Source: Devosia sp. SD17-2 (GTDB lineage: Bacteria > Pseudomonadota > Alphaproteobacteria > Rhizobiales > Devosiaceae). From it: a stretch of DNA of 64,000 nt. The stretch lies in NCBI RefSeq assembly GCF_029201565.1, contig NZ_CP104002.1, forward strand, positions 3,997,001 through 4,061,000, read 5' to 3'. Position numbers and translations under genes: made by a program. Shown here piece by piece: positions 1 through 64,000 of this stretch (positions within the stretch are counted from its first letter, which is position 1; each line of letters begins with the position of its first letter). Below the pieces are notes generated by a model. That model was not told where the DNA came from. It did not search any database and was given only the letters and a program-made list of their open reading frames with translations.

Positions 1-1578
1 GGAAGAGGCTTCCGCCGAGGACTGGGCGAGACGACGCACTTCCACGGCAACCACGGCAAAGCCCTTGCCGGCTTCACCGGCGCGCGCCGCTTCCACCGAG
101 GCGTTGAGCGCCAGAAGATTGGTCTGGAAGGCGATGTCGTCGATCATGCCGATGATGTTGGAGATTTTCGCCGAGCTATCGGTGATGCGCTCCATGGCTT
201 TGTTGGCCTGGGCCATGACTTCGCCGCCCTCTTCGGCCGAGCGAGACACGGCCTGGGCCTTGTCGCTGGCATCAGCGGCCTTGCGGGCATTCTCGCCAAC
301 TGTCTGGGCCAGCTGTTCCATCGAAGCGGAGGTTTCCTCGATGGTTGCCGCCTGACGCGTGGTGCGTTCGGACAGGTCATTGGCGCCCGAGAGGATTTCG
401 CGGGTTGCCGACTTCAGCGCACCTGAGGTGCCGCGCAGCTGAGTGACGATCTCGGTCAGCTTGTCGGCCACCGCATTGGTGTCGTCCTGCAGACGACCAA
501 AGGCACCGCGATAATCGCCTTCCATGCGCCGGGTCAGATCGGTGTTGGCAAGCGCACCAAGTACTTCCTGGGTCTCGGAGATTCCGCGATCAACGCTCTC
601 GACGAGATTGTTGACCGACTTGGCCAGGGTGTTGAGTTCAGCGTCGGGGAACTCGGCCGAGACGCGGCGCGAGAAATCACCATCGACAGCCGCATCGACG
701 ACCTGGCCGAAGGCCTGCTGGAGCGCTGCCATCATATCCTGGCGCGCTTCCTGGTCGGCGATGATACGGGCGGCTTCCGCCTCAGTCATCTGGGCGACCT
801 TGAGGCCGTTTTCGCGGAACACTTCCACCGCGCGCGCCATGGCGCCCACTTCGTCCTTGCGGCCGACATCGCTGACGGCAACGTCGAACTGCCCCTCGGC
901 CACCTTGCCCATCAGGCCGGTCAGGCGACCGATCGGGGCAGTGATGGTTCGGGCGATGAGGAAGGCGACGCCGGAAACGATGAGGGCAATGACCAGGGCG
1001 AGGCCGGCCATCTGGATCATGCTGTCACGGGCGGCATTGCGCAGGTCGTCGATATAGACGCCGGTGCCCAGCACCCAGCCCCAGGGCTCGAACAGCGTTA
1101 CATAGGCGCGCTTCTCGATGGCCTCGGTCCCACCGGCTCGCGTCCAGCGATATTCGTCGAAGCCTGCACCATGGGCCTTGGCGATCTCGATCATGCTGGC
1201 GACGAACTTCTTGCCAGTCGGGTCAGCCATATTGGCCTGGTCCATGCCGATCAGGTCCGGCTGGGTGCCATGCATCAGCACGATGCCGGTGAGATCGTTG
1301 ACGAACATGTATTCATTGCCGCGATAGCGCAGGTCCTGCAGCGCTGCGAGCGCATTCTGGCGCGCCTCGGCTTCGGTCTGTTCGCCGCGCTCGAACCGCT
1401 CATACTGCCCGTTGACGATCGACGCTGCAGCCTCGGTAATGGCCTGCAGTTCGACACCGCGCAATTCGTCCCGGGTGGTGTTGACCTGGTGCACGCCGAT
1501 CCAAGCGGTGACGGCGAGCGCCAGGACCATCAGGCCCACGAGCAGATAAATCCTGCTGGAAATCTTTAAGTTAAACAT
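1..1578 (-). CDS. Methyl-accepting chemotaxis protein (3' end outside window)
   Basis: Membrane chemoreceptor that passes ligand signals to CheA/CheW. Translating the minus strand from the ATG at 1578 gives an N-terminal membrane segment (about residues 9-29), a periplasmic sCache_2-like domain with the typical NEYMFVND and [12 protein letters not shown] stretches, a second membrane segment near residue 200, a HAMP region, and a signalling domain containing [20 protein letters not shown], the hairpin-tip signature. A GGGGA ribosome site lies about 8 bases before the ATG. The frame is open to base 1, so the C-terminus is missing. Ligand unknown; Cache receptors often sense small carboxylates. 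Confidence 0.95.
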
Positions 1579-1837
1579 TCTGTCCCCTTCACACCTTCTG
1601 GTGTGGTGATTGGTGGGCCGCAGGAATGCGGCAAATCGGGGAGGGACCATTCGGACGACGCCGCATCGGCAGAGGCCGACGTGGGCTGATCAGCCATTAC
1701 TAGTGCCCCCGCACCTGGATTCGGCCGTCCAACCGCATCCGTCAGCGCTTATGGGAGGGGTACAGTAAAAACTTCGATAAACGCTTTACCGATCAAAGGG
1801 ATGCGACATATGCGGCACACGCATACCTCTGCATAAA

Positions 1838-1869
1838 AAATGGGCTGCGCCTTTCGACACAGCCCATTT
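1838..1869 (-). terminator. Rho-independent terminator of ahcY
   Basis: Perfect 10-bp stem AAATGGGCTG / CAGCCCATTT with a 12-base loop, followed on the minus strand by six Ts. It lies 24 bases after the ahcY stop. The rest of the 1579-1892 interval (314 bases, between the divergently read-away MCP start and ahcY end) shows no convincing gene. Confidence 0.8.
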
Positions 1870-1892
1870 GGGAGGAATTGATCCCTGAGAGA

Positions 1893-3296
1893 TCAGTAGC
1901 GATATTCGCCAGACTTGAACGGGCCGTTCTGCGGCACGCCGATGTAGTCGGCCTGGGTCTTGGTCAGCTTGGTGAGCTTGGCGCCCAGCTTGGCCAGATG
2001 CAGTTCGGCGACCTTTTCGTCGAGGTGCTTGGGCAGAACATGGACCTTCTTTTCGAGGCTTTCGCCCTTGGTCCAGAGTTCGATCTGGGCCAGCGTCTGG
2101 TTGGCAAAGGATGCCGACATCACAAAGCTCGGGTGGCCGGTGGCATTGCCAAGGTTCACGAGGCGCCCTTCGGAAAGCAGGATCAGGCGCTTGCCATTTG
2201 GCTGCTCGATCATGTCGACCTGCGGCTTGATGTTGGTCCACTTGAAATTGCGCAGACCCAGCACGTCGATCTCATTGTCGAAATGACCGATGTTGCAGAC
2301 GATGGCCATGTCCTTGAGATTGCGCATGTCATCGACCATCAGCACGTCACGATTGCCGGTGGCGGTAACGACGATGTCGGCGCGATGCGCGGCGTCCTCG
2401 AGGGTGACGACCTCAAAGCCTTCCATGGCGGCCTGAAGCGCGCAGATCGGATCGACTTCGGTGACCAGCACGCGGGCGCCGGCGCCACGCAGGGATTCAG
2501 CCGAACCCTTGCCCACGTCGCCAAAGCCGCAGACGATGGCGACCTTGCCGGCCAGCATCACGTCGGTGCCGCGACGGATGGCGTCGACGAGCGATTCACG
2601 GGTGCCGTACTTGTTGTCGAACTTGGACTTGGTGACCGAGTCATTGACGTTGATCGCCGGGAACGGCAGCTCGCCCTTGGCGTGCAGCTGATAGAGGCGC
2701 ATCACGCCCGTGGTGGTTTCTTCCGAAACGCCGCGGATCGCATCGCGGATGGCGGTGAAGAAGCCGGGGCTCTTTTCCAGACGACGTTTGATCGTGGCAA
2801 AGAAGATTTCTTCTTCTTCATTGCCCGGCTTGGCCAGAACGGAGATGTCCTTTTCGGCCTTGGCGCCGTTGAGGATGTACATGGTGGCGTCGCCGCCATC
2901 ATCGAGGATCATGTTGGGGGTGAGGCCATTGCCCCAGTCCATCATGCGGTCGGTAAATTCCCAATATTCTTCCAGCGTCTCGCCCTTGTGGGCGAACACC
3001 GGGACACCGGCGGCAGCGATGGCAGCGGCAGCGTGATCCTGGGTCGAGAAGATGTTGCAGCTGACCCAGCGCACTTCGGCGCCCAGGGCCACCAGCGTCT
3101 CGATGAGAACGGCGGTCTGGATGGTCATGTGCAACGAGCCGGCGATGCGCGCGCCCTTGAGCGGCTGGGCGGCGGCGTATTCTTCGCGGATTGCCATCAG
3201 GCCGGGCATTTCGATTTCGGCGATCTGGATTTCCTTGCGGCCAAATTCGGCGAGGGAAATGTCTCGGACCGCATAATCGGTCGGGCTGCTGGTCAT
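1893..3296 (-). CDS. ahcY: Adenosylhomocysteinase (S-adenosyl-L-homocysteine hydrolase)
   Basis: Cytosolic NAD-dependent enzyme splitting S-adenosylhomocysteine into adenosine and homocysteine, which keeps methyltransferases from product inhibition and feeds methionine recycling. The 467-aa protein is full length: [11 protein letters not shown] and [19 protein letters not shown] near the N-terminus, the NAD-binding [20 protein letters not shown] motif in the middle, and the C-terminal KSGEYRY tail that reaches the neighbouring active site. It stands alone between a terminator (1838-1869) and a palindromic candidate operator (3365-3384). In many Rhizobiales ahcY sits beside the HPr gene; here the HPr gene is 27 kb away. 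Confidence 0.98.
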
Positions 3297-3364
3297 GGGT
3301 CTGCTCCGGAGGGTTTCTTCGTTGCCTTTCCTATACGCAAGCGGCCCGTCGCGATCAACATGGC

Positions 3365-3384
3365 ATATAAAGAAATGTTTATAT
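3365..3384. promoter_or_regulatory. 20-bp AT-rich palindrome upstream of ahcY, candidate operator
   Basis: ATATAAA, six bases, TTTATAT: perfect 7-bp arms in otherwise GC-rich DNA, 69-88 bases before the ahcY start. From memory it resembles operators of the ArsR-type S-adenosylhomocysteine-responsive regulator SahR of proteobacterial methionine-cycle genes. No sahR gene is in the window, so the regulator assignment is inference. Confidence 0.45.
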
Positions 3385-3385
3385 C

Positions 3386-3898
3386 CTATGAACGTCGCGG
3401 GTAGGCGTAGCGCCGCCGCTGGAACGGCAGCATGAAGAAGCGCACGAGGCCGGACAGCACCAGATAGCCCAGGACAAAGCCGCCACCGGCATAGAGAATG
3501 CCCTCCATGGTGACGGGAACGGCTGGCTTGTAATTCTCGAGCGTACGGCGGCCGATGTCGGTGTCGAGATAGGCCGGCAGCGCCTGCAGCCGCTCCACCG
3601 GACCGGCGTTCTCGATGCGCTCGAGAGTTGTGCGCAGCATGTCATAGCGCTGGAAGGTGGCGGTCATCGAGCTGCCGCGCCCGGCGAGGAATTCGTCGTT
3701 CGAGGCGTTGTAGCGCGCCAGCGCCGTCTGCCGGTCGAGGCCACCCGCCATCGCCGCCTGGTCGAATTCCTCGGTGACGATGCGCAATTCATCGACCGCG
3801 CCGCCCAGGCGCTGGGTGTATTGCTGGGCATATTCGGGAAACTGGCTCAGCGTGACCGCAAGCCCGAGCCCCCCGATGCCGGCTAAGAAACGTCGCAT
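3386..3898 (-). CDS. DUF2937 family membrane-associated protein
   Basis: A 170-aa protein of unknown function resembling the alphaproteobacterial DUF2937 family. It begins [31 protein letters not shown], with a first hydrophobic stretch followed by the family's EYAQQY-type region; the middle is helical with charged residues, and a second hydrophobic stretch lies near residues 135-155, before a basic [10 protein letters not shown] tail. Two membrane segments flanking a non-cytoplasmic middle would fit. It is read in the same direction as ahcY and the candidate operator lies between them, so the palindrome could also touch the end of this transcript. Confidence 0.7.
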
Positions 3899-3942
3899 GC
3901 TTGGCCTCCTGCCTCCCAGAAACTACAGATGGTCATGTCTTT

Positions 3943-5790
3943 TCAAGGGCGGACAGTGCTTTCTGGCGCGGAGAGTTGCGGAGGTGGCGCAGCAACCGTC
4001 GCGGGGCTGTGGCGGGTCTTGATCCAGTGGAAGGGCCGGAAGACAAGGTCGCGCAGGGCCCGCAGGGTCGCCCAGGCGATCAGCAGCCAATAGACCGGCA
4101 ACAGAAATTGCGCCGCGACCAGTTCAGTCTGGCGGGTGCGCCGCAGTCCGACAATGGCTGTCGCGATGGCCACGCAATAGCCGAGGGCCATGACGCCGAC
4201 GCAGCACAGCGCCCAAAGGCCGATGCGCGGCAGCACCAGACCGCCATAAGCCAGCTGCACCATGGCAAGGATCAAAAAGCCGGTGTGCAGGAGCGGGCCG
4301 AGCACCATGCTGATGACGATCAGCTCGAATGCCACGAGGCGCCGCCAGCCCAGATCGCCGAGCAATTCGCGCGGATGACGGTTGTGGACGAGAAAGGTCT
4401 GCATCCAGCCCTTCATCCAGCGCGCCCGTTGACCGACCCAGGTCGGAAAGGTTTCCGGCGCATCTTCCCAGGTCACCGCCGTGCTGGTGCCGCAGGCGAG
4501 GCGACGCCGCGCCAGGCGCACGCCGAGATCGGCATCCTCGGTAACATTATAGGCGTCCCAGCCACCGATGGCGCGCAGGCTCGAGAGGCGAAAATGGTTG
4601 GAGGTGCCGCCGAGCGGCATGACCACGCCCCAGCGGGCGAGCGCCGGCAGGAACACCGAGAACAATCCGGCGTATTCGCCAGCAAAGAGCGCCGGGAAGA
4701 CGCCCTTTCGTCCATTGGCGATCACAAGCCGCGCCTGGATGCAGTGCAGGTTCGGGGCGCGACGAAAATGGCGCAGCACGCGGCGCAGCTGGTCCGGCTC
4801 AGGCCGATCCTCCGCATCGAAGACGACGACAAACTCCCCGCGACAGAACGGCAGGGCGAAGTCGAGCGCCTTAGGCTTGGTCAGCGGCAGGGCATGGGGG
4901 ACCTCGAGCAGGCAGAAGCGCGGATTGTCGAGGTTCTGGCTGACGGCCGCCAAGGTTTCCGGGGAGCGGGCTTCGACGACAAAGATGATGTCGAGCCTGT
5001 GGGCGGGGTAGTCGATACGATTGAGGGCAAGACAAAGCTGATTGACCATGTCGGCCTCGTCGCGCAGCGGCACGAGCACCGAATAGATGGGCATGTCGGA
5101 CGGATGCTCATCGGGCGCGGTGCCGGGCTGGGGCACCGGATCGGGCATCATCAGTGCCGCCAGCCGCAGCAGCGTTGGCAGCAGCATGACGGGCATCCAC
5201 AGCGCCAGAGGCCAGGCGGCGTCAATAAAGGGCAAGGCAAGCAGACCGGCCACCAGCCCCAGCAGGGCGAGCGCGAAGCCATACCGAATGGGCTTGCCGA
5301 GTTCGAGCCCGGCCACCGCGTGGGGCCATTTGACAGTCAGGTTCTGGCGCGCGCCGGTGATCAGCACCTCGGAAGCGGCGCGAGCCAGATATTGCTTCAT
5401 GGCCGCATGGGGCACGATACAGACGCGCCGGAACAGGGTTTCGTCGGCAAGGGCGGCGGCGTGGAGGTTGAGAAGCCCGGCAAAGTCTGGCGCGGCGTAG
5501 GTCACCATGCGGTCAATGGTTTTCACCCGGACCACACGGATATCGGCGAGCAGTTCAGGACGGGCCGGCGAGAGTGCCTCGCCGGTGTCGGCGATCACAT
5601 CGAAATAGGCAAAGCCGAGAAAATGGGCGGCGCGGCGCAGGACCACATCCATGCCAAGACCGCGCTCGACCGCCATATGGAACAGGGCATCCGCGCCCGA
5701 GGCCTCGGCCGCGCGCAAAAGGCGGCGCGCCTCTTCTTCATTCCCGTCGGGTCCCATGATCGCCTGCATAAGCCGAGACGCCGAGACCAT
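3943..5790 (-). CDS. Membrane glycosyltransferase family 2 with N-terminal MshEN-like domain
   Basis: Processive-type GT2 of 615 aa. Residues 1-160 resemble the type II secretion GspE N-terminal (MshEN) domain, which in other proteins can bind c-di-GMP. Two membrane helices near residues 180-220 follow, then the GT-A domain: YSVLVPLRDEADMV at the start, DAEDRPEPDQ as the DxD-type site, TEDADLG as the catalytic-base motif and QRARWMKG as the QxxRW acceptor motif. Three or four C-terminal helices complete a cellulose-synthase-like topology. The polysaccharide made is unknown. It lies 12 bases upstream of nothing but the luxI stop (5802), on the same strand, so it may be read through from the quorum-sensing genes. 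Confidence 0.88.
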   Translation of the reverse strand: MVSASRLMQAIMGPDGNEEEARRLLRAAEASGADALFHMAVERGLGMDVVLRRAAHFLGFAYFDVIADTGEALSPARPELLADIRVVRVKTIDRMVTYAAPDFAGLLNLHAAALADETLFRRVCIVPHAAMKQYLARAASEVLITGARQNLTVKWPHAVAGLELGKPIRYGFALALLGLVAGLLALPFIDAAWPLALWMPVMLLPTLLRLAALMMPDPVPQPGTAPDEHPSDMPIYSVLVPLRDEADMVNQLCLALNRIDYPAHRLDIIFVVEARSPETLAAVSQNLDNPRFCLLEVPHALPLTKPKALDFALPFCRGEFVVVFDAEDRPEPDQLRRVLRHFRRAPNLHCIQARLVIANGRKGVFPALFAGEYAGLFSVFLPALARWGVVMPLGGTSNHFRLSSLRAIGGWDAYNVTEDADLGVRLARRRLACGTSTAVTWEDAPETFPTWVGQRARWMKGWMQTFLVHNRHPRELLGDLGWRRLVAFELIVISMVLGPLLHTGFLILAMVQLAYGGLVLPRIGLWALCCVGVMALGYCVAIATAIVGLRRTRQTELVAAQFLLPVYWLLIAWATLRALRDLVFRPFHWIKTRHSPATVAAPPPQLSAPESTVRP

Positions 5791-5801
5791 CGCTGTTGCA
5801 G

Positions 5802-6452
5802 CTAATGAATGAAGCGGGAGGGTGGGACGCTATCAGGCCCCCAGGCGCCGGAGGGGGCGGGCTCATCCACCACCCCGCCAGCCAGGCGCGCATTGAAGAG
5901 GGCGGTTTCGTTAACAGCGATCCAGGCTGCCACGCTGGGGCGCCCGCCCAGCATCAGCGGCGCGCCGAGCGGGGTTATTCGCCAGCCCACTGACGCGCAG
6001 CATTCGATGAACGCCAGGGGCACGACAAAGGTGAGGAAGCGATACCCTTCATCGAGGGCATGCTCCATCACCGCAGAGAAAAGGGCTGCAGACTCCGGAG
6101 TGCGCCGGCCACCTTCACGTCGATTAGGAAGCACGTAGTAATGTGTCCAATCGGCCCCAAGCGAAGGATGGTCGGGGAATTCTCCTTGCACAAGCCCGGA
6201 ATAGGCTGTCTGCAGCAAGTTAGGTCGATCAAGGGGAGTGAGGCGGGATCCTCCCACCATTTCGCCCCCCTCGATAATGAGGATATGAACTGAGCCTGGT
6301 GCGTCGAACTCGTCGACTACCTGCCCGTCCGGCATATTGGCCGCCTGCCAGCCCTCTTGGTCAATTCGGACCTGATGACGCAGGCGAAAATTCTCTTCAA
6401 GCAAGCGCTGTCGTTTTGGATCCGCCGGCATGCGGATGATCTCGACCTGCAT
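5802..6452 (-). CDS. Acyl-homoserine-lactone synthase (LuxI family)
   Basis: Makes N-acyl-homoserine lactone from SAM and an acyl carrier. Numbering from the ATG at 6452, the LuxI residues fall close to standard positions: R25, W35, D47 and D50 in the FRLRHQV-x6-GW-x11-DEFD stretch, and the GGSRLTP arginine near 70. The usual Phe28 is Val. A GTG at 6488 would add 12 residues, but the ATG at 6452 gives the family's length and is preceded by a G-rich stretch. It lies 100 bases downstream of a luxR-type gene on the same strand. The acyl chain cannot be predicted from sequence. Confidence 0.9.
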   Translation of the reverse strand: MQVEIIRMPADPKRQRLLEENFRLRHQVRIDQEGWQAANMPDGQVVDEFDAPGSVHILIIEGGEMVGGSRLTPLDRPNLLQTAYSGLVQGEFPDHPSLGADWTHYYVLPNRREGGRRTPESAALFSAVMEHALDEGYRFLTFVVPLAFIECCASVGWRITPLGAPLMLGGRPSVAAWIAVNETALFNARLAGGVVDEPAPSGAWGPDSVPPSRFIH

Positions 6453-6552
6453 AGCACCGCCCCCCGCACTGCCTGCCCTATTAGCCACAGCCTACCACAA
6501 GTCGGAAATTGGCAGAAATCCCAATATCGAAGCGCTTTGGAGGTAGTGCGTA

Positions 6553-7257
6553 TCACAAAGTGATTAGGTTACGGCGCATTGCCTCGACCACGGTCTGCAA
6601 TCGATTTCGGGTCCCGAGCCGCCGCTGGGCATTTTCGCAGTGCTGGTTGACTGTGCGCACGCTGGTGCCGGTGATCTCGGCGATCTCGCCGGCCGTCTTG
6701 CCCATGGCTGCCCATTTGAGCATTTCGGCCTCACGCGGCGTGATGGTGCGCTGAGCCAGGCCCTCCTGCGAGAACGTATTGAGAAAGCGCAATTGTCCGA
6801 GCGCATAGACCGTCAGCATATGCAATTCGAGCCGTTCGGACGGGCTGATGGCCTTGGGATCGCCTTTCATCGACATTGCTGCCTGCATGCCGCCATCCAT
6901 ATGGAAGGGCACGCAGATGCCATCAGACATGCCGAATTCCTTGGCGTCCTGCATCATCCTGTGCGTGCCGACATCCCTTTCGGGATCGTAGCGGGCACTC
7001 GACCAGTCGAACGGCAGTGTCGTGGTAAAGCAGTGTCGGACCAAGGGGTCGACCGAAAAGTAGTCGCGCTCGGTATAGCGCCCCAGCCACTCGTCGTCCC
7101 AGCCGGAGAGCATGACATACTCTCGGATATCTTTTGCACTGTCGGGAAGTCCGGAGATGACGAAGCGGTGAAAGCCGTACCGCTCAAGCGCCTTTTGCAA
7201 GACCTTCCGAACACCTTCGGCCGTATCCTGGCGCTGCAACGCCTCGATGCTTGCCAT
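6553..7257 (-). CDS. LuxR-family autoinducer-binding transcriptional regulator
   Basis: Quorum-sensing regulator, partner of the downstream luxI. The N-terminal domain shows the ligand-pocket residues in WDDEWLGRYTERDYF-x-VDPLV and LPFDWS (W, Y, D, P, W) plus a following glycine (GMSDG). The C-terminal GerE-type helix-turn-helix begins ITPREAEMLKWAAMGKTAGE. The start is uncertain: the ATG at 7257 gives a normal family N-terminus but lacks a clear ribosome site, and a GTG at 7347 would add 30 residues. No lux box was found by eye upstream of either gene. Confidence 0.88.
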   Translation of the reverse strand: MASIEALQRQDTAEGVRKVLQKALERYGFHRFVISGLPDSAKDIREYVMLSGWDDEWLGRYTERDYFSVDPLVRHCFTTTLPFDWSSARYDPERDVGTHRMMQDAKEFGMSDGICVPFHMDGGMQAAMSMKGDPKAISPSERLELHMLTVYALGQLRFLNTFSQEGLAQRTITPREAEMLKWAAMGKTAGEIAEITGTSVRTVNQHCENAQRRLGTRNRLQTVVEAMRRNLITL

Positions 7258-7519
7258 TCGTTCAGAATTCAAGTTGTAGATGCCCCCATAAACAACAGGA
7301 TCCAATTCAATCGACGCTTGAGTAAAATACACGCCGCCCCGCGGCACTGCTCATTCCAACGTCGACTTCACAAAACAGTCTTCAGAGGCTTCAGCAAGCA
7401 ATACAAAAGTCTCGTATCGCTCCGCCACCACTGATTTCCATCACCCGTGCAGATCGCCTGTAAATTCGATTGCTGAGCAATCTCAGCCAGCGAAAAACGC
7501 CTGCACGTCTAAACGAAGA

Positions 7520-7556
7520 ACGGCGCAGCCGGGATAATCTATCCCTACTGCGCCGT
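7520..7556 (-). terminator. Terminator of the argD-argF-hslO operon
   Basis: Perfect 9-bp outer stem ACGGCGCAG / CTGCGCCGT with an inner GGGAT/ATCCC stem, followed on the minus strand by TTCTTCGTTT. It lies 68 bases after the hslO stop. The remainder of 7348-7623 shows no gene. Confidence 0.75.
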
Positions 7557-7623
7557 CCAGCATCATTGCATTAACATAGTTTTAGACACGTCCCCAACAC
7601 GCCCGAAATCCTACTCAGCCAGA

Positions 7624-8631
7624 TCAGTTCTTGGCGTGAAATTGGTGTGGGTTAAACCGATAGGCTGTCGAGCAGAACTCACAGACCACTTCGATCTCAC
7701 CGTCCACAGCCATGTCTTCGCGTTCTTCGTCGGTGAAGCTGTTGGCCAGCATGTCCTCGATCCGGTCGACCGAACAGGTGCAGCGCTCCTCAAGGCCGGC
7801 CGGCGGGAACACCCGCACGCCGGTTTCGTGATAGAGCCGGAACAACAGGCGCTCGGGCGAGACTTCGGGATCCGCCAGTTCCAGATCTTCGACCGTCGCC
7901 AGCATGGCGCGGGCTTCGTTCCAGCCGTCCGGATTGGCCGTATCGCTGTTGTCGAAATTGCCGTCGCCCGGCAAGTCGGTATGCACCGGTATGCCGCTCT
8001 GGGGCAGGTGCTGGATCAGCAAGCCACCAGCGCGCCAGCGCGGACGATGGTCACCCTTGGTGGTCATCTGCGCCACGGCGATCCGCACCTGGGTGGGGAT
8101 CTGCTCGGACTGAAGGAAGTAGGTATGAGCCACTTCCTCAAAACCATTGCCGTCGAGCGCAACGATACCTTGGTAGCGCTCGGTGTGCTGGCCCTGATCG
8201 ATGGTCATGGCCAGATGGCCCTTGCCCAGCAGCTCGGGCGCACTGGTGCGGCCCTCTTCGGCAGCCTTGAGCAGCAGGTCACGGTCAAAGCGGGCATAGC
8301 CGCGAATGCCATCGGGTGCCTCAAAGTCGACGACGATGAGATTGACCGGACCATCGGTCTGGGTCTGGAGGATAAAGCGGCCCTCGAACTTCAGCGACGA
8401 GCCGATGAGCGAGGCGAGCACCACGGCTTCACCAAGCAGGCGCGCGACCGGAACGGGGTAATCATGGCGCGACAGGATAGCGTCGAGGGCGGGCCCCAGA
8501 CGCACGGAACGGCCGCGTGTGTCGAGTTTTTCGAGCGTAAAGGGCACCACGGCGTCATCGCCGGTTTCCGGGCGATCCAGGCCCATGGCACTGAGCAGGT
8601 TTTCGGTCATGGTCGTGGCATCCGTCGTCAT
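7624..8631 (-). CDS. hslO: Hsp33 redox-activated chaperonin
   Basis: Cytosolic holdase switched on by oxidation and heat. The C-terminal redox switch is intact: a CxC pair in ERCTCSVD and a CxxC pair in CEFCSTAY, together binding zinc in the reduced state. The N-terminal substrate-binding region carries ALLG-like and GPVNLIVVDFEAPDG motifs normal for the family. The ATG at 8631 (AAGGAAAG ribosome site) gives 335 aa; an upstream codon at 8673 would add 14 poorly supported residues. It is the last gene after argD and argF, an order common in Rhizobiales. Confidence 0.95.
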   Translation of the reverse strand: MTTDATTMTENLLSAMGLDRPETGDDAVVPFTLEKLDTRGRSVRLGPALDAILSRHDYPVPVARLLGEAVVLASLIGSSLKFEGRFILQTQTDGPVNLIVVDFEAPDGIRGYARFDRDLLLKAAEEGRTSAPELLGKGHLAMTIDQGQHTERYQGIVALDGNGFEEVAHTYFLQSEQIPTQVRIAVAQMTTKGDHRPRWRAGGLLIQHLPQSGIPVHTDLPGDGNFDNSDTANPDGWNEARAMLATVEDLELADPEVSPERLLFRLYHETGVRVFPPAGLEERCTCSVDRIEDMLANSFTDEEREDMAVDGEIEVVCEFCSTAYRFNPHQFHAKN

Positions 8632-8737
8632 GAGAGGCAAAACTTTCCTTGAGGCTACGCCTCCCGGCCGCAACGCGCTACCCGACCAGCGCCCTCACCC
8701 TTCCCGCGCGGCGGGATCTCCTCTGGCTAAAGAAGAG

Positions 8738-8757
8738 ATCCCCGCTTTCGCGGGGAT
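8738..8757. repeat. Dispersed palindromic repeat
   Basis: ATCCCCGC, four bases, GCGGGGAT in the hslO-argF gap. Read on the plus strand it encodes the IPAFAGM-type pseudo-peptide that betrays a widespread proteobacterial intergenic repeat. No T-run follows on the minus strand, so it is not an obvious terminator. Confidence 0.55.
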
Positions 8758-8800
8758 GGCATGGCTTGATCAGGAACAGCTGCGCTTGAGTGACAAGCGC

Positions 8801-9733
8801 CTAGTTCGTCGCGACCCCGAAGGCCCAGCACAATACTGCTTTCTGGGCATGCAGGCGATTTTCGGCCTCGTCGAACACTACCGACTGGGGACCGTCGATC
8901 ACTTCGTCGGTCACCTCATCGCCACGGTGGGCGGGCAGGCAGTGCATGAACAGGGCATCCTTGTTCGCCAAGGACATCAAATTGGTGTTCACCTGGTAGG
9001 GTTTCAAGACCCGACGGCGCTCGGCGGCATCGACGTCACCCATCGACACCCAGGTGTCGGTGATGACGAGGTCGGCGCCTTCGACGGCTTCGCGTGGATC
9101 TTCAATGAGGCGCACCTTGTCGCCAGCGCGACGAATGTCCTGCATCAGGTCTTTTTCCGGGCTGTATTCATCCGGAACGGCGATGGTCAGCTCGCATTCG
9201 AAGAGCTCGGCTGCGTTGACCCAGGAATGGAGCACATTATTGCTGTCCCCGACCCAGGCGACCTTGGCGCCGCGGATATCGCCGCGATGCTCTTCAAAGG
9301 TCATGAGATCAGCCATGATCTGGCAGGGATGGGCGCGGCGCGTCAGGCCATTGATCACGGGCACGGTGGCCGCTTCGGCCAGCTCGAGCAGATCGGCGTG
9401 GCTGAGGATGCGGATCATGATGGCATCAACATAGCGGCTCATGACCTTGGCGGTGTCGGCGAGGGTTTCCTCGCGGCTGAGCTGCATCTCCTGGCCGGAG
9501 AGCATGATGGTTTCGCCGCCGAGCTGGCGCATGCCGACATCGAAGCTGACGCGGGTACGGGTCGACTGGCGCTCGAAAATCATGGCCAGGACTTTGTCTT
9601 TCAAAAGCTGCGGGCGATCACCATCCTTGAGCCGCTCCTTGAGGGCGTAGGCCTGGTTGAGCATGCCGCGCAGCTCTTCATAGGAAAAGTCGTCGATCGA
9701 GAGAAAATGCCTGGGGGTGCCGGTCGTGTTCAT
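8801..9733 (-). CDS. argF: Ornithine carbamoyltransferase
   Basis: Arginine biosynthesis: ornithine plus carbamoyl phosphate gives citrulline. All signatures are present: STRTRVSF for carbamoyl phosphate, [11 protein letters not shown], and HCLPAHRG with the catalytic cysteine. The ATG at 9733 (AAGGAA ribosome site) gives 310 aa, normal for the anabolic enzyme; a longer start at 9757 is less likely. It follows argD after 124 bases holding a 10-bp hairpin, so the two are probably co-transcribed. Confidence 0.97.
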
Positions 9734-9776
9734 AGGCCGGGTTCCTTTTTGACGCATAATGCAAGGGTGTAGCTGT

Positions 9777-9801
9777 GCCGCCTGTATGGTTTACAGGCGG
9801 C
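9777..9801. repeat. Perfect 10-bp hairpin between argD and argF
   Basis: GCCGCCTGTA, five-base loop, TACAGGCGGC. No T-run follows in the direction of transcription, so it is more likely an mRNA structure (processing or stability) than a terminator. Confidence 0.5.
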
Positions 9802-9857
9802 TAACAAAACATGTCAGCGTCCTCGGCGGCGGCCAAAATGATAGAAGGTCAGGATCA

Positions 9858-11057
9858 TCAGCTGGCCGATGGCGTGGCTGCGGTTTCCGCCTCGATGGCG
9901 TCAAAAGCGGCACCGAGCTTGGCCATGGCCTCTTCGATGTCGGCTTCGGTCACGATCAGCGGCGGCAGGAGGCGCAGCACATTGTCGCCGGCGCCGATGG
10001 TCAGCAGCCGGTGATCATCGCGCAGGCGACCGACGAAATCGCGCACGGGCGGGGTGATCTTGATGCCGGCAAGGAGACCCTTGCCGCGCAGCTCGAGCAC
10101 ATAGTCCGGATATTTCTGCGCCAGCTGGCCCAGATGCCAGGCGAGACGCTGGCCCATGGTGTTGACCTGGTCGAGGAAGCCCGGCGCCAGGATGCGATCG
10201 AGCACGGCATTGCCGACGGCGCAGGCCATCGGATTGCCGCCATAGGTGGAGCCATGGGTACCCGGCACCATGGAGGCTGCGACAGCCTCGGTGGCAAGGC
10301 AGGCGCCCAGCGGGAAGCCGCCACCAATGGCCTTGGCCACGGCGACGATGTCCGGGGTCACACCCGACCATTCATGGGCAAAGAAGCGACCGGTCCGGCC
10401 GAAACCGCACTGGACTTCGTCAAAGATCAGGACGAGGTCGTTCTCGTCGCAGATCTGGCGCAGGCCCTGCAAAAATTCATTGCTCATGGCGGTCACGCCG
10501 CCTTCGCCCTGCACGGGCTCGATCAGGATGGCGCAGGTCTGCGCCCCGACGAGCGCCTTGACGGCCTCGAGATCGCCCGGCGCAGTATGCTTGAAGCCGG
10601 CAACAGCCGGGCCGAAGCCTTCGATGTAGCTGGGGTTGCCTCCGGCAGCGATGGTGCCGAGCGTACGGCCGTGGAAGGCGCCGGTGAAGGCGATGATCTC
10701 GTAGCGATCCGGCTGGCCCTTGGAGAAGGCGTAGTGGCGCGCCGTCTTGATGGCGCACTCAAGCGCCTCGGCGCCCGAATTGGTGAAGAACACCTTGTCG
10801 GCAAAGGTCGCATCGACCAGCCGCTGGCCCAGCCGTTCCTGCTCGGGAATGGAGAAGACGTTGGAGGTGTGCCAGACCTTTTCGGCAGCAGCCTTGAGGG
10901 CGCTCACCAGATGCGGGTCGCCATGGCCCAAGGCGTTCACCGCGATGCCGGAATGAAAGTCGAGATAGTCTCGGCCCTGCTGGTCATAAAGGCGCATGCC
11001 CTCGCCCCGCTCAAAGGCGAGTTCAGACCGAGCGTATGTGCCATAGAGCGCAGACAT
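9858..11057 (-). CDS. argD: Acetylornithine aminotransferase
   Basis: PLP-dependent class III aminotransferase converting N-acetylglutamate semialdehyde to N-acetylornithine; often also acts on succinyldiaminopimelate. Seen: [15 protein letters not shown] near the N-terminus, [21 protein letters not shown] with the cofactor aspartate, and the Schiff-base lysine in [15 protein letters not shown]. The ATG at 11057 with AAAGGAAA gives 399 aa, normal for the family. First gene of the argD-argF-hslO operon; it has a leader with a terminator-like hairpin. Confidence 0.95.
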
Positions 11058-11141
11058 GGGACGTTTCCTTTTCTCAACCGTTTTTTTGCACGCGGCGACC
11101 CCGCAGGGCACCAACCGTGGCAAAGCTGCCACAAAAACCAA

Positions 11142-11167
11142 AAACGCGCCGGTTCGGACGCGCGTTT
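11142..11167 (-). terminator. Terminator-like hairpin in the argD leader
   Basis: AAACGCGC / GCGCGTTT perfect 8-bp stem with a 10-base loop; on the minus strand it is followed by TTTGGTTTTTG. It lies 85-110 bases before the argD ATG and just after the predicted promoter, so premature termination is possible. No leader peptide was recognised. Confidence 0.45.
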
Positions 11168-11176
11168 GGCCACGAG

Positions 11177-11205
11177 AATTAGGCGAATTCGGTCTGCCAA
11201 GTCAA
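11177..11205 (-). promoter_or_regulatory. Predicted sigma-70 promoter of argD
   Basis: On the minus strand TTGACT, 17 bases, CTAATT. The -35 box matches five of six consensus positions and the -10 box four of six. It would place the transcript start a few bases before the leader hairpin. Confidence 0.5.
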
Positions 11206-11230
11206 CGCACTCGCGCCAAGTCTCTGATTT

Positions 11231-11429
11231 GACTCAAGGATTGTTAAGACGATTTTAACCAATGAATAAACGGGGAAATTCGCCCCCGACTCTTGATCCC
11301 GATTCCCCCGATGGCGTAGTCTCAATCCTGTCGGGGGACACGATATTTCGTGCGGCGGACCCGCTCAGCATACGAGCTGTAGAGTCGTAAAGGCTGCCAA
11401 GCCCACTTTGGCGGCACAATAGAGGATTC
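11231..11429. promoter_or_regulatory. Cluster of five GANTC (CcrM methylation) sites upstream of gcrA
   Basis: GANTC occurs at 11231, 11288, 11301, 11382 and 11425. A random 200-base stretch would hold about one. CcrM methylates GANTC and GcrA activates promoters through methylated GANTC in Caulobacter-type cell-cycle control, so clustering before gcrA itself suggests methylation-dependent regulation (inference). Confidence 0.5.
11244..11258. promoter_or_regulatory. CtrA box upstream of gcrA
   Basis: Exact match to the full CtrA site TTAA-N7-TTAA, about 185 bases before the gcrA ATG. CtrA represses gcrA in Caulobacter; the site suggests the same wiring here. It lies about 40 bases upstream of the argD promoter, so argD could be touched too. 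Confidence 0.65.
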
Positions 11430-11439
11430 TATTTTGACA

Positions 11440-12015
11440 ATGGTTTCAGGAACGCAGCCGGCTGGCTGGACCGACGATCGCGTCGAGCTTTTGAAGAAGC
11501 TCTGGATGGAAGGCCTCAGCGCCAGCCAGATCGCCGGCGAACTCGGCGAAGGCGTGACCCGCAATGCCGTGATCGGCAAGGTTCACCGCCTCAAGCTGTC
11601 GGCACGAGCCAAGCCGACCAATACCACGCCCCGGGCACGGCCCGCAGCGCGTCCCGCGCCGCGCCGCCCGGCCAGCCCCTCGGTTTCGGCGGGCGTCAGC
11701 CCGATGGCAGCAGCTGCAAAGCCGCGCCCGCAGACGACCATTTCCCGTCCCCAGGTCATGGGCGCAACGGCTCTCGCCGTCAGCCCCCAGATCGAGACCG
11801 AAATGTATGTGGCGCCTGCCGCTGCCGAGCTGTTTATTCCCGAGCACAAGCGCCTGTCGCTGCTTCAGCTCAATGAACACACCTGCAAGTGGCCAATCGG
11901 CGATCCGCTGACCAAGGATTTTTATTTCTGCGGCCAGCACAGCCTGGAGACCGGCCCATACTGCGAGTTCCACTCGCGTCGCGCCTATCACCAGCTCGAC
12001 AAGCGCAAGCGCTGA
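11440..12015 (+). CDS. gcrA: Cell-cycle regulator GcrA
   Basis: Sigma-70-interacting transcription factor that acts at GANTC-methylated promoters in alphaproteobacteria. The N-terminal helix-turn-helix (residues 1-50) carries WTDDRVELLKKLW, LSASQIAGELG and TRNAVIGKVHRL, the family hallmark. An Ala/Pro/Arg-rich linker follows, then the C-terminal sigma-binding region with TCKWPIGDP, FYFCG and GPYCEFHSRRAY. 191 aa. The ATG at 11440 is used because it starts the conserved domain; a TTG six bases upstream is less likely. AGAGGA lies about 14 bases before it. A strong terminator follows. Confidence 0.95.
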   Translation: MVSGTQPAGWTDDRVELLKKLWMEGLSASQIAGELGEGVTRNAVIGKVHRLKLSARAKPTNTTPRARPAARPAPRRPASPSVSAGVSPMAAAAKPRPQTTISRPQVMGATALAVSPQIETEMYVAPAAAELFIPEHKRLSLLQLNEHTCKWPIGDPLTKDFYFCGQHSLETGPYCEFHSRRAYHQLDKRKR

Positions 12016-12040
12016 GGCCTCCTCAGCACCGGAAATGAAC

Positions 12041-12061
12041 AAGGGCGCCAGTGGCGCCCTT
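12041..12061 (+). terminator. Rho-independent terminator of gcrA
   Basis: AAGGGCGCC, AGT loop, GGCGCCCTT, then TTCTT. The same stem is used after pckA (36093-36113). It lies between convergent genes and may serve both. Confidence 0.85.
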
Positions 12062-12087
12062 TTCTTATGGTCTGTCGCCAGAAGATT

Positions 12088-12357
12088 TCAGCTTTCGAGA
12101 TACATCGGCTCGGACTGGCTCGGCCCCTGCCCGACCACCGTCGGCAAGCCGTGGCGCCTGGCCATCACCTGGCGGCCCTGCCAGGTCAGCCGGAGCCCAT
12201 GCAGCGTTATTTCAGCCAGACGATGGTAGCAAAGCGTCCGCTGTACGCGCCATTCCACATGCTTTTGCGGCCCGCCCGTCATGGCCAGCATGACCAGTTG
12301 TTCCTGCATCTTGAGCTGGTTCCAGTGCAACTCTTCAGCCCTGCGGAAAATCTCCAT
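12088..12357 (-). CDS. Small hypothetical protein (89 aa)
   Basis: Not recognised. The ATG at 12357 is preceded by a good GGAGGCG ribosome site, which argues it is a real gene; a longer reading to 12492 lacks such support. The product starts MEIFRRAEELHWNQLKMQEQ, is helical and basic in the middle (CYHRLAEITLHGLRL), and has no signal peptide or membrane helix. It converges on gcrA and diverges from polA. Conservation in related genomes would decide whether it is real. Confidence 0.5.
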   Translation of the reverse strand: MEIFRRAEELHWNQLKMQEQLVMLAMTGGPQKHVEWRVQRTLCYHRLAEITLHGLRLTWQGRQVMARRHGLPTVVGQGPSQSEPMYLES

Positions 12358-12525
12358 GGCCACGCCTCCACGACAATATACGAATGCATTCAACGCTCTG
12401 GCGGGTCGGAGGTTGCCAACGCCTCCGTATTTCTCCCGGTAGGATGTCCGGTCTGGCGCAAAAATGAGGTACCGCTTTTGTTCCCGAGCCATTAGAGTTG
12501 CGGCCGCTTACAAAGGGGAATCGTC

Positions 12526-15441
12526 ATGCATCTGCTGCTCGTTGATGGCTCGGGTTATATCTTCCGCGCCTTCCACGCCCTGCCGCCGCTCAACCGCAAG
12601 TCCGACGGACTGCCGGTGGGAAGTGTCCAGGGGTTCTGCAACATGCTGTTCAAGCTGACGCAGGACATGGACGGCGATGATGCCCCAACCCATATGGCGG
12701 TCATTTTCGACGCCAAGGGCAAGACCTTCCGCGACGACATCTACCCGCAATACAAGGCCCAGCGCCCGCCGGCGCCCGAGGAGCTGGTGCCGCAATTCCC
12801 CCTCACCCGCTCAGCGACGCGCGCCTTCTCCATTCCCTCCATTGAAATGGAGGGCTGGGAAGCCGACGACATCATGGCCACCTATGCCTGCATGGCGCGC
12901 GATGCCGGCATGAAAGTGACCATCGCCTCATCAGACAAGGATCTGATGCAGCTCGTCGAGCCCGATGGCTCGATCCGCCTGCTCGACACCATTCCCCGCC
13001 CCGGCCAGCCGCCGCTGCGCTGGATCGGCCCGGATGAAGTGTTCGCCAAATTCGGCGTTTCCCCGGACAAGGTCGTGGACGTGCAGGCGCTCTGTGGCGA
13101 CAGCGTCGACAATGTCCCCGGCGTGCCCGGCATTGGCGTCAAAACCGCGGCCGAACTCATCAATACCTATGGCGATCTCGAAACCCTGCTCGAGCGCGCC
13201 GGCGAGATCAAGCAGCCTGCCCGCCGGCAGAAGCTGATCGACAATGCCGATCTCGCCCGGATTTCCAAGACGCTGGTGACGCTCGAACGCGCCGTGCCGG
13301 TCGAGCTCGACCTCGACGGGCTCGTGCGCCAGCCGATGAGCCCGTCGGCGCTGTTCCCGTTCCTCAAGGCGATGGAATTTGCCACCATCACCAAGCGCCT
13401 CGCCGGCCTGCTCGACGCCAATCCCGACGACTTTGAAGCCGACCCCGATCTGCGCGCCGGTGGCGCCTCGGCTCCCGCCTCGCTCAAGTCGACGACGCTC
13501 TCCGTGGCCAAGGCCAAGCTCGCCGCCAATGTCGTGCCCGGCACTGGCCCGGCGCGTCTCGCCGCAGAAGAGCATGCGCGCGTAAAGGCCATTCCCGTCA
13601 ATTACGAAGCCTACGAAACGATCACCACGCCTGAGCAGCTCGCGGCCTGGGTGGCAAAGATCGTCGATGTCGGGCATGTCGCCATCGACACCGAAACCAC
13701 CGGACTCGATCCGCAATCGGCCGATCTCGTCGGCGTCTGTCTCTCCACCCAGATCGGCGAAGGCGCCTATATCCCGGTTGGCCACGCCAAGGCCGGCGAC
13801 CTTTTGTCCGGCGGCGGGCTGGTCGAAGGCCAGCTGCCCATCCGCGATGTGCTCGATGCCCTCAAGCCCGTTCTCGAGGCGCGCTCGATCCTCAAGATCG
13901 GCCAGAACACCAAATATGACGTCGAGATCTTTGCGCGCTACGGCATCGCCATGGCGCCGATCGATGACACCATGCTCATCTCCTATGCACTCGATGGCCC
14001 GCGCTATAACGGCCTCGACGTGCTGGCCGATCATTGGCTCGACCACAAGACCATCACCTTCACCGCCCTTGCCGGCACCGGCAAGAACCAGAAGACCTTC
14101 GACCAGCTCGAAATCCCCGAGGCCGCCCGCTATGGCGCCGAGGACGCCGACATTACCCTGCGGCTCTGGCATGTGCTGAAGCCGCGCCTGTCGGCCGAAA
14201 ACGCCACCACGCTCTATGAAACGCTGGAGCGCCCGCTCGCCCCGGTGCTCGCCCGTATGGAAGCGCGCGGGATCACTGTCGACCGGCAGATCCTCGCCCG
14301 CCTCTCGGGTGATTTTGCCCAGCGCGCCGCCGCCTTCGAGGCCGAGGCGCATGAGCTTGCCGGCCAGAGCTTCAATCTCGGCTCGCCCAAACAGCTCGGC
14401 GAAATCCTCTTTGAAAAAATGCAGATCGAGGGCGGCACCAAGACCAAGACCGGCGCCTGGTCGACCGGCGCCGATGTGCTCGAAGACCTCGCCCTCAAGG
14501 GCGTGCCGCTGGCGCGCACCATTGTCGACTGGCGGCAGCTGACCAAGCTCAAGGGCACCTATACCGATGCGCTGCCCAGCTATATCAACCAGCGCACCGG
14601 CCGGGTGCACACCTCCTACCAGCAGGCGAGCGTGCTCACCGGGCGCCTCTCGTCCAACGAGCCGAACCTCCAAAACATTCCGGTCCGCACCGCCGACGGC
14701 CGAAAAATCCGCGCCGCCTTCGTGGCCGCGCCGGGCAAGGTGCTGATCTCGGCCGACTATTCGCAGATCGAGCTGCGCGTTCTCGCCCATATCGCCGATA
14801 TCCAGGCGCTCAAGGACGCGTTCGAGGAAGGTCTCGACATTCACGCCATGACGGCGAGCGAAATGTTCAATGTCCCGGTCAAGGACATGCCGAGCGAAGT
14901 GCGCCGCCGCGCCAAGGCGATCAATTTCGGCATCATCTATGGCATTTCCGCCTTTGGTCTCGCCAACCAGCTCGGCATCGCCCGCGGCGAGGCGGGGGAC
15001 TATATCAAGACCTATTTCGAGCGCTTCCCGGGCATCAAGGACTATATGGATGCCCAGAAAATGCGGGTGAAGGCCGAGGGCCATGTCACCACGATCTTTG
15101 GCCGAAAGATCCAGTTCCCCAATGCCAATTCGGGCAATCCGTCCGAGCGCAGCTTTGTCGAACGCGCCTCCATCAACGCCCCGATCCAGGGTTCTGCCGC
15201 CGACATCATCCGCCGCGCCATGATCCGCATGGAGCCCGAGCTGCAAAAGGCCGGCATCGACGCCGACATGCTCTTACAGGTGCATGACGAACTGATTTTT
15301 GAGGTCCCCGAAGGCACCGAAGATCAGGCCATCCCGGTTATTAAGCGGGTCATGGAAACAGCAGCGGAACCGGCCGTGCGCTTAACCGTGCCGATCCAGG
15401 TGGATGCGCATGCGGCTAAGAATTGGGACGAGGCGCATTGA
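12526..15441 (+). CDS. polA: DNA polymerase I
   Basis: Replication and repair polymerase with all three activities. Residues 1-290: 5'-3' exonuclease with VDGSGYIFRAFHALPP, SSDKDLMQL and the GDSVDNVPGVPGIGVKTA helix-hairpin-helix. Residues about 365-560: 3'-5' proofreading domain with intact DTETTGLDP, QNTKYD and YGAEDAD. The rest is the polymerase: SADYSQIELRVLAH (motif A), RRRAKAINFGIIYGIS (O-helix) and VHDELIFEV (motif C). 971 aa, slightly longer than E. coli Pol I. GGGGAA ribosome site seven bases before the ATG. Confidence 0.98.
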   Translation: MHLLLVDGSGYIFRAFHALPPLNRKSDGLPVGSVQGFCNMLFKLTQDMDGDDAPTHMAVIFDAKGKTFRDDIYPQYKAQRPPAPEELVPQFPLTRSATRAFSIPSIEMEGWEADDIMATYACMARDAGMKVTIASSDKDLMQLVEPDGSIRLLDTIPRPGQPPLRWIGPDEVFAKFGVSPDKVVDVQALCGDSVDNVPGVPGIGVKTAAELINTYGDLETLLERAGEIKQPARRQKLIDNADLARISKTLVTLERAVPVELDLDGLVRQPMSPSALFPFLKAMEFATITKRLAGLLDANPDDFEADPDLRAGGASAPASLKSTTLSVAKAKLAANVVPGTGPARLAAEEHARVKAIPVNYEAYETITTPEQLAAWVAKIVDVGHVAIDTETTGLDPQSADLVGVCLSTQIGEGAYIPVGHAKAGDLLSGGGLVEGQLPIRDVLDALKPVLEARSILKIGQNTKYDVEIFARYGIAMAPIDDTMLISYALDGPRYNGLDVLADHWLDHKTITFTALAGTGKNQKTFDQLEIPEAARYGAEDADITLRLWHVLKPRLSAENATTLYETLERPLAPVLARMEARGITVDRQILARLSGDFAQRAAAFEAEAHELAGQSFNLGSPKQLGEILFEKMQIEGGTKTKTGAWSTGADVLEDLALKGVPLARTIVDWRQLTKLKGTYTDALPSYINQRTGRVHTSYQQASVLTGRLSSNEPNLQNIPVRTADGRKIRAAFVAAPGKVLISADYSQIELRVLAHIADIQALKDAFEEGLDIHAMTASEMFNVPVKDMPSEVRRRAKAINFGIIYGISAFGLANQLGIARGEAGDYIKTYFERFPGIKDYMDAQKMRVKAEGHVTTIFGRKIQFPNANSGNPSERSFVERASINAPIQGSAADIIRRAMIRMEPELQKAGIDADMLLQVHDELIFEVPEGTEDQAIPVIKRVMETAAEPAVRLTVPIQVDAHAAKNWDEAH

Positions 15442-15474
15442 CACAGAGAGCGATGCCTAAGAGCCCAACCGCGA

Positions 15475-16398
15475 TCAGTTCGCATAGGTCCTAACCACAT
15501 CTTTGATGTTCTTGGCCAACCGGTAAATGTCTTCAACGCTGTCAAGTTCATGCCGTGCGCCGTCCTTGTCAGCGCCAAACATGGTTACGAATTTCATTTT
15601 CTCATTAAAGTGCAGGCGCACAATTGGCTTGCGGTTATTGTCGTCAAACAGGATCGCGCAATAGGATTGTGCGTCGCGTAAAGTTATGCGTGAAACTGGA
15701 GCAACCTCGGCTGCAATGGCTCGTACAATCATGAAGCCCTGAAGCTCTTCTTCCGTCGTCTCGATTTTCTTATCGTCCACGGCAGGGATCGCTTCCTCGG
15801 CGCCGCCATCGAAAGCGACGTCGATTTTATGTTTCGCGCGTTGTCGGAATAAATCGGAGAATGCTCTCCGCACAATCGGCTTCAGAGATTCCACAACTGG
15901 CATACGCAACTGGCCTTCGTAGAAGTCCTTTGCGACCATCCGAACGAACGCCTCGTCCGGTTCTGCCCATTGTTTCTCAATAAACGCAATCGCGCCGCGT
16001 AGATACTTCAGCGTCGAGGCCGCCGATTTGATGTTTTCGATGGAGAAGCTGGCCTTGTGGAATTTTTCTAGCTCCTTCAGGTCGTTCTCATCGTAAGCTA
16101 AGAGGTCAAACTTGAAGAAGGGCGTCGCGTCCATCTTGTTAGGCGCTTCTAAATCCGTGAAAAACCAGATCTGAAGACCGTTGGTTAGAATTCCGATATT
16201 CGCATAACAGGTGTGAAAATATCGGAACAGCTGGCTGTACTGAGCATCACGCAAGCTTACGGACACAGACTTAGCTTCAACCAGATATTCTATCCGATCG
16301 CCGATTTTCGCGGCGTAATCGATTTTCTCTCCCTTCTTGAGACCAACGTCAGCAACATATTCAGGAATGACTTGGGTCGGGTCGAAAACGTCAAACCC
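15475..16398 (-). pseudogene. Orphan HsdR-N-type nuclease gene, 3' part (interrupted by IS)
   Basis: C-terminal part of a protein with the type I restriction HsdR N-terminal-like nuclease domain. Reading upstream of the first internal start (16266) the frame stays open to the IS edge and encodes FDPTQVIPEYVADVGLKKGEKIDYAAK and EYLVEAKS, the PD-(D/E)xK core (D and ExK). The remaining 260 residues are the family's C-terminal region. With the 5' part at 17248-17467 the frame is restored exactly if the IS and one TA copy are removed, giving about 350 aa. No hsdM or hsdS is nearby. AT content is higher than in the neighbours, suggesting acquired DNA. Confidence 0.85.
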
Positions 16399-16475
16399 TA
16401 GGGTCCAAACCCAATCAGGTTGTTGAATAGGGGCTGCAAATCAGATTCTCTGGCTTCGGATAAGCCGGAGGCATT

Positions 16476-17231
16476 GATGAGCAGACTGTTTTGGTTGAGT
16501 GACGAAGCCTGGGTGGCCATTGAGCCCCACCTTCCCAAGAACCAGCCTGGAGCCCGACGGGTTGATGACCGGCGGGTGATTTCGGGGATCATTCACATGC
16601 TCAAATGCGGCGGGCGCTGGGCTGATTGCCCTGGCGAGTATGGTCCTTCGACCACCATCTACAATCGTTGGAACCGTTGGAGCCGCCGCGGTATATGGGC
16701 ACGCATTCTTGCGGCTCTGACCGAACAGGGCTGGATTGCCGAGACCGCCCAGATCGACAGCAGCTATATCAAGGCCCATCGTTGTGCAGGTGGGGGAAAA
16801 GGGGGGCGCGAGCCAATGCCATTGGCATCTCGCGTGGTGGCCGGACCACCAAGGTCCATGCGCTTGTCGACGTTATCGGCAGACCACTCTGCCTCGTCCT
16901 GACACCCGGCAATGCCTCGGACATGAAGGGAGCAGATCTGCTCATCGCCCACACAACGGGTATGAAGAGGATTATCGCGGACCGGGGCTATGATGCCAAC
17001 CGTCTTCGCTCCACTCTTCGAAGTCAAAACACCATCCCGGTGATCCCCGGCCGCAAGAACCGCAAGCGCAAAATCCGATACGATGAGAAACGCTACAAGG
17101 ACCGCTGGCGCGTTGAGGCCATGTTCTGCCGCCTCAAGGATTTCCGCCGCGTCGCCACACGGTACGACAAGCTCGCTCGGAATTATCTATCTGCCGTCAT
17201 GCTCGCAGCAGCAGTTGCGTACTGGCTATGA
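16476..17231 (+). CDS. IS5-family transposase, made by -1 frameshift (OrfA 16476-16902, OrfB frame to 17231)
   Basis: DDE transposase in two frames. OrfA starts MSRLFWLSDEAW and holds the DUF4096-like N-terminal region and the first catalytic aspartate (AQIDSSYIKAH). The -1 frame continues with TTKVHALVDVIGRP, LTPGNASDMKGA, the second aspartate in IIADRGYDANRLR and the glutamate in WRVEAMFCRLKDFRRVATRYD (Y-R-E signature). The switch can occur at 16794-16800. Frameshifted product about 251 aa, normal for the group. Confidence 0.88.
16794..16800 (+). other. Slippery heptamer for -1 transposase frameshift
   Basis: GGGAAAA, in phase as G GGA AAA in the OrfA frame, fits the canonical X-XXY-YYZ pattern and precedes a run of six Gs. 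Slipping one base back moves the ribosome into the OrfB frame exactly where OrfA loses similarity to transposases. Confidence 0.65.
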
Positions 17232-17247
17232 TTGAGTCTCAACCCTA

Positions 17248-17467
17248 AAACCCGTAAAAACGGCATCACAATAGCGTTTTTCGTCGCCTCTTCGGTTTGC
17301 GCAATTGCTTGCGCACTTATTGCTCTCTTTGCTAGATCAGCAACTTCTTCCCTAAACGAAATCGCATCCCCCAACACTATTTTCAGGCTATTCAGGAACA
17401 GCTTTTCTGTAAATCGCTTTCTATTGAAGTTAATCGGATGTGATCTGAGGTGGGCTAGGCCGGCCAC
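17248..17467 (-). pseudogene. Orphan HsdR-N-type nuclease gene, 5' part (interrupted by IS)
   Basis: Encodes the N-terminal helices EEVADLAKRAISAQAIAQTE and EATKNAIVMPFLRVLG, typical of HsdR-N-like nucleases just before the catalytic core. The frame runs into the IS at 17247. The start is uncertain: ATG 17467 gives extra unconserved residues, while a GTG at 17377 starts nearer the conserved part. It rejoins the piece at 15475-16398 without loss of a base once the IS is removed. Confidence 0.8.
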
Positions 17468-17469
17468 AA

Positions 17470-17691
17470 CTTATCCCCGCCCACTTCCACGTCTGCGCCA
17501 TTGCACTTAGCCGGCGGCGAATGATCGTGTCGCCGAAGTCGAATTTGAGGGGTAGCTCAGCGCCACCCGCAGCCACTCGTCCTCGCCCAGCTGGCGCAGG
17601 GGACGTGGCCGGCACTCATCGCCCCTCGACCAAACAAGCCCAATGACACCCGGCCCGTCCGCAGGCACAATGCCCGGATGGGAGTTTTGCG
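17470..17691. other. Intergenic stretch, possible gene remnant
   Basis: No intact gene. On the minus strand one frame reads RPLRQLGEDEWLRVALSY before a stop near 17510, which has protein-like composition and could be the tail of a decayed gene. Not identified. The 3' end holds the ribosome site (GGGAG) of the following phosphotransferase gene. Confidence 0.25.
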
Positions 17692-18473
17692 GTGACCATC
17701 GATACCGAAGAAGTTCTGACTGGCGGCGGTCGCACGGCGGTTTCGCGGATCGGGCGGTCGTGCATCGCCAGACAGGTCCTTGGGCGCCCGCAGTTCATGC
17801 GCTGTTGCGCTTTCTCGAGGCAGAAGGTTTTTCAGGCGCGCCGCGCGTTGTTGGGACGGGTTTTGATGACACCGGCCGGGAAACCCTGACCTTCGTTGCC
17901 GGCGCGTCGCCGCATCCTGGGCCCTGGCCGGAGGGTTCGCACTTTCTCCTTGGGCAAATGCTGGCCGAATTTCACGACCTCACCCGACGGTTTAAGCCGC
18001 CGCCGAATGCCATCTGGCGAGACTGGTTCGGCAGGACGCTGGGCGATAGCGTCCGCCTCATCGGTCACTGCGATCTCGGCGACTGGAATATTTTGGCCCA
18101 ATCCGGCAGCCCCATTGCCTTCATCGATTGGGAGCAGGCCGGCCCGGTCGACCCCATGGTCGAGCTGGCGCAATTGTGCTGGCTCAACGCGCATCTCTTT
18201 GATGACGACCTCGAAGAGCGCCTCGGCCTCGCGACAGCCGAAATCCGCGCCAGGCATTTTCGGGCCATCGCCGATGGATATGGCCTTGGGCAGAGCCGAC
18301 GGGCCCAGCTTGTCGACACAATGATCCGGCTGGCGCTGCACGACACCGCGAACGAGGCGATCGAAGCGCGGATCGTCCCCGACAGCACCGATCCAACGCC
18401 CCTCTGGGCGCTCGCTTGGCGGGCCCGCAGCGCTGCGTGGATGGATCGAAACCGCGCCCTGCTGTCGCGGTAA
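17692..18473 (+). pseudogene. Aminoglycoside-phosphotransferase-family gene with a frameshift
   Basis: APH/choline-kinase-fold phosphotransferase. The GTG at 17692 has a good GGGAG ribosome site and starts MTIDTEEVLTGGGRTAVSRIG, the family N-terminus, but the rest (HRQTGPWAPAVHALLRFLEA and onward) lies in the -1 frame. The shift falls at about 17745-17760 and looks like loss of one base. The catalytic loop is intact as HCDLGDWN with IDWEQAGPVDP for metal binding. Either a true lesion or a sequence error. An alternative start at 17643 in the downstream frame gives an unconserved N-terminus. Substrate unknown; resistance is not implied. Confidence 0.65.
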
Positions 18474-18698
18474 GTCATCGCCGGCGCCACCAAAAGCGCA
18501 GCGCGCGGCAAAGCCCCGATCTAATCCAGATTTTTTCCTGTCCCGACAACTATTTGATTTACGCCATTCAGCTCAAGCAAACAAACCGACCCAACACATC
18601 AAATTGAACAGACTGATAAATACTCGTTCTTAAAATTACCTGAAATTAGGATTTTACAAATATTCTGAGCGTCGGATCATTAGTTGTAGAGTTGCAAA
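18474..18698. other. AT-richer intergenic region, nothing identified
   Basis: 225 bases between the phosphotransferase and the pseudo-receiver gene. Locally AT-rich around 18600-18660. A near-CtrA motif (TTAA-N7-TGAA, one mismatch) lies near 18632 but is too weak to call. Confidence 0.3.
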
Positions 18699-19256
18699 TT
18701 GATCGCCGCCACGGACACGACCGCCCTGAGTGAATGCTCTGCCTTGGTGTTTTCCCCCAGCACAGCCAATACCGACGCCACCCTTCAGCTCTGCCACCGG
18801 CTGGGCTTCAAGACAGCCGTCCGCGATGCCGAGATCGCCTCGATCCCGGCCGACAAGATCATCTTCTTTCTTGTGCATGGCGCCCTGCCCGACGCGCAAA
18901 AGCAGCGCCTGCTGCAGGCGATCCGCTCCACCAACAATCCCATGCGCCGCTTTGCGCCGGTGGTGTGCCTCGTCCCCAGTGGCCCGCGCCACCAGCTCGT
19001 GCAGCTGACCGAGATGGGGTTTGACGAGGTCCTGTTCCTCTCCGACCCGGTCGAGGACATGAGCGGTAAGCTGGCAGCCCAGCTGAACCATCCGCTGATC
19101 TATGTGAAAACCGCCAAGTATTTCGGGCCGGACCGGCGCCGCATCGAGCTGGTGGATCGCGCCGATCCGCGTCGCAAGCACGGCAATAATGATTGCCACA
19201 AGATCCGCGTCATGCGCGATCCACGCCGGGGCATCTCCGCCACCGACGTGCTCTAG
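18699..19256 (+). CDS. Degenerate receiver-domain (CheY-fold) protein with FGPDRRR tail
   Basis: 185 aa. Hydrophobic strands at ALVFSPS, KIIFFLVHGAL, FAPVVCLVP and DEVLFLSDP alternate with helices as in response-regulator receivers, but the third strand ends in VHGA with no phospho-accepting aspartate. After the fold comes KYFGPDRRR, a motif that recurs behind receiver-like domains in alphaproteobacteria. Likely a phosphorylation-independent pseudo-receiver; partner unknown. The TTG at 18699 has only a weak ribosome site, so the true start may be slightly downstream. No kinase gene is adjacent. Confidence 0.65.
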   Translation: MIAATDTTALSECSALVFSPSTANTDATLQLCHRLGFKTAVRDAEIASIPADKIIFFLVHGALPDAQKQRLLQAIRSTNNPMRRFAPVVCLVPSGPRHQLVQLTEMGFDEVLFLSDPVEDMSGKLAAQLNHPLIYVKTAKYFGPDRRRIELVDRADPRRKHGNNDCHKIRVMRDPRRGISATDVL

Positions 19257-19268
19257 TGTTGTGCCGGC

Positions 19269-19823
19269 TCAGGCCGGATCGAAATCCACCCGGCGTGGCA
19301 CTTCCACCATGCCGGCGGCAAAGCGGCGTGCGTTGCGCACATAGCCCTCGGCCGAGACGGCCAGCCTTTCGGCCGAGTCCGGACCCAGCGTGCGGATGAT
19401 CTTTCCCGGCGCGCCGACAACCAGCGAATTATCGGGAATTTCCTTGCCCTCGGTGACCAGCGCATTGGCGCCGATCAGGCAGTTCTTTCCGATTTTGGCG
19501 CCATTGAGCACGGTGGCGCCCATGCCGATCAGCGAGTTGTCGCCGATTGTGCAGCCGTGAAGAATGGCGCTATGCCCGATAGTGCAGTTTTCGCCGATGG
19601 TGAGCGGAAAACCCATATCGGTGTGCAGCACGCAGTTTTCCTGCACATTGGAGCGCGCGCCGATGGTGATCCGCTCATTGTCGCCGCGCATCACCACGCC
19701 AAACCAGACGCCGGCCTCGGGGCCCACCACAATATCCCCCACCAGCACGGCCGTGGGCGCGATGAACCCGGCCTTCGGGTCGATCTCGGGCGCAATCCCG
19801 TCCAGCGCATAAATCGGCATCAC
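19269..19823 (-). CDS. Gamma-class carbonic anhydrase family protein (left-handed beta-helix)
   Basis: 184-aa hexapeptide-repeat protein of the YrdA/gamma-CA group. The zinc-ligand histidines are in place (VLHTDMG, then GHSAILHGC), as are the repeats IGENCTIGHS, IGDNSLIGMGA and IGKNCLIGANA that build the beta-helix, and the C-terminal GAPGKIIR. Forms trimers. Enzymatic activity varies in the family, so carbonic anhydrase function is not certain. Converges with the pseudo-receiver gene (12-base gap). Confidence 0.9.
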   Translation of the reverse strand: MMPIYALDGIAPEIDPKAGFIAPTAVLVGDIVVGPEAGVWFGVVMRGDNERITIGARSNVQENCVLHTDMGFPLTIGENCTIGHSAILHGCTIGDNSLIGMGATVLNGAKIGKNCLIGANALVTEGKEIPDNSLVVGAPGKIIRTLGPDSAERLAVSAEGYVRNARRFAAGMVEVPRRVDFDPA

Positions 19824-19893
19824 TATAGTCCTCCCTCGTCCACGCAGCGCATTCTAGGCGCTGCGGGAGAGGATCGGTAGGGGGCGATGGCGA

Positions 19894-21366
19894 TTAGCCG
19901 ACCAGATCTTCGACCGTGCCGCGCGCGCCTTCATCGAAGAGGTTTTCAAGGTGCTCGGCGACGACCGTGCGGAAGTTGGAATTCTCGGCAAGGTCGGTGC
20001 CGAACACTTCGGTGAGGGCAGCAAGGCCGTCGAAGAGGGCCTCCGGATCGTCGCCGGCATCGGTGGCGATGGCGAGCATTTTGAGGGCGTGCGGATCCCG
20101 GACGTCGATCTCGCTACCGTCCTCGGCAATGCCGGTGACATAGCGCATCCAGGCGGCGACACCTAGAGACAGGCGGGTGATCGGCTGGCCGGCTTTGAGG
20201 CGGTCGCGAATAGTACCGAGCAGGCGCTGCGGCAGTTTCTGCGAACCGTCCATGGCGATCTGCCAGGTGCGGTGCTTGAGGGCCGGATTGCGGAAGCGCT
20301 CGAGCAGTTCGTCACGATAGGCCCCGAGATCGGTGCCGGGCATGTCGAGCGTCGGCATTGCCTCTTCGGTCATCAGGCCATGGATGAGTTTGACATAGGC
20401 AGGGTCGCCCATGACCTCGGAAATATACTCATAGCCACCGAGATAGCCGAGATAGGCCATGGTCGAGTGCGAACCGTTGAGCATTCTGAGCTTCATCAAT
20501 TCGAACGGCTCGACATTTTTCACCAGCTGGGCGCCGACCTTCTCAAACGCCGGACGACCGGCGGGGAAATGATCCTCGATCACCCATTTGGTGAAGGGCT
20601 CGGTCATGATCGGCCAGGCGTCTTCGGCGCCGATGAGGCCCGTGACTTCAGCCCGGTCAGCATCGGTGGTCGAGGGGACGATGCGATCAACCATGGTCGA
20701 GGGGAAGGCCACATCCTTGACCCAGGCGCCGAGATCGGCCTCGCGCAGGGCGGCAAAGCGGGTCACGATGCGCTTGGCCGTCTCGCCATTGGAGGGGAGA
20801 TTGTCGCAGCTCATCACCGTGAAGGGGGCGATCCCGGCCGCCTTGCGACGGGCGAGGGCTTCGACCAGCATGCCGGGGGCCGATTTTGGCGTGGTGGGAT
20901 TGGCGAGATCGTGGACGATGTCCGGGTGGCGCTCATCGAGCTCGCCGGTTGCCGGATCGTGGCAATACCCCTTTTCCGTCACGGTCAGCGAGACAATGCG
21001 GATGGCGGGGCTGGCCATCAGCGCCAGCAGCTCTTCACGCTCAGAATTGGCATCCATGACCGAAAGGATCGAGCCGATCACCCGCGGATGGGTGCCGGAG
21101 GCGTCGCGCACGGCGATGGTATACAGCCCGTCCTGCGGGGCGAGAGCGTCCTTGGTGTCGGGACGGCGAAGGCTCGCCCCCACAATGCCCCAGCTCGGGT
21201 CTTCGGCGAGGAGATCGTCGACATAAACGGCCATATGCGCACGGTGAAAGGCGCCGATGCCCAGATGGACGATGCCAGGCGACACCGCCGACCGGTCATA
21301 ATTGGGCACTTTGGTGCCGGCCTTGAGGGTGGCGAGAGTGGCGGGGCTGAGGCGCGCGTCGGTCAA
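19894..21366 (-). CDS. Mannitol dehydrogenase family protein, probable fructuronate reductase
   Basis: NAD-dependent polyol/hexuronate dehydrogenase. The 490-aa protein has the N-terminal Rossmann stretch IVHLGIGAFHRAHMAVYVDD, the FPSTMVDRIVP motif and the family signature KLRMLNGSHSTMAYLG with the catalytic lysine region. Mannitol, arabinitol, tagaturonate and fructuronate enzymes share these motifs. The divergent KDG-kinase gene (21518) favours fructuronate-to-mannonate reduction in glucuronate breakdown, but mannonate dehydratase is not in the window and mannitol 2-dehydrogenase remains possible. Confidence 0.8.
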   Translation of the reverse strand: MTDARLSPATLATLKAGTKVPNYDRSAVSPGIVHLGIGAFHRAHMAVYVDDLLAEDPSWGIVGASLRRPDTKDALAPQDGLYTIAVRDASGTHPRVIGSILSVMDANSEREELLALMASPAIRIVSLTVTEKGYCHDPATGELDERHPDIVHDLANPTTPKSAPGMLVEALARRKAAGIAPFTVMSCDNLPSNGETAKRIVTRFAALREADLGAWVKDVAFPSTMVDRIVPSTTDADRAEVTGLIGAEDAWPIMTEPFTKWVIEDHFPAGRPAFEKVGAQLVKNVEPFELMKLRMLNGSHSTMAYLGYLGGYEYISEVMGDPAYVKLIHGLMTEEAMPTLDMPGTDLGAYRDELLERFRNPALKHRTWQIAMDGSQKLPQRLLGTIRDRLKAGQPITRLSLGVAAWMRYVTGIAEDGSEIDVRDPHALKMLAIATDAGDDPEALFDGLAALTEVFGTDLAENSNFRTVVAEHLENLFDEGARGTVEDLVG

Positions 21367-21405
21367 GGTAGTCTCCGGGAAAGGCTATTTGGGCGCAGCA
21401 TAGAG

Positions 21406-21428
21406 ATTTTCCAACTTGTATGGAAGAT
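21406..21428. promoter_or_regulatory. Candidate operator between the hexuronate genes
   Basis: ATTTTCCA, seven bases, TGGAAGAT: seven of eight positions are complementary. It sits in the 151-base divergent promoter region. A GntR-family regulator is usual for such genes, but none is in the window. Confidence 0.3.
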
Positions 21429-21517
21429 AGTGCGCGCCTATTCAGGCTCCTGTGTCGGGGCTTGCCTCAAAAGGGTCAAGCCCGGCATAAGCCTTTTGTG
21501 GGACTGGAGGAAGCGCA

Positions 21518-22429
21518 ATGGCCGGCAAGCGGATCGTCAGCATTGGCGAATGCATGATCGAAATGAGCGGCGGCGAGGACCGCAATTATCGGCTGGGCTA
21601 TGCCGGCGATACGCTGAACACAGCCTGGTATCTACGCGCCCTGCTCAGCAAGGATTTTGCCGTCGACTATGCCACAGCGCTGGGTTCGGACCGCTATTCG
21701 GACGATATCCGCGCCTTTCTCGATACCAATGGCATCGGCACCGACCATATCCAGACCATTCCGAGCCGTCGTCCGGGTCTTTACATGATCCATCAGGACA
21801 AGGGCGACCGGCATTTTACATACTGGCGCGACAATTCTGCGGCCAAGCTATTAGCCGACGATAAGGAGGCGCTGGGCAAGGCCGTGGAGGGTGCGAGCCT
21901 GGTCTATTTCTCCGGCATCACCCTCGCCATCCTCGCGCCCAAGGCGCGCGGGCGCCTGCTCGGCGCCATCGTCAAGGCGCGCGACAAAGGCGCGAAAATC
22001 GCCTTCGACACCAATCTGCGGCCTGCGCTGTGGTCGAGCGAGCGGGTGATGGCCTCGGTGCTGACGGCGGCGGCAAGCCTTTGCGATATCGTCCTGCCCA
22101 CCCATTCGGACGAAGCCCCGCTCTTTGGCGACAAATCGGTGGAGGAGACGGCCGAGCGCTATCTCGAGCTGGGCGTCGAGGAAGTGGTGGTCAAGGACGG
22201 CTCCAACGAGGCGCTGATCGCCACGGCCCACGAGCGGGTGAAAATGGCCCCGCCGCCGGCCAAAAGCGTGGTGGATGCCACCGGGGCCGGCGACAGCTTT
22301 AATGGCGGCTATCTTTCGGCGCGGCTGATGGGCAAGTCGATCGCCGAAGCTGCCGAAAATGCGCACCGGGTGGCCGGGGTAGTGATCGGCCACAAGGGCG
22401 CGCTGGTGGACCCCAAGCTTTTGGGGTGA
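21518..22429 (+). CDS. kdgK: 2-dehydro-3-deoxygluconokinase-like sugar kinase (PfkB family)
   Basis: PfkB/ribokinase-fold kinase of 303 aa. Seen: N-terminal IVSIGECMIEM, GYAGDTLNTAWYL as the sugar-binding region, FDTNLRPALW, VVVKDG and the catalytic anion hole DATGAGDSFNGGY with its aspartate. The GECMIEM and AGDTLNTA pattern is typical of KDG kinases, which make KDPG for the Entner-Doudoroff aldolase. A GGAGG ribosome site precedes the ATG. Divergent from the dehydrogenase, sharing one promoter region. Confidence 0.88.
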   Translation: MAGKRIVSIGECMIEMSGGEDRNYRLGYAGDTLNTAWYLRALLSKDFAVDYATALGSDRYSDDIRAFLDTNGIGTDHIQTIPSRRPGLYMIHQDKGDRHFTYWRDNSAAKLLADDKEALGKAVEGASLVYFSGITLAILAPKARGRLLGAIVKARDKGAKIAFDTNLRPALWSSERVMASVLTAAASLCDIVLPTHSDEAPLFGDKSVEETAERYLELGVEEVVVKDGSNEALIATAHERVKMAPPPAKSVVDATGAGDSFNGGYLSARLMGKSIAEAAENAHRVAGVVIGHKGALVDPKLLG

Positions 22430-22437
22430 GGGTTTAG

Positions 22438-22570
22438 GCCAAGGCCGCCTCACCCGGCCTTCGGCCGACCTCTCCCCCGAAGGGAGAGGTGAAGAGGTGC
22501 CCGAAACGCGGAGCGACACCTCTCCCTAGGGGGAGAGGTCGACGGCGTAGCCGTCGGGTGAGGGGGCCGT
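22438..22570. repeat. Palindromic CTCTCCC / GGGAGAGG repeat block
   Basis: Three nested inverted repeats: GGCCTTCGGCC, CCTCTCCC with GGGAGAGG twice, and GACGGC with GCCGTC, ending GGTGAGGGGG. This is the kind of dispersed intergenic repeat common in alphaproteobacteria; related blocks occur at 53946 and 60241. It lies between convergent genes and may also end transcription. Confidence 0.6.
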
Positions 22571-22575
22571 GGCCC

Positions 22576-23429
22576 CTACTCCCCCTTCAACTCCAAAAAT
22601 TCCTTGGCGCTGAGGACGATCTTGCGGTCAATCTTGCCGATCTCGCCTTCGTCCTTGCCGTCATAATCAAACCGTTGAGCAGGGTGCGGATGACGTTGAG
22701 GCGGGTGCGCTTCTTGTCATTGGCGCGGATGACGGTCCAGGGCGCGTGGTTGCTGTCCGTGCGCTTCAGCATGGTGTCGCGGGCGCGGGAATAATCGTCC
22801 CATTTGTTGAGTGCCTCGAGATCGACCGGCGACAGCTTCCAGGTTTTCAGCGGATCATGGCGGCGATCATGGAAGCGCTTCAACTGCATTTCCCGGCCAA
22901 TGGAGAGCCAGAACTTGAAGAGTTTTATGCCGTCCTTGGTGCGGCGCTTTTCAAATTCAGGCGCTTCTTCGAGGAAGAGCTCGGTCTCGCCCGGGGTACA
23001 AAAGCCCATCACCGGCTCAACCCCGGCGCGGTTGTACCAGGAGCGATCGAACAGCACCATTTCACCGGCCGCCGGCAGCCAGTCGATATAGCGCTGGAAA
23101 TACCATTGGGTGCGCTCGCGATCGTTCGGCTTGGGCAGCGCGGCGATAAGGTTTTAGCGCGGATTGAGATTTTCGAGGATGCGCTTGATGGTGCCGCCCT
23201 TGCCGGCCGCGTCGCGTCCCTCAAAGACGAGGACGATGCGCTCGCCCGCCCGCGCCATATGCGCCTGCAACAGCACGAGCTGCTTTTGCAGCGCGTACAT
23301 CTGCGTGTCATACTCGTCGCCATCCATCCCGTCTTCATAGGGATATCCGCCCGAGGTCAGGGCCGCGCGTTTGATGGATTTGGGCAGCTGGGGATCATTT
23401 ATGTCGAAGCTGTCAAAGGGGTCGGTCAC
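22576..23429 (-). pseudogene. ppk2: Polyphosphate kinase 2, disrupted by a stop and a frameshift
   Basis: PPK2 transfers phosphate between polyphosphate and nucleotides. The first part (23429-23154) has FEGRDAAGKGGTIKRILENL, the Walker A, then an in-frame TAA at 23154-23156. The same frame continues past the stop with [20 protein letters not shown] and [11 protein letters not shown] (Walker B and lid), so nothing else is missing there. Near 22673 one base is lost (AAC-GG-TTT), after which the other frame gives [19 protein letters not shown] and ends at TAG 22576-22578, the normal family C-terminus. Two independent lesions argue for a pseudogene rather than one sequence error. Confidence 0.85.
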
Positions 23430-23530
23430 GCTGTCGCTCCATTGTTACATTGAGCGTGATAGAAACCGGGCGCCAACACAAGGGCGGAACGAAGGCTTTG
23501 ATTTTGCTGCCGGACATGGAAGACACTGAA

Positions 23531-24808
23531 ATGGAACGGCGCGACGCGCCTCGGAATATGCTGGCCAATCTGTGCAGCCAGCTCGGCCTCCTTGCGGTGC
23601 TCGCCATCCTTGTTGCCGCCTTCGTCATGTTCGGTGGCCTGCGCATCGAAATCGCTCTCATCGGGTTTGCGCTCTTTACCGGCTTGGTGGCGCTGCGCCC
23701 CGCGCCCATTGCGCCCGCCTTGCCGGAAACCCGGCGCGTCGTGCTCGACAGTCCGCCCCGCGGCGCGGACGAGGAACAGATGCTGGCCGCCATGGCCGAG
23801 GCGCTGGGTGATCCGGCCATGGTGCTCGACCAGCGCGGCGCCGTGGTCTTCCGCAATGGCGCGGCCATCCGGCAATATCCCAATATCGCCGACGACCAGA
23901 TCCTCAGCCTTGTGCTGCGCGATCCGCAATTGCTGTCGGCCATCGAGGGTGCGCTGCGCGATGGCGCGCTCTTTAGTTTCGAGCTGCACCAGACCATCCC
24001 CAATGAAACCTGGGATCGGGTCGTGGTGGCTCCTCTCCGCCTGCCCGGAACCGACTGGTCGGTGGCCAGTCAGCGGCGCCTGCTGGTGACCTTTCAGAGC
24101 CTCACGGCCCTCAAGCGCGTCGATGCCATGCGTAGCGATTTCATCGCCAATGCCAGCCATGAATTGCGCACGCCGCTGGCTTCGCTCATCGGCTTCATCG
24201 ACACACTGCTCGGGCCCGCAGCCAAGGACGCGGCCGCCCGCGAAAAATTCCTCGGCATCATGCGTGGACAGGCCGACCGGATGAGCCGGTTGATCGACGA
24301 CCTCCTCAGCCTCTCGCGCATCGAGATGTACCAGCACATGCGCCCCACCGGCACGGTGGAGCTGGCAGGGCTGTTGCGCGAGGTCCGCGAGGGTCTTCAA
24401 ACTCAGGCCGCCGCCGCCGAGCTCCAGGTCGAGCTCCGCCTGCCGGATGGGCCCGTATCTGTCACCGGCGACCGCAGCCAGCTCTATGAAGTGTTCGAGA
24501 ACCTCATTGAAAACGCCATCAAATATGGCGCTGGCGGGAAAAGCGTCGAGGTTGAACTGGCGCGGATCGACCGCGGCGGGCTGCACCATATGGTCAGCGT
24601 CATCGATCACGGCCCCGGCGTGCCGCCCGAGCATGTGCCGCGGATGACCGAGCGCTTTTACCGGATCGATGCAGAGACGAGCCGCAAGAAGAAGGGCACG
24701 GGCCTCGGCCTTGCCATCGTCAAGCATATTGTCCAGCGCCATCGCGGGCAGGTGTCCATCCGCAGCAAGCTCGGCGAAGGTCTGCGGGTCGACGTATTGC
24801 TCCCCTGA
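23531..24808 (+). CDS. PhoR-like sensor histidine kinase
   Basis: Two membrane helices near the N-terminus, a PAS-like segment (MVLDQRGAVVFRNGAA), the H-box ANASHELRTPLASLIGFIDTL with the phospho-accepting histidine, the N-box NLIENAIKYG, and G-boxes DHGPGVP and KGTGLGLAIVKHI. Layout and box sequences are those of PhoR, the phosphate-starvation kinase. The expected pst-phoU-phoB genes are absent; a terminator follows directly. The start is uncertain: ATG 23531 has GGAAG before it, while ATG 23516 and TTG 23450 are alternatives. Its neighbour is the broken polyphosphate kinase gene. Confidence 0.85.
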   Translation: MERRDAPRNMLANLCSQLGLLAVLAILVAAFVMFGGLRIEIALIGFALFTGLVALRPAPIAPALPETRRVVLDSPPRGADEEQMLAAMAEALGDPAMVLDQRGAVVFRNGAAIRQYPNIADDQILSLVLRDPQLLSAIEGALRDGALFSFELHQTIPNETWDRVVVAPLRLPGTDWSVASQRRLLVTFQSLTALKRVDAMRSDFIANASHELRTPLASLIGFIDTLLGPAAKDAAAREKFLGIMRGQADRMSRLIDDLLSLSRIEMYQHMRPTGTVELAGLLREVREGLQTQAAAAELQVELRLPDGPVSVTGDRSQLYEVFENLIENAIKYGAGGKSVEVELARIDRGGLHHMVSVIDHGPGVPPEHVPRMTERFYRIDAETSRKKKGTGLGLAIVKHIVQRHRGQVSIRSKLGEGLRVDVLLP

Positions 24809-24814
24809 AACCAA

Positions 24815-24840
24815 AAACCCGCGGATCGCTCCGCGGGTTT
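24815..24840. terminator. Bidirectional terminator between the kinase and the ABC exporter
   Basis: AAACCCGCGGA, TCGC loop, TCCGCGGGTTT, with Ts on the plus side and five As on the other, so it works in both directions for the two convergent genes. Confidence 0.85.
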
Positions 24841-24848
24841 TTTGTTGT

Positions 24849-26642
24849 TCAGGCAACGAGGCCCTTGGTGAGTTCGAGCGCTTGGCGCTCGAAAAGACGC
24901 CGGTAAATGCCGCCGTTGAGCCTGATGAGGGCGTTGTGGTCGCCCTCTTCGACGATCTTGCCCTTGTCGAAGACCAGGAGCCGATCAAGCGCGACCACGG
25001 TCGACAGGCGGTGGGCGATGACCAGCGTGGTCCGGCCTTCCATCAGCCGTTCCATTGCCTGCTGGATCATCATCTCGCTTTCGCTGTCGAGGCTGGAGGT
25101 AGCCTCGTCGAGGATAAGCACCCGCGCATCAGCGAGGAAAGCACGGGCGATGGCGACGCGCTGGCGTTCGCCACCCGAGAGTTTTACCCCGCGCTCGCCC
25201 ACCATGGTTTCATACTGGCGCGGCAGGCTCATGATGAAATCATGCGCATTGGCCTGCTTTGCAGCCTCGACGATCTCGGCACGGCTGGCCCCGGGCCTTG
25301 CATAGGCGATGTTCTCGGCCAGCGTCCGGTGGAACAGGATCGGTTCCTGCTGGACGATGGCAATCTGCCCGCGCAGGCTTGCCTGCTGCACCGCCCCGAT
25401 GTCCTGCCCGTCGATGGTGATGGCGCCATTCTGGATGTCGTAGAGGCGCTGGATCAGCTTGACGAACGTGGTCTTGCCCGAGCCGGAATGACCGACGAGG
25501 CCCACGCGTTCGCCCGGTTTGATCTCCACGGAAAAGTCCTTGTAGAGCGGGGTGGCGTGCGCGCCATATTGGAAGGTCACATTATCAAAGCGGATGTGGC
25601 CGTCGCCAATGGCGATTGCCGGCGCGTCCTTGCGATCGGCGATCCCGAGCGGCTGCGCGTACAGATTGACCAGCTCTTCCATGTCGTTGACCGACTTCTG
25701 CAGATTGCGGATGTGCTGACCGACGTCGCGCAAATGCCCCTGCAACAGGAAGAACATGGTGAGCACAAAGGTGATGTCGCCCGCAGTGGCCGCACCATCG
25801 CGCCACAGCACCAGGCCCGTGCCGAGAATGGCGGTCTGCATGGCCGCCATCATGATGCCCTGGAGGCCGCCATTGAACGTGCCGCGCCGCCAGGTGCGGC
25901 GAGTGCGCTTGCTCCATTTGGAGACCACGCCGGCGATAAGGTCATCCTCGCGGGTTTCGGCGCCGAAGGCCTTGACCACGGAATTGCAGCTGACCGCATC
26001 GGCGAGCGCACCGCCAACCTTGGTGTCCCAGGCATTGGAGAGCGTTGCTGCGGGCGCAACAAAGCCCACCGACATCCAAACCGTCACTACGATATAGATG
26101 ATGGAGCCGAGGCCGACGACGAGGCCCATGACCGGCCACGACATGCCTAGGATTAGTGTCGCACCGCCAAGCATGACGAGCGATGGCAAGAGGGCCAGCA
26201 GCAGCGTGTCATTGAGCAGGTCGAGCGCCCACATGCCGCGCGTGATCTTACGCACGGTCGAGCCGGCAAAGCTGTTGGCATGCCAGTCGGTGGAAAAGCG
26301 CTGGACCCGGTGAAAGCCCTGGGCGGCGACGTCGCGCATCATCCGCAGGGTGAGCGGGATGATGTTGAGATACATCAGCTGCCGCAGCACGATCGAGCCG
26401 AGGTAGAGCGCCGACATGGTGAGAAAGGCGGAGAACGCCACGTCCCAGCCGCCCTCTCCGGAGGCCACGGCATCGACCAGTCGGCCGGCAAAAATCGGGC
26501 TCAGCGCCTCGGCCAGCGTTGCCGTCAGCACAAGGCCGACGATCAGCGCGATGCGGATCGGCTGATGCTTCCAGTGACGGAAGGTGAAACCGAGCACATT
26601 GCGGAACGCATCGGCGCGGAAATTAAGTTTCTTGCGACTCAT
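24849..26642 (-). CDS. ABC exporter, fused permease and ATPase
   Basis: Half-size exporter of 597 aa. Residues about 25-330 form the six-helix permease domain; residues about 350-590 the ATPase with GHSGSGKTTF (Walker A), the Q-loop, LSGGERQRVAIARAFL (signature), VLILDEATSSLD (Walker B) and the H-loop AHRLSTV. It should work as a homodimer in the inner membrane. The substrate cannot be read from sequence; relatives export lipids, glycans or drugs. Monocistronic by context. Confidence 0.92.
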   Translation of the reverse strand: MSRKKLNFRADAFRNVLGFTFRHWKHQPIRIALIVGLVLTATLAEALSPIFAGRLVDAVASGEGGWDVAFSAFLTMSALYLGSIVLRQLMYLNIIPLTLRMMRDVAAQGFHRVQRFSTDWHANSFAGSTVRKITRGMWALDLLNDTLLLALLPSLVMLGGATLILGMSWPVMGLVVGLGSIIYIVVTVWMSVGFVAPAATLSNAWDTKVGGALADAVSCNSVVKAFGAETREDDLIAGVVSKWSKRTRRTWRRGTFNGGLQGIMMAAMQTAILGTGLVLWRDGAATAGDITFVLTMFFLLQGHLRDVGQHIRNLQKSVNDMEELVNLYAQPLGIADRKDAPAIAIGDGHIRFDNVTFQYGAHATPLYKDFSVEIKPGERVGLVGHSGSGKTTFVKLIQRLYDIQNGAITIDGQDIGAVQQASLRGQIAIVQQEPILFHRTLAENIAYARPGASRAEIVEAAKQANAHDFIMSLPRQYETMVGERGVKLSGGERQRVAIARAFLADARVLILDEATSSLDSESEMMIQQAMERLMEGRTTLVIAHRLSTVVALDRLLVFDKGKIVEEGDHNALIRLNGGIYRRLFERQALELTKGLVA

Positions 26643-27008
26643 CTGGGTGTCCCGATCCCGTTTTCCGGCGATCGGTTCCTGTGGTGAGGGTCAATTGGGG
26701 CGCAGAACGGGCGGCATTTGCATGCCGTTGCGGGGTAGCGGGTTTCTGCGGAAGGAAATTTTCGGGGCGCACGCCAAAACAGGCGGGCCGCACGGGGCAG
26801 GACCTAGGGTCGGGTGCTGCCCATCGGGGAAGCGAATGATGCTGTCATGCAACGCCTCCCGTGTTCTCAAAAATGAAGCGGCGAACGGTTCATAGCCAAA
26901 CCGTTCGCCTTTGCCAATGGCCTTGTGCTGCAGCACACCGCAGCTGATGCGTTTGGGTGACAGGGGCGGCCCGGGATACGGCCGGGGCGCCCCTGCCAGC
27001 AGCGCCGC
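26643..27008. other. Intergenic region of 366 bases with hairpins, no gene seen
   Basis: Contains GGCGAACGGTT / AACCGTTCGCC (26880-26909), an 11-bp perfect stem which on the minus strand is followed after four bases by CATTTTTG, possibly ending the small gene at 27009. A second structure, CAGGGGCG with CGCCCCTG, lies just after that gene's stop. Reading frames here have no ribosome site or protein-like composition. Confidence 0.5.
26880..26909 (-). terminator. Hairpin, possible terminator of the 41-aa peptide gene
   Basis: Perfect 11-bp stem with an 8-base loop; a T-run follows on the minus strand at a distance of about seven bases, which is loose for an intrinsic terminator. Confidence 0.4.
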
Positions 27009-27134
27009 TCAGTCGAGCGGGCGAGCGCCGGGAGCTACAATGCCGCGAGTCATGATCTGGCCATAGGCAACGATGCCAGCGAACGTGCCGAATGCGCAGA
27101 GAACGGCGATGAGGTAAAGCGTCTGAATGGTCAT
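27009..27134 (-). CDS. Small single-pass membrane peptide (41 aa)
   Basis: Starts at ATG 27134 with an excellent AGGAGG ribosome site seven bases away, which is the main reason to call it. The product MTIQTLYLIAVLCAFGTFAG is one membrane helix and is followed by a short polar tail ending in PGARPLD. Too short for most gene finders. It is divergent from the aminopeptidase. Function unknown; peptides of this type often bind larger membrane complexes, but no partner is indicated. Confidence 0.65.
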   Translation of the reverse strand: MTIQTLYLIAVLCAFGTFAGIVAYGQIMTRGIVAPGARPLD

Positions 27135-27286
27135 AGGAACCTCCTGAGATGGCTCCATATTCCCCACCCCGGCCCGGTTCACTTTGACATGGATCAAGAG
27201 TTTTTACGGTTTGCTTGGGTGGCGTCCCACGCGGGGGAGCGCTAGGCTCCAAACCAATCGATTCAAAAGCAAGAAGGCATGCCCAA

Positions 27287-28528
27287 TTGAGCAATACCCC
27301 TATCGATCCGACCAAGCTCGACAAGCTCGGCGAAGTGGCCATCAAGGTTGGCCTGCAGCTGGCCGAGGGGCAGGATCTGATCATCACCGCGCCGATGACC
27401 GCAGCCCCGCTGGTCCGCCGCATTACCGAGCACGCCTATAAGGCCGGTGCCGGCCTCGTCACCACCATCTATTCGGACGAAGAAGCAACGCTCGCGCGCT
27501 ATCGCTTTGCCAATGACGCCAGCTTCGACCGCTCGGCCGGCTGGCTCTATTCGGGCATGGCCGAGGCCTTCAAGAACAACGCGGCACGCCTCGCCATCTC
27601 GGGCGACAATCCACTGATGCTGGCCGGTCAGGACCCGTCCAAGGTTTCGCGCGCCAACCGCGCCAATTCCACGGCCTATCGCCCGGCGCTGGAGCTGATC
27701 ACAGGCTTTGACATCAACTGGAACATCGTTTCCTACCCGACCCCGGCCTGGGCCAAGCTGGTCTTCCCAAATGATGCCGAAGATGTCGCTGTCGCCAAGC
27801 TGGCCGACGCTATCTTCAAGGCAAGCCGTGTCGATCAGGACGATCCGATCGCCGCCTGGAAGGATCACAATGCCAATCTCAAGGCGCGCTGGACCTGGCT
27901 CAACGGCAAGCGTTTCTCGGCGCTGAAGTACACCGGCCCGGGCACGGATCTCACCGTCGGCCTCGCCGATGGGCACCGCTGGAAAGGCGGCGCCTCGGAA
28001 GCAAAGAACGGGGTTACCTGCAACCCCAACATCCCGACCGAGGAAGTATTCACCACGCCCCATCGCCTGCGCGTTGAAGGCACGGTGGCCGCGACCAAGC
28101 CGCTCAGCCACAATGGCACGCTGATCGAGAACATCCAGGCGCGGTTTGAAGAAGGGCGTCTCGTCGAACTCAAGGCCACCAAGGGCCAGGACGTATTCGA
28201 CAAGGTGCTCGATACCGACGAGGGCGCGCGGCGTCTCGGTGAGGTGGCGCTGGTGCCGCACTCCTCGCCGATCTCGGCGTCGGGCATTCTCTTTTACAAC
28301 ACGCTCTACGACGAGAACGCCTCGTGCCACATCGCCATGGGCCAGTGCTATGCCGACTGCTTTGAGGGCGGCAAGGAGCTGACGCCCGACCAGATCTACG
28401 CCCAGGGCGGCAACAAGAGCCTCATCCACATCGACTGGATGATCGGCTCCGACCAGATCGACATCGACGGCGTGCATGCGGATGGTTCGACCGAACCCGT
28501 CATGCGCAAGGGCGAGTGGGCGTTTTAA
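27287..28528 (+). CDS. M29-family aminopeptidase (aminopeptidase T type)
   Basis: Metallo-aminopeptidase of 413 aa. Family features seen: GLQLAEGQDLIITAPM near the N-terminus, GPGTDLTVGLADGHRWKGG, NPNIPTEEVFTTPHRLRVEGT with the metal-binding glutamate, GEVALVPHSSPIS and NTLYDENASCHIAMGQCY with a further Glu and His, and the C-terminal HIDWMIGSD. The start is TTG 27287 (AGAAGG about ten bases before); the frame is open further upstream to 27215 but that part is not conserved. Cytosolic, no signal peptide. Confidence 0.93.
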   Translation: MSNTPIDPTKLDKLGEVAIKVGLQLAEGQDLIITAPMTAAPLVRRITEHAYKAGAGLVTTIYSDEEATLARYRFANDASFDRSAGWLYSGMAEAFKNNAARLAISGDNPLMLAGQDPSKVSRANRANSTAYRPALELITGFDINWNIVSYPTPAWAKLVFPNDAEDVAVAKLADAIFKASRVDQDDPIAAWKDHNANLKARWTWLNGKRFSALKYTGPGTDLTVGLADGHRWKGGASEAKNGVTCNPNIPTEEVFTTPHRLRVEGTVAATKPLSHNGTLIENIQARFEEGRLVELKATKGQDVFDKVLDTDEGARRLGEVALVPHSSPISASGILFYNTLYDENASCHIAMGQCYADCFEGGKELTPDQIYAQGGNKSLIHIDWMIGSDQIDIDGVHADGSTEPVMRKGEWAF

Positions 28529-28552
28529 GTGTTACGCGGAAGCTAACGTTGG

Positions 28553-28628
28553 CCGTCACCGCCGGGCTCGTCCCGGCGGTCCATCTGCCAAGGAGTGGGT
28601 TGCCCGAACAAGCCGGGCAATGACGGCG
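28553..28628. repeat. Dispersed repeat, family A, copy 1
   Basis: About 76 bases starting CCGTCACC and ending TTGCCCGAACAAGCCGGGC then AATGACGGCG. It matches 60121-60198 closely, especially the last 25 bases. The ends CCGTCA and TGACGG are inverted, so the unit is a large imperfect palindrome. Confidence 0.7.
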
Positions 28629-28676
28629 TTTCCGGTATCTGTTCCGGGCCTGCCGCGCAAAGTGGCGGCTCCTGCG

Positions 28677-28744
28677 CTCCCTCCCCCTTGTGGGGAGGGC
28701 AGCAAAGCTAGGCCCTTGGGCCGTAGCGACGCTAGGGTGGGGGG
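28677..28744. repeat. Dispersed repeat, family B, copy 1
   Basis: About 68 bases: CTCCCTCCCCCTTGTGGGG, then AGGGCAGCAAAGCTAGG, a GCCGTAGCG core and a GGGTGGGGG end. A second copy lies at 52868-52934 with few differences. Confidence 0.7.
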
Positions 28745-28793
28745 ACCTGCACGGTCTGTGCCGTGTCATCCCCCGCCCCAAAAACCCAAAAAT

Positions 28794-29339
28794 TCAAAAA
28801 CCGCGGTCGCCCTGTTCGGCCATATAGGCCTCTTCTTCGGCCGTGCTCTTCCGGCCGAGCGGCGCGTTGCGGAAGGGGAAGCGACCGAAACGGTCTACCG
28901 TCTCCTTGTGCGCCTTGGCGTAGTTGAGCTGGTTCTCGTCGCCGAGACCTTCATAGAGGCGCACTGACTCGGCCTGCACCAGTGCCGACTCGGCGTGCAT
29001 ATAAGGCAGATAGATAAAGCCGCGCCGGGGCTGCTCGAATTCGAGATCGAGACCCTGGGCGACCATCTCCTGCGCCAGAGCCAGCGCCATCTTGTCCTGC
29101 GCAAAGGCTTCCGGGCGCTTGCGGAACAACTGGCGCGAGAACTGGTCGAGCACGATGATCTCGGCAAGGCGACCTTCCGGCGTCGCCCGCCATTCCCAGG
29201 CCTCGCCACGCGCAACCGCCGCGTGGGTGTCAGCAAATTCAGCAGCGATCAGCGCGTCGAAATCGGCACTGCCTGCGAACCAGTCATCGGGACCATAATC
29301 GACGAACCAGAAATTGAGGACGTCTTGGGCGCTGCGCAT
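28794..29339 (-). CDS. DUF924 family protein
   Basis: 181 aa, function unknown, cytosolic and all-helical. It shows the family's start (VLNFWFVDYGPDDWFAG), the LAEIIVLDQFSRQLFR motif, PRRGFIYLPYMHAES and RFGRFPFRNAPLGR. The ATG at 29339 has AAAGGAAG before it; longer frames upstream are not conserved. Relatives are predicted TPR-like proteins without known activity. It lies 23 bases after the VOC gene on the same strand and is probably in its operon. Confidence 0.9.
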   Translation of the reverse strand: MRSAQDVLNFWFVDYGPDDWFAGSADFDALIAAEFADTHAAVARGEAWEWRATPEGRLAEIIVLDQFSRQLFRKRPEAFAQDKMALALAQEMVAQGLDLEFEQPRRGFIYLPYMHAESALVQAESVRLYEGLGDENQLNYAKAHKETVDRFGRFPFRNAPLGRKSTAEEEAYMAEQGDRGF

Positions 29340-29362
29340 GGCACTTCCTTTCGATTGTCGGC

Positions 29363-30286
29363 TCACGCGGCCAGGACCAGCCTGATGCGATTGCCCGAGG
29401 GGTCTTGAGTTTCTGACCAGCCATCGCCCGGCGTGATAGACGCCCCGGCCGTTGCCAGCCTCTGGTGCAGCCCGGCAAGGCTCTCGCCATCCGGCAGGAC
29501 GATGGTCAGCCATTGCAGACCGGCGCTGCCAGCTGGCGGCTGGGTGGCCTGCGGGCCGGACCAGATGTTGAAGGCGAGGCTATGGGGCATGTAGTCGAGC
29601 CCGACATCGCCCATGCCAAAGGAATCGATCATCAGGAAACCGGCAAAGCCGATGACGTCGCGATAAAAACCCATGGCTTCGTGGAGGTCGCGGACATGCA
29701 GATGCACGTGACCAATGCGCGTGCCTTCGGGCATGCGCGGGGTGAGGACCGGCTGGGGGCCGAGCTCGCCGAGCAGACCATCAAGGTCGATGGGCTCGCG
29801 CCCGGAATGGGGCTTGCCATCGGCGGCGATCGCGTAGGTCTCGCCCTTGTCCGGATCGCCCAGCGTGCCGCGCCAGGGTGTCTCGAAGGTGATCTCGATG
29901 CCATTGCCATCGAGGTCCCAGAGATAGATCGCCTCGCTGACGAGGTGGTCGGTCGGGGCGATGCGGATATTGCGCTGCAGAGCGCGCACGGCCATCTGCG
30001 CCAGTTCATGGCGCGTCGGCACGTGAATAGCGACGTGATAGAGCCCATGGCTGCGCGGCGCGACCGGGCGATTGGCCGATGTCTCGAGCACGATGAGAAT
30101 TTTGTCACCGGCGCCGAGGGAGAGGCGATTGCCCTCTTCGGCGATGAGGTCGAGGCCGACCACGTCCTGCCAAATGGCGAGCGCCTTGGTGCGGTCAGTA
30201 ACTGCAAGATGCACTGGACCCAGCGTCGTGCTCAGCGGCAGCACGGGCATGGAGCGGACATTGGTCTGGACGGATGTGTCGATCAT
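29363..30286 (-). CDS. VOC family protein, extradiol-dioxygenase-like
   Basis: 307 aa with two vicinal-oxygen-chelate modules. The first covers about residues 20-140 (LGPVHLAVTD, GLYHVAIHVPTRHEL, GIEITFETP) and the second about 180-305 (IGHVHLHVRDL, DPSGNRIRLVLA). The metal-ligand pattern H...H...E fits catechol-2,3-dioxygenase (CatE type), but substrate specificity is open; no ring-cleavage pathway genes are nearby. The start at 30286 is acceptable; MPVLPLS at residue 13 is an alternative. Confidence 0.85.
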   Translation of the reverse strand: MIDTSVQTNVRSMPVLPLSTTLGPVHLAVTDRTKALAIWQDVVGLDLIAEEGNRLSLGAGDKILIVLETSANRPVAPRSHGLYHVAIHVPTRHELAQMAVRALQRNIRIAPTDHLVSEAIYLWDLDGNGIEITFETPWRGTLGDPDKGETYAIAADGKPHSGREPIDLDGLLGELGPQPVLTPRMPEGTRIGHVHLHVRDLHEAMGFYRDVIGFAGFLMIDSFGMGDVGLDYMPHSLAFNIWSGPQATQPPAGSAGLQWLTIVLPDGESLAGLHQRLATAGASITPGDGWSETQDPSGNRIRLVLAA

Positions 30287-30390
30287 TTCGATCCCCGAAT
30301 TGCGGTGTTGCGCTTAATCTAGGGGAGCGCCGCGGCGACGACCATCGGCACGACAGCGAAGGCTTTGTTCGCTTGAAGGCACCCAATGGG

Positions 30391-30693
30391 TCAGGCCGGG
30401 GCGCCGTCGCTGTCTTCGTCAAAGCCGTTGTTGACGAGCAGCACGATGGCTTCGAGCGCTTCGCGCGCCTGCTTGCCGGTCGCCTGGACGAGGATGGTCG
30501 AGCCGGGACCGGCGCCGAGCATCATCAGGCCCATGATCGAATTGCCGGCCACCGATTGTCCGTCCTTGACGACATTGATCGTGGCGTCAAAGCACTCAGC
30601 CGTCCGCACGAAGCGCGCCGAGGCGCGGGCATGCAGTCCCTTGCGATTGACGATGGTCAATTGCTGGGCGAGGGCACGGCCTGCAGCATCCAT
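30391..30693 (-). CDS. ptsH: HPr-family phosphocarrier protein
   Basis: 100 aa. The phosphorylated histidine is His21 in RKGLHARASARFV, and the HprK-target serine lies in the SIMGLMMLGAGPGS segment (family position 46-like). It abuts the EIIA gene (stop TAA directly before its ATG), so the two are co-translated. With EIIA-Man and HprK but no sugar permease, this is the regulatory PTS of alphaproteobacteria. Confidence 0.95.
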   Translation of the reverse strand: MDAAGRALAQQLTIVNRKGLHARASARFVRTAECFDATINVVKDGQSVAGNSIMGLMMLGAGPGSTILVQATGKQAREALEAIVLLVNNGFDEDSDGAPA

Positions 30694-31098
30694 TTATGAG
30701 GCTCCGCCGAGGATGGAATTGGCAACGGTGATATATTTCCGGCCCGCTTCCTGGGCCAGGTTCACCGCTTCGGCCATGGCCATCTCTCCGCGCACGCGGC
30801 CAAGCTTGACCAGCATGGGCAGATTGACCCCGGCGATCACTTCCACCTTGCGGTTGTTCATCACCGATATGGCCAGATTGGACGGCGTGCCGCCAAACAT
30901 GTCGGTGAGAATGATGACACCGTCGCCATTCTCGGCGCGGTCGATGGCCTTGATGATGTCTTCGCGCCGTTCTTCGGCGTTGTCATCCGGGCCGATGGCG
31001 ATGGTTTCGCAATAGTCTTGCGGGCCGACAACATGCTCCAGCGCCAGCTTGAATTCATCAGCCAGCGCCCCATGCGTCACCAGAACCAATCCGATCAT
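30694..31098 (-). CDS. PTS EIIA component, mannose family (regulatory)
   Basis: 134 aa, one domain. The active-site histidine is His9 in LVLVTHGALA; the second-site features TDMFGGTPSNLA and GVNLPMLVKL are present. No EIIB, EIIC or EIID follows, so it serves in signalling rather than transport. It is directly upstream of HPr and 145 bases downstream of hprK on the same strand. Confidence 0.95.
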   Translation of the reverse strand: MIGLVLVTHGALADEFKLALEHVVGPQDYCETIAIGPDDNAEERREDIIKAIDRAENGDGVIILTDMFGGTPSNLAISVMNNRKVEVIAGVNLPMLVKLGRVRGEMAMAEAVNLAQEAGRKYITVANSILGGAS

Positions 31099-31243
31099 GC
31101 ATTCTCCCCAAACTGCCGTAGCGGCATAGGTGGCGTTCCGCCACGGCGTCCCGGACTAATACGCCCGGCCGAGGCACGGATCAATCGCAGGCGAGCCCGC
31201 AACAGTTTTGTCCCCCAAGCCCCCTGTTGCAAGCGATAATTTG

Positions 31244-31711
31244 TCATGGCTGTGCAGGAGAGGCGCTTGCGCGCACCGCTTCCATGACCAGCAGCTCCTG
31301 GTGGCGCAGTCCGATCCGTTCGGCATGCGGCACCGGGGCCCGCGGAACGTCGTGTCCCAGTATATGGGTGGTGAAAGCCTCTTCTTCCAGCATGCGCTCA
31401 TAGGCCGGCACCAGGTCGATAACGAGGTTCAGGCGGGCTGAGGGACAGCTCGGCCGGTGGACGATGCCTCGGCCCCGCAGTTCGATGAGGCCGGTCAACA
31501 GAGGCGGCGCGTTCATCACAACGCCGTCAGCGTCGACGGTCAGATCGACCCGGTCGTCTGAAATGAGAAGCGCCTCGAGCCCCCGCATCTGCCAGGTTTC
31601 GATCAGCGACAGGGTAAGAAGCGATTTTCCCGCGCCCGATGGCCCCCGCAACAGCAGGCCCAATCCATCCAGCACCAGCCCCGTCCCATGCACATGGTGT
31701 GGTTTTGTCAT
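31244..31711 (-). CDS. hprK: HPr kinase/phosphorylase, short alphaproteobacterial form
   Basis: 155 aa, only the catalytic domain; the N-terminal domain of Gram-positive HprK is absent, which is normal in alphaproteobacteria. P-loop at residues 23-30 (GPSGAGKS), the catalytic ISDDRVDL and the signature LIELRGRGIV are intact. It phosphorylates HPr on serine. It lies nine bases after chvG, linking PTS state to the ChvG/ChvI response. Confidence 0.93.
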   Translation of the reverse strand: MTKPHHVHGTGLVLDGLGLLLRGPSGAGKSLLTLSLIETWQMRGLEALLISDDRVDLTVDADGVVMNAPPLLTGLIELRGRGIVHRPSCPSARLNLVIDLVPAYERMLEEEAFTTHILGHDVPRAPVPHAERIGLRHQELLVMEAVRASASPAQP

Positions 31712-31720
31712 GGCGTCAGA

Positions 31721-33505
31721 CTATTTGCGGGCGCGCGGCAGGACAATGGTGAAGACGGCGCCGGAGCGATCGGGGCGGTTCTGTGCCTTGATCGTGCCCT
31801 TGTGCGCCTCGACGATCTGCCGGGAAATGGAAAGCCCCAGCCCCGAGTGATTGCCAAAACTCTCGGTTTCCGGGCGATCGGTATAGAAGCGCTGGAAGAT
31901 GCGGCTGACATCGGTGATGCCAGGCCCCTCATCGCTCACCGAAACAATGATGGTGTCTGCCTCGGTGGCAACGGAAACAGTGACAGTGCCACCGGTCGGC
32001 GAGAACGAGACGGCATTGTCGATGAGATTGGCAAAAACCTGCGCCAGCCGGCTTTCATGGCCGTTGATCGTGGTGGAGCCACGACCGGCGCGCTTGCCCA
32101 TCACCACGTTGACCGAGCGATTGGACGCGATGTCCTTCTGGATCGAGACCATGGCCTCGGCCAGCTTTTCGACATCCACCTTTTCAGCGCCCTCGCGGGC
32201 CAGTTCGGCATCGAGCCGGCTGGCGCTCGAGATATCGGTGATCAGCCGGTCGAGGCGCTTGATATCGTGCTGGATGATGGCGTTGAGGCGTTCTTTGTCT
32301 TCCGGCTTTTTCGCCAGCGGCAGGGTTTCGACGGCAGAGCGCAGCGAGGTCAGCGGGTTCTTGAGCTCATGGGCGACGTCGGCGGCAAAGCGCTCGATGG
32401 CCTCGATGCGGTTATACAGCGCGTCGGTCATGCGCCGCAGCGCGCCCGACAGGTGCCCGATTTCGTCGGGGCGATCGGTAAAATCGGGAATTTCGGCACG
32501 CGCATTGCCAGCCGTCTGCACCCGCTCGGCGGCCGCGGAAAGGCGACGCATTGGCCCGGCGATAGTGCCGGCCAGGAGGAAGGAGAGGCCGATCTGCACC
32601 ACGGTGGCGATCAGGGCGATGCGCAGGATGCTCCAACGCTCCTGGGCCACCACGCTGTCGATATCGCCCGGCGCGGTTGAGAGCAGGATTGCGCCGACAA
32701 TGGCGCGCATGCGCTGCACCGGCACGGCCACGGAAACAACGAGCTGGTTGCGCTCGTCGACGCGGACGAAATCGGCCGGCGCCCCCTGCAGGGCAGATGC
32801 CACCTCGGGATAGCGCGTGCCTTCGTCGGCGCCATATTCCTGATATTTCGAGAAATTATCGCCCGGCGCCCAGGAGATGATGGCGTTGAACCAGTCGACG
32901 AGGAAGAAGCTCTGCTGCTTGGACGTGTCGATGGTCTGCCGGATCACCTCGCCGCGCGCATAAATGTTCTCGCTGTCGAGAATAAGCAGCCCGCCCTGGT
33001 CGTAGATGCGGGCGCGGGTGCGGGTCGGGGTGATGAGGTTGCGCAGGAGCGGCGCGATGCGCTCCGGATTGATCGGGAATTCGAGCGAGGGGTCGAAATA
33101 GGAGAGCGGCGAGAAATTGCCCGCCTGCAATTCCAGAAGCCGGTCGGGATTGACCGAGATGACGTCGCTATCCACCGTGGCCGAGGCGGCGATGGCGGCA
33201 GCGATGATTTCGCCCTGCACGCGAAGCGACTGGACGCGCGCATCAATCAGGCCGGCCCGCCACTGGTTGAGATAGAGAATGCCCACCACCAGCACCAGCA
33301 GCCCGGCGAGGTTGAGCACCACGATGCGCCGGGTCAAATTGGAGAAGATGGTGAAGTCGAGGAAGCGCCTGATGCCATGGGCCAGCTTGGCCAAGGGCAT
33401 CAGGGCCAGCCGCCAGCCCCCGCGCCGACGGGGCGCAGCCTCGCGCTCCCCCTTCGGCGACGAGCCGGCGGGAGGAGCCTCAACTTCTGGGTCTATCGTG
33501 GCCAA
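31721..33505 (-). CDS. chvG: Sensor histidine kinase ChvG (ExoS)
   Basis: 594 aa. One membrane helix near residue 65, a periplasmic sensor of about 230 residues, a second helix near residue 280, HAMP, then the H-box RFAADVAHELKNPLTSLRSA and G-boxes with DEGPGI and HSGLGLSISRQI. It senses acid and envelope stress in Agrobacterium and Sinorhizobium through the periplasmic repressor ExoR. Position between chvI and hprK is the conserved order. Start at 33505 fits the family; the proline-rich first 30 residues are variable. Confidence 0.95.
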   Translation of the reverse strand: MATIDPEVEAPPAGSSPKGEREAAPRRRGGWRLALMPLAKLAHGIRRFLDFTIFSNLTRRIVVLNLAGLLVLVVGILYLNQWRAGLIDARVQSLRVQGEIIAAAIAASATVDSDVISVNPDRLLELQAGNFSPLSYFDPSLEFPINPERIAPLLRNLITPTRTRARIYDQGGLLILDSENIYARGEVIRQTIDTSKQQSFFLVDWFNAIISWAPGDNFSKYQEYGADEGTRYPEVASALQGAPADFVRVDERNQLVVSVAVPVQRMRAIVGAILLSTAPGDIDSVVAQERWSILRIALIATVVQIGLSFLLAGTIAGPMRRLSAAAERVQTAGNARAEIPDFTDRPDEIGHLSGALRRMTDALYNRIEAIERFAADVAHELKNPLTSLRSAVETLPLAKKPEDKERLNAIIQHDIKRLDRLITDISSASRLDAELAREGAEKVDVEKLAEAMVSIQKDIASNRSVNVVMGKRAGRGSTTINGHESRLAQVFANLIDNAVSFSPTGGTVTVSVATEADTIIVSVSDEGPGITDVSRIFQRFYTDRPETESFGNHSGLGLSISRQIVEAHKGTIKAQNRPDRSGAVFTIVLPRARK

Positions 33506-33513
33506 TTGGCTTC

Positions 33514-34230
33514 CTACTGCTCCTTGAAGCGGTAGCCGACACCATAGAGCGTTTCGATCATTTCGAAATCATCATCCACGGCCTTGAACTTCTTGCGCAG
33601 CCGCTTGATGTGGCTGTCGATGGTGCGGTCATCGACATAGACCTGGTCGTCATAGGCGGCATCCATCAGCGCATTGCGCGACTTCACCACGCCCGGACGC
33701 AGGGCGAGCGCCTGCAGGATCAGGAATTCGGTGACCGTAAGGGTGACGCGCTGGCCCTTCCAGGTGCAGGTGTGGCGCTCTTCATCGAGCACCAGCGAGC
33801 CGCGTTCGATCAGCGCCTTGCTCGGCGCCTGCTCGGTGTTGGTGCCCGGGGCACTCGACGGATCGCGCGGTGCGGAGCGGCGCAGGATGGCCTTGACGCG
33901 CTCGACCAGCAGGCGCTGGCTGAAGGGCTTGGTGATGAAATCGTCAGCGCCCATCTTGAGCCCGAAGAGTTCGTCGATTTCCTCATCCTTGGAGGTGAGG
34001 AAGATCACCGGGACATCCGATTTCTGGCGCAGGCGGCGCAGCAGCTCCATGCCGTCCATGCGCGGCATCTTGATGTCGAGAATGGCCAGGTCGGGACGGT
34101 CAGTGGTCAGACCTTCAAGACCCGAAGCGCCGTCAGTATAGGTGGCCACCTGATATCCTTCGGCCTCCAGCGTCAGGGACACGGAAGTCAGGATGTTGCG
34201 GTCGTCATCTACCAGAGCGATTTTGGGCAT
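33514..34230 (-). CDS. chvI: Response regulator ChvI
   Basis: OmpR/PhoB-type regulator of 238 aa. Receiver: [12 protein letters not shown] (acidic pocket), phospho-accepting aspartate in [14 protein letters not shown], and [10 protein letters not shown]. The winged helix at the C-terminus ends with [20 protein letters not shown], typical of ChvI. The ATG at 34230 has AAAGG before it. Eight bases separate it from chvG. Divergent from pckA, as in other Rhizobiales. Confidence 0.96.
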
Positions 34231-34468
34231 ATTCTGCCTTTCTTCTCGAGACGCTTGCATTCGGGATGACCCTTTTTGGTCCTCTCCGACGTTGCAAGCG
34301 ACAATTACGCGTTAAATAAGGCGCGGCCAAGTCTGCTGCCAGTGGCGACAGCAATCCGAGCCACGTGCAACTTCCGTCTTAAGACCCTTTTCGGGATGGT
34401 CCTCGACCACCCATCGTCTCTAGTTTGCGCGCAACACCGCACTTGCGGCATCGAGTGGAGACGGAAAG
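34231..34468. promoter_or_regulatory. Divergent chvI / pckA promoter region
   Basis: 238 bases without a gene between two start codons. The pckA ribosome site GGAGACGGAAAG is seen, but no clear -35/-10 pair on either strand. A shared control region is likely from the arrangement alone. Confidence 0.4.
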
Positions 34469-36064
34469 ATGAGTGTGTTCGATCATGGGGTCCTGCGAAA
34501 CGACATCGTCGGCGCAGCCGTGTCGCTGAGCGACAACGCGATTGCCCCGGATCTAGTTGCGGAGGCATTGCGACAGGGTGTGGGCCGTCTGACTGCAGAC
34601 GGCGCATTTGTCGTTGAGACCGGCGCATTTACCGGCCGCTCGCCCAAGGACAAGTTCATCGTGCGCGATGACCTGACCGAGAATACGGTCTGGTGGGACA
34701 ATTCGGGCGGCCTCTCGCCCGAGCATTTCTCGATCCTGCTCGATGACGTGCGCGCGCATCTGTCGGGCCAGGCCATCTACCGCCAGGACCTGCTGGCCGG
34801 TGCAGATCCCGCGCACCAGTATGACGTGACGGTTCTCACCCCGAGCGCCTGGCACGCCCTCTTCATCCGCAACCTCCTGATCCGTCGTGGCGAAGACATC
34901 CTCGCCGGTGACGACGCCATGGCCGTGACCATCGTCCATGCGCCGCACTTCAAGGCCGACCCGGCCCGCCACGGCTGCCGCACCGACACCGTGATCGCGC
35001 TCGACATGAGCCGCAATGTCGTCGTCATCGCCGGCACGCTCTATGCCGGTGAGATCAAGAAAAGCGTCTTCTCGCTGTTCAACTTCCACGCGCCGCGCCA
35101 GGGCGTCCTGCCGATGCACTGCTCGGCCAACCTTGGCCCCGATGGGGAAGCTGCCCTGTTCTTCGGCCTCTCGGGCACTGGCAAGACCACGCTCAGCAAT
35201 GATCCGAACCGCCCGCTGATCGGCGACGACGAGCACGGCTGGAGCGCGGATGGCGTGTTCAACCTCGAAGGCGGGTGCTACGCCAAGACCGTCAAGCTCA
35301 GCGCTACCGCCGAGCCGGAAATCTATGCGGCAACCAAGCGTTTCGGCACCGTGCTGGAAAACGTCATCGTCGATGCAGAAACCGGCGTTCCGGATTTCGA
35401 CGATGTGTCGCTGACCGAAAACACCCGTGCCGCCTACCCGCTGCATGTGCTGCCGTCCATTGCCAAGGGCAGTGTTGGCGGAACGCCCAAGACCGTGGTC
35501 TTCCTCACCGCAGACGCTTTCGGCGTCCTGCCCCCGCTCGCGCGTCTGACGCCGGAACAGGCCGTCTACCACTTCCTCTCGGGCTACACCGCCAAGGTGG
35601 CCGGGACCGAGCGTGGCGTCACCGAGCCGCAGGCAACCTTCTCGGCCTGCTTCGGCGCGCCGTTCATGCCGCTGCACCCGACCGTCTATGGCGAGATGCT
35701 GGCTGAGCGCCTGCGCACCAGCGGCGCCCAAGCCTATCTGCTGAACACCGGCTGGACCGGTGGCGGCTATGGCGTTGGCAAGCGCATCGACATCGCATCA
35801 ACCCGCCGTCTGCTGACCGCCGCCCTCGAAGGCGCCCTCGACAGCGCCGACATGCGCGTTGACGGCCTCTTCGGCTTTGACGTTCCCGTGGCCGTGCCCG
35901 GCGTCGACAGCAAGCTGCTCGATCCGCGCCAGACCTGGGCCGATGGCGAGGCCTATGACGCGCAGGCCGCAAAGCTTGCCCAGCTGTTCCGCGAGAACTT
36001 CAAGAAGTTCGGCACTGAAGCCGATGCCGAGCCCGGCCCGCAGATGGCCAAGGCCGCTGAATAA
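34469..36064 (+). CDS. pckA: Phosphoenolpyruvate carboxykinase (ATP)
   Basis: Gluconeogenic enzyme: oxaloacetate plus ATP gives PEP, CO2 and ADP. 531 aa, family length. Seen: [12 protein letters not shown], the kinase-1a loop [16 protein letters not shown], the metal site [36 protein letters not shown] and [14 protein letters not shown]. Essential for growth on organic acids in rhizobia. Divergent from the ChvG/ChvI-HprK block, suggesting tie-in with carbon signalling. Confidence 0.97.
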
Positions 36065-36092
36065 GCGACCGTCTCCCACACTGATTACTGAG

Positions 36093-36113
36093 AAGGGCGC
36101 CATCGGCGCCCTT
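36093..36113 (+). terminator. Rho-independent terminator of pckA
   Basis: AAGGGCGCC, ATC loop, GGCGCCCTT then TTT; the same stem as after gcrA. Confidence 0.85.
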
Positions 36114-36274
36114 TTTCATGTCCGGGTCCCTGGCACTGAAGGCGTGTGTCGGGCGACTGATCAGCCGACACGCCAAAACGCGGCGCCAAGGGGCGCCGAC
36201 CGCGTTTCAGATCTGCAGTGAGGGGAAGGTCACCCCGACAGCATGGCGCCCTCTCTGGAGAGCGCTACAGGCGA

Positions 36275-37177
36275 TCAGTTTGGGGAGTAGAAGATGTGCG
36301 AGCCGACCTGGGCAACACGGCTATAGGTGTTCGACCAGGAGGGGCTGACAGCCGTGGTGTGGTAAAACAGCGCCGAGCCGGGCAGTGCACCAACCTCGTC
36401 GCCCGTGGCGTATTCGGCATAGATCTCGGCGGCCAGAGCCTTGGAGCGCGACCAGGCGGCGCGTTCACGCGGGGTATCATCGCGACCATCGCAGGCAAAG
36501 GTAAACTGGCAGCGATAGCGGCCCTTGTCGGCGTTCTGATAGATGACGCCGCACAGCGAGGACGGGTAACGATCCGAGCGGGCGCGATTGACGATCACAT
36601 TGGCGACGGCCAGCTGGCCGGCAGCGCTTTCACCGCGCGCTTCGTGATAGATCGCCTGGGCGAGGCATTCGCGCTCGGTATTGGCGACCTTGACGCGCTT
36701 TTCCGTCGGCAGATAACCGCTGTCGACATAGGCGGCGAGAATATCGGGGGTCACCGTCGGCTCGGGCCGTGCGATCGGCGCCATGAAGCTGTCGATGGCG
36801 GAAAGAGCGGTGTTACCGCCGCTGAGCGAACCGCGGGCGATATAGCCCATCAGCATTTCGGCATTCAGCGGGGAATTCGGGCCATCGAGGGTCACCTCGA
36901 CCGCGCGCAGCTCCTGCTGGCGCTTGACGTAATTGGCAAGAAGCGCCTCGGTCAGCGGCTGCTGGCCGGGTGCCAGTGGCATTGCGGTCGCGCCAAGCGC
37001 GGGCTGCTGGCGCAGCTCAGCGACAGCTTCCGGAACCGAGACCGGGATGACGACGTTGGATTCGTTAGCCTTGACTGCCAGGGGCGACGCAATGACGCCA
37101 GCGACCAACACTGTCGCTGCGAACGCTGCTGCCTGCGCTGAAATTCGCAGGATTTTCTTCCGCCAGTCTGCAGTCAA
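36275..37177 (-). CDS. SleB-type cell-wall hydrolase
   Basis: Hydrolase_2 (PF07486-type) protein acting on peptidoglycan in the periplasm. With the TTG at 37177 (AGGA eight bases before) it starts near a basic KKILRI stretch and a signal/anchor helix AAAFAATVLVAGVIASPLAV. The catalytic domain near the C-terminus shows LAQAIYHEARGESAAGQLAV with the catalytic glutamate, VIVNRA, CGVIYQ, CQFTFACDG and the ALFYHT segment. A longer frame to TTG 37294 adds unconserved residues. A perfect CtrA box lies upstream at 37329-37343. Confidence 0.88.
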   Translation of the reverse strand: MTADWRKKILRISAQAAAFAATVLVAGVIASPLAVKANESNVVIPVSVPEAVAELRQQPALGATAMPLAPGQQPLTEALLANYVKRQQELRAVEVTLDGPNSPLNAEMLMGYIARGSLSGGNTALSAIDSFMAPIARPEPTVTPDILAAYVDSGYLPTEKRVKVANTERECLAQAIYHEARGESAAGQLAVANVIVNRARSDRYPSSLCGVIYQNADKGRYRCQFTFACDGRDDTPRERAAWSRSKALAAEIYAEYATGDEVGALPGSALFYHTTAVSPSWSNTYSRVAQVGSHIFYSPN

Positions 37178-37328
37178 TGCCCCGTCCTTGCCCCTGAGCC
37201 TGTCCAGTCCTACCGGCAGGCCTTCTGGTGGACCCCTGGGGGTCCGTCTTGCTGGAAGGCACACTAGCCAAGCCAGACAAGAGATGGAAGCCAAAATTTA
37301 CGGCTGGTTAACCATAGCCCTTAGCTTC

Positions 37329-37343
37329 TTAAAACAGGGTTAA
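37329..37343. promoter_or_regulatory. CtrA box upstream of the SleB-type hydrolase
   Basis: Exact TTAA-N7-TTAA, about 150 bases before the preferred start of the hydrolase gene and in a stretch (37178-37452) otherwise empty of genes. The only gene it can serve on its left is the hydrolase; the HAD gene ends at 37453 and is read toward it. Confidence 0.55.
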
Positions 37344-37452
37344 TGTGCCGACGCGCAAAAGAAAACCCATAAAATTCATGGGTTTGCTTTGTGCTGAATC
37401 GGCACTTTCGGAGAAAGATAAAAGTTTAGGGAGTGCTTTAAGCGTTCAAATC

Positions 37453-38115
37453 TTAACGCGGGAAGGCCGCTTTGTGCACGTGCACCAGACTGTCCATGAT
37501 GGTGATGCCAAGCGAGCGGATCTCATCGGAAGGCGCAACGAGATCGGGCACCATGATGGTTTGCATGCCAGCCGCATGGGCAGCATGAACGCCGGCAAAA
37601 CTATCCTCGAGGGCGAGGCAATGTTCCGGCTTCATCGACAGCCGGCCCGCCGCCATCAGATAGGGCTCGGGGTGCGGCTTGGGATTGGTGACGTCGTCAC
37701 GGGTCACGATCGTTTCGAAGAGATCGAGCAGGCCCGCGGCGCCAAGATGATGCTGGGCATGGGGATTACGCGAAGATGTGGCAACCGCCGTCGGGATATT
37801 ATTGGCGTGCAGGGCCGAGATGAATTCGCGCACGCCCGGCTTCAGCGGCACGCCGGCATGGCTGCGCTCGCGCATCACCACGCGGCATTTTTCGTCGAAC
37901 AGCGAATAGGGAAAGCTGACCCCATAGGCCTCGATCAGCAATTGGCTGGTGCGCTCGTGGCTCGATCCGACCATGCCGCTGTGCACGAGATCGGTCATTT
38001 CAAACCCGAGATCGGTGCAGACCTCGAAAACGATGGTCTTGAACATCGCCTCGGTATCGAGCAGCGTGCCGTCCATGTCGAAAATGGCGGCCTGGAAGGG
38101 AGCAATCTGTGTCAT
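37453..38115 (-). CDS. HAD-family phosphatase (beta-phosphoglucomutase-like)
   Basis: 220 aa with a C1 cap. Motif I FDMDGTLLDTE (nucleophile Asp), motif II TSS in VATSSRNPHAQ, motif III lysine in TNPKPHPEPY, motif IV LEDSFAGVHAAHAAGM. This pattern is typical of small sugar-phosphate phosphatases such as YcjU or GS1-like. The ATG at 38115 gives full length; the frame is open upstream but unconserved. Substrate unknown. Confidence 0.9.
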   Translation of the reverse strand: MTQIAPFQAAIFDMDGTLLDTEAMFKTIVFEVCTDLGFEMTDLVHSGMVGSSHERTSQLLIEAYGVSFPYSLFDEKCRVVMRERSHAGVPLKPGVREFISALHANNIPTAVATSSRNPHAQHHLGAAGLLDLFETIVTRDDVTNPKPHPEPYLMAAGRLSMKPEHCLALEDSFAGVHAAHAAGMQTIMVPDLVAPSDEIRSLGITIMDSLVHVHKAAFPR

Positions 38116-38238
38116 TGGAGTGCATATAGGCCGATTTGGTGACATTCGCCAGACGCCCGGGCGCAAGGCCGCCTTGCAACGCAGGACCGCATTACACTTG
38201 CGATGGAGCCCCAGTCGGGCGAAAGGCATTAGGCAATC

Positions 38239-39648
38239 ATGACCCAGTTCCTTCCCGCCCGCTCCCACGCCGATCTCGGCCGCGACTTCTTCGATCCCGT
38301 CGCCCCCGCCGATTTTCCCAAAACCATTTTGCGGCATCGCGACCAGCGCTGGTCCGAACGGCTCGGCCTGGGCGATCTCGGCGACGATCAATGGCTTGCC
38401 CATTTCGGCCGCTTCGATCCCCTGCCCGGTTCGCTGCCCGAGCCACTGGCGCTGCGCTATCATGGCCACCAGTTCCGCTCCTATAATCCCGATCTCGGCG
38501 ACGGACGCGGCTTCCTGTTTGGCCAGTGTATCGACCCGGTGGATGGGCGACTTCTGGATTTCGGCACCAAGGGCTCAGGCAAGACGCCCTGGTCGCGCGG
38601 CGGCGATGGGCGGCTGACCCTCAAGGGCGGGGTGCGAGAAGTGCTGGCCACCGAAATGCTCGAGGCGCTGGGCGTCTACACCTCCAAGAGCTTTTCGCTG
38701 GTCGAAACCGGCGAGCAGCTCTGGCGCGGCGATGAACCCTCGCCCACCCGCTCTGCCGTTCTCACCCGGCTCAGCCACAGCCACATTCGGATCGGCACGT
38801 TCCAGCGTCTCGCCTATCTCGAGGACACGGCCAATATGCAAAAGCTGCTCGATTACGCGATCGCGCACTATTACCCGAATCTCGGCGACGCCGAAGATCG
38901 TCCCGCCGCATTCCTCGAGGCCGTGGTCGGCAATGTTGCCCGGCTTGGCGCGCAGTGGACAGCCGCAGGGTTCGTGCATGGCGTGCTCAACACCGACAAT
39001 ATCAACATCACCGGCGAGAGCTTTGACTACGGGCCGTGGCGCTTCCTGCCGCAGTACGACCCCGAGTTCACCGCCGCCTATTTCGACGAAACCCGCCTCT
39101 ATAGCTTTGGGCGTCAGCCCGACACGCTGGCCTGGAACCTCACCCGGCTCGCCGAATGTCTCGTGCCGATCTCCAGCATCGAAAAGCTCGAGCCCGCGCT
39201 CAACTCTGTCTGGCCGAGTTTTCGCGATGAATTGCCCCGGCAGATCCTGCGGCGGCTTGGGCTGGTTCCGCGCGGTACCGAGGAGGATGGGGCCTTCGTC
39301 ACGACGCTCTTCGGCTTTCTCTCGGCCAGCAAGGCGCCCTACGAGCAGTTCTACTTTGACTGGCGCGGCGGTGTGCAGAGCGCCGAACGCGCCGCCGAAA
39401 GTCCCTCGGCGGACTTTTATGCCAGCGAGGCATTCAGGCAGGTGGCGGACGGGCTGGAAGCCTATGCGCCCACCCCGGACTGCAATCTCACCCACTCCTA
39501 TTTCGCCCGCAAAACCCCACGCACCATGCTGATCGAGGAGGTGGAAGCTATCTGGGCGCCAATCGCCGAAACCGACGACTGGAGCCTCTTCCACCAGACG
39601 CTTGCCGAAATCGCCGAGATGCGCGCAGCCTATGGGATGACGGTCTAG
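38239..39648 (+). CDS. selO: Protein adenylyltransferase SelO (YdiU family)
   Basis: Pseudokinase-fold enzyme that transfers AMP to protein Ser, Thr or Tyr. 469 aa. Seen: RYHGHQFRSYNPDLGDGRG, DFGTKGSGKTPWSRGGDGRL (ATP loop with lysine), VREVLATEMLEALGV, THSH-like SHSHIRIGTFQRL, the metal-binding FVHGVLNTDNINITGES and FDYGPWRFLP. The usual C-terminal redox Cys-x-x-U/C of longer SelO is not present; the protein is somewhat short. Its stop overlaps the stop of the convergent alcohol dehydrogenase gene by four bases. Confidence 0.95.
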   Translation: MTQFLPARSHADLGRDFFDPVAPADFPKTILRHRDQRWSERLGLGDLGDDQWLAHFGRFDPLPGSLPEPLALRYHGHQFRSYNPDLGDGRGFLFGQCIDPVDGRLLDFGTKGSGKTPWSRGGDGRLTLKGGVREVLATEMLEALGVYTSKSFSLVETGEQLWRGDEPSPTRSAVLTRLSHSHIRIGTFQRLAYLEDTANMQKLLDYAIAHYYPNLGDAEDRPAAFLEAVVGNVARLGAQWTAAGFVHGVLNTDNINITGESFDYGPWRFLPQYDPEFTAAYFDETRLYSFGRQPDTLAWNLTRLAECLVPISSIEKLEPALNSVWPSFRDELPRQILRRLGLVPRGTEEDGAFVTTLFGFLSASKAPYEQFYFDWRGGVQSAERAAESPSADFYASEAFRQVADGLEAYAPTPDCNLTHSYFARKTPRTMLIEEVEAIWAPIAETDDWSLFHQTLAEIAEMRAAYGMTV

Positions 39649-40805
39649 CGGCTAGACCTTCCCGTCAGCGCCCGGTCGAAGATCTCCAGCGCCCGATCAC
39701 GCGTCAGCTCGATCGGATTGCCGCCCGCCGTGGGGTCGACCACGGCCATGTCGGCAATCTGCTCGCGCCTGTCCCCGTTGACGCCGAAATCTTTCAGCGT
39801 ATGCGGCACGCCCAGTCTCAGTCGGAGCCCGACCAGCGCATGCAGGAACGCATCGAAATTGGGCGCGAGGCCGAGATAGGCAGCGAGCCGCGCGAGCCTG
39901 CCTTCCACCGCCGATTTATTGGAGATCAGCACATAGGGCATGAACACCGCATTGGTCATGCCGTGGTGCGTGTCATAGAGCGCGCCGACCGGATGGCTCA
40001 GCGCATGAATGCCCCCGAGCCCCTTCTGGAACGCCGTTGCGCCCATCGCCGCCGCACTCATCATGTGTCCCCGCGCCACGATATCATTGGGGTTGGCGAC
40101 GACCTTGGGCAGGTTTTCGAACACAAGCCTTATGCCCTCCACCGCGATACCATCGGCCATCGGGTGATAGCCGGGCGCGCAATAGGCTTCGAGACAATGG
40201 GCCAGCGCGTCCATGCCCGTCCCCACGGTGATAAACGGGGGCATGCCGATGGTCAGTTCGGGATCGGCGATGACGATCTTCGGCATCATCAGGGGGTGAA
40301 AGATCACCTTCTTGGTCTGGCTGCGCTCGTCGGTGATCACCCCGGCCCTGCCCACTTCCGAGCCGGTCCCGGCCGTTGTCGGCACGGCTATGGTGGGCAG
40401 GATCCCCGCCGGATCGGCACGGGTCCACCAGTCGCCGACATCCTCAAAATCCCACATCGGCCGGGTCTGCCCGGCCATGAAGGCAATCACCTTGCCGGTA
40501 TCGAGCCCTGAGCCCCCGCCAAAGGCGATGACCCCGTCATGCCCGCCGGCCCGCAGCACCTCGATGCCCGCCTCGACATTGGCCGCGACCGGATTGGGTT
40601 TGACTTCGGAAAAGAGGCCGACGTCGATCCCCCGCTCCTTGAGCATGCCGAGCACGGAGAGGGTCACCGGCAGGGTCGCCAGCCCGGCATCGGTGACGAG
40701 GAGTGGCTTTTTTATGCCCACGGCGGCCAGCGCCTCGGGGAGTTCGGCAATGCGCCCGGCGCCAAAGCGCATGGCGGTCGGATAATTCCAATTGGCATTG
40801 GTCAT
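39645..40805 (-). CDS. Iron-containing alcohol dehydrogenase
   Basis: Group III NAD-dependent dehydrogenase of 386 aa. Seen: GVIAFGGGSGLDTGKVIAF (NAD loop), IAVPTTAGTGSEVGRAGVI, and metal ligands in the MDALAHCLEAYC and GIHALSHPVGALYDTHHGMTN stretches. AGGAGG ribosome site before the ATG at 40805. Last gene of a minus-strand run: amidohydrolase, GS-like ligase, aldehyde dehydrogenase, this enzyme. In that setting it may oxidise the hydroxyl of a gamma-glutamyl amino alcohol (inference). Confidence 0.92.
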   Translation of the reverse strand: MTNANWNYPTAMRFGAGRIAELPEALAAVGIKKPLLVTDAGLATLPVTLSVLGMLKERGIDVGLFSEVKPNPVAANVEAGIEVLRAGGHDGVIAFGGGSGLDTGKVIAFMAGQTRPMWDFEDVGDWWTRADPAGILPTIAVPTTAGTGSEVGRAGVITDERSQTKKVIFHPLMMPKIVIADPELTIGMPPFITVGTGMDALAHCLEAYCAPGYHPMADGIAVEGIRLVFENLPKVVANPNDIVARGHMMSAAAMGATAFQKGLGGIHALSHPVGALYDTHHGMTNAVFMPYVLISNKSAVEGRLARLAAYLGLAPNFDAFLHALVGLRLRLGVPHTLKDFGVNGDRREQIADMAVVDPTAGGNPIELTRDRALEIFDRALTGRSSR

Positions 40806-40921
40806 AATAGCCTCCTCACCCTCACTATCTTCACCGTCCTTGCCGGGCGCGCCCGGCAATCCAACCCGCTCTGCATGGACCACCGGGCCCGCCCGGCAGC
40901 AACGATGACACGGAAAACGCC

Positions 40922-42304
40922 TTACACCCGCCGCAGATGAAAACTCTTGGGCTGGGTCAGATTGTGGTAGCCAATCTCGCTCAGCGCCCCGCCTTTGCCG
41001 GTGTCCTTCACACCAGTCCAAACGAGGGCGGGGTCGAGATAGTCGCATCGATTGGCAAAAACCGTCCCGGTTTCGACATGGGCGCCAATCCTTCCGGCTG
41101 CGTCGAGATCCGCCGTCCAGATCGAGGCCGTCAATCCATAGGGGCTGTCGTTCATCAGCCCGATCGCCTCCTCGTCGTCGGCCACCTTCATGATCCCGAC
41201 CACCGGCCCGAAACTCTCCTCGCGCATGAGACTCATCTGGTGGTTCACGCCTGTCAGGACTTCGGGGGCCAGCCAGGGCGAGCCGGGCTTGTCGCGTTCA
41301 TGGGCCCAGTTGAGATGACGCCCCGCTCCGCTGCGCACGGCTTCCTCGGTCTGGCGCCGCACATGGTCGGCAAAGCTGGCGCGCGCCATCGGCCCGATCA
41401 CAGTCGCCGGATCGAGCGGATGCCCCAGCGTCCAGCTGCGCGCCTGCCCAACGAAGCGGTCGACAAAGCCGTCATAGGCATCGGCATGGACATAGATGCG
41501 CTCCACCCCGCAGCAGGATTGCCCGGAGTTGAAAAAGCTCCCGTCGACGAGGTTTTCAGCAGCAAAGTCGAGATCGGCATCGGCCCGCACATAGGCTGGA
41601 TCCTTGCCGCCGAGCTCCAGCCCCAGCGAGGCAAATGTGCCGGCCGCCGCCCGCTTGATCCGCCGCCCGCCTTCGACCGATCCGGTGAAGCTGATGTGGT
41701 CGACCAGCCCCGAGCCCACCAGTTTTTCGGTGTCGGCATGGCTCAGCACCAGGTTCTGGAACACCCCCTCCGGCAGGCCGGCCATCCGTGCCGCCTCGGC
41801 AAAACGCTCACCCGCCAGCAGCGTCTGGCTGGCATGTTTGAGCAGCACCACATTGCCCGCCGCCAGCGCGGGAATGATGGAATTGACCGCCGTGAGAAAC
41901 GGATAATTCCACGGCGCGATCACGAGCACCACGCCCAGCGGCTCGCGGGTGATATAGCGCACGAACCCGTCTTTTTCCGGCCGCATCAGCGGCGCGAGAC
42001 TCTCCCCGGCAATGGCCAGCATATGCCGACTGCGTTCCTCGACGCCGCGCCTTTCGCCGCCATAGCGGACGGGCCGCCCCATCTGCGAGGCCAGTTCGGG
42101 CACGATGGCGTCGTTCATCGCCAAGAGCGCATCGACCATTTTGCCCACCAGCGCCACCCGCTCGCCGAGCGGCACCATGCGCCAGTCGCGCTGTGCCGCC
42201 TTCGCGCGGCTCATCGCCCGATCAATGGCGTCCCCGTCGAGCGTCTGCCGTTCGGCGAAAAGTTTTCCGTCCACTGGAGAGATGATCTGCACTGTCTCGG
42301 TCAT
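40922..42304 (-). CDS. Aldehyde dehydrogenase family protein
   Basis: NAD(P)-dependent ALDH of 460 aa, cytosolic. Catalytic Glu in LGLELGGKDP, catalytic Cys in SGQSCCGVERI, APWNYPF cofactor region, FTGSVEGGRRI and MREESFGPVVGI. It starts 14 bases after the GS-like gene. By context it would oxidise a gamma-glutamyl amino aldehyde, like PuuC in the putrescine route; substrate not shown by sequence. Confidence 0.92.
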   Translation of the reverse strand: MTETVQIISPVDGKLFAERQTLDGDAIDRAMSRAKAAQRDWRMVPLGERVALVGKMVDALLAMNDAIVPELASQMGRPVRYGGERRGVEERSRHMLAIAGESLAPLMRPEKDGFVRYITREPLGVVLVIAPWNYPFLTAVNSIIPALAAGNVVLLKHASQTLLAGERFAEAARMAGLPEGVFQNLVLSHADTEKLVGSGLVDHISFTGSVEGGRRIKRAAAGTFASLGLELGGKDPAYVRADADLDFAAENLVDGSFFNSGQSCCGVERIYVHADAYDGFVDRFVGQARSWTLGHPLDPATVIGPMARASFADHVRRQTEEAVRSGAGRHLNWAHERDKPGSPWLAPEVLTGVNHQMSLMREESFGPVVGIMKVADDEEAIGLMNDSPYGLTASIWTADLDAAGRIGAHVETGTVFANRCDYLDPALVWTGVKDTGKGGALSEIGYHNLTQPKSFHLRRV

Positions 42305-42318
42305 GTTCGCCTCCCCTC

Positions 42319-43674
42319 CTAGCTGCGCTCAAACCCGCGCTGGCGCTCCCAGTCGGTTACCCGCCGGTCATATTCAAACTGCTCCCACTCGCCGGTGTGC
42401 ACATAGTGCCCGACCACATCCGCCCCGAAGGCTTCCTCCAGCATTTTCGAGCCCTTCAGACCGGCAATTGCGTCGCGCAGGGTCTTGTGCACCTCGCGCA
42501 GCTCCCCTTGGGCATAGGCATCGCCGGAAAAGCCGGGTTCGAGGTCAAGCTTGTCCTCGATGCCCTTGATCCCCGCCGCCAGAAGCGCGGCAAAGGCGAG
42601 ATAGGGATTCAGATCCGCCCCGCCGATCCGGCACTCGACACGGATCCCCTTGGTGTTTTCCCCACACAGCCGAAAGCCCGCCGTCCGATTGTCCCGGCTC
42701 CAGATCGCCTTGGTGGGCGCAAAGGTGCCGACCTGAAAGCGCTTGTAGGAATTGATATAGGGCGCGAGGAAATAGGTGATGTCGCCGGCATAGGTCAGCA
42801 GCCCGGCCATGAAGTGCTTCATCAGGTCCGACATGCCCAATTCATCGCCCTCATCGACAAACTGGTTCTGCCCCTCCCGCGCCAGCGACATGTGGATATG
42901 CGCCGATGATCCGGCCAGCTCATAGGCCCATTTGGCCATGAAGGTGACGGCCTTGCCTTGGGCGTAGGCGATCTCCTTGGTGGCGTTCTTGATCACCACA
43001 TGCCGGTCCGCCATGGTCAGCGCCTCGGCATAGCGGACATTGATCTCCTCCTGCCCCGGCCCCCATTCGCCCTTGGAATTTTCGACCGGAATGCCGGAGG
43101 CGTGGAGCTCGTTGCGCAGCGCCCGCATCACCCCTTCTTCCTTGGTGGTCTGGAAGATGTGGTAATCCTCGATGTAGTAGCCAGCGGCCTTGAGGTCGCG
43201 ATATCCCTTCTCATGGGCAGTGCGGAAACTGTCCTCGAAGAGATAAAATTCGAGTTCGCTGGCAAAATTGGCCGAAAGCCCCATGGCCTCGAGCCGCGCC
43301 AATTGGCGCTTGAGCACATTGCGCGGGGCGTGCGGTACAGGCTCATGGTGATGGTCGAGCGCATCGGCGATCACCAGCGCCGTGCCCTCGAGCCAGGTGC
43401 ATTTCATCAGCGTGGAGAGATCGGGCTTGATGACGAAATCACCATAGCCCTTCTTCCAATTGGCCGCCGCATAGCCGGGCACCGGTTCCATGTCGATATC
43501 GTCGGCGAGCAGGTAATCGCAGCCATGGGTTTCATCCATGGCGGTCTCGAGAAAGAAGGCGGCGAGGAAGCGCTTGCCGATCAGCCGCCCCTGCATGTCG
43601 GGAAAGGCCACGAGCACGGTATCGATCCGGCCGGCCGCAACATCTTTCCGAAGCTCTTCAAGCGCATACACCAA
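42319..43674 (-). CDS. Glutamine-synthetase-family gamma-glutamyl-amine ligase
   Basis: 451-aa GS-fold enzyme closer to PuuA/GlnA4-type ligases than to GlnA. N-terminal beta-grasp with VLVAFPDMQGRLIGKR, then the catalytic part: SELEFYLFEDSF (metal Glu), WGPGQEEINVRYAEALTMADRH, TFMAKWAYELAGSSAHIHMSL and NRTAGFRLCGENTKGIRVECR. The GlnA adenylylation tyrosine motif is not seen. It would join glutamate to a free amine using ATP. It lies between the amidohydrolase and ALDH genes with short gaps. The amine (ethanolamine, putrescine or other) is not settled. Confidence 0.88.
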   Translation of the reverse strand: MVYALEELRKDVAAGRIDTVLVAFPDMQGRLIGKRFLAAFFLETAMDETHGCDYLLADDIDMEPVPGYAAANWKKGYGDFVIKPDLSTLMKCTWLEGTALVIADALDHHHEPVPHAPRNVLKRQLARLEAMGLSANFASELEFYLFEDSFRTAHEKGYRDLKAAGYYIEDYHIFQTTKEEGVMRALRNELHASGIPVENSKGEWGPGQEEINVRYAEALTMADRHVVIKNATKEIAYAQGKAVTFMAKWAYELAGSSAHIHMSLAREGQNQFVDEGDELGMSDLMKHFMAGLLTYAGDITYFLAPYINSYKRFQVGTFAPTKAIWSRDNRTAGFRLCGENTKGIRVECRIGGADLNPYLAFAALLAAGIKGIEDKLDLEPGFSGDAYAQGELREVHKTLRDAIAGLKGSKMLEEAFGADVVGHYVHTGEWEQFEYDRRVTDWERQRGFERS

Positions 43675-43713
43675 TCGGGTCTCCTCCCCCTTGTGTCCGT
43701 CGCCCGCGCAGGT

Positions 43714-44481
43714 CTAGGGCCGCTTGCCTCCGCGTTTGCGGCGGGCCGCCTCCAGACATTCCGCGAGCAGTTCCGCCCAATAGGTCACGCCCTCACGTGA
43801 CAGGATTTCATCATTGCGCAGCTCGATCATCGTCGCCTCGAGCCCGCGCCCGTCGCCGTGTTTCTCCAGCGTCAGGGTGACGCCGTTGAGCGCGGCATAG
43901 GGCTGGTTCCAGCCGATATTGAGATCGGGCTCGGCGGCCGCTAGTGCGTCCCGCAGGGCCTCGGTGAAGCCTGTGTCCCGTCCATGCAGCAGGCCGATCG
44001 GCCAAGGCCGGGCAATGCCAAGATAGACCGGGGTGAAGGAATGCATGCAGACCAGTACGGTTTCCATGCCGGCATGCCGTCGCATCTCCAGCAGCCGTTC
44101 AATGGCCGTGTGATAGGGCTGATGGAAATGGGCGATGCGGTATTCCCGCTCCTCGGGCGAGAGATTTTCATTGCCCGGAATGCGCGTCGCCTCCGACAGG
44201 GTCCAGATCAGGTCCGGTGCATCGAGGTCCCGATTGGGGTCGATGATCAGGCGCGAGATGCCGGACCACACAAGGGGCGCATCGAGCGCATCGGACAGTC
44301 CTCGGCTCACCGCCAGCGCACCCGGGTCCCAGGCGATATGGCTGACGCGCTGGACCGGCGTCAGCCCGAGGTCACCATAGGCCTCCGGAATGAAATTGGA
44401 GGCGTGGTCGCAGACGATGACAAAGGGCGATGCCCCACGTGCATTGGTCACCGTCACCGCTTTTTCGTTACTGGCGATCAT
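43714..44481 (-). CDS. N-formylglutamate amidohydrolase family protein
   Basis: 255-aa zinc hydrolase of the FGase fold. Seen: FVIVCDHASNFIPEAYGDLGL, DPGALAVSRGLSDALDAPLV, SRLIIDPNRD, and LVCMHSFTPVYLG with a metal histidine. No histidine-utilisation (hut) genes are near; the neighbours are a GS-like ligase, ALDH and ADH, so it may instead cleave a gamma-glutamyl amide at the end of that pathway (inference). The ATG at 44481 is preferred to TTG 44490. First gene of the operon. Confidence 0.88.
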   Translation of the reverse strand: MIASNEKAVTVTNARGASPFVIVCDHASNFIPEAYGDLGLTPVQRVSHIAWDPGALAVSRGLSDALDAPLVWSGISRLIIDPNRDLDAPDLIWTLSEATRIPGNENLSPEEREYRIAHFHQPYHTAIERLLEMRRHAGMETVLVCMHSFTPVYLGIARPWPIGLLHGRDTGFTEALRDALAAAEPDLNIGWNQPYAALNGVTLTLEKHGDGRGLEATMIELRNDEILSREGVTYWAELLAECLEAARRKRGGKRP

Positions 44482-44663
44482 GGTTCCCAAGCATCCTCAA
44501 GTCCTTGGTCCCAAGCAGGTGCCCAATCGCCCCCGGAGTCAATATCGAAAAGCGCACCAACCCCAAGCAGTTGCGCGATAAACTCTCGTGCCATCGAAAC
44601 AATCCCGGTTGCACCTCCGGCGCGGCCATGAAACTCTGTCCCCTGAGGCAGGAGAATAGACTT

Positions 44664-45494
44664 ATGGCCCAGAGTGCTGATCGTATCGCGGTCTCCACCT
44701 GGTCGTTGCATCGGCTTTTGGGCACGACCTATCCGCATAATCTCGACAGTGCCGAAATCGGCCCGGGCGAGGATACTTATGGGGAGGGCAGCGAGTCGCT
44801 GCTCGGCCTGCCCTCGGTGCTCGCCAACCATGGCTATCACCGGCTGGAAATCGTCTCCTTCCATATGCGCAGCCGTGACCCGGTCTATCTCGGCGAGTTG
44901 CGCGACCAGCTCAAAGTCTCCGGGGTCACGCTGCAGACCCTGCTCATCGATGCCGGTGACATTACCGATCCGGTCAACGGCGCGCGCGACACCGCCTGGA
45001 TCTCGGGCTGGGTCGAGGTGGCCAATGAGCTTGGCGCACAAAACGCCCGCATCATTGCCGGCAAGCAGGCGCCGACGCCCGAGACCATCGATCGCTCTGT
45101 CACCGCGCTGCGCCAGCTGGCCGATCGCAATGCCGGCTCGTCGGTGCGGCTCGTCACCGAAAACTGGCTGGCGCTCCTTTCCAGCCCCGGCGTGGTGCAT
45201 GAAGTGCTCGACCGGCTTGAGGGCCGCATCGGTCTTCTCGGCGATTTCGGCAACTGGACGGGCGAGGACAAACACGAGGCCCTGGCCTCCATCTTGCCGC
45301 GGGCCGAGCTCTGCCACGCCAAGGCGAGCTTCGTTTCGGGCCAGCTCGACGAGGCCGACTATGGCACCTGCCTCTCGGTCGCCGAGGATGCCGGCTATGC
45401 CGGGCCCTATACGTTGATCTTTGATGCAGACCACCCGAGCGAATGGAACGGTCTCTCCGCTGAACGCGACTTCATCCTGTCCCGCCTCGCGTGA
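44664..45494 (+). CDS. TIM-barrel sugar-isomerase/epimerase-like protein
   Basis: 276 aa with the xylose-isomerase-like TIM-barrel (AP endonuclease 2 family) layout: ISTWSLH-type start (VSTWSLHRLLG), HRLEIVSFHMRSRDP, LLIDAGDI, RIIAGKQAP, VTENW, LGDFGNW and CHAKASF. Metal ligands E, D, H, E can be placed at TENW, GDFGNW, CHAKA and the last strand. AGGAGA ribosome site before the ATG at 44664. Divergent from the gamma-glutamyl operon; substrate unknown. Confidence 0.88.
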   Translation: MAQSADRIAVSTWSLHRLLGTTYPHNLDSAEIGPGEDTYGEGSESLLGLPSVLANHGYHRLEIVSFHMRSRDPVYLGELRDQLKVSGVTLQTLLIDAGDITDPVNGARDTAWISGWVEVANELGAQNARIIAGKQAPTPETIDRSVTALRQLADRNAGSSVRLVTENWLALLSSPGVVHEVLDRLEGRIGLLGDFGNWTGEDKHEALASILPRAELCHAKASFVSGQLDEADYGTCLSVAEDAGYAGPYTLIFDADHPSEWNGLSAERDFILSRLA

Positions 45495-45556
45495 GGGACC
45501 GGCGTTAACGGAAATCTGAACATCAATCTTAATTCGCCTGTTACCCCCCCTCCGTC

Positions 45557-47305
45557 ATGGTGACCGTCATGGGACCGCCACGTACGACATTACCTGTCGC
45601 CGGCCAGAACCAGCGGGGGGATCCCTCCGCGGCGGAGGCCGCCCGCGCCTTTGATCAACTGCCCTTCGGCATGTTGCTGGTCGATGCCGCCGGCGCCATC
45701 AGGCACGCCAACCCGGCCTGCGCCGAACTGCTCGGGCACGCGCCCGCGGACCTGACGCGCCAGACGCTCGCAGACCTCATCCACCCTTCCGATGAGAGTG
45801 CGCTCGACCTTCAATTCGAGCGGCTGGTGCGCGGGGAAATTTCCTCCCTCCACGGCGAGCATCGCTTCAGCCACGCAGATGCGAGCCCGCTATGGGTGCA
45901 GGTCGGTGCGCGCTCCTTCGAGAGCGCGGACGATACGTCGCTGTTCGTTCTGCAGCTGGCCAATATCGAGACGCACAAGAAGGCCGAGGAAGCGCTTATC
46001 TACACCGAAAAGCGCTGGCGCTTTGCACTCCAGAGCGCCCGCCAGGGCGTTTGGGATTATGACTACCGCACCGACAGCATTTTCTATTCCGACGGCTGGC
46101 GAAGGATTCGTGGCTATAGCCCCGACGAATGGGTCGACGGCGCCACCGCCGCCTGGCACTCCAGGATCCACCCGGACGATCTGCCTGTCGTGAAGGCCAA
46201 TATCGACCGCCAGGAACAGAGCGATGATACCTTCGAGGGGCTCGAATATCGCGAACGGCGCAAGGACGGTTCCTATGTCTGGATCCTGAGCCGCGGTCGC
46301 GCCGTCGAATGGACCGACGCCGGCGAGCCGTTGCGCACCATCGGCACCGATACCGACATCACCCATCTCAAGATGGTCGAGCAGGAACTGGACAGGGAAA
46401 AAGAGCGCCTGCGCATCATCCTGTCCTCCGTCGCCGACGGCATGATCTCGGTCGATGCCGAGGGCCGTGTCGACTTCATGAACGCCGCCGCCGAACAGCT
46501 GACCGGGGTCAGCGCCGCGGCCGCCCGTGGAGAGCCGATCGAAGCCATTTTCCGGCTTCAGGACCACACCTCAGGCGCGCCCATGGACTGTCCGGTGCGC
46601 AGCTCCCTCGCGCAAGGCTTGCCCATTCGCGTCGAGGACGATGCCGAGCTCATCAGCCATGACGGCACGAGGCGCGATATCCGCTGCACTGCCGCTCCCG
46701 TTCTCGGCAGCGCCGATGACGTCCTCGGGGCCGTGCTGATCTTCCAGGACATGACCCAGAGCCGGGCGCTGCAGCGTCAACTGGCGCATACGGCCAGTCA
46801 CGACCCTCTGACCGATCTGACCAATCGCGCTGCCTTCGAGAAGGCACTGGCCCGAACCATCGCCGAGGCGCGCGAGACAGGAAAGCCATCCTGCCTGATC
46901 TTTATCGACCTTGATCACTTCAAGCCCGTCAATGACACCGCGGGCCACGCCGCGGGCGATGCGCTGCTCAAGAGGGTCGCCCAGACCATCCGCGACTGCT
47001 GCCGCAGCCACGACACCGTGGCACGCATCGGCGGCGACGAGTTCGCCGTCATTCTCGACTGCTGCCCCGAGGAAAACGGCCTGCAGGTGGGCCAAAAAAT
47101 CGTGCGGGCGATCAGCGCGCTCGCCTTCGACTGGGGAGGAAAGACCCATCGCGTTTCGGCCAGCGCCGGGCTGACCATCATCACGCCCGAGCCACCCTCA
47201 GCCATCGGCTTTCTGGGCGAGGCGGATGCCGCCTGCTATCCGGCCAAGGCCGAAGGGCGCGGGCGCATCATTTCCTACGGTGAGGCGATCGCCGGTCAGC
47301 CGTAA
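45557..47305 (+). CDS. PAS-domain diguanylate cyclase
   Basis: 582 aa, no membrane segment. Three PAS-type modules in series (about residues 30-145, 150-280 and 285-410: LPFGMLLVDAAGAI, ALQSARQGVWDYDY, ILSSVADGMISVDAEG), the second with the PAC motif REGSYVWILSRG-like KDGSYVW. The GGDEF domain follows with an intact IGGDEFAVIL motif at residue 492 and an RxxD product-inhibition site (RSHD, 483-486) exactly five residues before it. No EAL domain. Makes c-di-GMP; stimulus unknown. The stop overlaps the convergent ABC gene. Confidence 0.93.
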   Translation: MVTVMGPPRTTLPVAGQNQRGDPSAAEAARAFDQLPFGMLLVDAAGAIRHANPACAELLGHAPADLTRQTLADLIHPSDESALDLQFERLVRGEISSLHGEHRFSHADASPLWVQVGARSFESADDTSLFVLQLANIETHKKAEEALIYTEKRWRFALQSARQGVWDYDYRTDSIFYSDGWRRIRGYSPDEWVDGATAAWHSRIHPDDLPVVKANIDRQEQSDDTFEGLEYRERRKDGSYVWILSRGRAVEWTDAGEPLRTIGTDTDITHLKMVEQELDREKERLRIILSSVADGMISVDAEGRVDFMNAAAEQLTGVSAAAARGEPIEAIFRLQDHTSGAPMDCPVRSSLAQGLPIRVEDDAELISHDGTRRDIRCTAAPVLGSADDVLGAVLIFQDMTQSRALQRQLAHTASHDPLTDLTNRAAFEKALARTIAEARETGKPSCLIFIDLDHFKPVNDTAGHAAGDALLKRVAQTIRDCCRSHDTVARIGGDEFAVILDCCPEENGLQVGQKIVRAISALAFDWGGKTHRVSASAGLTIITPEPPSAIGFLGEADAACYPAKAEGRGRIISYGEAIAGQP

Positions 47306-48054
47306 TAGACGGAGATCAGCTGGCCGCCGATCTCGTGCACATTGATGTCCATCTCATAGATCGGATTGAGCACGTCGGGGCGGATGATGTCCTTGACCGG
47401 GCCCTGCGCCGCCACCTTGCCCAGCTTCATGGCCACGATGTGGTCCGAATACCAGGAGGCGAAATTGATGTCGTGCAACACCAGCACGACCGTCTTGCCG
47501 AGTTCGTCGGCCGCCTGGCGCACCAGTTTCATCATGCCCATGGCATGTTTCATGTCGAGATTGTTGAGCGGCTCGTCGAGCAGCACATAGTCGGTGTCCT
47601 GGGCCAGGACCATGGCGACAAAGGCGCGCTGGCGCTGGCCACCCGACAATTCGTCGAGATATCGAGCCGAGAGCGGCTCGAGGTCGAGATAGCGGATCGC
47701 CCGGTCGATATGCTCCTTGTCCCCGGCATTCAGACGCCCCTTGGAATGGGGATAGCGTCCGAAGGAGACGAGGTCATAGACGGTCAGCCGCGCCGTCATG
47801 TGATTGTCCTGGCGCAGGATCGAGAGCTTCTTGGCGAGGTCGTCGCTCTTCGCCCGCGTCACATCCAGCCCGCCAATGGTCACGCTGCCCTTGTCCATCG
47901 CCATGAGGCGGCTGACCATGGAAAGAAGGGTCGACTTGCCGGCGCCATTGGGGCCGATGATCGAGGTTACCCCGCCCTGTGGCAGTTCGAGGGTTACCCC
48001 GTCGACGACGCAGGAGGTGCCGTAATTCTTGGTGACGCCTTGGGTGATGATCAT
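47296..48054 (-). CDS. Ferric-siderophore ABC transporter ATPase
   Basis: 252 aa. Walker A GPNGAGKSTLL, Q-loop RQDNHMTARLTVYDLV, signature LSGGQRQRAFVAMVLA, Walker B YVLLDEPLNNLD, H-loop LHDINFASWYSDH. Resembles VctC/CeuD-like ATPases of catecholate siderophore importers. Overlaps the upstream permease gene by four bases (ATGA-type coupling). Confidence 0.95.
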   Translation of the reverse strand: MIITQGVTKNYGTSCVVDGVTLELPQGGVTSIIGPNGAGKSTLLSMVSRLMAMDKGSVTIGGLDVTRAKSDDLAKKLSILRQDNHMTARLTVYDLVSFGRYPHSKGRLNAGDKEHIDRAIRYLDLEPLSARYLDELSGGQRQRAFVAMVLAQDTDYVLLDEPLNNLDMKHAMGMMKLVRQAADELGKTVVLVLHDINFASWYSDHIVAMKLGKVAAQGPVKDIIRPDVLNPIYEMDINVHEIGGQLISVYYG

Positions 48055-49040
48055 CGGGCAGATTTCCTCAGCACGAGGGCAATAAAGACGACGCCGCCCA
48101 AAAACTCGATGATGATCGAGAGCGCGGTGTCAAAGGCGAAGACACGTTCCAGCAGCGTCTGGCCGCCAACCAGTGCGATGATCCCGAGAAGGATCGAAGC
48201 TGGCAGCACATAGCGATGCAGGGAATTGCCGATAAGCGAATGGGCGAGCGTCACCACCAGCAGGCCGAAGAACGTCACCGGGCCGACCAGCGCCGTCGAC
48301 ACCGACACAAGGATCGACACCAAGATCAGAATGATGGCCACGGTGCGCTTGTAGTCGACGCCCAGATTGATGGCGTGGGCGCGCCCCAGATTGAGCACGT
48401 CATAGACATGCATCATGCGGAAGGCAAAGACACTGACCACACCAACGATGACGCAGGAAATGCCCAGCAGCGACGGGTCGGTGGTGGCAAAGCTGGCGAA
48501 CAGCGTGTCCTGCAGCACGTTGAAGGCGCCGGGGTCCATCATGCGCTGCATGAGGTTGGAAAACGATCGGAACAGCGTGCCGAAGATGATGCCGACCAGC
48601 ACCAGGAGATGCAGGCTCCGCTCTTCCCCGAGAAACAACCAGCGGAACAGGAACCCCGAGAAGGCGACCATGGCAATCAGGGAGAACAGGAATTGCCATT
48701 CCGCGCTGATCGAGGTCAGCGCCCCGACGCCGAGGAAGAAAACGATGGACGTTTTGATCAGCACGTAGAGCGCATCAAAGCCCATGATCGATGGGGTCAG
48801 GATGCGGTTGTTGGTGACGGTCTGGAACAACACGGTCGACACCGCCACCGAATAGGCGACGAGCAGGAGGCCGAGCAGTTTCTTGCCCCGGAAGGGCAGC
48901 ACAAAACTCCAGCTGCCCTTGGCGCCGAGCGTCATGAACAGCACGACCGAAAGCACCGCCAGCACGGCGAGGGCGATCAGCACCCAGACCGGACGGGAGA
49001 GGCGCGAGAGCGGGGAAGAGGACACGATCTCGGTGCTCAT
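48051..49040 (-). CDS. Iron-siderophore ABC transporter permease 2 (FecCD family)
   Basis: 329 aa with eight or more membrane helices of the BtuC/FecD type. Characteristic stretches: SIMGFDALYVLI, LLVLVGIIFGTLFRSFSNLMQRMMDP, LGRAHAINLGVDYKR and GPVTFFGLLVVTLAHSLIG with the ATPase-contact region before it. Overlaps both the permease before it and the ATPase after it by four bases. Confidence 0.93.
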   Translation of the reverse strand: MSTEIVSSSPLSRLSRPVWVLIALAVLAVLSVVLFMTLGAKGSWSFVLPFRGKKLLGLLLVAYSVAVSTVLFQTVTNNRILTPSIMGFDALYVLIKTSIVFFLGVGALTSISAEWQFLFSLIAMVAFSGFLFRWLFLGEERSLHLLVLVGIIFGTLFRSFSNLMQRMMDPGAFNVLQDTLFASFATTDPSLLGISCVIVGVVSVFAFRMMHVYDVLNLGRAHAINLGVDYKRTVAIILILVSILVSVSTALVGPVTFFGLLVVTLAHSLIGNSLHRYVLPASILLGIIALVGGQTLLERVFAFDTALSIIIEFLGGVVFIALVLRKSAR

Positions 49041-49999
49041 TTGGCGCCTCGCGGCGTGCGCAGCAGCAGATAGAGGAACAGCATCGAGCCGACCACGCCC
49101 ATCACCACGGAAATCGGGATTTCATAGGGGTAACGGATGAGCCGGCCGACAATATCGCAGGCCAGCACCATGCCGGCGCCGCCGACGGCAACCCAGGGCA
49201 CGGTGCGGCGCATATTGTCGCCGATCAGCATGCTGACAACGTTCGGCACGATCAGCCCAAGGAAGGGGATCGACCCCACCGACACCAGCACCACGGCGCT
49301 GACGACCGATACGATGACCAGCCCGAGGATCATTACCGAGCGATGATTGAGCCCCAGATTGGTGGTGAAATCCTTGCCCATGCCGGCGACGGTAAAGCGG
49401 TCCGCCGCGATATAGGCGAGGATGCAACCGGCCAGACCAAACCACATCAGCTCATAGCGCCCGCGCAGCACGCCGGAGAAATCGCCCATGTTCCAGGCCA
49501 GCATCGATCCCATGAGGCTGGTTCGATAAGCGATGAAGGCGCCGATCGCGCCGACAATACCACCGAGCATGATGCCCACCAGCGGCACCAGCAGCACGTC
49601 GCGCAGCGGCACAGCGCGCAGCACCCGCAGGAACAGGGCCGTGCCACCCAGGGCAAAGAGGGCCGCCACGGCCATCTTGGCCATCAGGGGCCAACCGGGC
49701 GCAAAGATCGTCACCACGAGAAAACCCAGCGCCGCAGATTCGCTCGTGCCCGTGGTGCCGGGCTCGACGAAGCGGTTGCGCACGATCATCTGCATGACGA
49801 GGCCCGAAATAGCCATCGAGGCGCCTGCAAGGACCAGCGCAACGGTGCGCGGAATGCGGCTTATGAGGAGAACTTCGCCGGGACGGCCTTCCCAGCCACC
49901 AGACAGCAAAGACGCCAGCGAAACATCGCTGACGCCAACAAAGAGGCTGACAATCGCAAGGGCGATTGTGATGATCATTCCGGCAATAAGCGCAGGCAC
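49037..49999 (-). CDS. Iron-siderophore ABC transporter permease 1 (FecCD family)
   Basis: 320 aa, multi-pass. Seen: RIPRTVALVLAGASMAISGL, MQMIVRNRFVEPGTTGTSES, LGLNHRSVMILGLVIVSV and GSIPFLGLIVPNVVSMLIG, all normal for the BtuC fold. It forms the membrane channel with the following permease. It starts 68 bases after the binding-protein gene. Confidence 0.93.
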   Translation of the reverse strand: MPALIAGMIITIALAIVSLFVGVSDVSLASLLSGGWEGRPGEVLLISRIPRTVALVLAGASMAISGLVMQMIVRNRFVEPGTTGTSESAALGFLVVTIFAPGWPLMAKMAVAALFALGGTALFLRVLRAVPLRDVLLVPLVGIMLGGIVGAIGAFIAYRTSLMGSMLAWNMGDFSGVLRGRYELMWFGLAGCILAYIAADRFTVAGMGKDFTTNLGLNHRSVMILGLVIVSVVSAVVLVSVGSIPFLGLIVPNVVSMLIGDNMRRTVPWVAVGGAGMVLACDIVGRLIRYPYEIPISVVMGVVGSMLFLYLLLRTPRGAK

Positions 50000-50067
50000 T
50001 GAAAAGTCCGGTCTATAAAATGCAGCAAGACCCGGCGGCCGAGGCCGCCAGGCCCTGAATTATGGAA

Positions 50068-50991
50068 TTACTTCTGAAGGCCGGCGATAACCTGGTCAAG
50101 CAGAAGGGTCACAGCCTGATAGCCATTCATGGTGATATAGGCAGCCTGAGCGTCGAGATAAACGATCTGACCTTCCTTGGCGGCAGTGGTCTGGTTGAAC
50201 AGCTCATTGTCGAGCAGGGCCTGTGCGGCGCCAGTGTTCTCGGTGGTGCCGGCATCGCGGTCGACAACGAAGACCCAGTCCGGATTCACTTCGAGCAGGA
50301 ATTCGAAGGTCACCGCGTCGCCACCGTGATCGCCGTCCTTGACGCTATCGAGAGCCGACGGCATGCCGACTTCGTTATAGACCCAGGACACGCGGCTATC
50401 TGGACCATAGACGCCGAGCTTGCCGGCATTGGTCACGAGCACGAGGGCCGTGCCCTTGCCTTCGGCAGCAGCCTTGGCGTCAGCAACCTTTGCATCCACA
50501 TTGGCGATCAGCTCGGCAGCCTTGTCCTGCTTGTCGAAGATTTCGCCAAGCTTGGTCAGGTTTTCCTTGAGGCCATCGATGATCGCCGTGTTGTTCACGC
50601 TCAGATCAATGGTCGGCAGGATGTCCTTGCCGGTTTCGTAAGCAGCAGCGGAACGGCCGGAGACGAAGTACACGTCGGCTTCGGAGGCGGCGATGCCTTC
50701 AAAGTCGGGTTCGAACAGCGAGCCGAGCGGCAGGACATCGGCGGGGATCGCGTCTGCCAGATAGCCCGGAGCGTTCGAGGACGGCACGCCGGCGACGGGA
50801 ACGCCGAGAGCGGCCAGATTGTCGAGCGTGGCCCAATCCTGCACCAGCACCTTGGCCGGCACGCCGCTGATCGTGGTTTCACCCTGTGCATGGGTAATGA
50901 CTTTGTCCTGCGCAAATGCGGCGGGGGTCAGGGCCATGGTGCCGGCGATCAGCGCGGCTGCCAGAGAAGATGTGCGGAAAAGCGTCGTCAT
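50068..50991 (-). CDS. Siderophore ABC transporter substrate-binding protein
   Basis: Periplasmic class III binding protein (FatB/VctP/CeuE-like), 307 aa from ATG 50991. A signal peptide ends at AFAQD (residues about 1-28). The two lobes are joined by a long helix near residue 150. Seen: LDNLAALGVPVAGVPS, ALVLVTNAGKLGVYGPDSR, and FEFLLEVNPDWVFVVDRDAG. Tyrosines and basic residues typical of catecholate binding (CeuE) cannot be placed by eye. First gene of the four-gene import operon; no outer-membrane receptor gene is in the window. Confidence 0.93.
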   Translation of the reverse strand: MTTLFRTSSLAAALIAGTMALTPAAFAQDKVITHAQGETTISGVPAKVLVQDWATLDNLAALGVPVAGVPSSNAPGYLADAIPADVLPLGSLFEPDFEGIAASEADVYFVSGRSAAAYETGKDILPTIDLSVNNTAIIDGLKENLTKLGEIFDKQDKAAELIANVDAKVADAKAAAEGKGTALVLVTNAGKLGVYGPDSRVSWVYNEVGMPSALDSVKDGDHGGDAVTFEFLLEVNPDWVFVVDRDAGTTENTGAAQALLDNELFNQTTAAKEGQIVYLDAQAAYITMNGYQAVTLLLDQVIAGLQK

Positions 50992-51108
50992 GGAACGGTC
51001 CAATCGAATTTCTTGCATCGACGCGCCTAAAGATGAGGGCGCTTGTCCAGTTCACTAACGAGGCTGTTTTCCGGAGTCAAAGAAAATGTGAGGTATAAAG
51101 TCCGAATA

Positions 51109-52020
51109 TCAGGACGAAGGCGCATAAGTCTCTGCGCACAGAGCGATAAAGCTCTTCATCGCCGCCGAAAGCGGGCTCGATTTGCGTCGCGCCACCAGCA
51201 GCTGGCGCATGGCCCAGGTCTCGGCGAGCGGGGCGCAGACGAGGTCGGTCCCGGCGAGCAGATGCAGGCTGGTGGAGCGCAGGAAGCCGATGCCGAACCC
51301 GGCTTCCACCATGCGCACGAGGGCCGGAAAGCTCTCGACCCGCAGCGTCTCATTGATGGTCTTGCCGATGCCCCCGGCCGATTCACCGAGCAGGCGATCG
51401 AGCGAGCCGGTGTGGTGCACGCTGACGATGTCATAGGGGAGTGCGGCGGCAAAGGAGATGGCCTTGCGCGGCTCGATCTGTTCGGCCAGAGGGTGATCGG
51501 GCGGCGCCAGGACCCAGACCCGCTCGTCCTCGAAGGGCCTGATTTCAAACCGGGTGAAATCGTAATTGTCGGAGACGATGGCGACATCGGCCCGTCCCTC
51601 GTCGAGCGCCAGCAGCGCCTTGGCCGCGCCCATTTCGCCGATTGAAATGGAGATGCCGGGATATTTCTGGGCGTATTTTGCCAGCAGTTCGGGCAGGCGC
51701 CCCGTGAGCGCCGAGCCGGTGCAGGCAAGGCGCAGGCTCCCCTTCTGGCCGGCGCTGAAATCGGCCATCGAGGCGTCGAGATCGGCAATGGCGCGCAGCA
51801 CGGTGCGGCAGCCCTCGGCATAAGCCTCCCCGGCCGTCGTCAGCTTCACGCCATGGGCCGAACGGTCAAACAGAACCACGCCGAGGCGCGCTTCGAGGTC
51901 GGACACACGGCGACTGACGGCGGAGGATGCAATCCCCTCGCGCTCGGCGGCGCGCCCGATCGAGCCGGTTTCGGCCAGAAGCAAGATAAGGCGGGCTGTA
52001 ACGCTGTCGAATGATGCCAT
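51109..52020 (-). CDS. LysR-family transcriptional regulator
   Basis: 303 aa. N-terminal winged helix (residues 1-60) with GSIGRAAEREGIASSAVSRRVSDLEARLG, then a LysR substrate domain of two lobes (LRLACTGSA, FGIGFL). The ATG at 52020 has AGGAGA before it. It is 26 bases downstream of the TauE-type exporter on the same strand and may control it, but the usual divergent arrangement is absent. Effector unknown. Confidence 0.93.
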   Translation of the reverse strand: MASFDSVTARLILLLAETGSIGRAAEREGIASSAVSRRVSDLEARLGVVLFDRSAHGVKLTTAGEAYAEGCRTVLRAIADLDASMADFSAGQKGSLRLACTGSALTGRLPELLAKYAQKYPGISISIGEMGAAKALLALDEGRADVAIVSDNYDFTRFEIRPFEDERVWVLAPPDHPLAEQIEPRKAISFAAALPYDIVSVHHTGSLDRLLGESAGGIGKTINETLRVESFPALVRMVEAGFGIGFLRSTSLHLLAGTDLVCAPLAETWAMRQLLVARRKSSPLSAAMKSFIALCAETYAPSS

Positions 52021-52046
52021 GGAGTCTCCTGCCGGCACCATAACGA

Positions 52047-52799
52047 TCAAGCCGGAAGGAGCAAGGACAAGCCGCGCAGGAGATAAAAAATGCCGATGAA
52101 AGTCACAATCCAGCGGGTCCACGCGCGGAAGCCGGCGTCGGAAAGCCGCTGCAGGATGTGATAGCCGAGACTGGTGCCGGCGATGGCAAAGGGCGCCGCC
52201 ACCAGCACGATCAGCCAGTCACCGGCGACCATGGCCGAGGCCGCCGCGCCGTAGAACACGACTTTTGCAGCGTGTGAAACCACCTGCGTCGCCGCCTTGG
52301 TGGCGACTATGGTGCGGCGGTCCATCTGGGTGCGGATAAAGAAGATATCCACGGTCGGCCCGGACACACCCACGGCCAGGTTGAGCCCACCGCCGAAGAG
52401 GCCACAGAGAAAGGCATGGAGGGGCTTGCTGGCATCGAGCGCCAGCCAGTCTTTTGGGATCCACACCAGAATGGGCATCAGCCCGATGGCGATGCAGACC
52501 GTGGCGAGGTCAGGGGTATAGCGCAGGATAAACAGCAGGATCGCCGCCGCGACCAGCCCCACGCAGATCATGCCCAGAATGCGCCAGTCGATATATTTTC
52601 GCGACAAAAAAGCCCGCGAACCATTGGCGACGATCTGGATCGCCCCTTGCACCGCAATCGCCGTCGCCACCGGCAGCACAGTGAGCAACGCCGCCAACAG
52701 CACCAGCCCTCCGGCCATGCCGAACACCCCCGACAGGGTCGAGGTGAAGAGAACGGCGATGGCGACGAAACCATAGAGAAGCAAGGACATAGCCCTCAT
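52047..52799 (-). CDS. TauE/SafE family membrane protein (sulfite exporter family)
   Basis: 250 aa, seven or eight membrane helices in two repeats (SGVFGMAGGLVLLAALL and CGLFGGGLNLAVGVSGPTVD). The family moves organosulfur compounds, sulfite or sulfoacetate outward. The ATG at 52799 is taken as start; 52790 is a close alternative with a GAGGG too near it. Lies upstream of the LysR gene, probably co-transcribed. Confidence 0.88.
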   Translation of the reverse strand: MRAMSLLLYGFVAIAVLFTSTLSGVFGMAGGLVLLAALLTVLPVATAIAVQGAIQIVANGSRAFLSRKYIDWRILGMICVGLVAAAILLFILRYTPDLATVCIAIGLMPILVWIPKDWLALDASKPLHAFLCGLFGGGLNLAVGVSGPTVDIFFIRTQMDRRTIVATKAATQVVSHAAKVVFYGAAASAMVAGDWLIVLVAAPFAIAGTSLGYHILQRLSDAGFRAWTRWIVTFIGIFYLLRGLSLLLPA

Positions 52800-52867
52800 T
52801 GACCGCCCGGCGCCATTCCCGCCAGCACTGCTTTGGCATGGGCCCATGCCGCCCAACTCTTTCTTGC

Positions 52868-52934
52868 CTCCCTCCCCCTTGTGGGGAGGGTAGCAAAGCT
52901 CGGCCGTCAGGCCGTAGCGGCGCTGGGGTGGGGG
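52868..52934. repeat. Dispersed repeat, family B, copy 2
   Basis: Close copy of 28677-28744: same CTCCCTCCCCCTTGTGGGG start, AGCAAAGCT middle, GCCGTAGCG core and GGGTGGGGG end. It abuts the 3' end of the DUF1624 gene, which stops at 52936. Confidence 0.7.
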
Positions 52935-52935
52935 C

Positions 52936-53922
52936 CTACTGTGTCGCCGCCGGGGTCCCCAGCAGGTCCGGATAGATCAGCGCCGAGCATTGCCGGTTGT
53001 TTTCATCGAGCTTTGCCTGCTCATCGGCATTGAGCACGCCCGCATAAACCGGGTCCCACAGCCCATCTTCCGTCAGCCCCGCCATGCCGCACTGGCAATA
53101 GGTGGTGCAGAGCGGGGCGCTGGTGCCGCCGCCTTCGCAGGTGACCTGACAGGAGCGCAGGAAATCGGCCTCGCGCAGCGTATCCTGGGTGCCCAGCAGC
53201 ATGGAGAGCGGCACCACGACAGCCAGCAGCACCGGCTGATGGACGAGATAAAACGGCAGGCTCCACCGCCCCAGCCAGGCCATCGCCTTGCCCAGCCGCC
53301 CGGTCACCGGGATTGCGGCCAGCCGCGGCAGCACGAGCTTTTTGCCCAGCCGTGTCGCGATCACCCCCAACAGCACCACGCCGAACCAGGGAAAAACGGG
53401 GACGAGATCATTGGTCACCGGCGGCTCGACCCAGAACCCCAGCCAGGAGAAGAGTTTTTCATTGAACAGGGGATGGCTGAAGAACCAGGGTGGAACGATG
53501 AAAAGCGCTGCCACCAAGGCACTCACCCACACCGGCGCAAACAAGAACGGCAGCGTCAGCAGCATGAAGAGCGCAATGGCATGGAGCACGCCGAAATAGA
53601 CAAAGCTCTCCGGAAAGGTCAGCCAGGTCCCGAGCGTATTCGCCAGCGCCCCGCCAAACACGAACAGCCAGCGCCGCCAGAACCCCTTCCAGCGCATACC
53701 CTCGCCATGGCCGAGGACCAGCCCCACCCCGACGAGAAACAGGAATGCAAACAGGATCGAGCGGGCAAAAAACACCCAGCGCGGATCAAACCCCACATCC
53801 CAGCCCACAAAACCGAAATACCAGAGATCCCAGCACAAATGATAGATCGCCATGGCCAGAATGGCGACGCCCCGCGCCACGTCGATCACGGGCAGTCTGG
53901 GCTTTCTGGCGGTTTCAGACAT
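52936..53922 (-). CDS. DUF1624 / heparan-alpha-glucosaminide acetyltransferase-like membrane protein with Cys-rich tail
   Basis: 328 aa. Seven or so membrane helices with the family start RLPVIDVARGVAILAMAIYH and the FGVLHAIALFMLL and GRWSLPFYLVHQPVLLAV stretches. Family members are thought to acetylate glycan amino groups across the membrane, but bacterial activity is unproven. After the last helix an extra segment of about 75 residues holds SCQVTC and LCTTYCQCG, five or more cysteines that could form disulfides or bind metal. This tail is unusual in the general family. Confidence 0.82.
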   Translation of the reverse strand: MSETARKPRLPVIDVARGVAILAMAIYHLCWDLWYFGFVGWDVGFDPRWVFFARSILFAFLFLVGVGLVLGHGEGMRWKGFWRRWLFVFGGALANTLGTWLTFPESFVYFGVLHAIALFMLLTLPFLFAPVWVSALVAALFIVPPWFFSHPLFNEKLFSWLGFWVEPPVTNDLVPVFPWFGVVLLGVIATRLGKKLVLPRLAAIPVTGRLGKAMAWLGRWSLPFYLVHQPVLLAVVVPLSMLLGTQDTLREADFLRSCQVTCEGGGTSAPLCTTYCQCGMAGLTEDGLWDPVYAGVLNADEQAKLDENNRQCSALIYPDLLGTPAATQ

Positions 53923-53945
53923 TCTGGCTCCCTTAACCCCTCACA

Positions 53946-53994
53946 CCCCTCACCCTAACCCTCGCCCCTCCGGGGAGAGGGTTAGGGTGAGGGG
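53946..53994. repeat. Perfect 18-bp palindrome
   Basis: CCCCTCACCCTAACCCTC, 13-base spacer, and its exact reverse complement. It lies between the DUF1624 start and the recQ stop. Related to the GGTGAGGGG-type repeat blocks at 22438 and 60241. Confidence 0.7.
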
Positions 53995-54035
53995 CCGTTC
54001 GTCATGACAGCGACGCTCGAATGGCAATCACGCCA

Positions 54036-55886
54036 TCAATCGCCGTCATATCCCCGCACAACGGCCAAAAAATCCTCGCCGTAACGATCGAGCTTGCCCT
54101 GCCCCACGCCGGGCAGATTGAGCATGTCGTGCGGGTGCCGCGGCTGCGCCAGCGCCATGGCCCGCAGCGTCGCATCGTGGAAAATCACATAGGGCGGCAC
54201 GCCCTGGCTCTTGGCGATCCTCAGCCGCGCCGCGCGCAGCGCGTCGAACAGGCCCCGCGCATGGTCGGGAATATCGATGGTCCGCGCCAGCTGGCGGCGA
54301 ACCTCCACCGCCTTTTTCGGCCGGTCCTTGCGGAAAGTGACGATGCGCTCGCGCTTGAACACGGCGCGCGCTTCCTCGCCCAGCACCAGCGCACCGTGGC
54401 TGGCGTGGTCCACCATGACGAGGCCCATCGCCGTCAGCTGCCGCAGCACCGATTGCCAGGCCTTTGCATCGAGCTCGCGCCCCTGGCCGAACACCGGCTG
54501 GTTCTGGTGCCCAAAACGGGTGACCTTCTCGGTCTCCTTGCCCACCAGCACGTCGATGACATGAGCCGCGCCGAAGCGCTGGCCAGTCCGATAGATCGCC
54601 GCCAGCGCCTTGATCGCCGCTTCCGTGCCATCCCAGCTTTCGACCGGCGAGCGGCAGGTATCGCAATTACCGCAATTGCCCGGGTGGCTTTCGCCAAAAT
54701 GGTTGAGGATGGCCTTGCGGCGACATTCGGCGGTTTCGCAGACGCCGAGCAACGCATTAAGCTTGCCGTGCTCGAGGCGTTTTACCTCATCGGGGGCCCC
54801 GCCCTCGTCGATCATGCGCCGGCGCTGCACGACGTCGGCCATGCCATAGCTCATCCAGGCATCGGCCGGCTGGCCATCGCGCCCAGCGCGACCGGTCTCC
54901 TGATAGTAAGCCTCGATGGAGGACGGCAGATCCATATGCGCGACATAGCGCACGTCGGGCTTGTCGATGCCCATGCCGAAGGCCACCGTCGCCACAAGGC
55001 ACAGACCCTCATCCTTGAGGAAAGCGTCCTGATTGGCGCTGCGCATCTCGGCCGGCATGCCCGCATGATAGGGCAGCGCCCTGATCCCCTTGCCCGAGAG
55101 CCATTCGGCCACGTCCTCGACCTTGGCGCGGGAAAGGCAATAGACAATGCCGCTCTCGCCCTTGTGGCCCGAGAGAAAGTCCAGCAGCTGGTCGCGCGGC
55201 TTGTCGCGCTCGACGATGGAATAGGAAATATTGGGCCGGTCGAAGCTGGTGGTAAAGACCCGCGCCTGCTCGAGCCCCAGGCGCTCGATGATATCCTCGC
55301 GCGTCGTCGGATCGGCCGTGGCGGTCAGCGCAATGCGCGGCACGCCGGGATAGAGTTCGACGAGATGAATAAGCTCGCGATATTCGGGCCGGAAATCATG
55401 ACCCCACTGGCTCACGCAGTGCGCCTCATCGATGGCAAAGAGCGAGATATCGACGCCCGAAAGCATATTGGCAAAGCCCGGCGTCGCCACGCGTTCGGGC
55501 GCCACATAGAGGAGGTCGAGTTCCCCGCGCCGCAATTTACGCCGGACTTCTGCGGATTCTTCAGCGGAAAGCGAGGAGTTGAGCGCCGCCGCCGCCACGC
55601 CAGCCTGGCGCAGTGCCTCGACCTGATCGCGCATCAGCGCAATCAGCGGCGAAACGACAATACCCACGCCATGCCGGCAAATGGCCGGGATCTGGAAGCA
55701 CATGGATTTGCCGGCGCCGGTGGGAAACAACACCACCGCATCGCCGCCCTCGACCAGATGGTCGATCACATCGCCCTGCTGCCCGCGAAATCCCTTGTGG
55801 CCGAAAATATCGCGCAGAACCGCTAGCGGCGAAGGCCGCTCCGGGCGTTGGGGCGAAAACAGATCGTATGACTCAAGGGCTTCCAC
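54036..55886 (-). CDS. recQ: ATP-dependent DNA helicase RecQ
   Basis: 616 aa, 3'-5' helicase of recombination repair. Motif [10 protein letters not shown] with GAGK at residues 57-60, motif II DEAH at 153-156 ([19 protein letters not shown]), motif III TATADP, motifs IV-VI with [28 protein letters not shown] and [11 protein letters not shown] zinc site with four cysteines ([16 protein letters not shown]) and winged helix follow; HRDC domain at the C-terminus ([20 protein letters not shown]). Full length. Confidence 0.97.
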
Positions 55887-55906
55887 GCTCCCCTTGAATC
55901 ACGCGG

Positions 55907-56260
55907 TCAGCGGCCTTGCAACATCACAAAGCCGCCAGCCGCATTAATGATGGCAGAATGCTCGGCATTGCGCTTGCGTGTCGCAGCGGCCTTGTTGGCC
56001 GAGGCCGAACGCTCTGCCGCAGAACGGCTGGCCGAGGCCTCGGCGCCCTTCTTGCCACCCTTGTGCGCTGCCGGATGGCCGGTATCTTTGCCGCGGCCCG
56101 AGCCCGATTTCTTGCCGCCGCCATCGTCCTTGTTGACGGTCGCCCAAGCGCGGCTTTCGGCCTCGTCCTTGGACACGCCCTTCTTCTCGTAGCCTTCCTC
56201 GATATGCTCGGCCTTGCACTTCTGCTTGTCTGTATAGGCGCTCTTGTCACCCTGGGGCAT
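55907..56260 (-). CDS. Small basic plasmid-stabilisation/stress-type protein
   Basis: 117 aa, very basic. The first half (MPQGDKSAYTDKQKCKAEHIEEGYE, then AESRAWATVNKDDGGGKKSG) is a widespread short domain annotated as plasmid stabilisation or ChaB-like and often found near stress genes; the second half is Lys/Ala-rich and low-complexity. The function is not established. GGGAGG-type ribosome site before the ATG. It lies 21 bases upstream of nothing but the recQ start, on the same strand. Confidence 0.75.
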   Translation of the reverse strand: MPQGDKSAYTDKQKCKAEHIEEGYEKKGVSKDEAESRAWATVNKDDGGGKKSGSGRGKDTGHPAAHKGGKKGAEASASRSAAERSASANKAAATRKRNAEHSAIINAAGGFVMLQGR

Positions 56261-56455
56261 GTTCGCCTCCCTTCCTGAAAAGGAAACGGAAGGGTGCGCG
56301 GATGGGATAGAGGCTCGGCTGCCATTTCGTTGGCCGGGCGGGGAAACCGGAAAAACCCATCCCGTTCCTCATGCCATCGCGTCCGGTTGACACGCGTCAC
56401 CCTTCGCAGGGACTACAATGGCTTCGGCGGCGCCCGGTTGCCCTTCCAACCGAGG

Positions 56456-57007
56456 TTAGTGGAGCGGCCGGCTGAGATAGGGCGAGCCCTTGAGCACAAA
56501 ACGCCAGGGCGTCTCCGCCCCCTTGGTAATGCCGATGCGCCTGCCGGTCGCAACGCTCTGTCGCTCGGTTGCCGCCGTTATCGCGAAGGGTGGGGCGTCG
56601 AGCGGCAATCCATTCTGGTCGAGATCGAGCCCCAGCGCCTGGGCCAGTTTTCCCGGCCCCGAGCACAGCTGCTTTTCGACCACCCCGCCCCGCCGCTCGT
56701 GCATCTCCGCCAATCCATCCGTCGGCCGCAACGCGCGGATCAGCACCGCACTCCCCGGCTTACAGACGAAGTTGAGGCAATAATGAATGCCATAGATCTT
56801 GTAGACATAGGCGTGCCCAGCCGGCCCGAACATGGCGGCGTTGCGCGGCGTCGGTCCGCGAAAACTATGCGAGGCCGGATCGCTCTCGTCATAGGCCTCC
56901 ACCTCGACAATCTCCCCGCCCACCCCATCGACCAGCAGTTTTGCCCCGATCAGTTCGGACGCAATGTCAAGAACCGGCCGATCAAAGAAGTCGCGAGACA
57001 GGATCAT
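56456..57007 (-). CDS. DNA-3-methyladenine glycosylase (AAG/MPG family)
   Basis: Base-excision repair enzyme removing alkylated purines. 183 aa. Seen: [21 protein letters not shown] with the catalytic glutamate, [36 protein letters not shown] and [13 protein letters not shown]. The ATG at 57007 has GGAG before it; the longer frame to 57082 runs into a repeat and is unlikely. Monofunctional glycosylase, no beta-lyase. Confidence 0.93.
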
Positions 57008-57030
57008 CAGCTGCTCCAAATACCCCCCGA

Positions 57031-57117
57031 CCTCCCCCTCAGAGGGGGAGGAACTCATCGTGCCCCCCAAAGCCCGCCACACCCCCGATGCGTCCCTCCC
57101 CCTTCTTCAGGGGGAGG
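57031..57117. repeat. Two short CCTCCCCCT / AGGGGGAGG palindromes (family C)
   Basis: Inverted repeats at 57031-57051 and 57095-57117 between the glycosylase and SDR genes. The second continues GTTAGGTGGG. The same unit recurs at 57957-58070. Confidence 0.6.
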
Positions 57118-57144
57118 TTAGGTGGGAGTCTCTCGCCCCAGAAA

Positions 57145-57924
57145 CTACTTCTTCCGCACCACCTCATCGACAAACCGCAGATTCCCAGCGGTCAGCCCGG
57201 CATCTACCGGCAGCAACGCCCCGGTGATCCCCGAGGCTGCATCCGAACACAAAAACACCGCCGCATTGGCCACTTCGGTTGGGTCGACCATGCGCCCCAA
57301 CGGATAGTGCGGCAGCACATTGTCGAGCACGCTCGGATCGGCTTCCAGCCGATGGTCCCAGGCCGGCGTGCGCACCGAGCCGGGCGCCACCACATTGGCG
57401 CGTACGCCTTGCCCGCCGCGCTCCACGGCAATGGCCTTGGCATAGGCGACGAGGCCAGCCTTGGCGGCTGAATAGGCGGGATTGCCATAGTGGGCGATGG
57501 CATTGACCGAGGAAATGAACACCAGAGCGCCCTTGCCGCGGATCGCCATGGCCGCCACGATCGGGTCGGTCAGCGCATAGGCTCCATTGAGGTTGATCGC
57601 CATCTCGCTGGCCCAGACATCGTCATCGACCTGATCGAGGTTTTCCGCCCGGGTAAATCCAGCATTGGCCACCACCGCATCGGGCGCGCCATGGGCCGAA
57701 ATATAGGCATCGATGGTGGCCCGCGTCGCCTTGGCATCAGCCTGATCGAAGATGATCATATCGGCCAGCGGCAGTCCCTCGAGCGCCTTGGCTTCGCGAT
57801 CCGCCCCGATCACCGCGGCCCCAGCCTCGTGAAACACGTTTACCATCGAGCGCCCGATACCGCCCCCCGCTCCGGTAATCAGCACCGTTTTTCCATCCAG
57901 CCGGAACGGCGATGTTTCTGTCAT
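57145..57924 (-). CDS. SDR-family oxidoreductase
   Basis: 259 aa NAD(P)-dependent dehydrogenase. Cofactor motif TGAGGGIGRS at residues 16-25, D-box aspartate in IGADREA (favours NAD), NAG in VVANAGF, catalytic Ser in FISSVNAIAHYG, YxxxK as YSAAKAG, and PG in NVVAPGSVRTP. Substrate unknown; the RidA and MlrC-like genes follow on both strands. Confidence 0.92.
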   Translation of the reverse strand: MTETSPFRLDGKTVLITGAGGGIGRSMVNVFHEAGAAVIGADREAKALEGLPLADMIIFDQADAKATRATIDAYISAHGAPDAVVANAGFTRAENLDQVDDDVWASEMAINLNGAYALTDPIVAAMAIRGKGALVFISSVNAIAHYGNPAYSAAKAGLVAYAKAIAVERGGQGVRANVVAPGSVRTPAWDHRLEADPSVLDNVLPHYPLGRMVDPTEVANAAVFLCSDAASGITGALLPVDAGLTAGNLRFVDEVVRKK

Positions 57925-57956
57925 TTGGCTTCCCTCATTCTCCCTTGGGGGTGGTT

Positions 57957-58070
57957 CACACCCCCACCCAACCTCCCCCTGGCAGGGGGAGGGGTCTTTC
58001 AGTGGCTCACCGAAATCTCAGCGTATTCGATCGGTCGCTCCCCCTCTCAGGGGGAGGCTAGGTGGGGGTT
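57957..58070. repeat. Composite of two family C palindromes
   Basis: CCCCCACCCAACCTCCCCC at the left, TGGCAGGGGGAGG, about 55 unique bases, then CTCCCCCTCTCAGGGGGAGG and CTAGGTGGGGG. Two inverted repeats inside one larger inverted repeat between the SDR start and RidA stop. Confidence 0.6.
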
Positions 58071-58094
58071 ATTTCCACCACCAGGGAAGCCGCC

Positions 58095-58478
58095 TCACGG
58101 CCCCTTATAGGCCACCAGATCGATCTCGACCTTGCAGTCCACCATCATCCGGCTCTGCACGCAGGCGCGGGCGGGCGGATGCTCGCCGAAATAGCTCTTG
58201 TAGACGCCGTTAAAGCTCCAGAAATCGCGCGGATCATCGAGCCATACGCCAACCCGCACCACATGCTCGAGCCCGTAGTCCGCCTCTTTCAAAATCGCGA
58301 GCAGGTTCTGGATGGTCAGGTGCGTCTCGTCGACGATGTTGCCCTTGACGATCTCGCCATCCTTCATCGCCACCTGGCCCGACACATAGAGCCAGCCGCC
58401 GGCCTCCACCGCACGCGCAAAGGGCAGGCTCTGTCCACCGGCCCCAGCCTTTTCGGCACCATATCTCTTGATCGGCAT
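58095..58478 (-). CDS. RidA family enamine/imine deaminase
   Basis: 127 aa. Removes reactive enamines or imines formed by PLP enzymes. Family features: PFARAVEAGGWLYVSGQVAM, NLLAILKEADYGLEHVVRV, and the carboxylate-binding arginine in PARACVQS, with VEIDLVAYKG at the end. Forms trimers. Upstream divergent gene is the M81 protein. Confidence 0.92.
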   Translation of the reverse strand: MPIKRYGAEKAGAGGQSLPFARAVEAGGWLYVSGQVAMKDGEIVKGNIVDETHLTIQNLLAILKEADYGLEHVVRVGVWLDDPRDFWSFNGVYKSYFGEHPPARACVQSRMMVDCKVEIDLVAYKGP

Positions 58479-58653
58479 TGCGCATCTCCCTGCCCGTTTT
58501 GAAATTGAGTTTCTTTTATCGCCCCGCAGGCGGCACTATTGAAGGGCAATCGGTGCAGATTTGCCGCGTCGATGTAAATTTCTTACGTGATCGCCCGCAA
58601 AGCTCCGTGCTAGCGTCGGCTTCTCGCTCCTGCCTGATTGTCGGATTTTTCCC

Positions 58654-60114
58654 GTGCGCGTTTTCACCGCCGCTCTCGCCACAGAAACCAATACATTCTC
58701 ACCAATCGCCGTTGATCGTCGCGCCTTCGAGGCTTCGCTCGACGCCGGTCCGGGCGAGCATCCGGAAACCCCGACGCTCTGCACCGCGCCGATCACAATT
58801 GGCCGCGAGATCTGCGCCCGTGAAAATTGGACCCTGATTGAAGGCAGCGCCAGCTGGGCCGATCCGGCCGGCCTCGTCGCCCGCGCAACCTATGAAGACA
58901 TGCGCGACGCCATTCTCGATCAGCTGCGCACCGCCCTGCCGGTCAATGCCGTGGTGATGGGCCTTCACGGCGCCATGGTCGCCCAGGGTTATGATGATCC
59001 GGAAGGCGATCTCCTCACCCGCATGCGCGAGATCGTCGGGCCGGATATCCTCATCTGCGCCGAGCTCGATCCGCACAGTCACCTCACCGCCAAGCGCGCG
59101 GCCGCGGCGGATTTCTTCGTCTACTTCAAGGAATTCCCGCATACCGATTTCGTCGATCGGGCCCGCGACCTCTGGGATATCGCCGTGCGCACCCTCAAGG
59201 GCGAAATCAAACCGGTGATGAGCATTTTCGATTGCCGGATGATCGACGTCTTCCCGACCTCCAAGCAGCCCATGCGCGGGTTCGTCGACAAGATCATGGC
59301 GCTCGAAAAGTCCGAGCCGGGCCTGCTTTCGCTTTCCGTCGTCCATGGCTTCATGGCCGGTGACGTGCCCGAAATGGGCACCAAGATGGTCGCCATCACA
59401 GACAATGCCAAGGCTCAGGGCGATGCGCTGGCTGAAAAGCTCGGGCGCGAGCTCTACGCCATGCGCGGCACCTTCATGGTCGAGCAGGTCAATGCCGAAA
59501 CCGCCGTGGCCCAGGCCATGGCCGCTGACAAAGGCCCGGTGGTGATTGCCGATGTCTGGGACAATCCCGGCGGCGGCACGGCGGGTGACGCCACGATCCT
59601 CCTCGCCGAACTCATTGCCCGCGACGCCCAGAACGTTGCCGTCGGCACCATCTGGGACCCGATCGCGGTTCAGATCTGCTTTGCCGCTGGCGAAGGCGCC
59701 GAAATCGCCCTTCGCTTTGGCGCCAAATCCGCGCCGGACACCGGCAGCCCCATCGACCAGCGCGTCATCGTCAAAAAACTCGTCCGCGACGCCCAGATGC
59801 GCTTCGGCGAAAGCTTTGCGCCCTTCGGCGACGCTGCGCTCATCAGCTTTGGCGGCATCGAGGTCATCCTCAACTCCACCCGCGCCCAGAGTTTTGACCC
59901 CAGCCTCTTTTCAGCCCTCGGCGTCGAGCCGACCGAAAAGAAGATCCTCCTCATCAAGTCGACCAATCATTTCTACGCGGCGTTCTCGAAAATCGCTTCC
60001 GAGATCATCTACTGCTCCGCCGGCAAAGCCTATCCCAACCGCCCGGCCGAAACGAACTACCGCAAAGCCCCCAAAACCATCTGGCCGATGGTGGATGATC
60101 CCTGGGCGGTGTAA
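58654..60114 (+). CDS. M81-family metallopeptidase (MlrC-like)
   Basis: 486 aa. The N-terminal M81 domain shows VFTAALATETNTFSP (metal Glu), VMGLHGAMVAQGYDDPEGD, CAELDPHSHL (metal Asp and His) and YFKEFPHTD. The C-terminal MlrC domain carries VVIADVWDNPGGGTAGDAT, FGAKSAP and SFGGIEVILNS. Named after MlrC of microcystin breakdown; real substrates in these bacteria are unknown and neither mlrA nor mlrB is here. The start is GTG 58654. Divergent from RidA; both may belong to one amino-acid-derived catabolic unit. Confidence 0.92.
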   Translation: MRVFTAALATETNTFSPIAVDRRAFEASLDAGPGEHPETPTLCTAPITIGREICARENWTLIEGSASWADPAGLVARATYEDMRDAILDQLRTALPVNAVVMGLHGAMVAQGYDDPEGDLLTRMREIVGPDILICAELDPHSHLTAKRAAAADFFVYFKEFPHTDFVDRARDLWDIAVRTLKGEIKPVMSIFDCRMIDVFPTSKQPMRGFVDKIMALEKSEPGLLSLSVVHGFMAGDVPEMGTKMVAITDNAKAQGDALAEKLGRELYAMRGTFMVEQVNAETAVAQAMAADKGPVVIADVWDNPGGGTAGDATILLAELIARDAQNVAVGTIWDPIAVQICFAAGEGAEIALRFGAKSAPDTGSPIDQRVIVKKLVRDAQMRFGESFAPFGDAALISFGGIEVILNSTRAQSFDPSLFSALGVEPTEKKILLIKSTNHFYAAFSKIASEIIYCSAGKAYPNRPAETNYRKAPKTIWPMVDDPWAV

Positions 60115-60120
60115 CCACCA

Positions 60121-60198
60121 CCGTCATCTCCCGGCTCGTCCAGGTGATCCATACAGCGTCAAGTTGGATTTGCCCGGACAAGCCGGGCAATGACGGCG
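60121..60198. repeat. Dispersed repeat, family A, copy 2
   Basis: Matches 28553-28628; the last 25 bases differ at one or two positions. In the 258-base gap to the next gene it is followed by a GGGGAGAG/GGTGAGGGG piece at 60241-60280 and no coding sequence. Confidence 0.7.
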
Positions 60199-60372
60199 GA
60201 CGGGATAGCGTTTAACGCACGCAGCACTCTCGGCCCCATCGCCCCCTCGCCCCTCAGGGGAGAGAGTTGGGGTGAGGGGTTAAGGCCCATCAAGGGAACA
60301 CCGGTTTTCTCACCCACCCCAGCTCAATGCTAACAGTCTGCTAACCAACTCGCCCCAAGTGCGACGGAAAAA

Positions 60373-62385
60373 TCACTCCGCCGCCCAGTGCCCGTACATG
60401 ATCGGCATCAGCCCCACGAGCGCCTTGAACCGCTCATAATTCTTCCGCTCCGGCAGCGTCCATCCGGCCTCGGCGACCGCGGAAAGCCGTGGGAAAACAA
60501 GGCGATCGAAGATGGCGCGGTCGGTCATGCTCTCCGACCAGATGCAGCTTTGCACGCCCAGGAGATGCTGCAGCCCCTTTTCGGAGAAACCAGCCCGCGC
60601 TTCGAACTCATAGGTCTCCTGCGGTCCCGACCATCCGGCCCAACCAGCGCCGGGCTCAGCCCAGGAAATTCCATTTGCCATATCAAGATAGTAGCGCTGT
60701 CCCGGGGAGACGACGATGTCGAAGCCGCGCTCGGCCAGCTCCGCATTGATCTCCACATTGCGCCAGCCGATGACATATGATTTGTCCTTGTCCACCGCAT
60801 CGCCATGGGCCGCTTCCTCCCAGCCGCCGGTGATCGCGCCCTTCTTGGAAATATAGTCGTGCACCCGACGGATGAAGGCCGATTGCAGCACGGCCGTGGG
60901 CGAGCCCTCGATTTCATCGGCGCCGTGGTGATTGCCTAACTGGTTGAATTGGCTCTCATGTTTGGCGCGCATGGCCGGGCCCGCGAGCTTTTCGATCATG
61001 TCCAGCGCCAGCGGTGACCCCGACCAGGCCGCCAGCGGCACCTCGTCGGCACCGAGGTGGAAGACGCCCGCCGGGAAGATTTCCAGCACCTCGTCGATCA
61101 CCGTCTCGACGAATTTATACACGGGCTCATGGGCCGGGTTTAGACTGTTGTTCGGAAAGCCCTGCACCGACTGGTATTCGCCGGTCTCATCGGGGTCGCG
61201 CAGTTCGGGGAGGGCCTGCAGCGCCGCGTAGAAATGGCCGGGCATATCGACTTCGGGGATAACGCTGATAGATAGACTCTCGGCCAGCGCCACGATCTGA
61301 CGCATCACATCCTTGGTGTAATAGCCGCCCGTCGGTTGCGGGCCGGAGCCGAGCATGGGCGGGAGGGCCTTGCCGTGGCCGCGCCAGGCGCCGATCTCGG
61401 TCAGCGCCGGATAGGCCGATATTTCGATGCGCCAGGCCTCGTCCTCGGTCAGGTGCCAGTGGAACTTATTCATCTTGTTCCACGCCATGATCTCGATCAG
61501 GCGGCTGACCTCGGCGCCGGTGTAGAACTGCCGCGCCACATCCAAGTGACTGCCGCGGAACGAAAATCCTGGCTCATCCTCGATCCGCCCGCCCGTCGGC
61601 CAGGTAAAGGTCGAAGGATGCAGCCGCGCCCCGCGCAGCATATGCCCCAGCGTCACAAGGCCGTAAAAGAAGCCATGTCGGGTCGAGGCAGAGATAGTGG
61701 CGCTGTTATCGGCAAACTCGATCTCATAGGCCTCGTCGCCCAGCCCCGACTTCTCGCTGAGATGCACCGGCATGCCGGCTTCCGAGGCCGGACGCACCAG
61801 CGCCTCGACCGAAAAGAGATCAGCCACAAGGCCGGAAAACCCCTTTGCCGCCTCGCTCGCCGCTTCGCCGACAGGCTTCAGATCGAGCCCAGCGGGCGCA
61901 ATCCGATTGCCACTCGTCGCCACCGACTTCGGCCAGGGAATGATCGAATGGGACACCGGCGCCTTAGCCGGTACCGGGAATTTTGGCGCGCCCTTGAGGA
62001 GCGGTGAATTGTGCCCCTTGCCCGCAGTCGGCGCGGTCGGAATGTTGATCACCCGGCCATCCTCGAGCACCACATAGGCCGAATTGGCCCCGTCGCTCCA
62101 GTGGCGCAGACCATAGGAGAGACCGCGCGCTGTCGCCGTCCAGGTCTCGCCAGGGTTCAGCACGAAGCCATCGGGCGGCGCGACAAGTGTATGATTGGAC
62201 AGGCGTTTCAGGAGCCTACCATTTTCCAACGTGGCGTGGGGATCGACCCGGGCCGGTCCGGAAAAGCCCAGCTGGAAATTGCTGACGGGCGCATCGCCGG
62301 TATTGGTCAGCTCCAGTCCATAGCCGAGCGGCTCACTGTCCGTGGCAGGCGTCCAGGTGGTGGCGAAGGCGAAAGAAGCAGACAT
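60373..62385 (-). CDS. Beta-N-acetylhexosaminidase, GH20
   Basis: 670 aa. An N-terminal domain (about 1-130) resembling a carbohydrate-binding or bacterial GH20-associated fold, a GH20b-type domain, then the catalytic TIM barrel: FSFRGSHLDVARQF, MNKFHWHLTEDEAWR, PEVDMPGHF, and FHLGADEVPLAAW with the catalytic Asp-Glu pair. No signal peptide, so it probably acts inside the cell on imported chitobiose or similar GlcNAc oligosaccharides. It sits with an RpiR regulator and a sugar ABC ATPase on the same strand. Confidence 0.93.
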   Translation of the reverse strand: MSASFAFATTWTPATDSEPLGYGLELTNTGDAPVSNFQLGFSGPARVDPHATLENGRLLKRLSNHTLVAPPDGFVLNPGETWTATARGLSYGLRHWSDGANSAYVVLEDGRVINIPTAPTAGKGHNSPLLKGAPKFPVPAKAPVSHSIIPWPKSVATSGNRIAPAGLDLKPVGEAASEAAKGFSGLVADLFSVEALVRPASEAGMPVHLSEKSGLGDEAYEIEFADNSATISASTRHGFFYGLVTLGHMLRGARLHPSTFTWPTGGRIEDEPGFSFRGSHLDVARQFYTGAEVSRLIEIMAWNKMNKFHWHLTEDEAWRIEISAYPALTEIGAWRGHGKALPPMLGSGPQPTGGYYTKDVMRQIVALAESLSISVIPEVDMPGHFYAALQALPELRDPDETGEYQSVQGFPNNSLNPAHEPVYKFVETVIDEVLEIFPAGVFHLGADEVPLAAWSGSPLALDMIEKLAGPAMRAKHESQFNQLGNHHGADEIEGSPTAVLQSAFIRRVHDYISKKGAITGGWEEAAHGDAVDKDKSYVIGWRNVEINAELAERGFDIVVSPGQRYYLDMANGISWAEPGAGWAGWSGPQETYEFEARAGFSEKGLQHLLGVQSCIWSESMTDRAIFDRLVFPRLSAVAEAGWTLPERKNYERFKALVGLMPIMYGHWAAE

Positions 62386-62417
62386 TATGGGGTCCTGTAC
62401 GTTTTTCCCGGCTGGGC

Positions 62418-63284
62418 TTAATCGCCCAAAGGCTGGGCGTCGTCGCCGTCGCGATTGACGACGAGCTGGTGTTTGATCCGGCGCATGCTGGCGATCGCCG
62501 GCGTGCCCAGGCGCGTGGCGACGGTCTGGGAGAGGATGTCGACTGTCGCGAGAAAGGCGTATCGCCCCGGCGTCGGGCGCAAAATGTCAGTGTTTTCATG
62601 CCAGTGGACGGGAATGACGATGTCGGCCGCCTCCGCCACCATGGAGTTTCCGCGCGTGATGGCGATCCGCTTGAGGCCATATTCCCCGGCCACCGCGAGC
62701 GCCTTGGCGAGCTGGGCATTGTTGCCGGAAAGCGAAAAGGCAATCACCACGGTTCCGGCCGGGGCCGAGGCGGCCCGCATCAACTGCAGCTGATGGTCGA
62801 GGCTCGAGGCGACTTTCACGCCGAGCCGGAACAGGCGCGTCTCGATCTCTCCGGCCAGCATGGAAGAGGCGCCGCCGGAGCCGAAGGCAAGCACATAACT
62901 CGCGCCTGCCAGCGTCTCGGCAGCGCGATCCATCGCGGAAAAATCCAGCCTTTCAAAGCTTTGATATATGGTCGCCTGGATGCCGTTGACCACGCCCTGG
63001 GCGATGTCCCGCACGTCAACCGGCCCCGCCGTGGGGGCGAGATAGCGCTGGCCGACAAAACGGGACTGGGCCAGCCGCACCTTGAAATCGGCGTAGCTGT
63101 CGCAGCCGAGCCGGCGGCAGAAGCGGGTGACGGTAGGCGGCGACACCTCGGCCTGAGCGGCAAGGTCCACAATGCTCATCTTGAGAACGCTGTCGACATC
63201 GGAGAGCACGATCTCAGTCAGAGCCCGTTCGGAACGGGTAAACCCGTCCTTTTCCGACTGCAGCAATCCAACAATGTCCAACAT
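62418..63284 (-). CDS. MurR/RpiR family transcriptional regulator
   Basis: 288 aa. N-terminal helix-turn-helix (DLAAQAEVSPPTVTRFCRRLGC) followed by a SIS sugar-phosphate-binding domain (YVLAFGSGGASSMLAGEIE, VVIAFSLSGNNAQLAKAL, DIVIPVHW). The ATG at 63284 is taken; 63305 would add seven residues. Placed between the ABC ATPase and GH20 genes, it likely controls this amino-sugar locus, perhaps sensing GlcNAc-6-phosphate or a similar ligand. Confidence 0.93.
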   Translation of the reverse strand: MLDIVGLLQSEKDGFTRSERALTEIVLSDVDSVLKMSIVDLAAQAEVSPPTVTRFCRRLGCDSYADFKVRLAQSRFVGQRYLAPTAGPVDVRDIAQGVVNGIQATIYQSFERLDFSAMDRAAETLAGASYVLAFGSGGASSMLAGEIETRLFRLGVKVASSLDHQLQLMRAASAPAGTVVIAFSLSGNNAQLAKALAVAGEYGLKRIAITRGNSMVAEAADIVIPVHWHENTDILRPTPGRYAFLATVDILSQTVATRLGTPAIASMRRIKHQLVVNRDGDDAQPLGD

Positions 63285-63370
63285 GGCGTTTTCCTCCGCC
63301 CGCATATTTTCATGCGATCAGGACATAAATGAAAAAGGTGGCCCCACAAGCCTTTGTGCCGAAAGGCCGG

Positions 63371-64000
<630 letters not shown>

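Follow-up and report, generated by a model that had tools for sequence, protein, structure and literature searches.

The locus studied here raises the question of which substrate is handled by a gene set that combines a ligase with the glutamine synthetase (GS) fold, an amidohydrolase of the N-formylglutamate amidohydrolase (FGase) family and two dehydrogenases. It lies in a window of 64,000 nucleotides (the whole stretch of DNA analysed), which is part of a genome of 4.23 Mb assembled as a single contig with a completeness of 100. The first-pass annotation had proposed a gamma-glutamyl amino alcohol route and favoured ethanolamine. This proposal is supported by the kinds and order of genes in Phaeobacter, by the close relationship of the ligase to Csal_0679 from Chromohalobacter salexigens, by ethanolamine-type transporters in the operons of relatives, by the lack of the ammonia residue in the ligase and by the large distance between the amidohydrolase and HutG. 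With a probability of roughly 0.85, we read the operon as a B12-independent gamma-glutamylation pathway for ethanolamine. Gene content and order, conservation, active-site letters, absences and selection are observed directly, and from these we infer the substrate, the order of reactions and the origin of the substrate. Neither this combination of enzymes nor the pathway is new, as both have already been published.

In the proposed pathway, the ligase would join glutamate and ethanolamine in an ATP-dependent reaction, the iron-containing alcohol dehydrogenase would convert the glutamylated alcohol into the aldehyde, the aldehyde dehydrogenase would oxidize the latter to gamma-glutamylglycine, and the amidohydrolase would finally release glycine and recover glutamate. 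Glutamate would thus act as a reusable handle that masks a reactive aminoaldehyde. The same logic of glutamylation, oxidation and hydrolysis underlies the Puu pathway for putrescine in E. coli, in which PuuA belongs to a ligase subfamily different from that of the window ligase and PuuD to a hydrolase family other than FGase.

A four-gene operon and its conservation

Coordinates, open reading frames and Pfam matches confirm four genes on the minus strand in the order amidohydrolase, ligase, aldehyde dehydrogenase and alcohol dehydrogenase. All four frames are open, of full length and co-directional, with gaps of 39, 14 and 116 bases between them (5' to 3'):

44482..44674, no strand assigned: region upstream of the operon, flanking a divergent isomerase-like gene (PF01261); relatives often have a divergent RpiR gene here
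43714..44481 (alternative TTG start at 44490), minus strand: FGase-family amidohydrolase, predicted gamma-glutamylglycine amidohydrolase (GGAH)
43675..43713, minus strand: gap between amidohydrolase and ligase genes; most relatives have a transporter cassette here
42319..43674, minus strand, TTG start: GS-fold ligase, predicted ethanolamine gamma-glutamylase
40922..42304, minus strand: aldehyde dehydrogenase, predicted gamma-glutamyl-aminoacetaldehyde dehydrogenase (GAADDH)
39645..40805, minus strand: iron-containing alcohol dehydrogenase, predicted gamma-glutamylethanolamide dehydrogenase (GETADH)

The open reading frame listed for the alcohol dehydrogenase extends to 41048; its start was set at 40805 because an ATG follows a purine-rich stretch at this position and the matches of relatives begin there. 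All Pfam matches are far above the respective cut-offs, with 142.7 bits for FGase (PF05013), 328.3 bits for Gln-synt_C (PF00120) and 388.3 bits for Aldedh (PF00171), while the alcohol dehydrogenase scores 164.8 bits for Fe-ADH (PF00465) and 150.4 bits for the C-terminal domain (PF25137). Downstream of the operon, a gene for SelO is located on the opposite strand, and its end overlaps that of the alcohol dehydrogenase gene by four bases. A scan of positions 39400-44900 yielded no terminator-like sites, compared with 3.3 in shuffled sequences, and the promoter scan was also empty; little weight is attached to either result. Near the operon (window positions 47296-49999), genes for an ABC importer are present (an ATPase and two FecCD-type permeases), which probably serves iron-siderophore uptake.

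Related loci were collected around matches of the ligase (L033-L112 comprise the top 80 among 250 confirmed matches and L113-L152 stem from 40 of 128 genomes with a ligase match), and 111 distinct loci were kept. All four genes occur together in 61 of the 88 distinct loci whose flanks, measured from the midpoint of the ligase gene, extend over at least 6 kb upstream and at least 5 kb downstream, and order and strand are identical in every one of these 61, so that the cluster is not a product of chance. A scattering of the genes in relatives, named by the first-pass annotation as a finding that would speak against its proposal, is therefore not what we see. At least one of the four genes is not nearby in the other 27 loci, six of which have the ligase gene without any of its three partners; partners were detected by score thresholds within 7 kb, and diverged or distant ones may escape. 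Locus L039, for example, possesses both dehydrogenase genes, but beyond this range. The closest relative of the window, L033, is 97-99% identical in all four proteins, and the closest named relatives belong to Devosia. Within this genus, the ligase is present in two of the seven genomes searched and the distribution of the operon is thus patchy.

Several related loci deviate from the common arrangement. A small PIN-domain gene resides between the ligase gene and the next dehydrogenase gene in eleven loci, ten of them distinct (L046, L048, L049, L052, L053, L106, L123, L132, L134, L143 and L149), and is preceded in eight of the eleven by another small gene (DUF7662 in the copy scanned); this might represent a toxin-antitoxin-like element inserted at a recurrent site. 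A gene for a BetA choline dehydrogenase is found within 7 kb of the ligase gene in twelve distinct loci (L088, L098, L099, L101, L105, L111, L116, L117, L118, L134, L141 and L148; the L101 copy scores 843 with TIGR01810, cut-off 732). Half of these twelve loci lack the aldehyde dehydrogenase gene, and some contain, besides two aminotransferase genes, another GS-fold gene with an identity of about 30%. In L085, L086, L094, L107 and L109, the ligase orthologue occurs without its three partners and a second, divergent GS-fold gene with 34-35% identity is situated about 3-5 kb away, an arrangement that possibly belongs to another pathway.

The enzymes and their closest described counterparts

Two solved structures belong to close relatives of the window ligase, one of them being Csal_0679 with 57% identity, whose locus number adjoins that of the ethanolamine-binding protein Csal_0678. 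The position of Glu327 (Salmonella numbering), which we take to be the ammonia-site residue, is occupied by Phe in 114 of 114 alignment rows including the window ligase (Phe318), an alignment that seemingly comprises five divergent second copies (122 members, 117 loci). A realignment again placed Phe at this position in the ligase and Glu in both the genome's own GlnA and E. coli GlnA. Nothing is concluded for the positions of Asp50, Ser53 and Tyr179, where the two alignments disagree for the window ligase. Taken together, sequence and structure matches assign the ligase to the Csal_0679 kind that lacks the ammonia-ligase residue.

Taken at face value, the Pfam family names would describe an ordinary glutamine synthetase beside a formylglutamate deformylase. 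This is barely conceivable given the changed ammonia-site letter, the presence of a separate GlnA encoded elsewhere in the genome and the score of the amidohydrolase with the HutG model TIGR02017, which at 28.4 bits is so far below the cut-off of 278.75 that identity with HutG (N-formylglutamate deformylase) was rejected. Gamma-glutamylation of a polyamine by a PuuA-type enzyme or of methylamine by a GmaS-type enzyme was also considered, since the ligase superfamily is shared and PuuA is likewise altered at the positions of Glu327 (Tyr) and Asn264 (Ala). However, the ligase reaches 188.2 bits with the PuuA model NF045547 (GGputSyn), whose cut-off is 650, it is only 26% identical to the GmaS structures, and the operon has a gene for an alcohol dehydrogenase but none for an amine oxidase, rendering a polyamine or methylamine substrate extremely improbable. 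PuuA, GmaS and plain glutamine synthetase were thus all rejected on the basis of model scores, residues at the active site and matches to structures.

The single solved relative of the amidohydrolase at E≤0.001 is Atu2144 (structure 2odf, 163.8 bits). Two additional FGase-family genes, at genome positions 624387-625079 (L153) and 3609534-3610169 (L155), score 113 and 25 with the HutG model and hence also stay below its cut-off. The aldehyde dehydrogenase retains E230 and C264, presumably the catalytic residues, which are conserved in a 77-row alignment, and the alcohol dehydrogenase retains D199, H203, H267 and H281, which are conserved among 80 rows and which we assume to be metal ligands. 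The best NCBIfam model for the latter enzyme is 4-hydroxybutyrate dehydrogenase (325, below the cut-off of 500), a match that has to be counted against the ethanolamine reading.

A pathway closely comparable to the one proposed here was described for Phaeobacter sp. MED193, in which a single operon has the order RpiR-GGAH-EtoV-EtoW-EtoX-ETAGA-GAADDH-GETADH (PMC10132767). According to that article, five proteins of the operon rise on phosphorylethanolamine, EtoX binds ethanolamine with a Kd of 7.9 uM, the pathway figure is labelled as predicted, and Vetting et al. (its reference 32) are cited with regard to C. salexigens and A. tumefaciens C58. Judged by the kinds of genes and not by their sequences, the same four enzymes occur in the same order in the window, which differs by the lack of EtoVWX and RpiR. 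For ethanolamine use in C. salexigens, a table in a review lists PF00120, PF00465, PF00171 and PF05013 (PMC9397018), i.e. exactly the four families of the window operon. The first-pass annotation had pointed to GlnA4-type routes in Streptomyces. The amino alcohol route behind this likeness stands, whereas the closest described system is that of C. salexigens and Phaeobacter and not Streptomyces GlnA4. In S. coelicolor, GlnA4 produces gamma-glutamylethanolamide, and dehydrogenases and an amidohydrolase encoded in the same cluster (SCO1610-1615) were proposed for the later steps, much as in the window (PMC6529630). This comparison is based on descriptions and not on sequences, and the descriptions vary: the legend to Figure 2 of PMC6529630 gives a short-chain dehydrogenase and a glutamine amidotransferase, unlike the window, while the discussion of the same article and Table 2 of PMC9397018 give a formylglutamate-type amidohydrolase and the review an iron-dependent dehydrogenase.

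Uptake genes, regulator and state of the operon

In 54 of the 61 four-gene loci, a transporter gene is located between the amidohydrolase and ligase genes. It encodes a permease of the ethanolamine-permease type (EAT) in 23 cases, a TRAP transporter in 19 and a third permease (ACT) in twelve; seven loci have none, and the transporter is here treated as accessory to the operon on account of these seven. A representative of the EAT type matches the ethanolamine permease model TIGR00908 best (338.8 bits, next model 125.7) and does not reach its cut-off of 381.75, and the top model for the third type, a broad amino-acid permease, also stays below its cut-off. The TRAP binding protein from the L133 operon scores 459 bits with 4uab (Csal_0678) and 61 bits with the next structure. 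We found no description of an exchange of transporter types at such a slot in the openly licensed literature, which is no proof of absence. An RpiR-like gene is present within 7 kb of the ligase gene in 47 of the 61 loci and not in the other 14; the regulator, too, is treated as accessory.

Both transporter and regulator are missing in the window, an absence on which the first-pass annotation did not comment, and a search of the window at E≤1 revealed no permease remnant. The whole genome gave no EAT match and no ACT match at E≤1e-5 in searches that detected these types in carrier genomes (two for EAT, G130 for ACT), no close counterpart of the Csal_0678-type TRAP binding protein of C. salexigens (best identity to the relatives' copy 27%) and no RpiR orthologue (top genuine match 38 bits, 27%). 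A 37-bit RpiR match at window positions 44295-44465 runs antisense to the amidohydrolase gene and probably stems from an over-extended query ORF. In a tree of 66 rows (65 four-gene loci and the window), the window forms a supported pair (99) with L033, which also lacks transporter and RpiR. Since the next relatives carry a permease gene (L034-L038), in part together with RpiR (L035-L038), or TRAP genes (L040 and L041), loss of transporter and regulator in the lineage of the window is the simplest reading. The absence of close relatives of the associated transporters from the genome counts against the ethanolamine pathway reading, as do the permease scores below the cut-offs and the 27 incomplete loci. 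A locus without transporter need not mean a cell without transporter, because G280, one of four other transporter-less genomes that were searched for the ACT type only, encodes an ACT-type relative elsewhere (47% identity).

The absence of transporter and RpiR orthologues from the genome and the patchy distribution within the genus would be compatible with a non-working remnant that decays in their absence. This is very unlikely, as the four frames are open, none of the four proteins departs from its family alignment at columns conserved to at least 95% (65 rows for the amidohydrolase), and dN/dS between the window and L033, both devoid of transporter and regulator, amounts to 0.019 for the amidohydrolase, 0.088 for the ligase, 0.117 for the aldehyde dehydrogenase and 0.026 for the alcohol dehydrogenase. 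The enzymes are under purifying selection despite the absent transporter and regulator. Such a pattern agrees with functional enzymes that have no uptake system of their own. A comparable case is S. coelicolor, which according to PMC6529630 likewise lacks the permease of other Streptomyces and for which intracellular recycling was suggested by the authors. As the operon comes without transporter or RpiR, ethanolamine would probably be derived from lipid turnover, diffusion or an unrelated transporter in the lineage of the window. We tentatively suggest, as a possibility that we rate somewhat below even, a fixed enzyme core with an exchangeable uptake cassette, in which some lineages have dropped uptake and regulator and use the operon for recycling of internal ethanolamine. 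The ACT-type relative in G280 counts against this recycling reading.

Relation to EutB and wider meaning

EutB (PF06751), taken as the criterion for the classical Eut route, was not found in the genome of the window at E≤0.001. Among 297 sampled genomes of the order, EutB is present in 79 and the ligase in 127, and both occur together in four compared with 33.8 expected (Fisher p 1.6e-17, a value that is too small because kinship is ignored). G233 was left out of the EutB count, its only match being a 43% paralogue. At the genus level, both genes are found in seven genera compared with 16.5 expected; nine families hold both, and within these there are four genomes with both. The direction of this relationship is consistent with one substrate being served by either of two routes.

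The gene set as such is generic for amino alcohols, and the same chemistry might act on another short amino alcohol (e.g. 2-aminopropanol, 1-amino-2-propanol or 3-aminopropanol) and yield another amino acid. Three interchangeable transporter types would fit shifting substrates, and there is a second structure of Csal_0678, 4xf5, whose ligand we take to be an aminopropanol. On the other hand, ethanolamine is indicated by two of these three types and the anticorrelation with EutB fits this substrate, so that we regard another amino alcohol as unlikely and retain ethanolamine.

Among the head groups of bacterial membranes, ethanolamine is a main one, and the genes of the route discussed here go by unspecific names like glutamine synthetase. 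The transporter slot offers natural swaps by which it could be tested whether transporters follow the niche while the enzymes stay fixed. Because the ligase is present in so many of the sampled genomes and seldom together with EutB, the B12-free route may be the commoner route for ethanolamine in this order.
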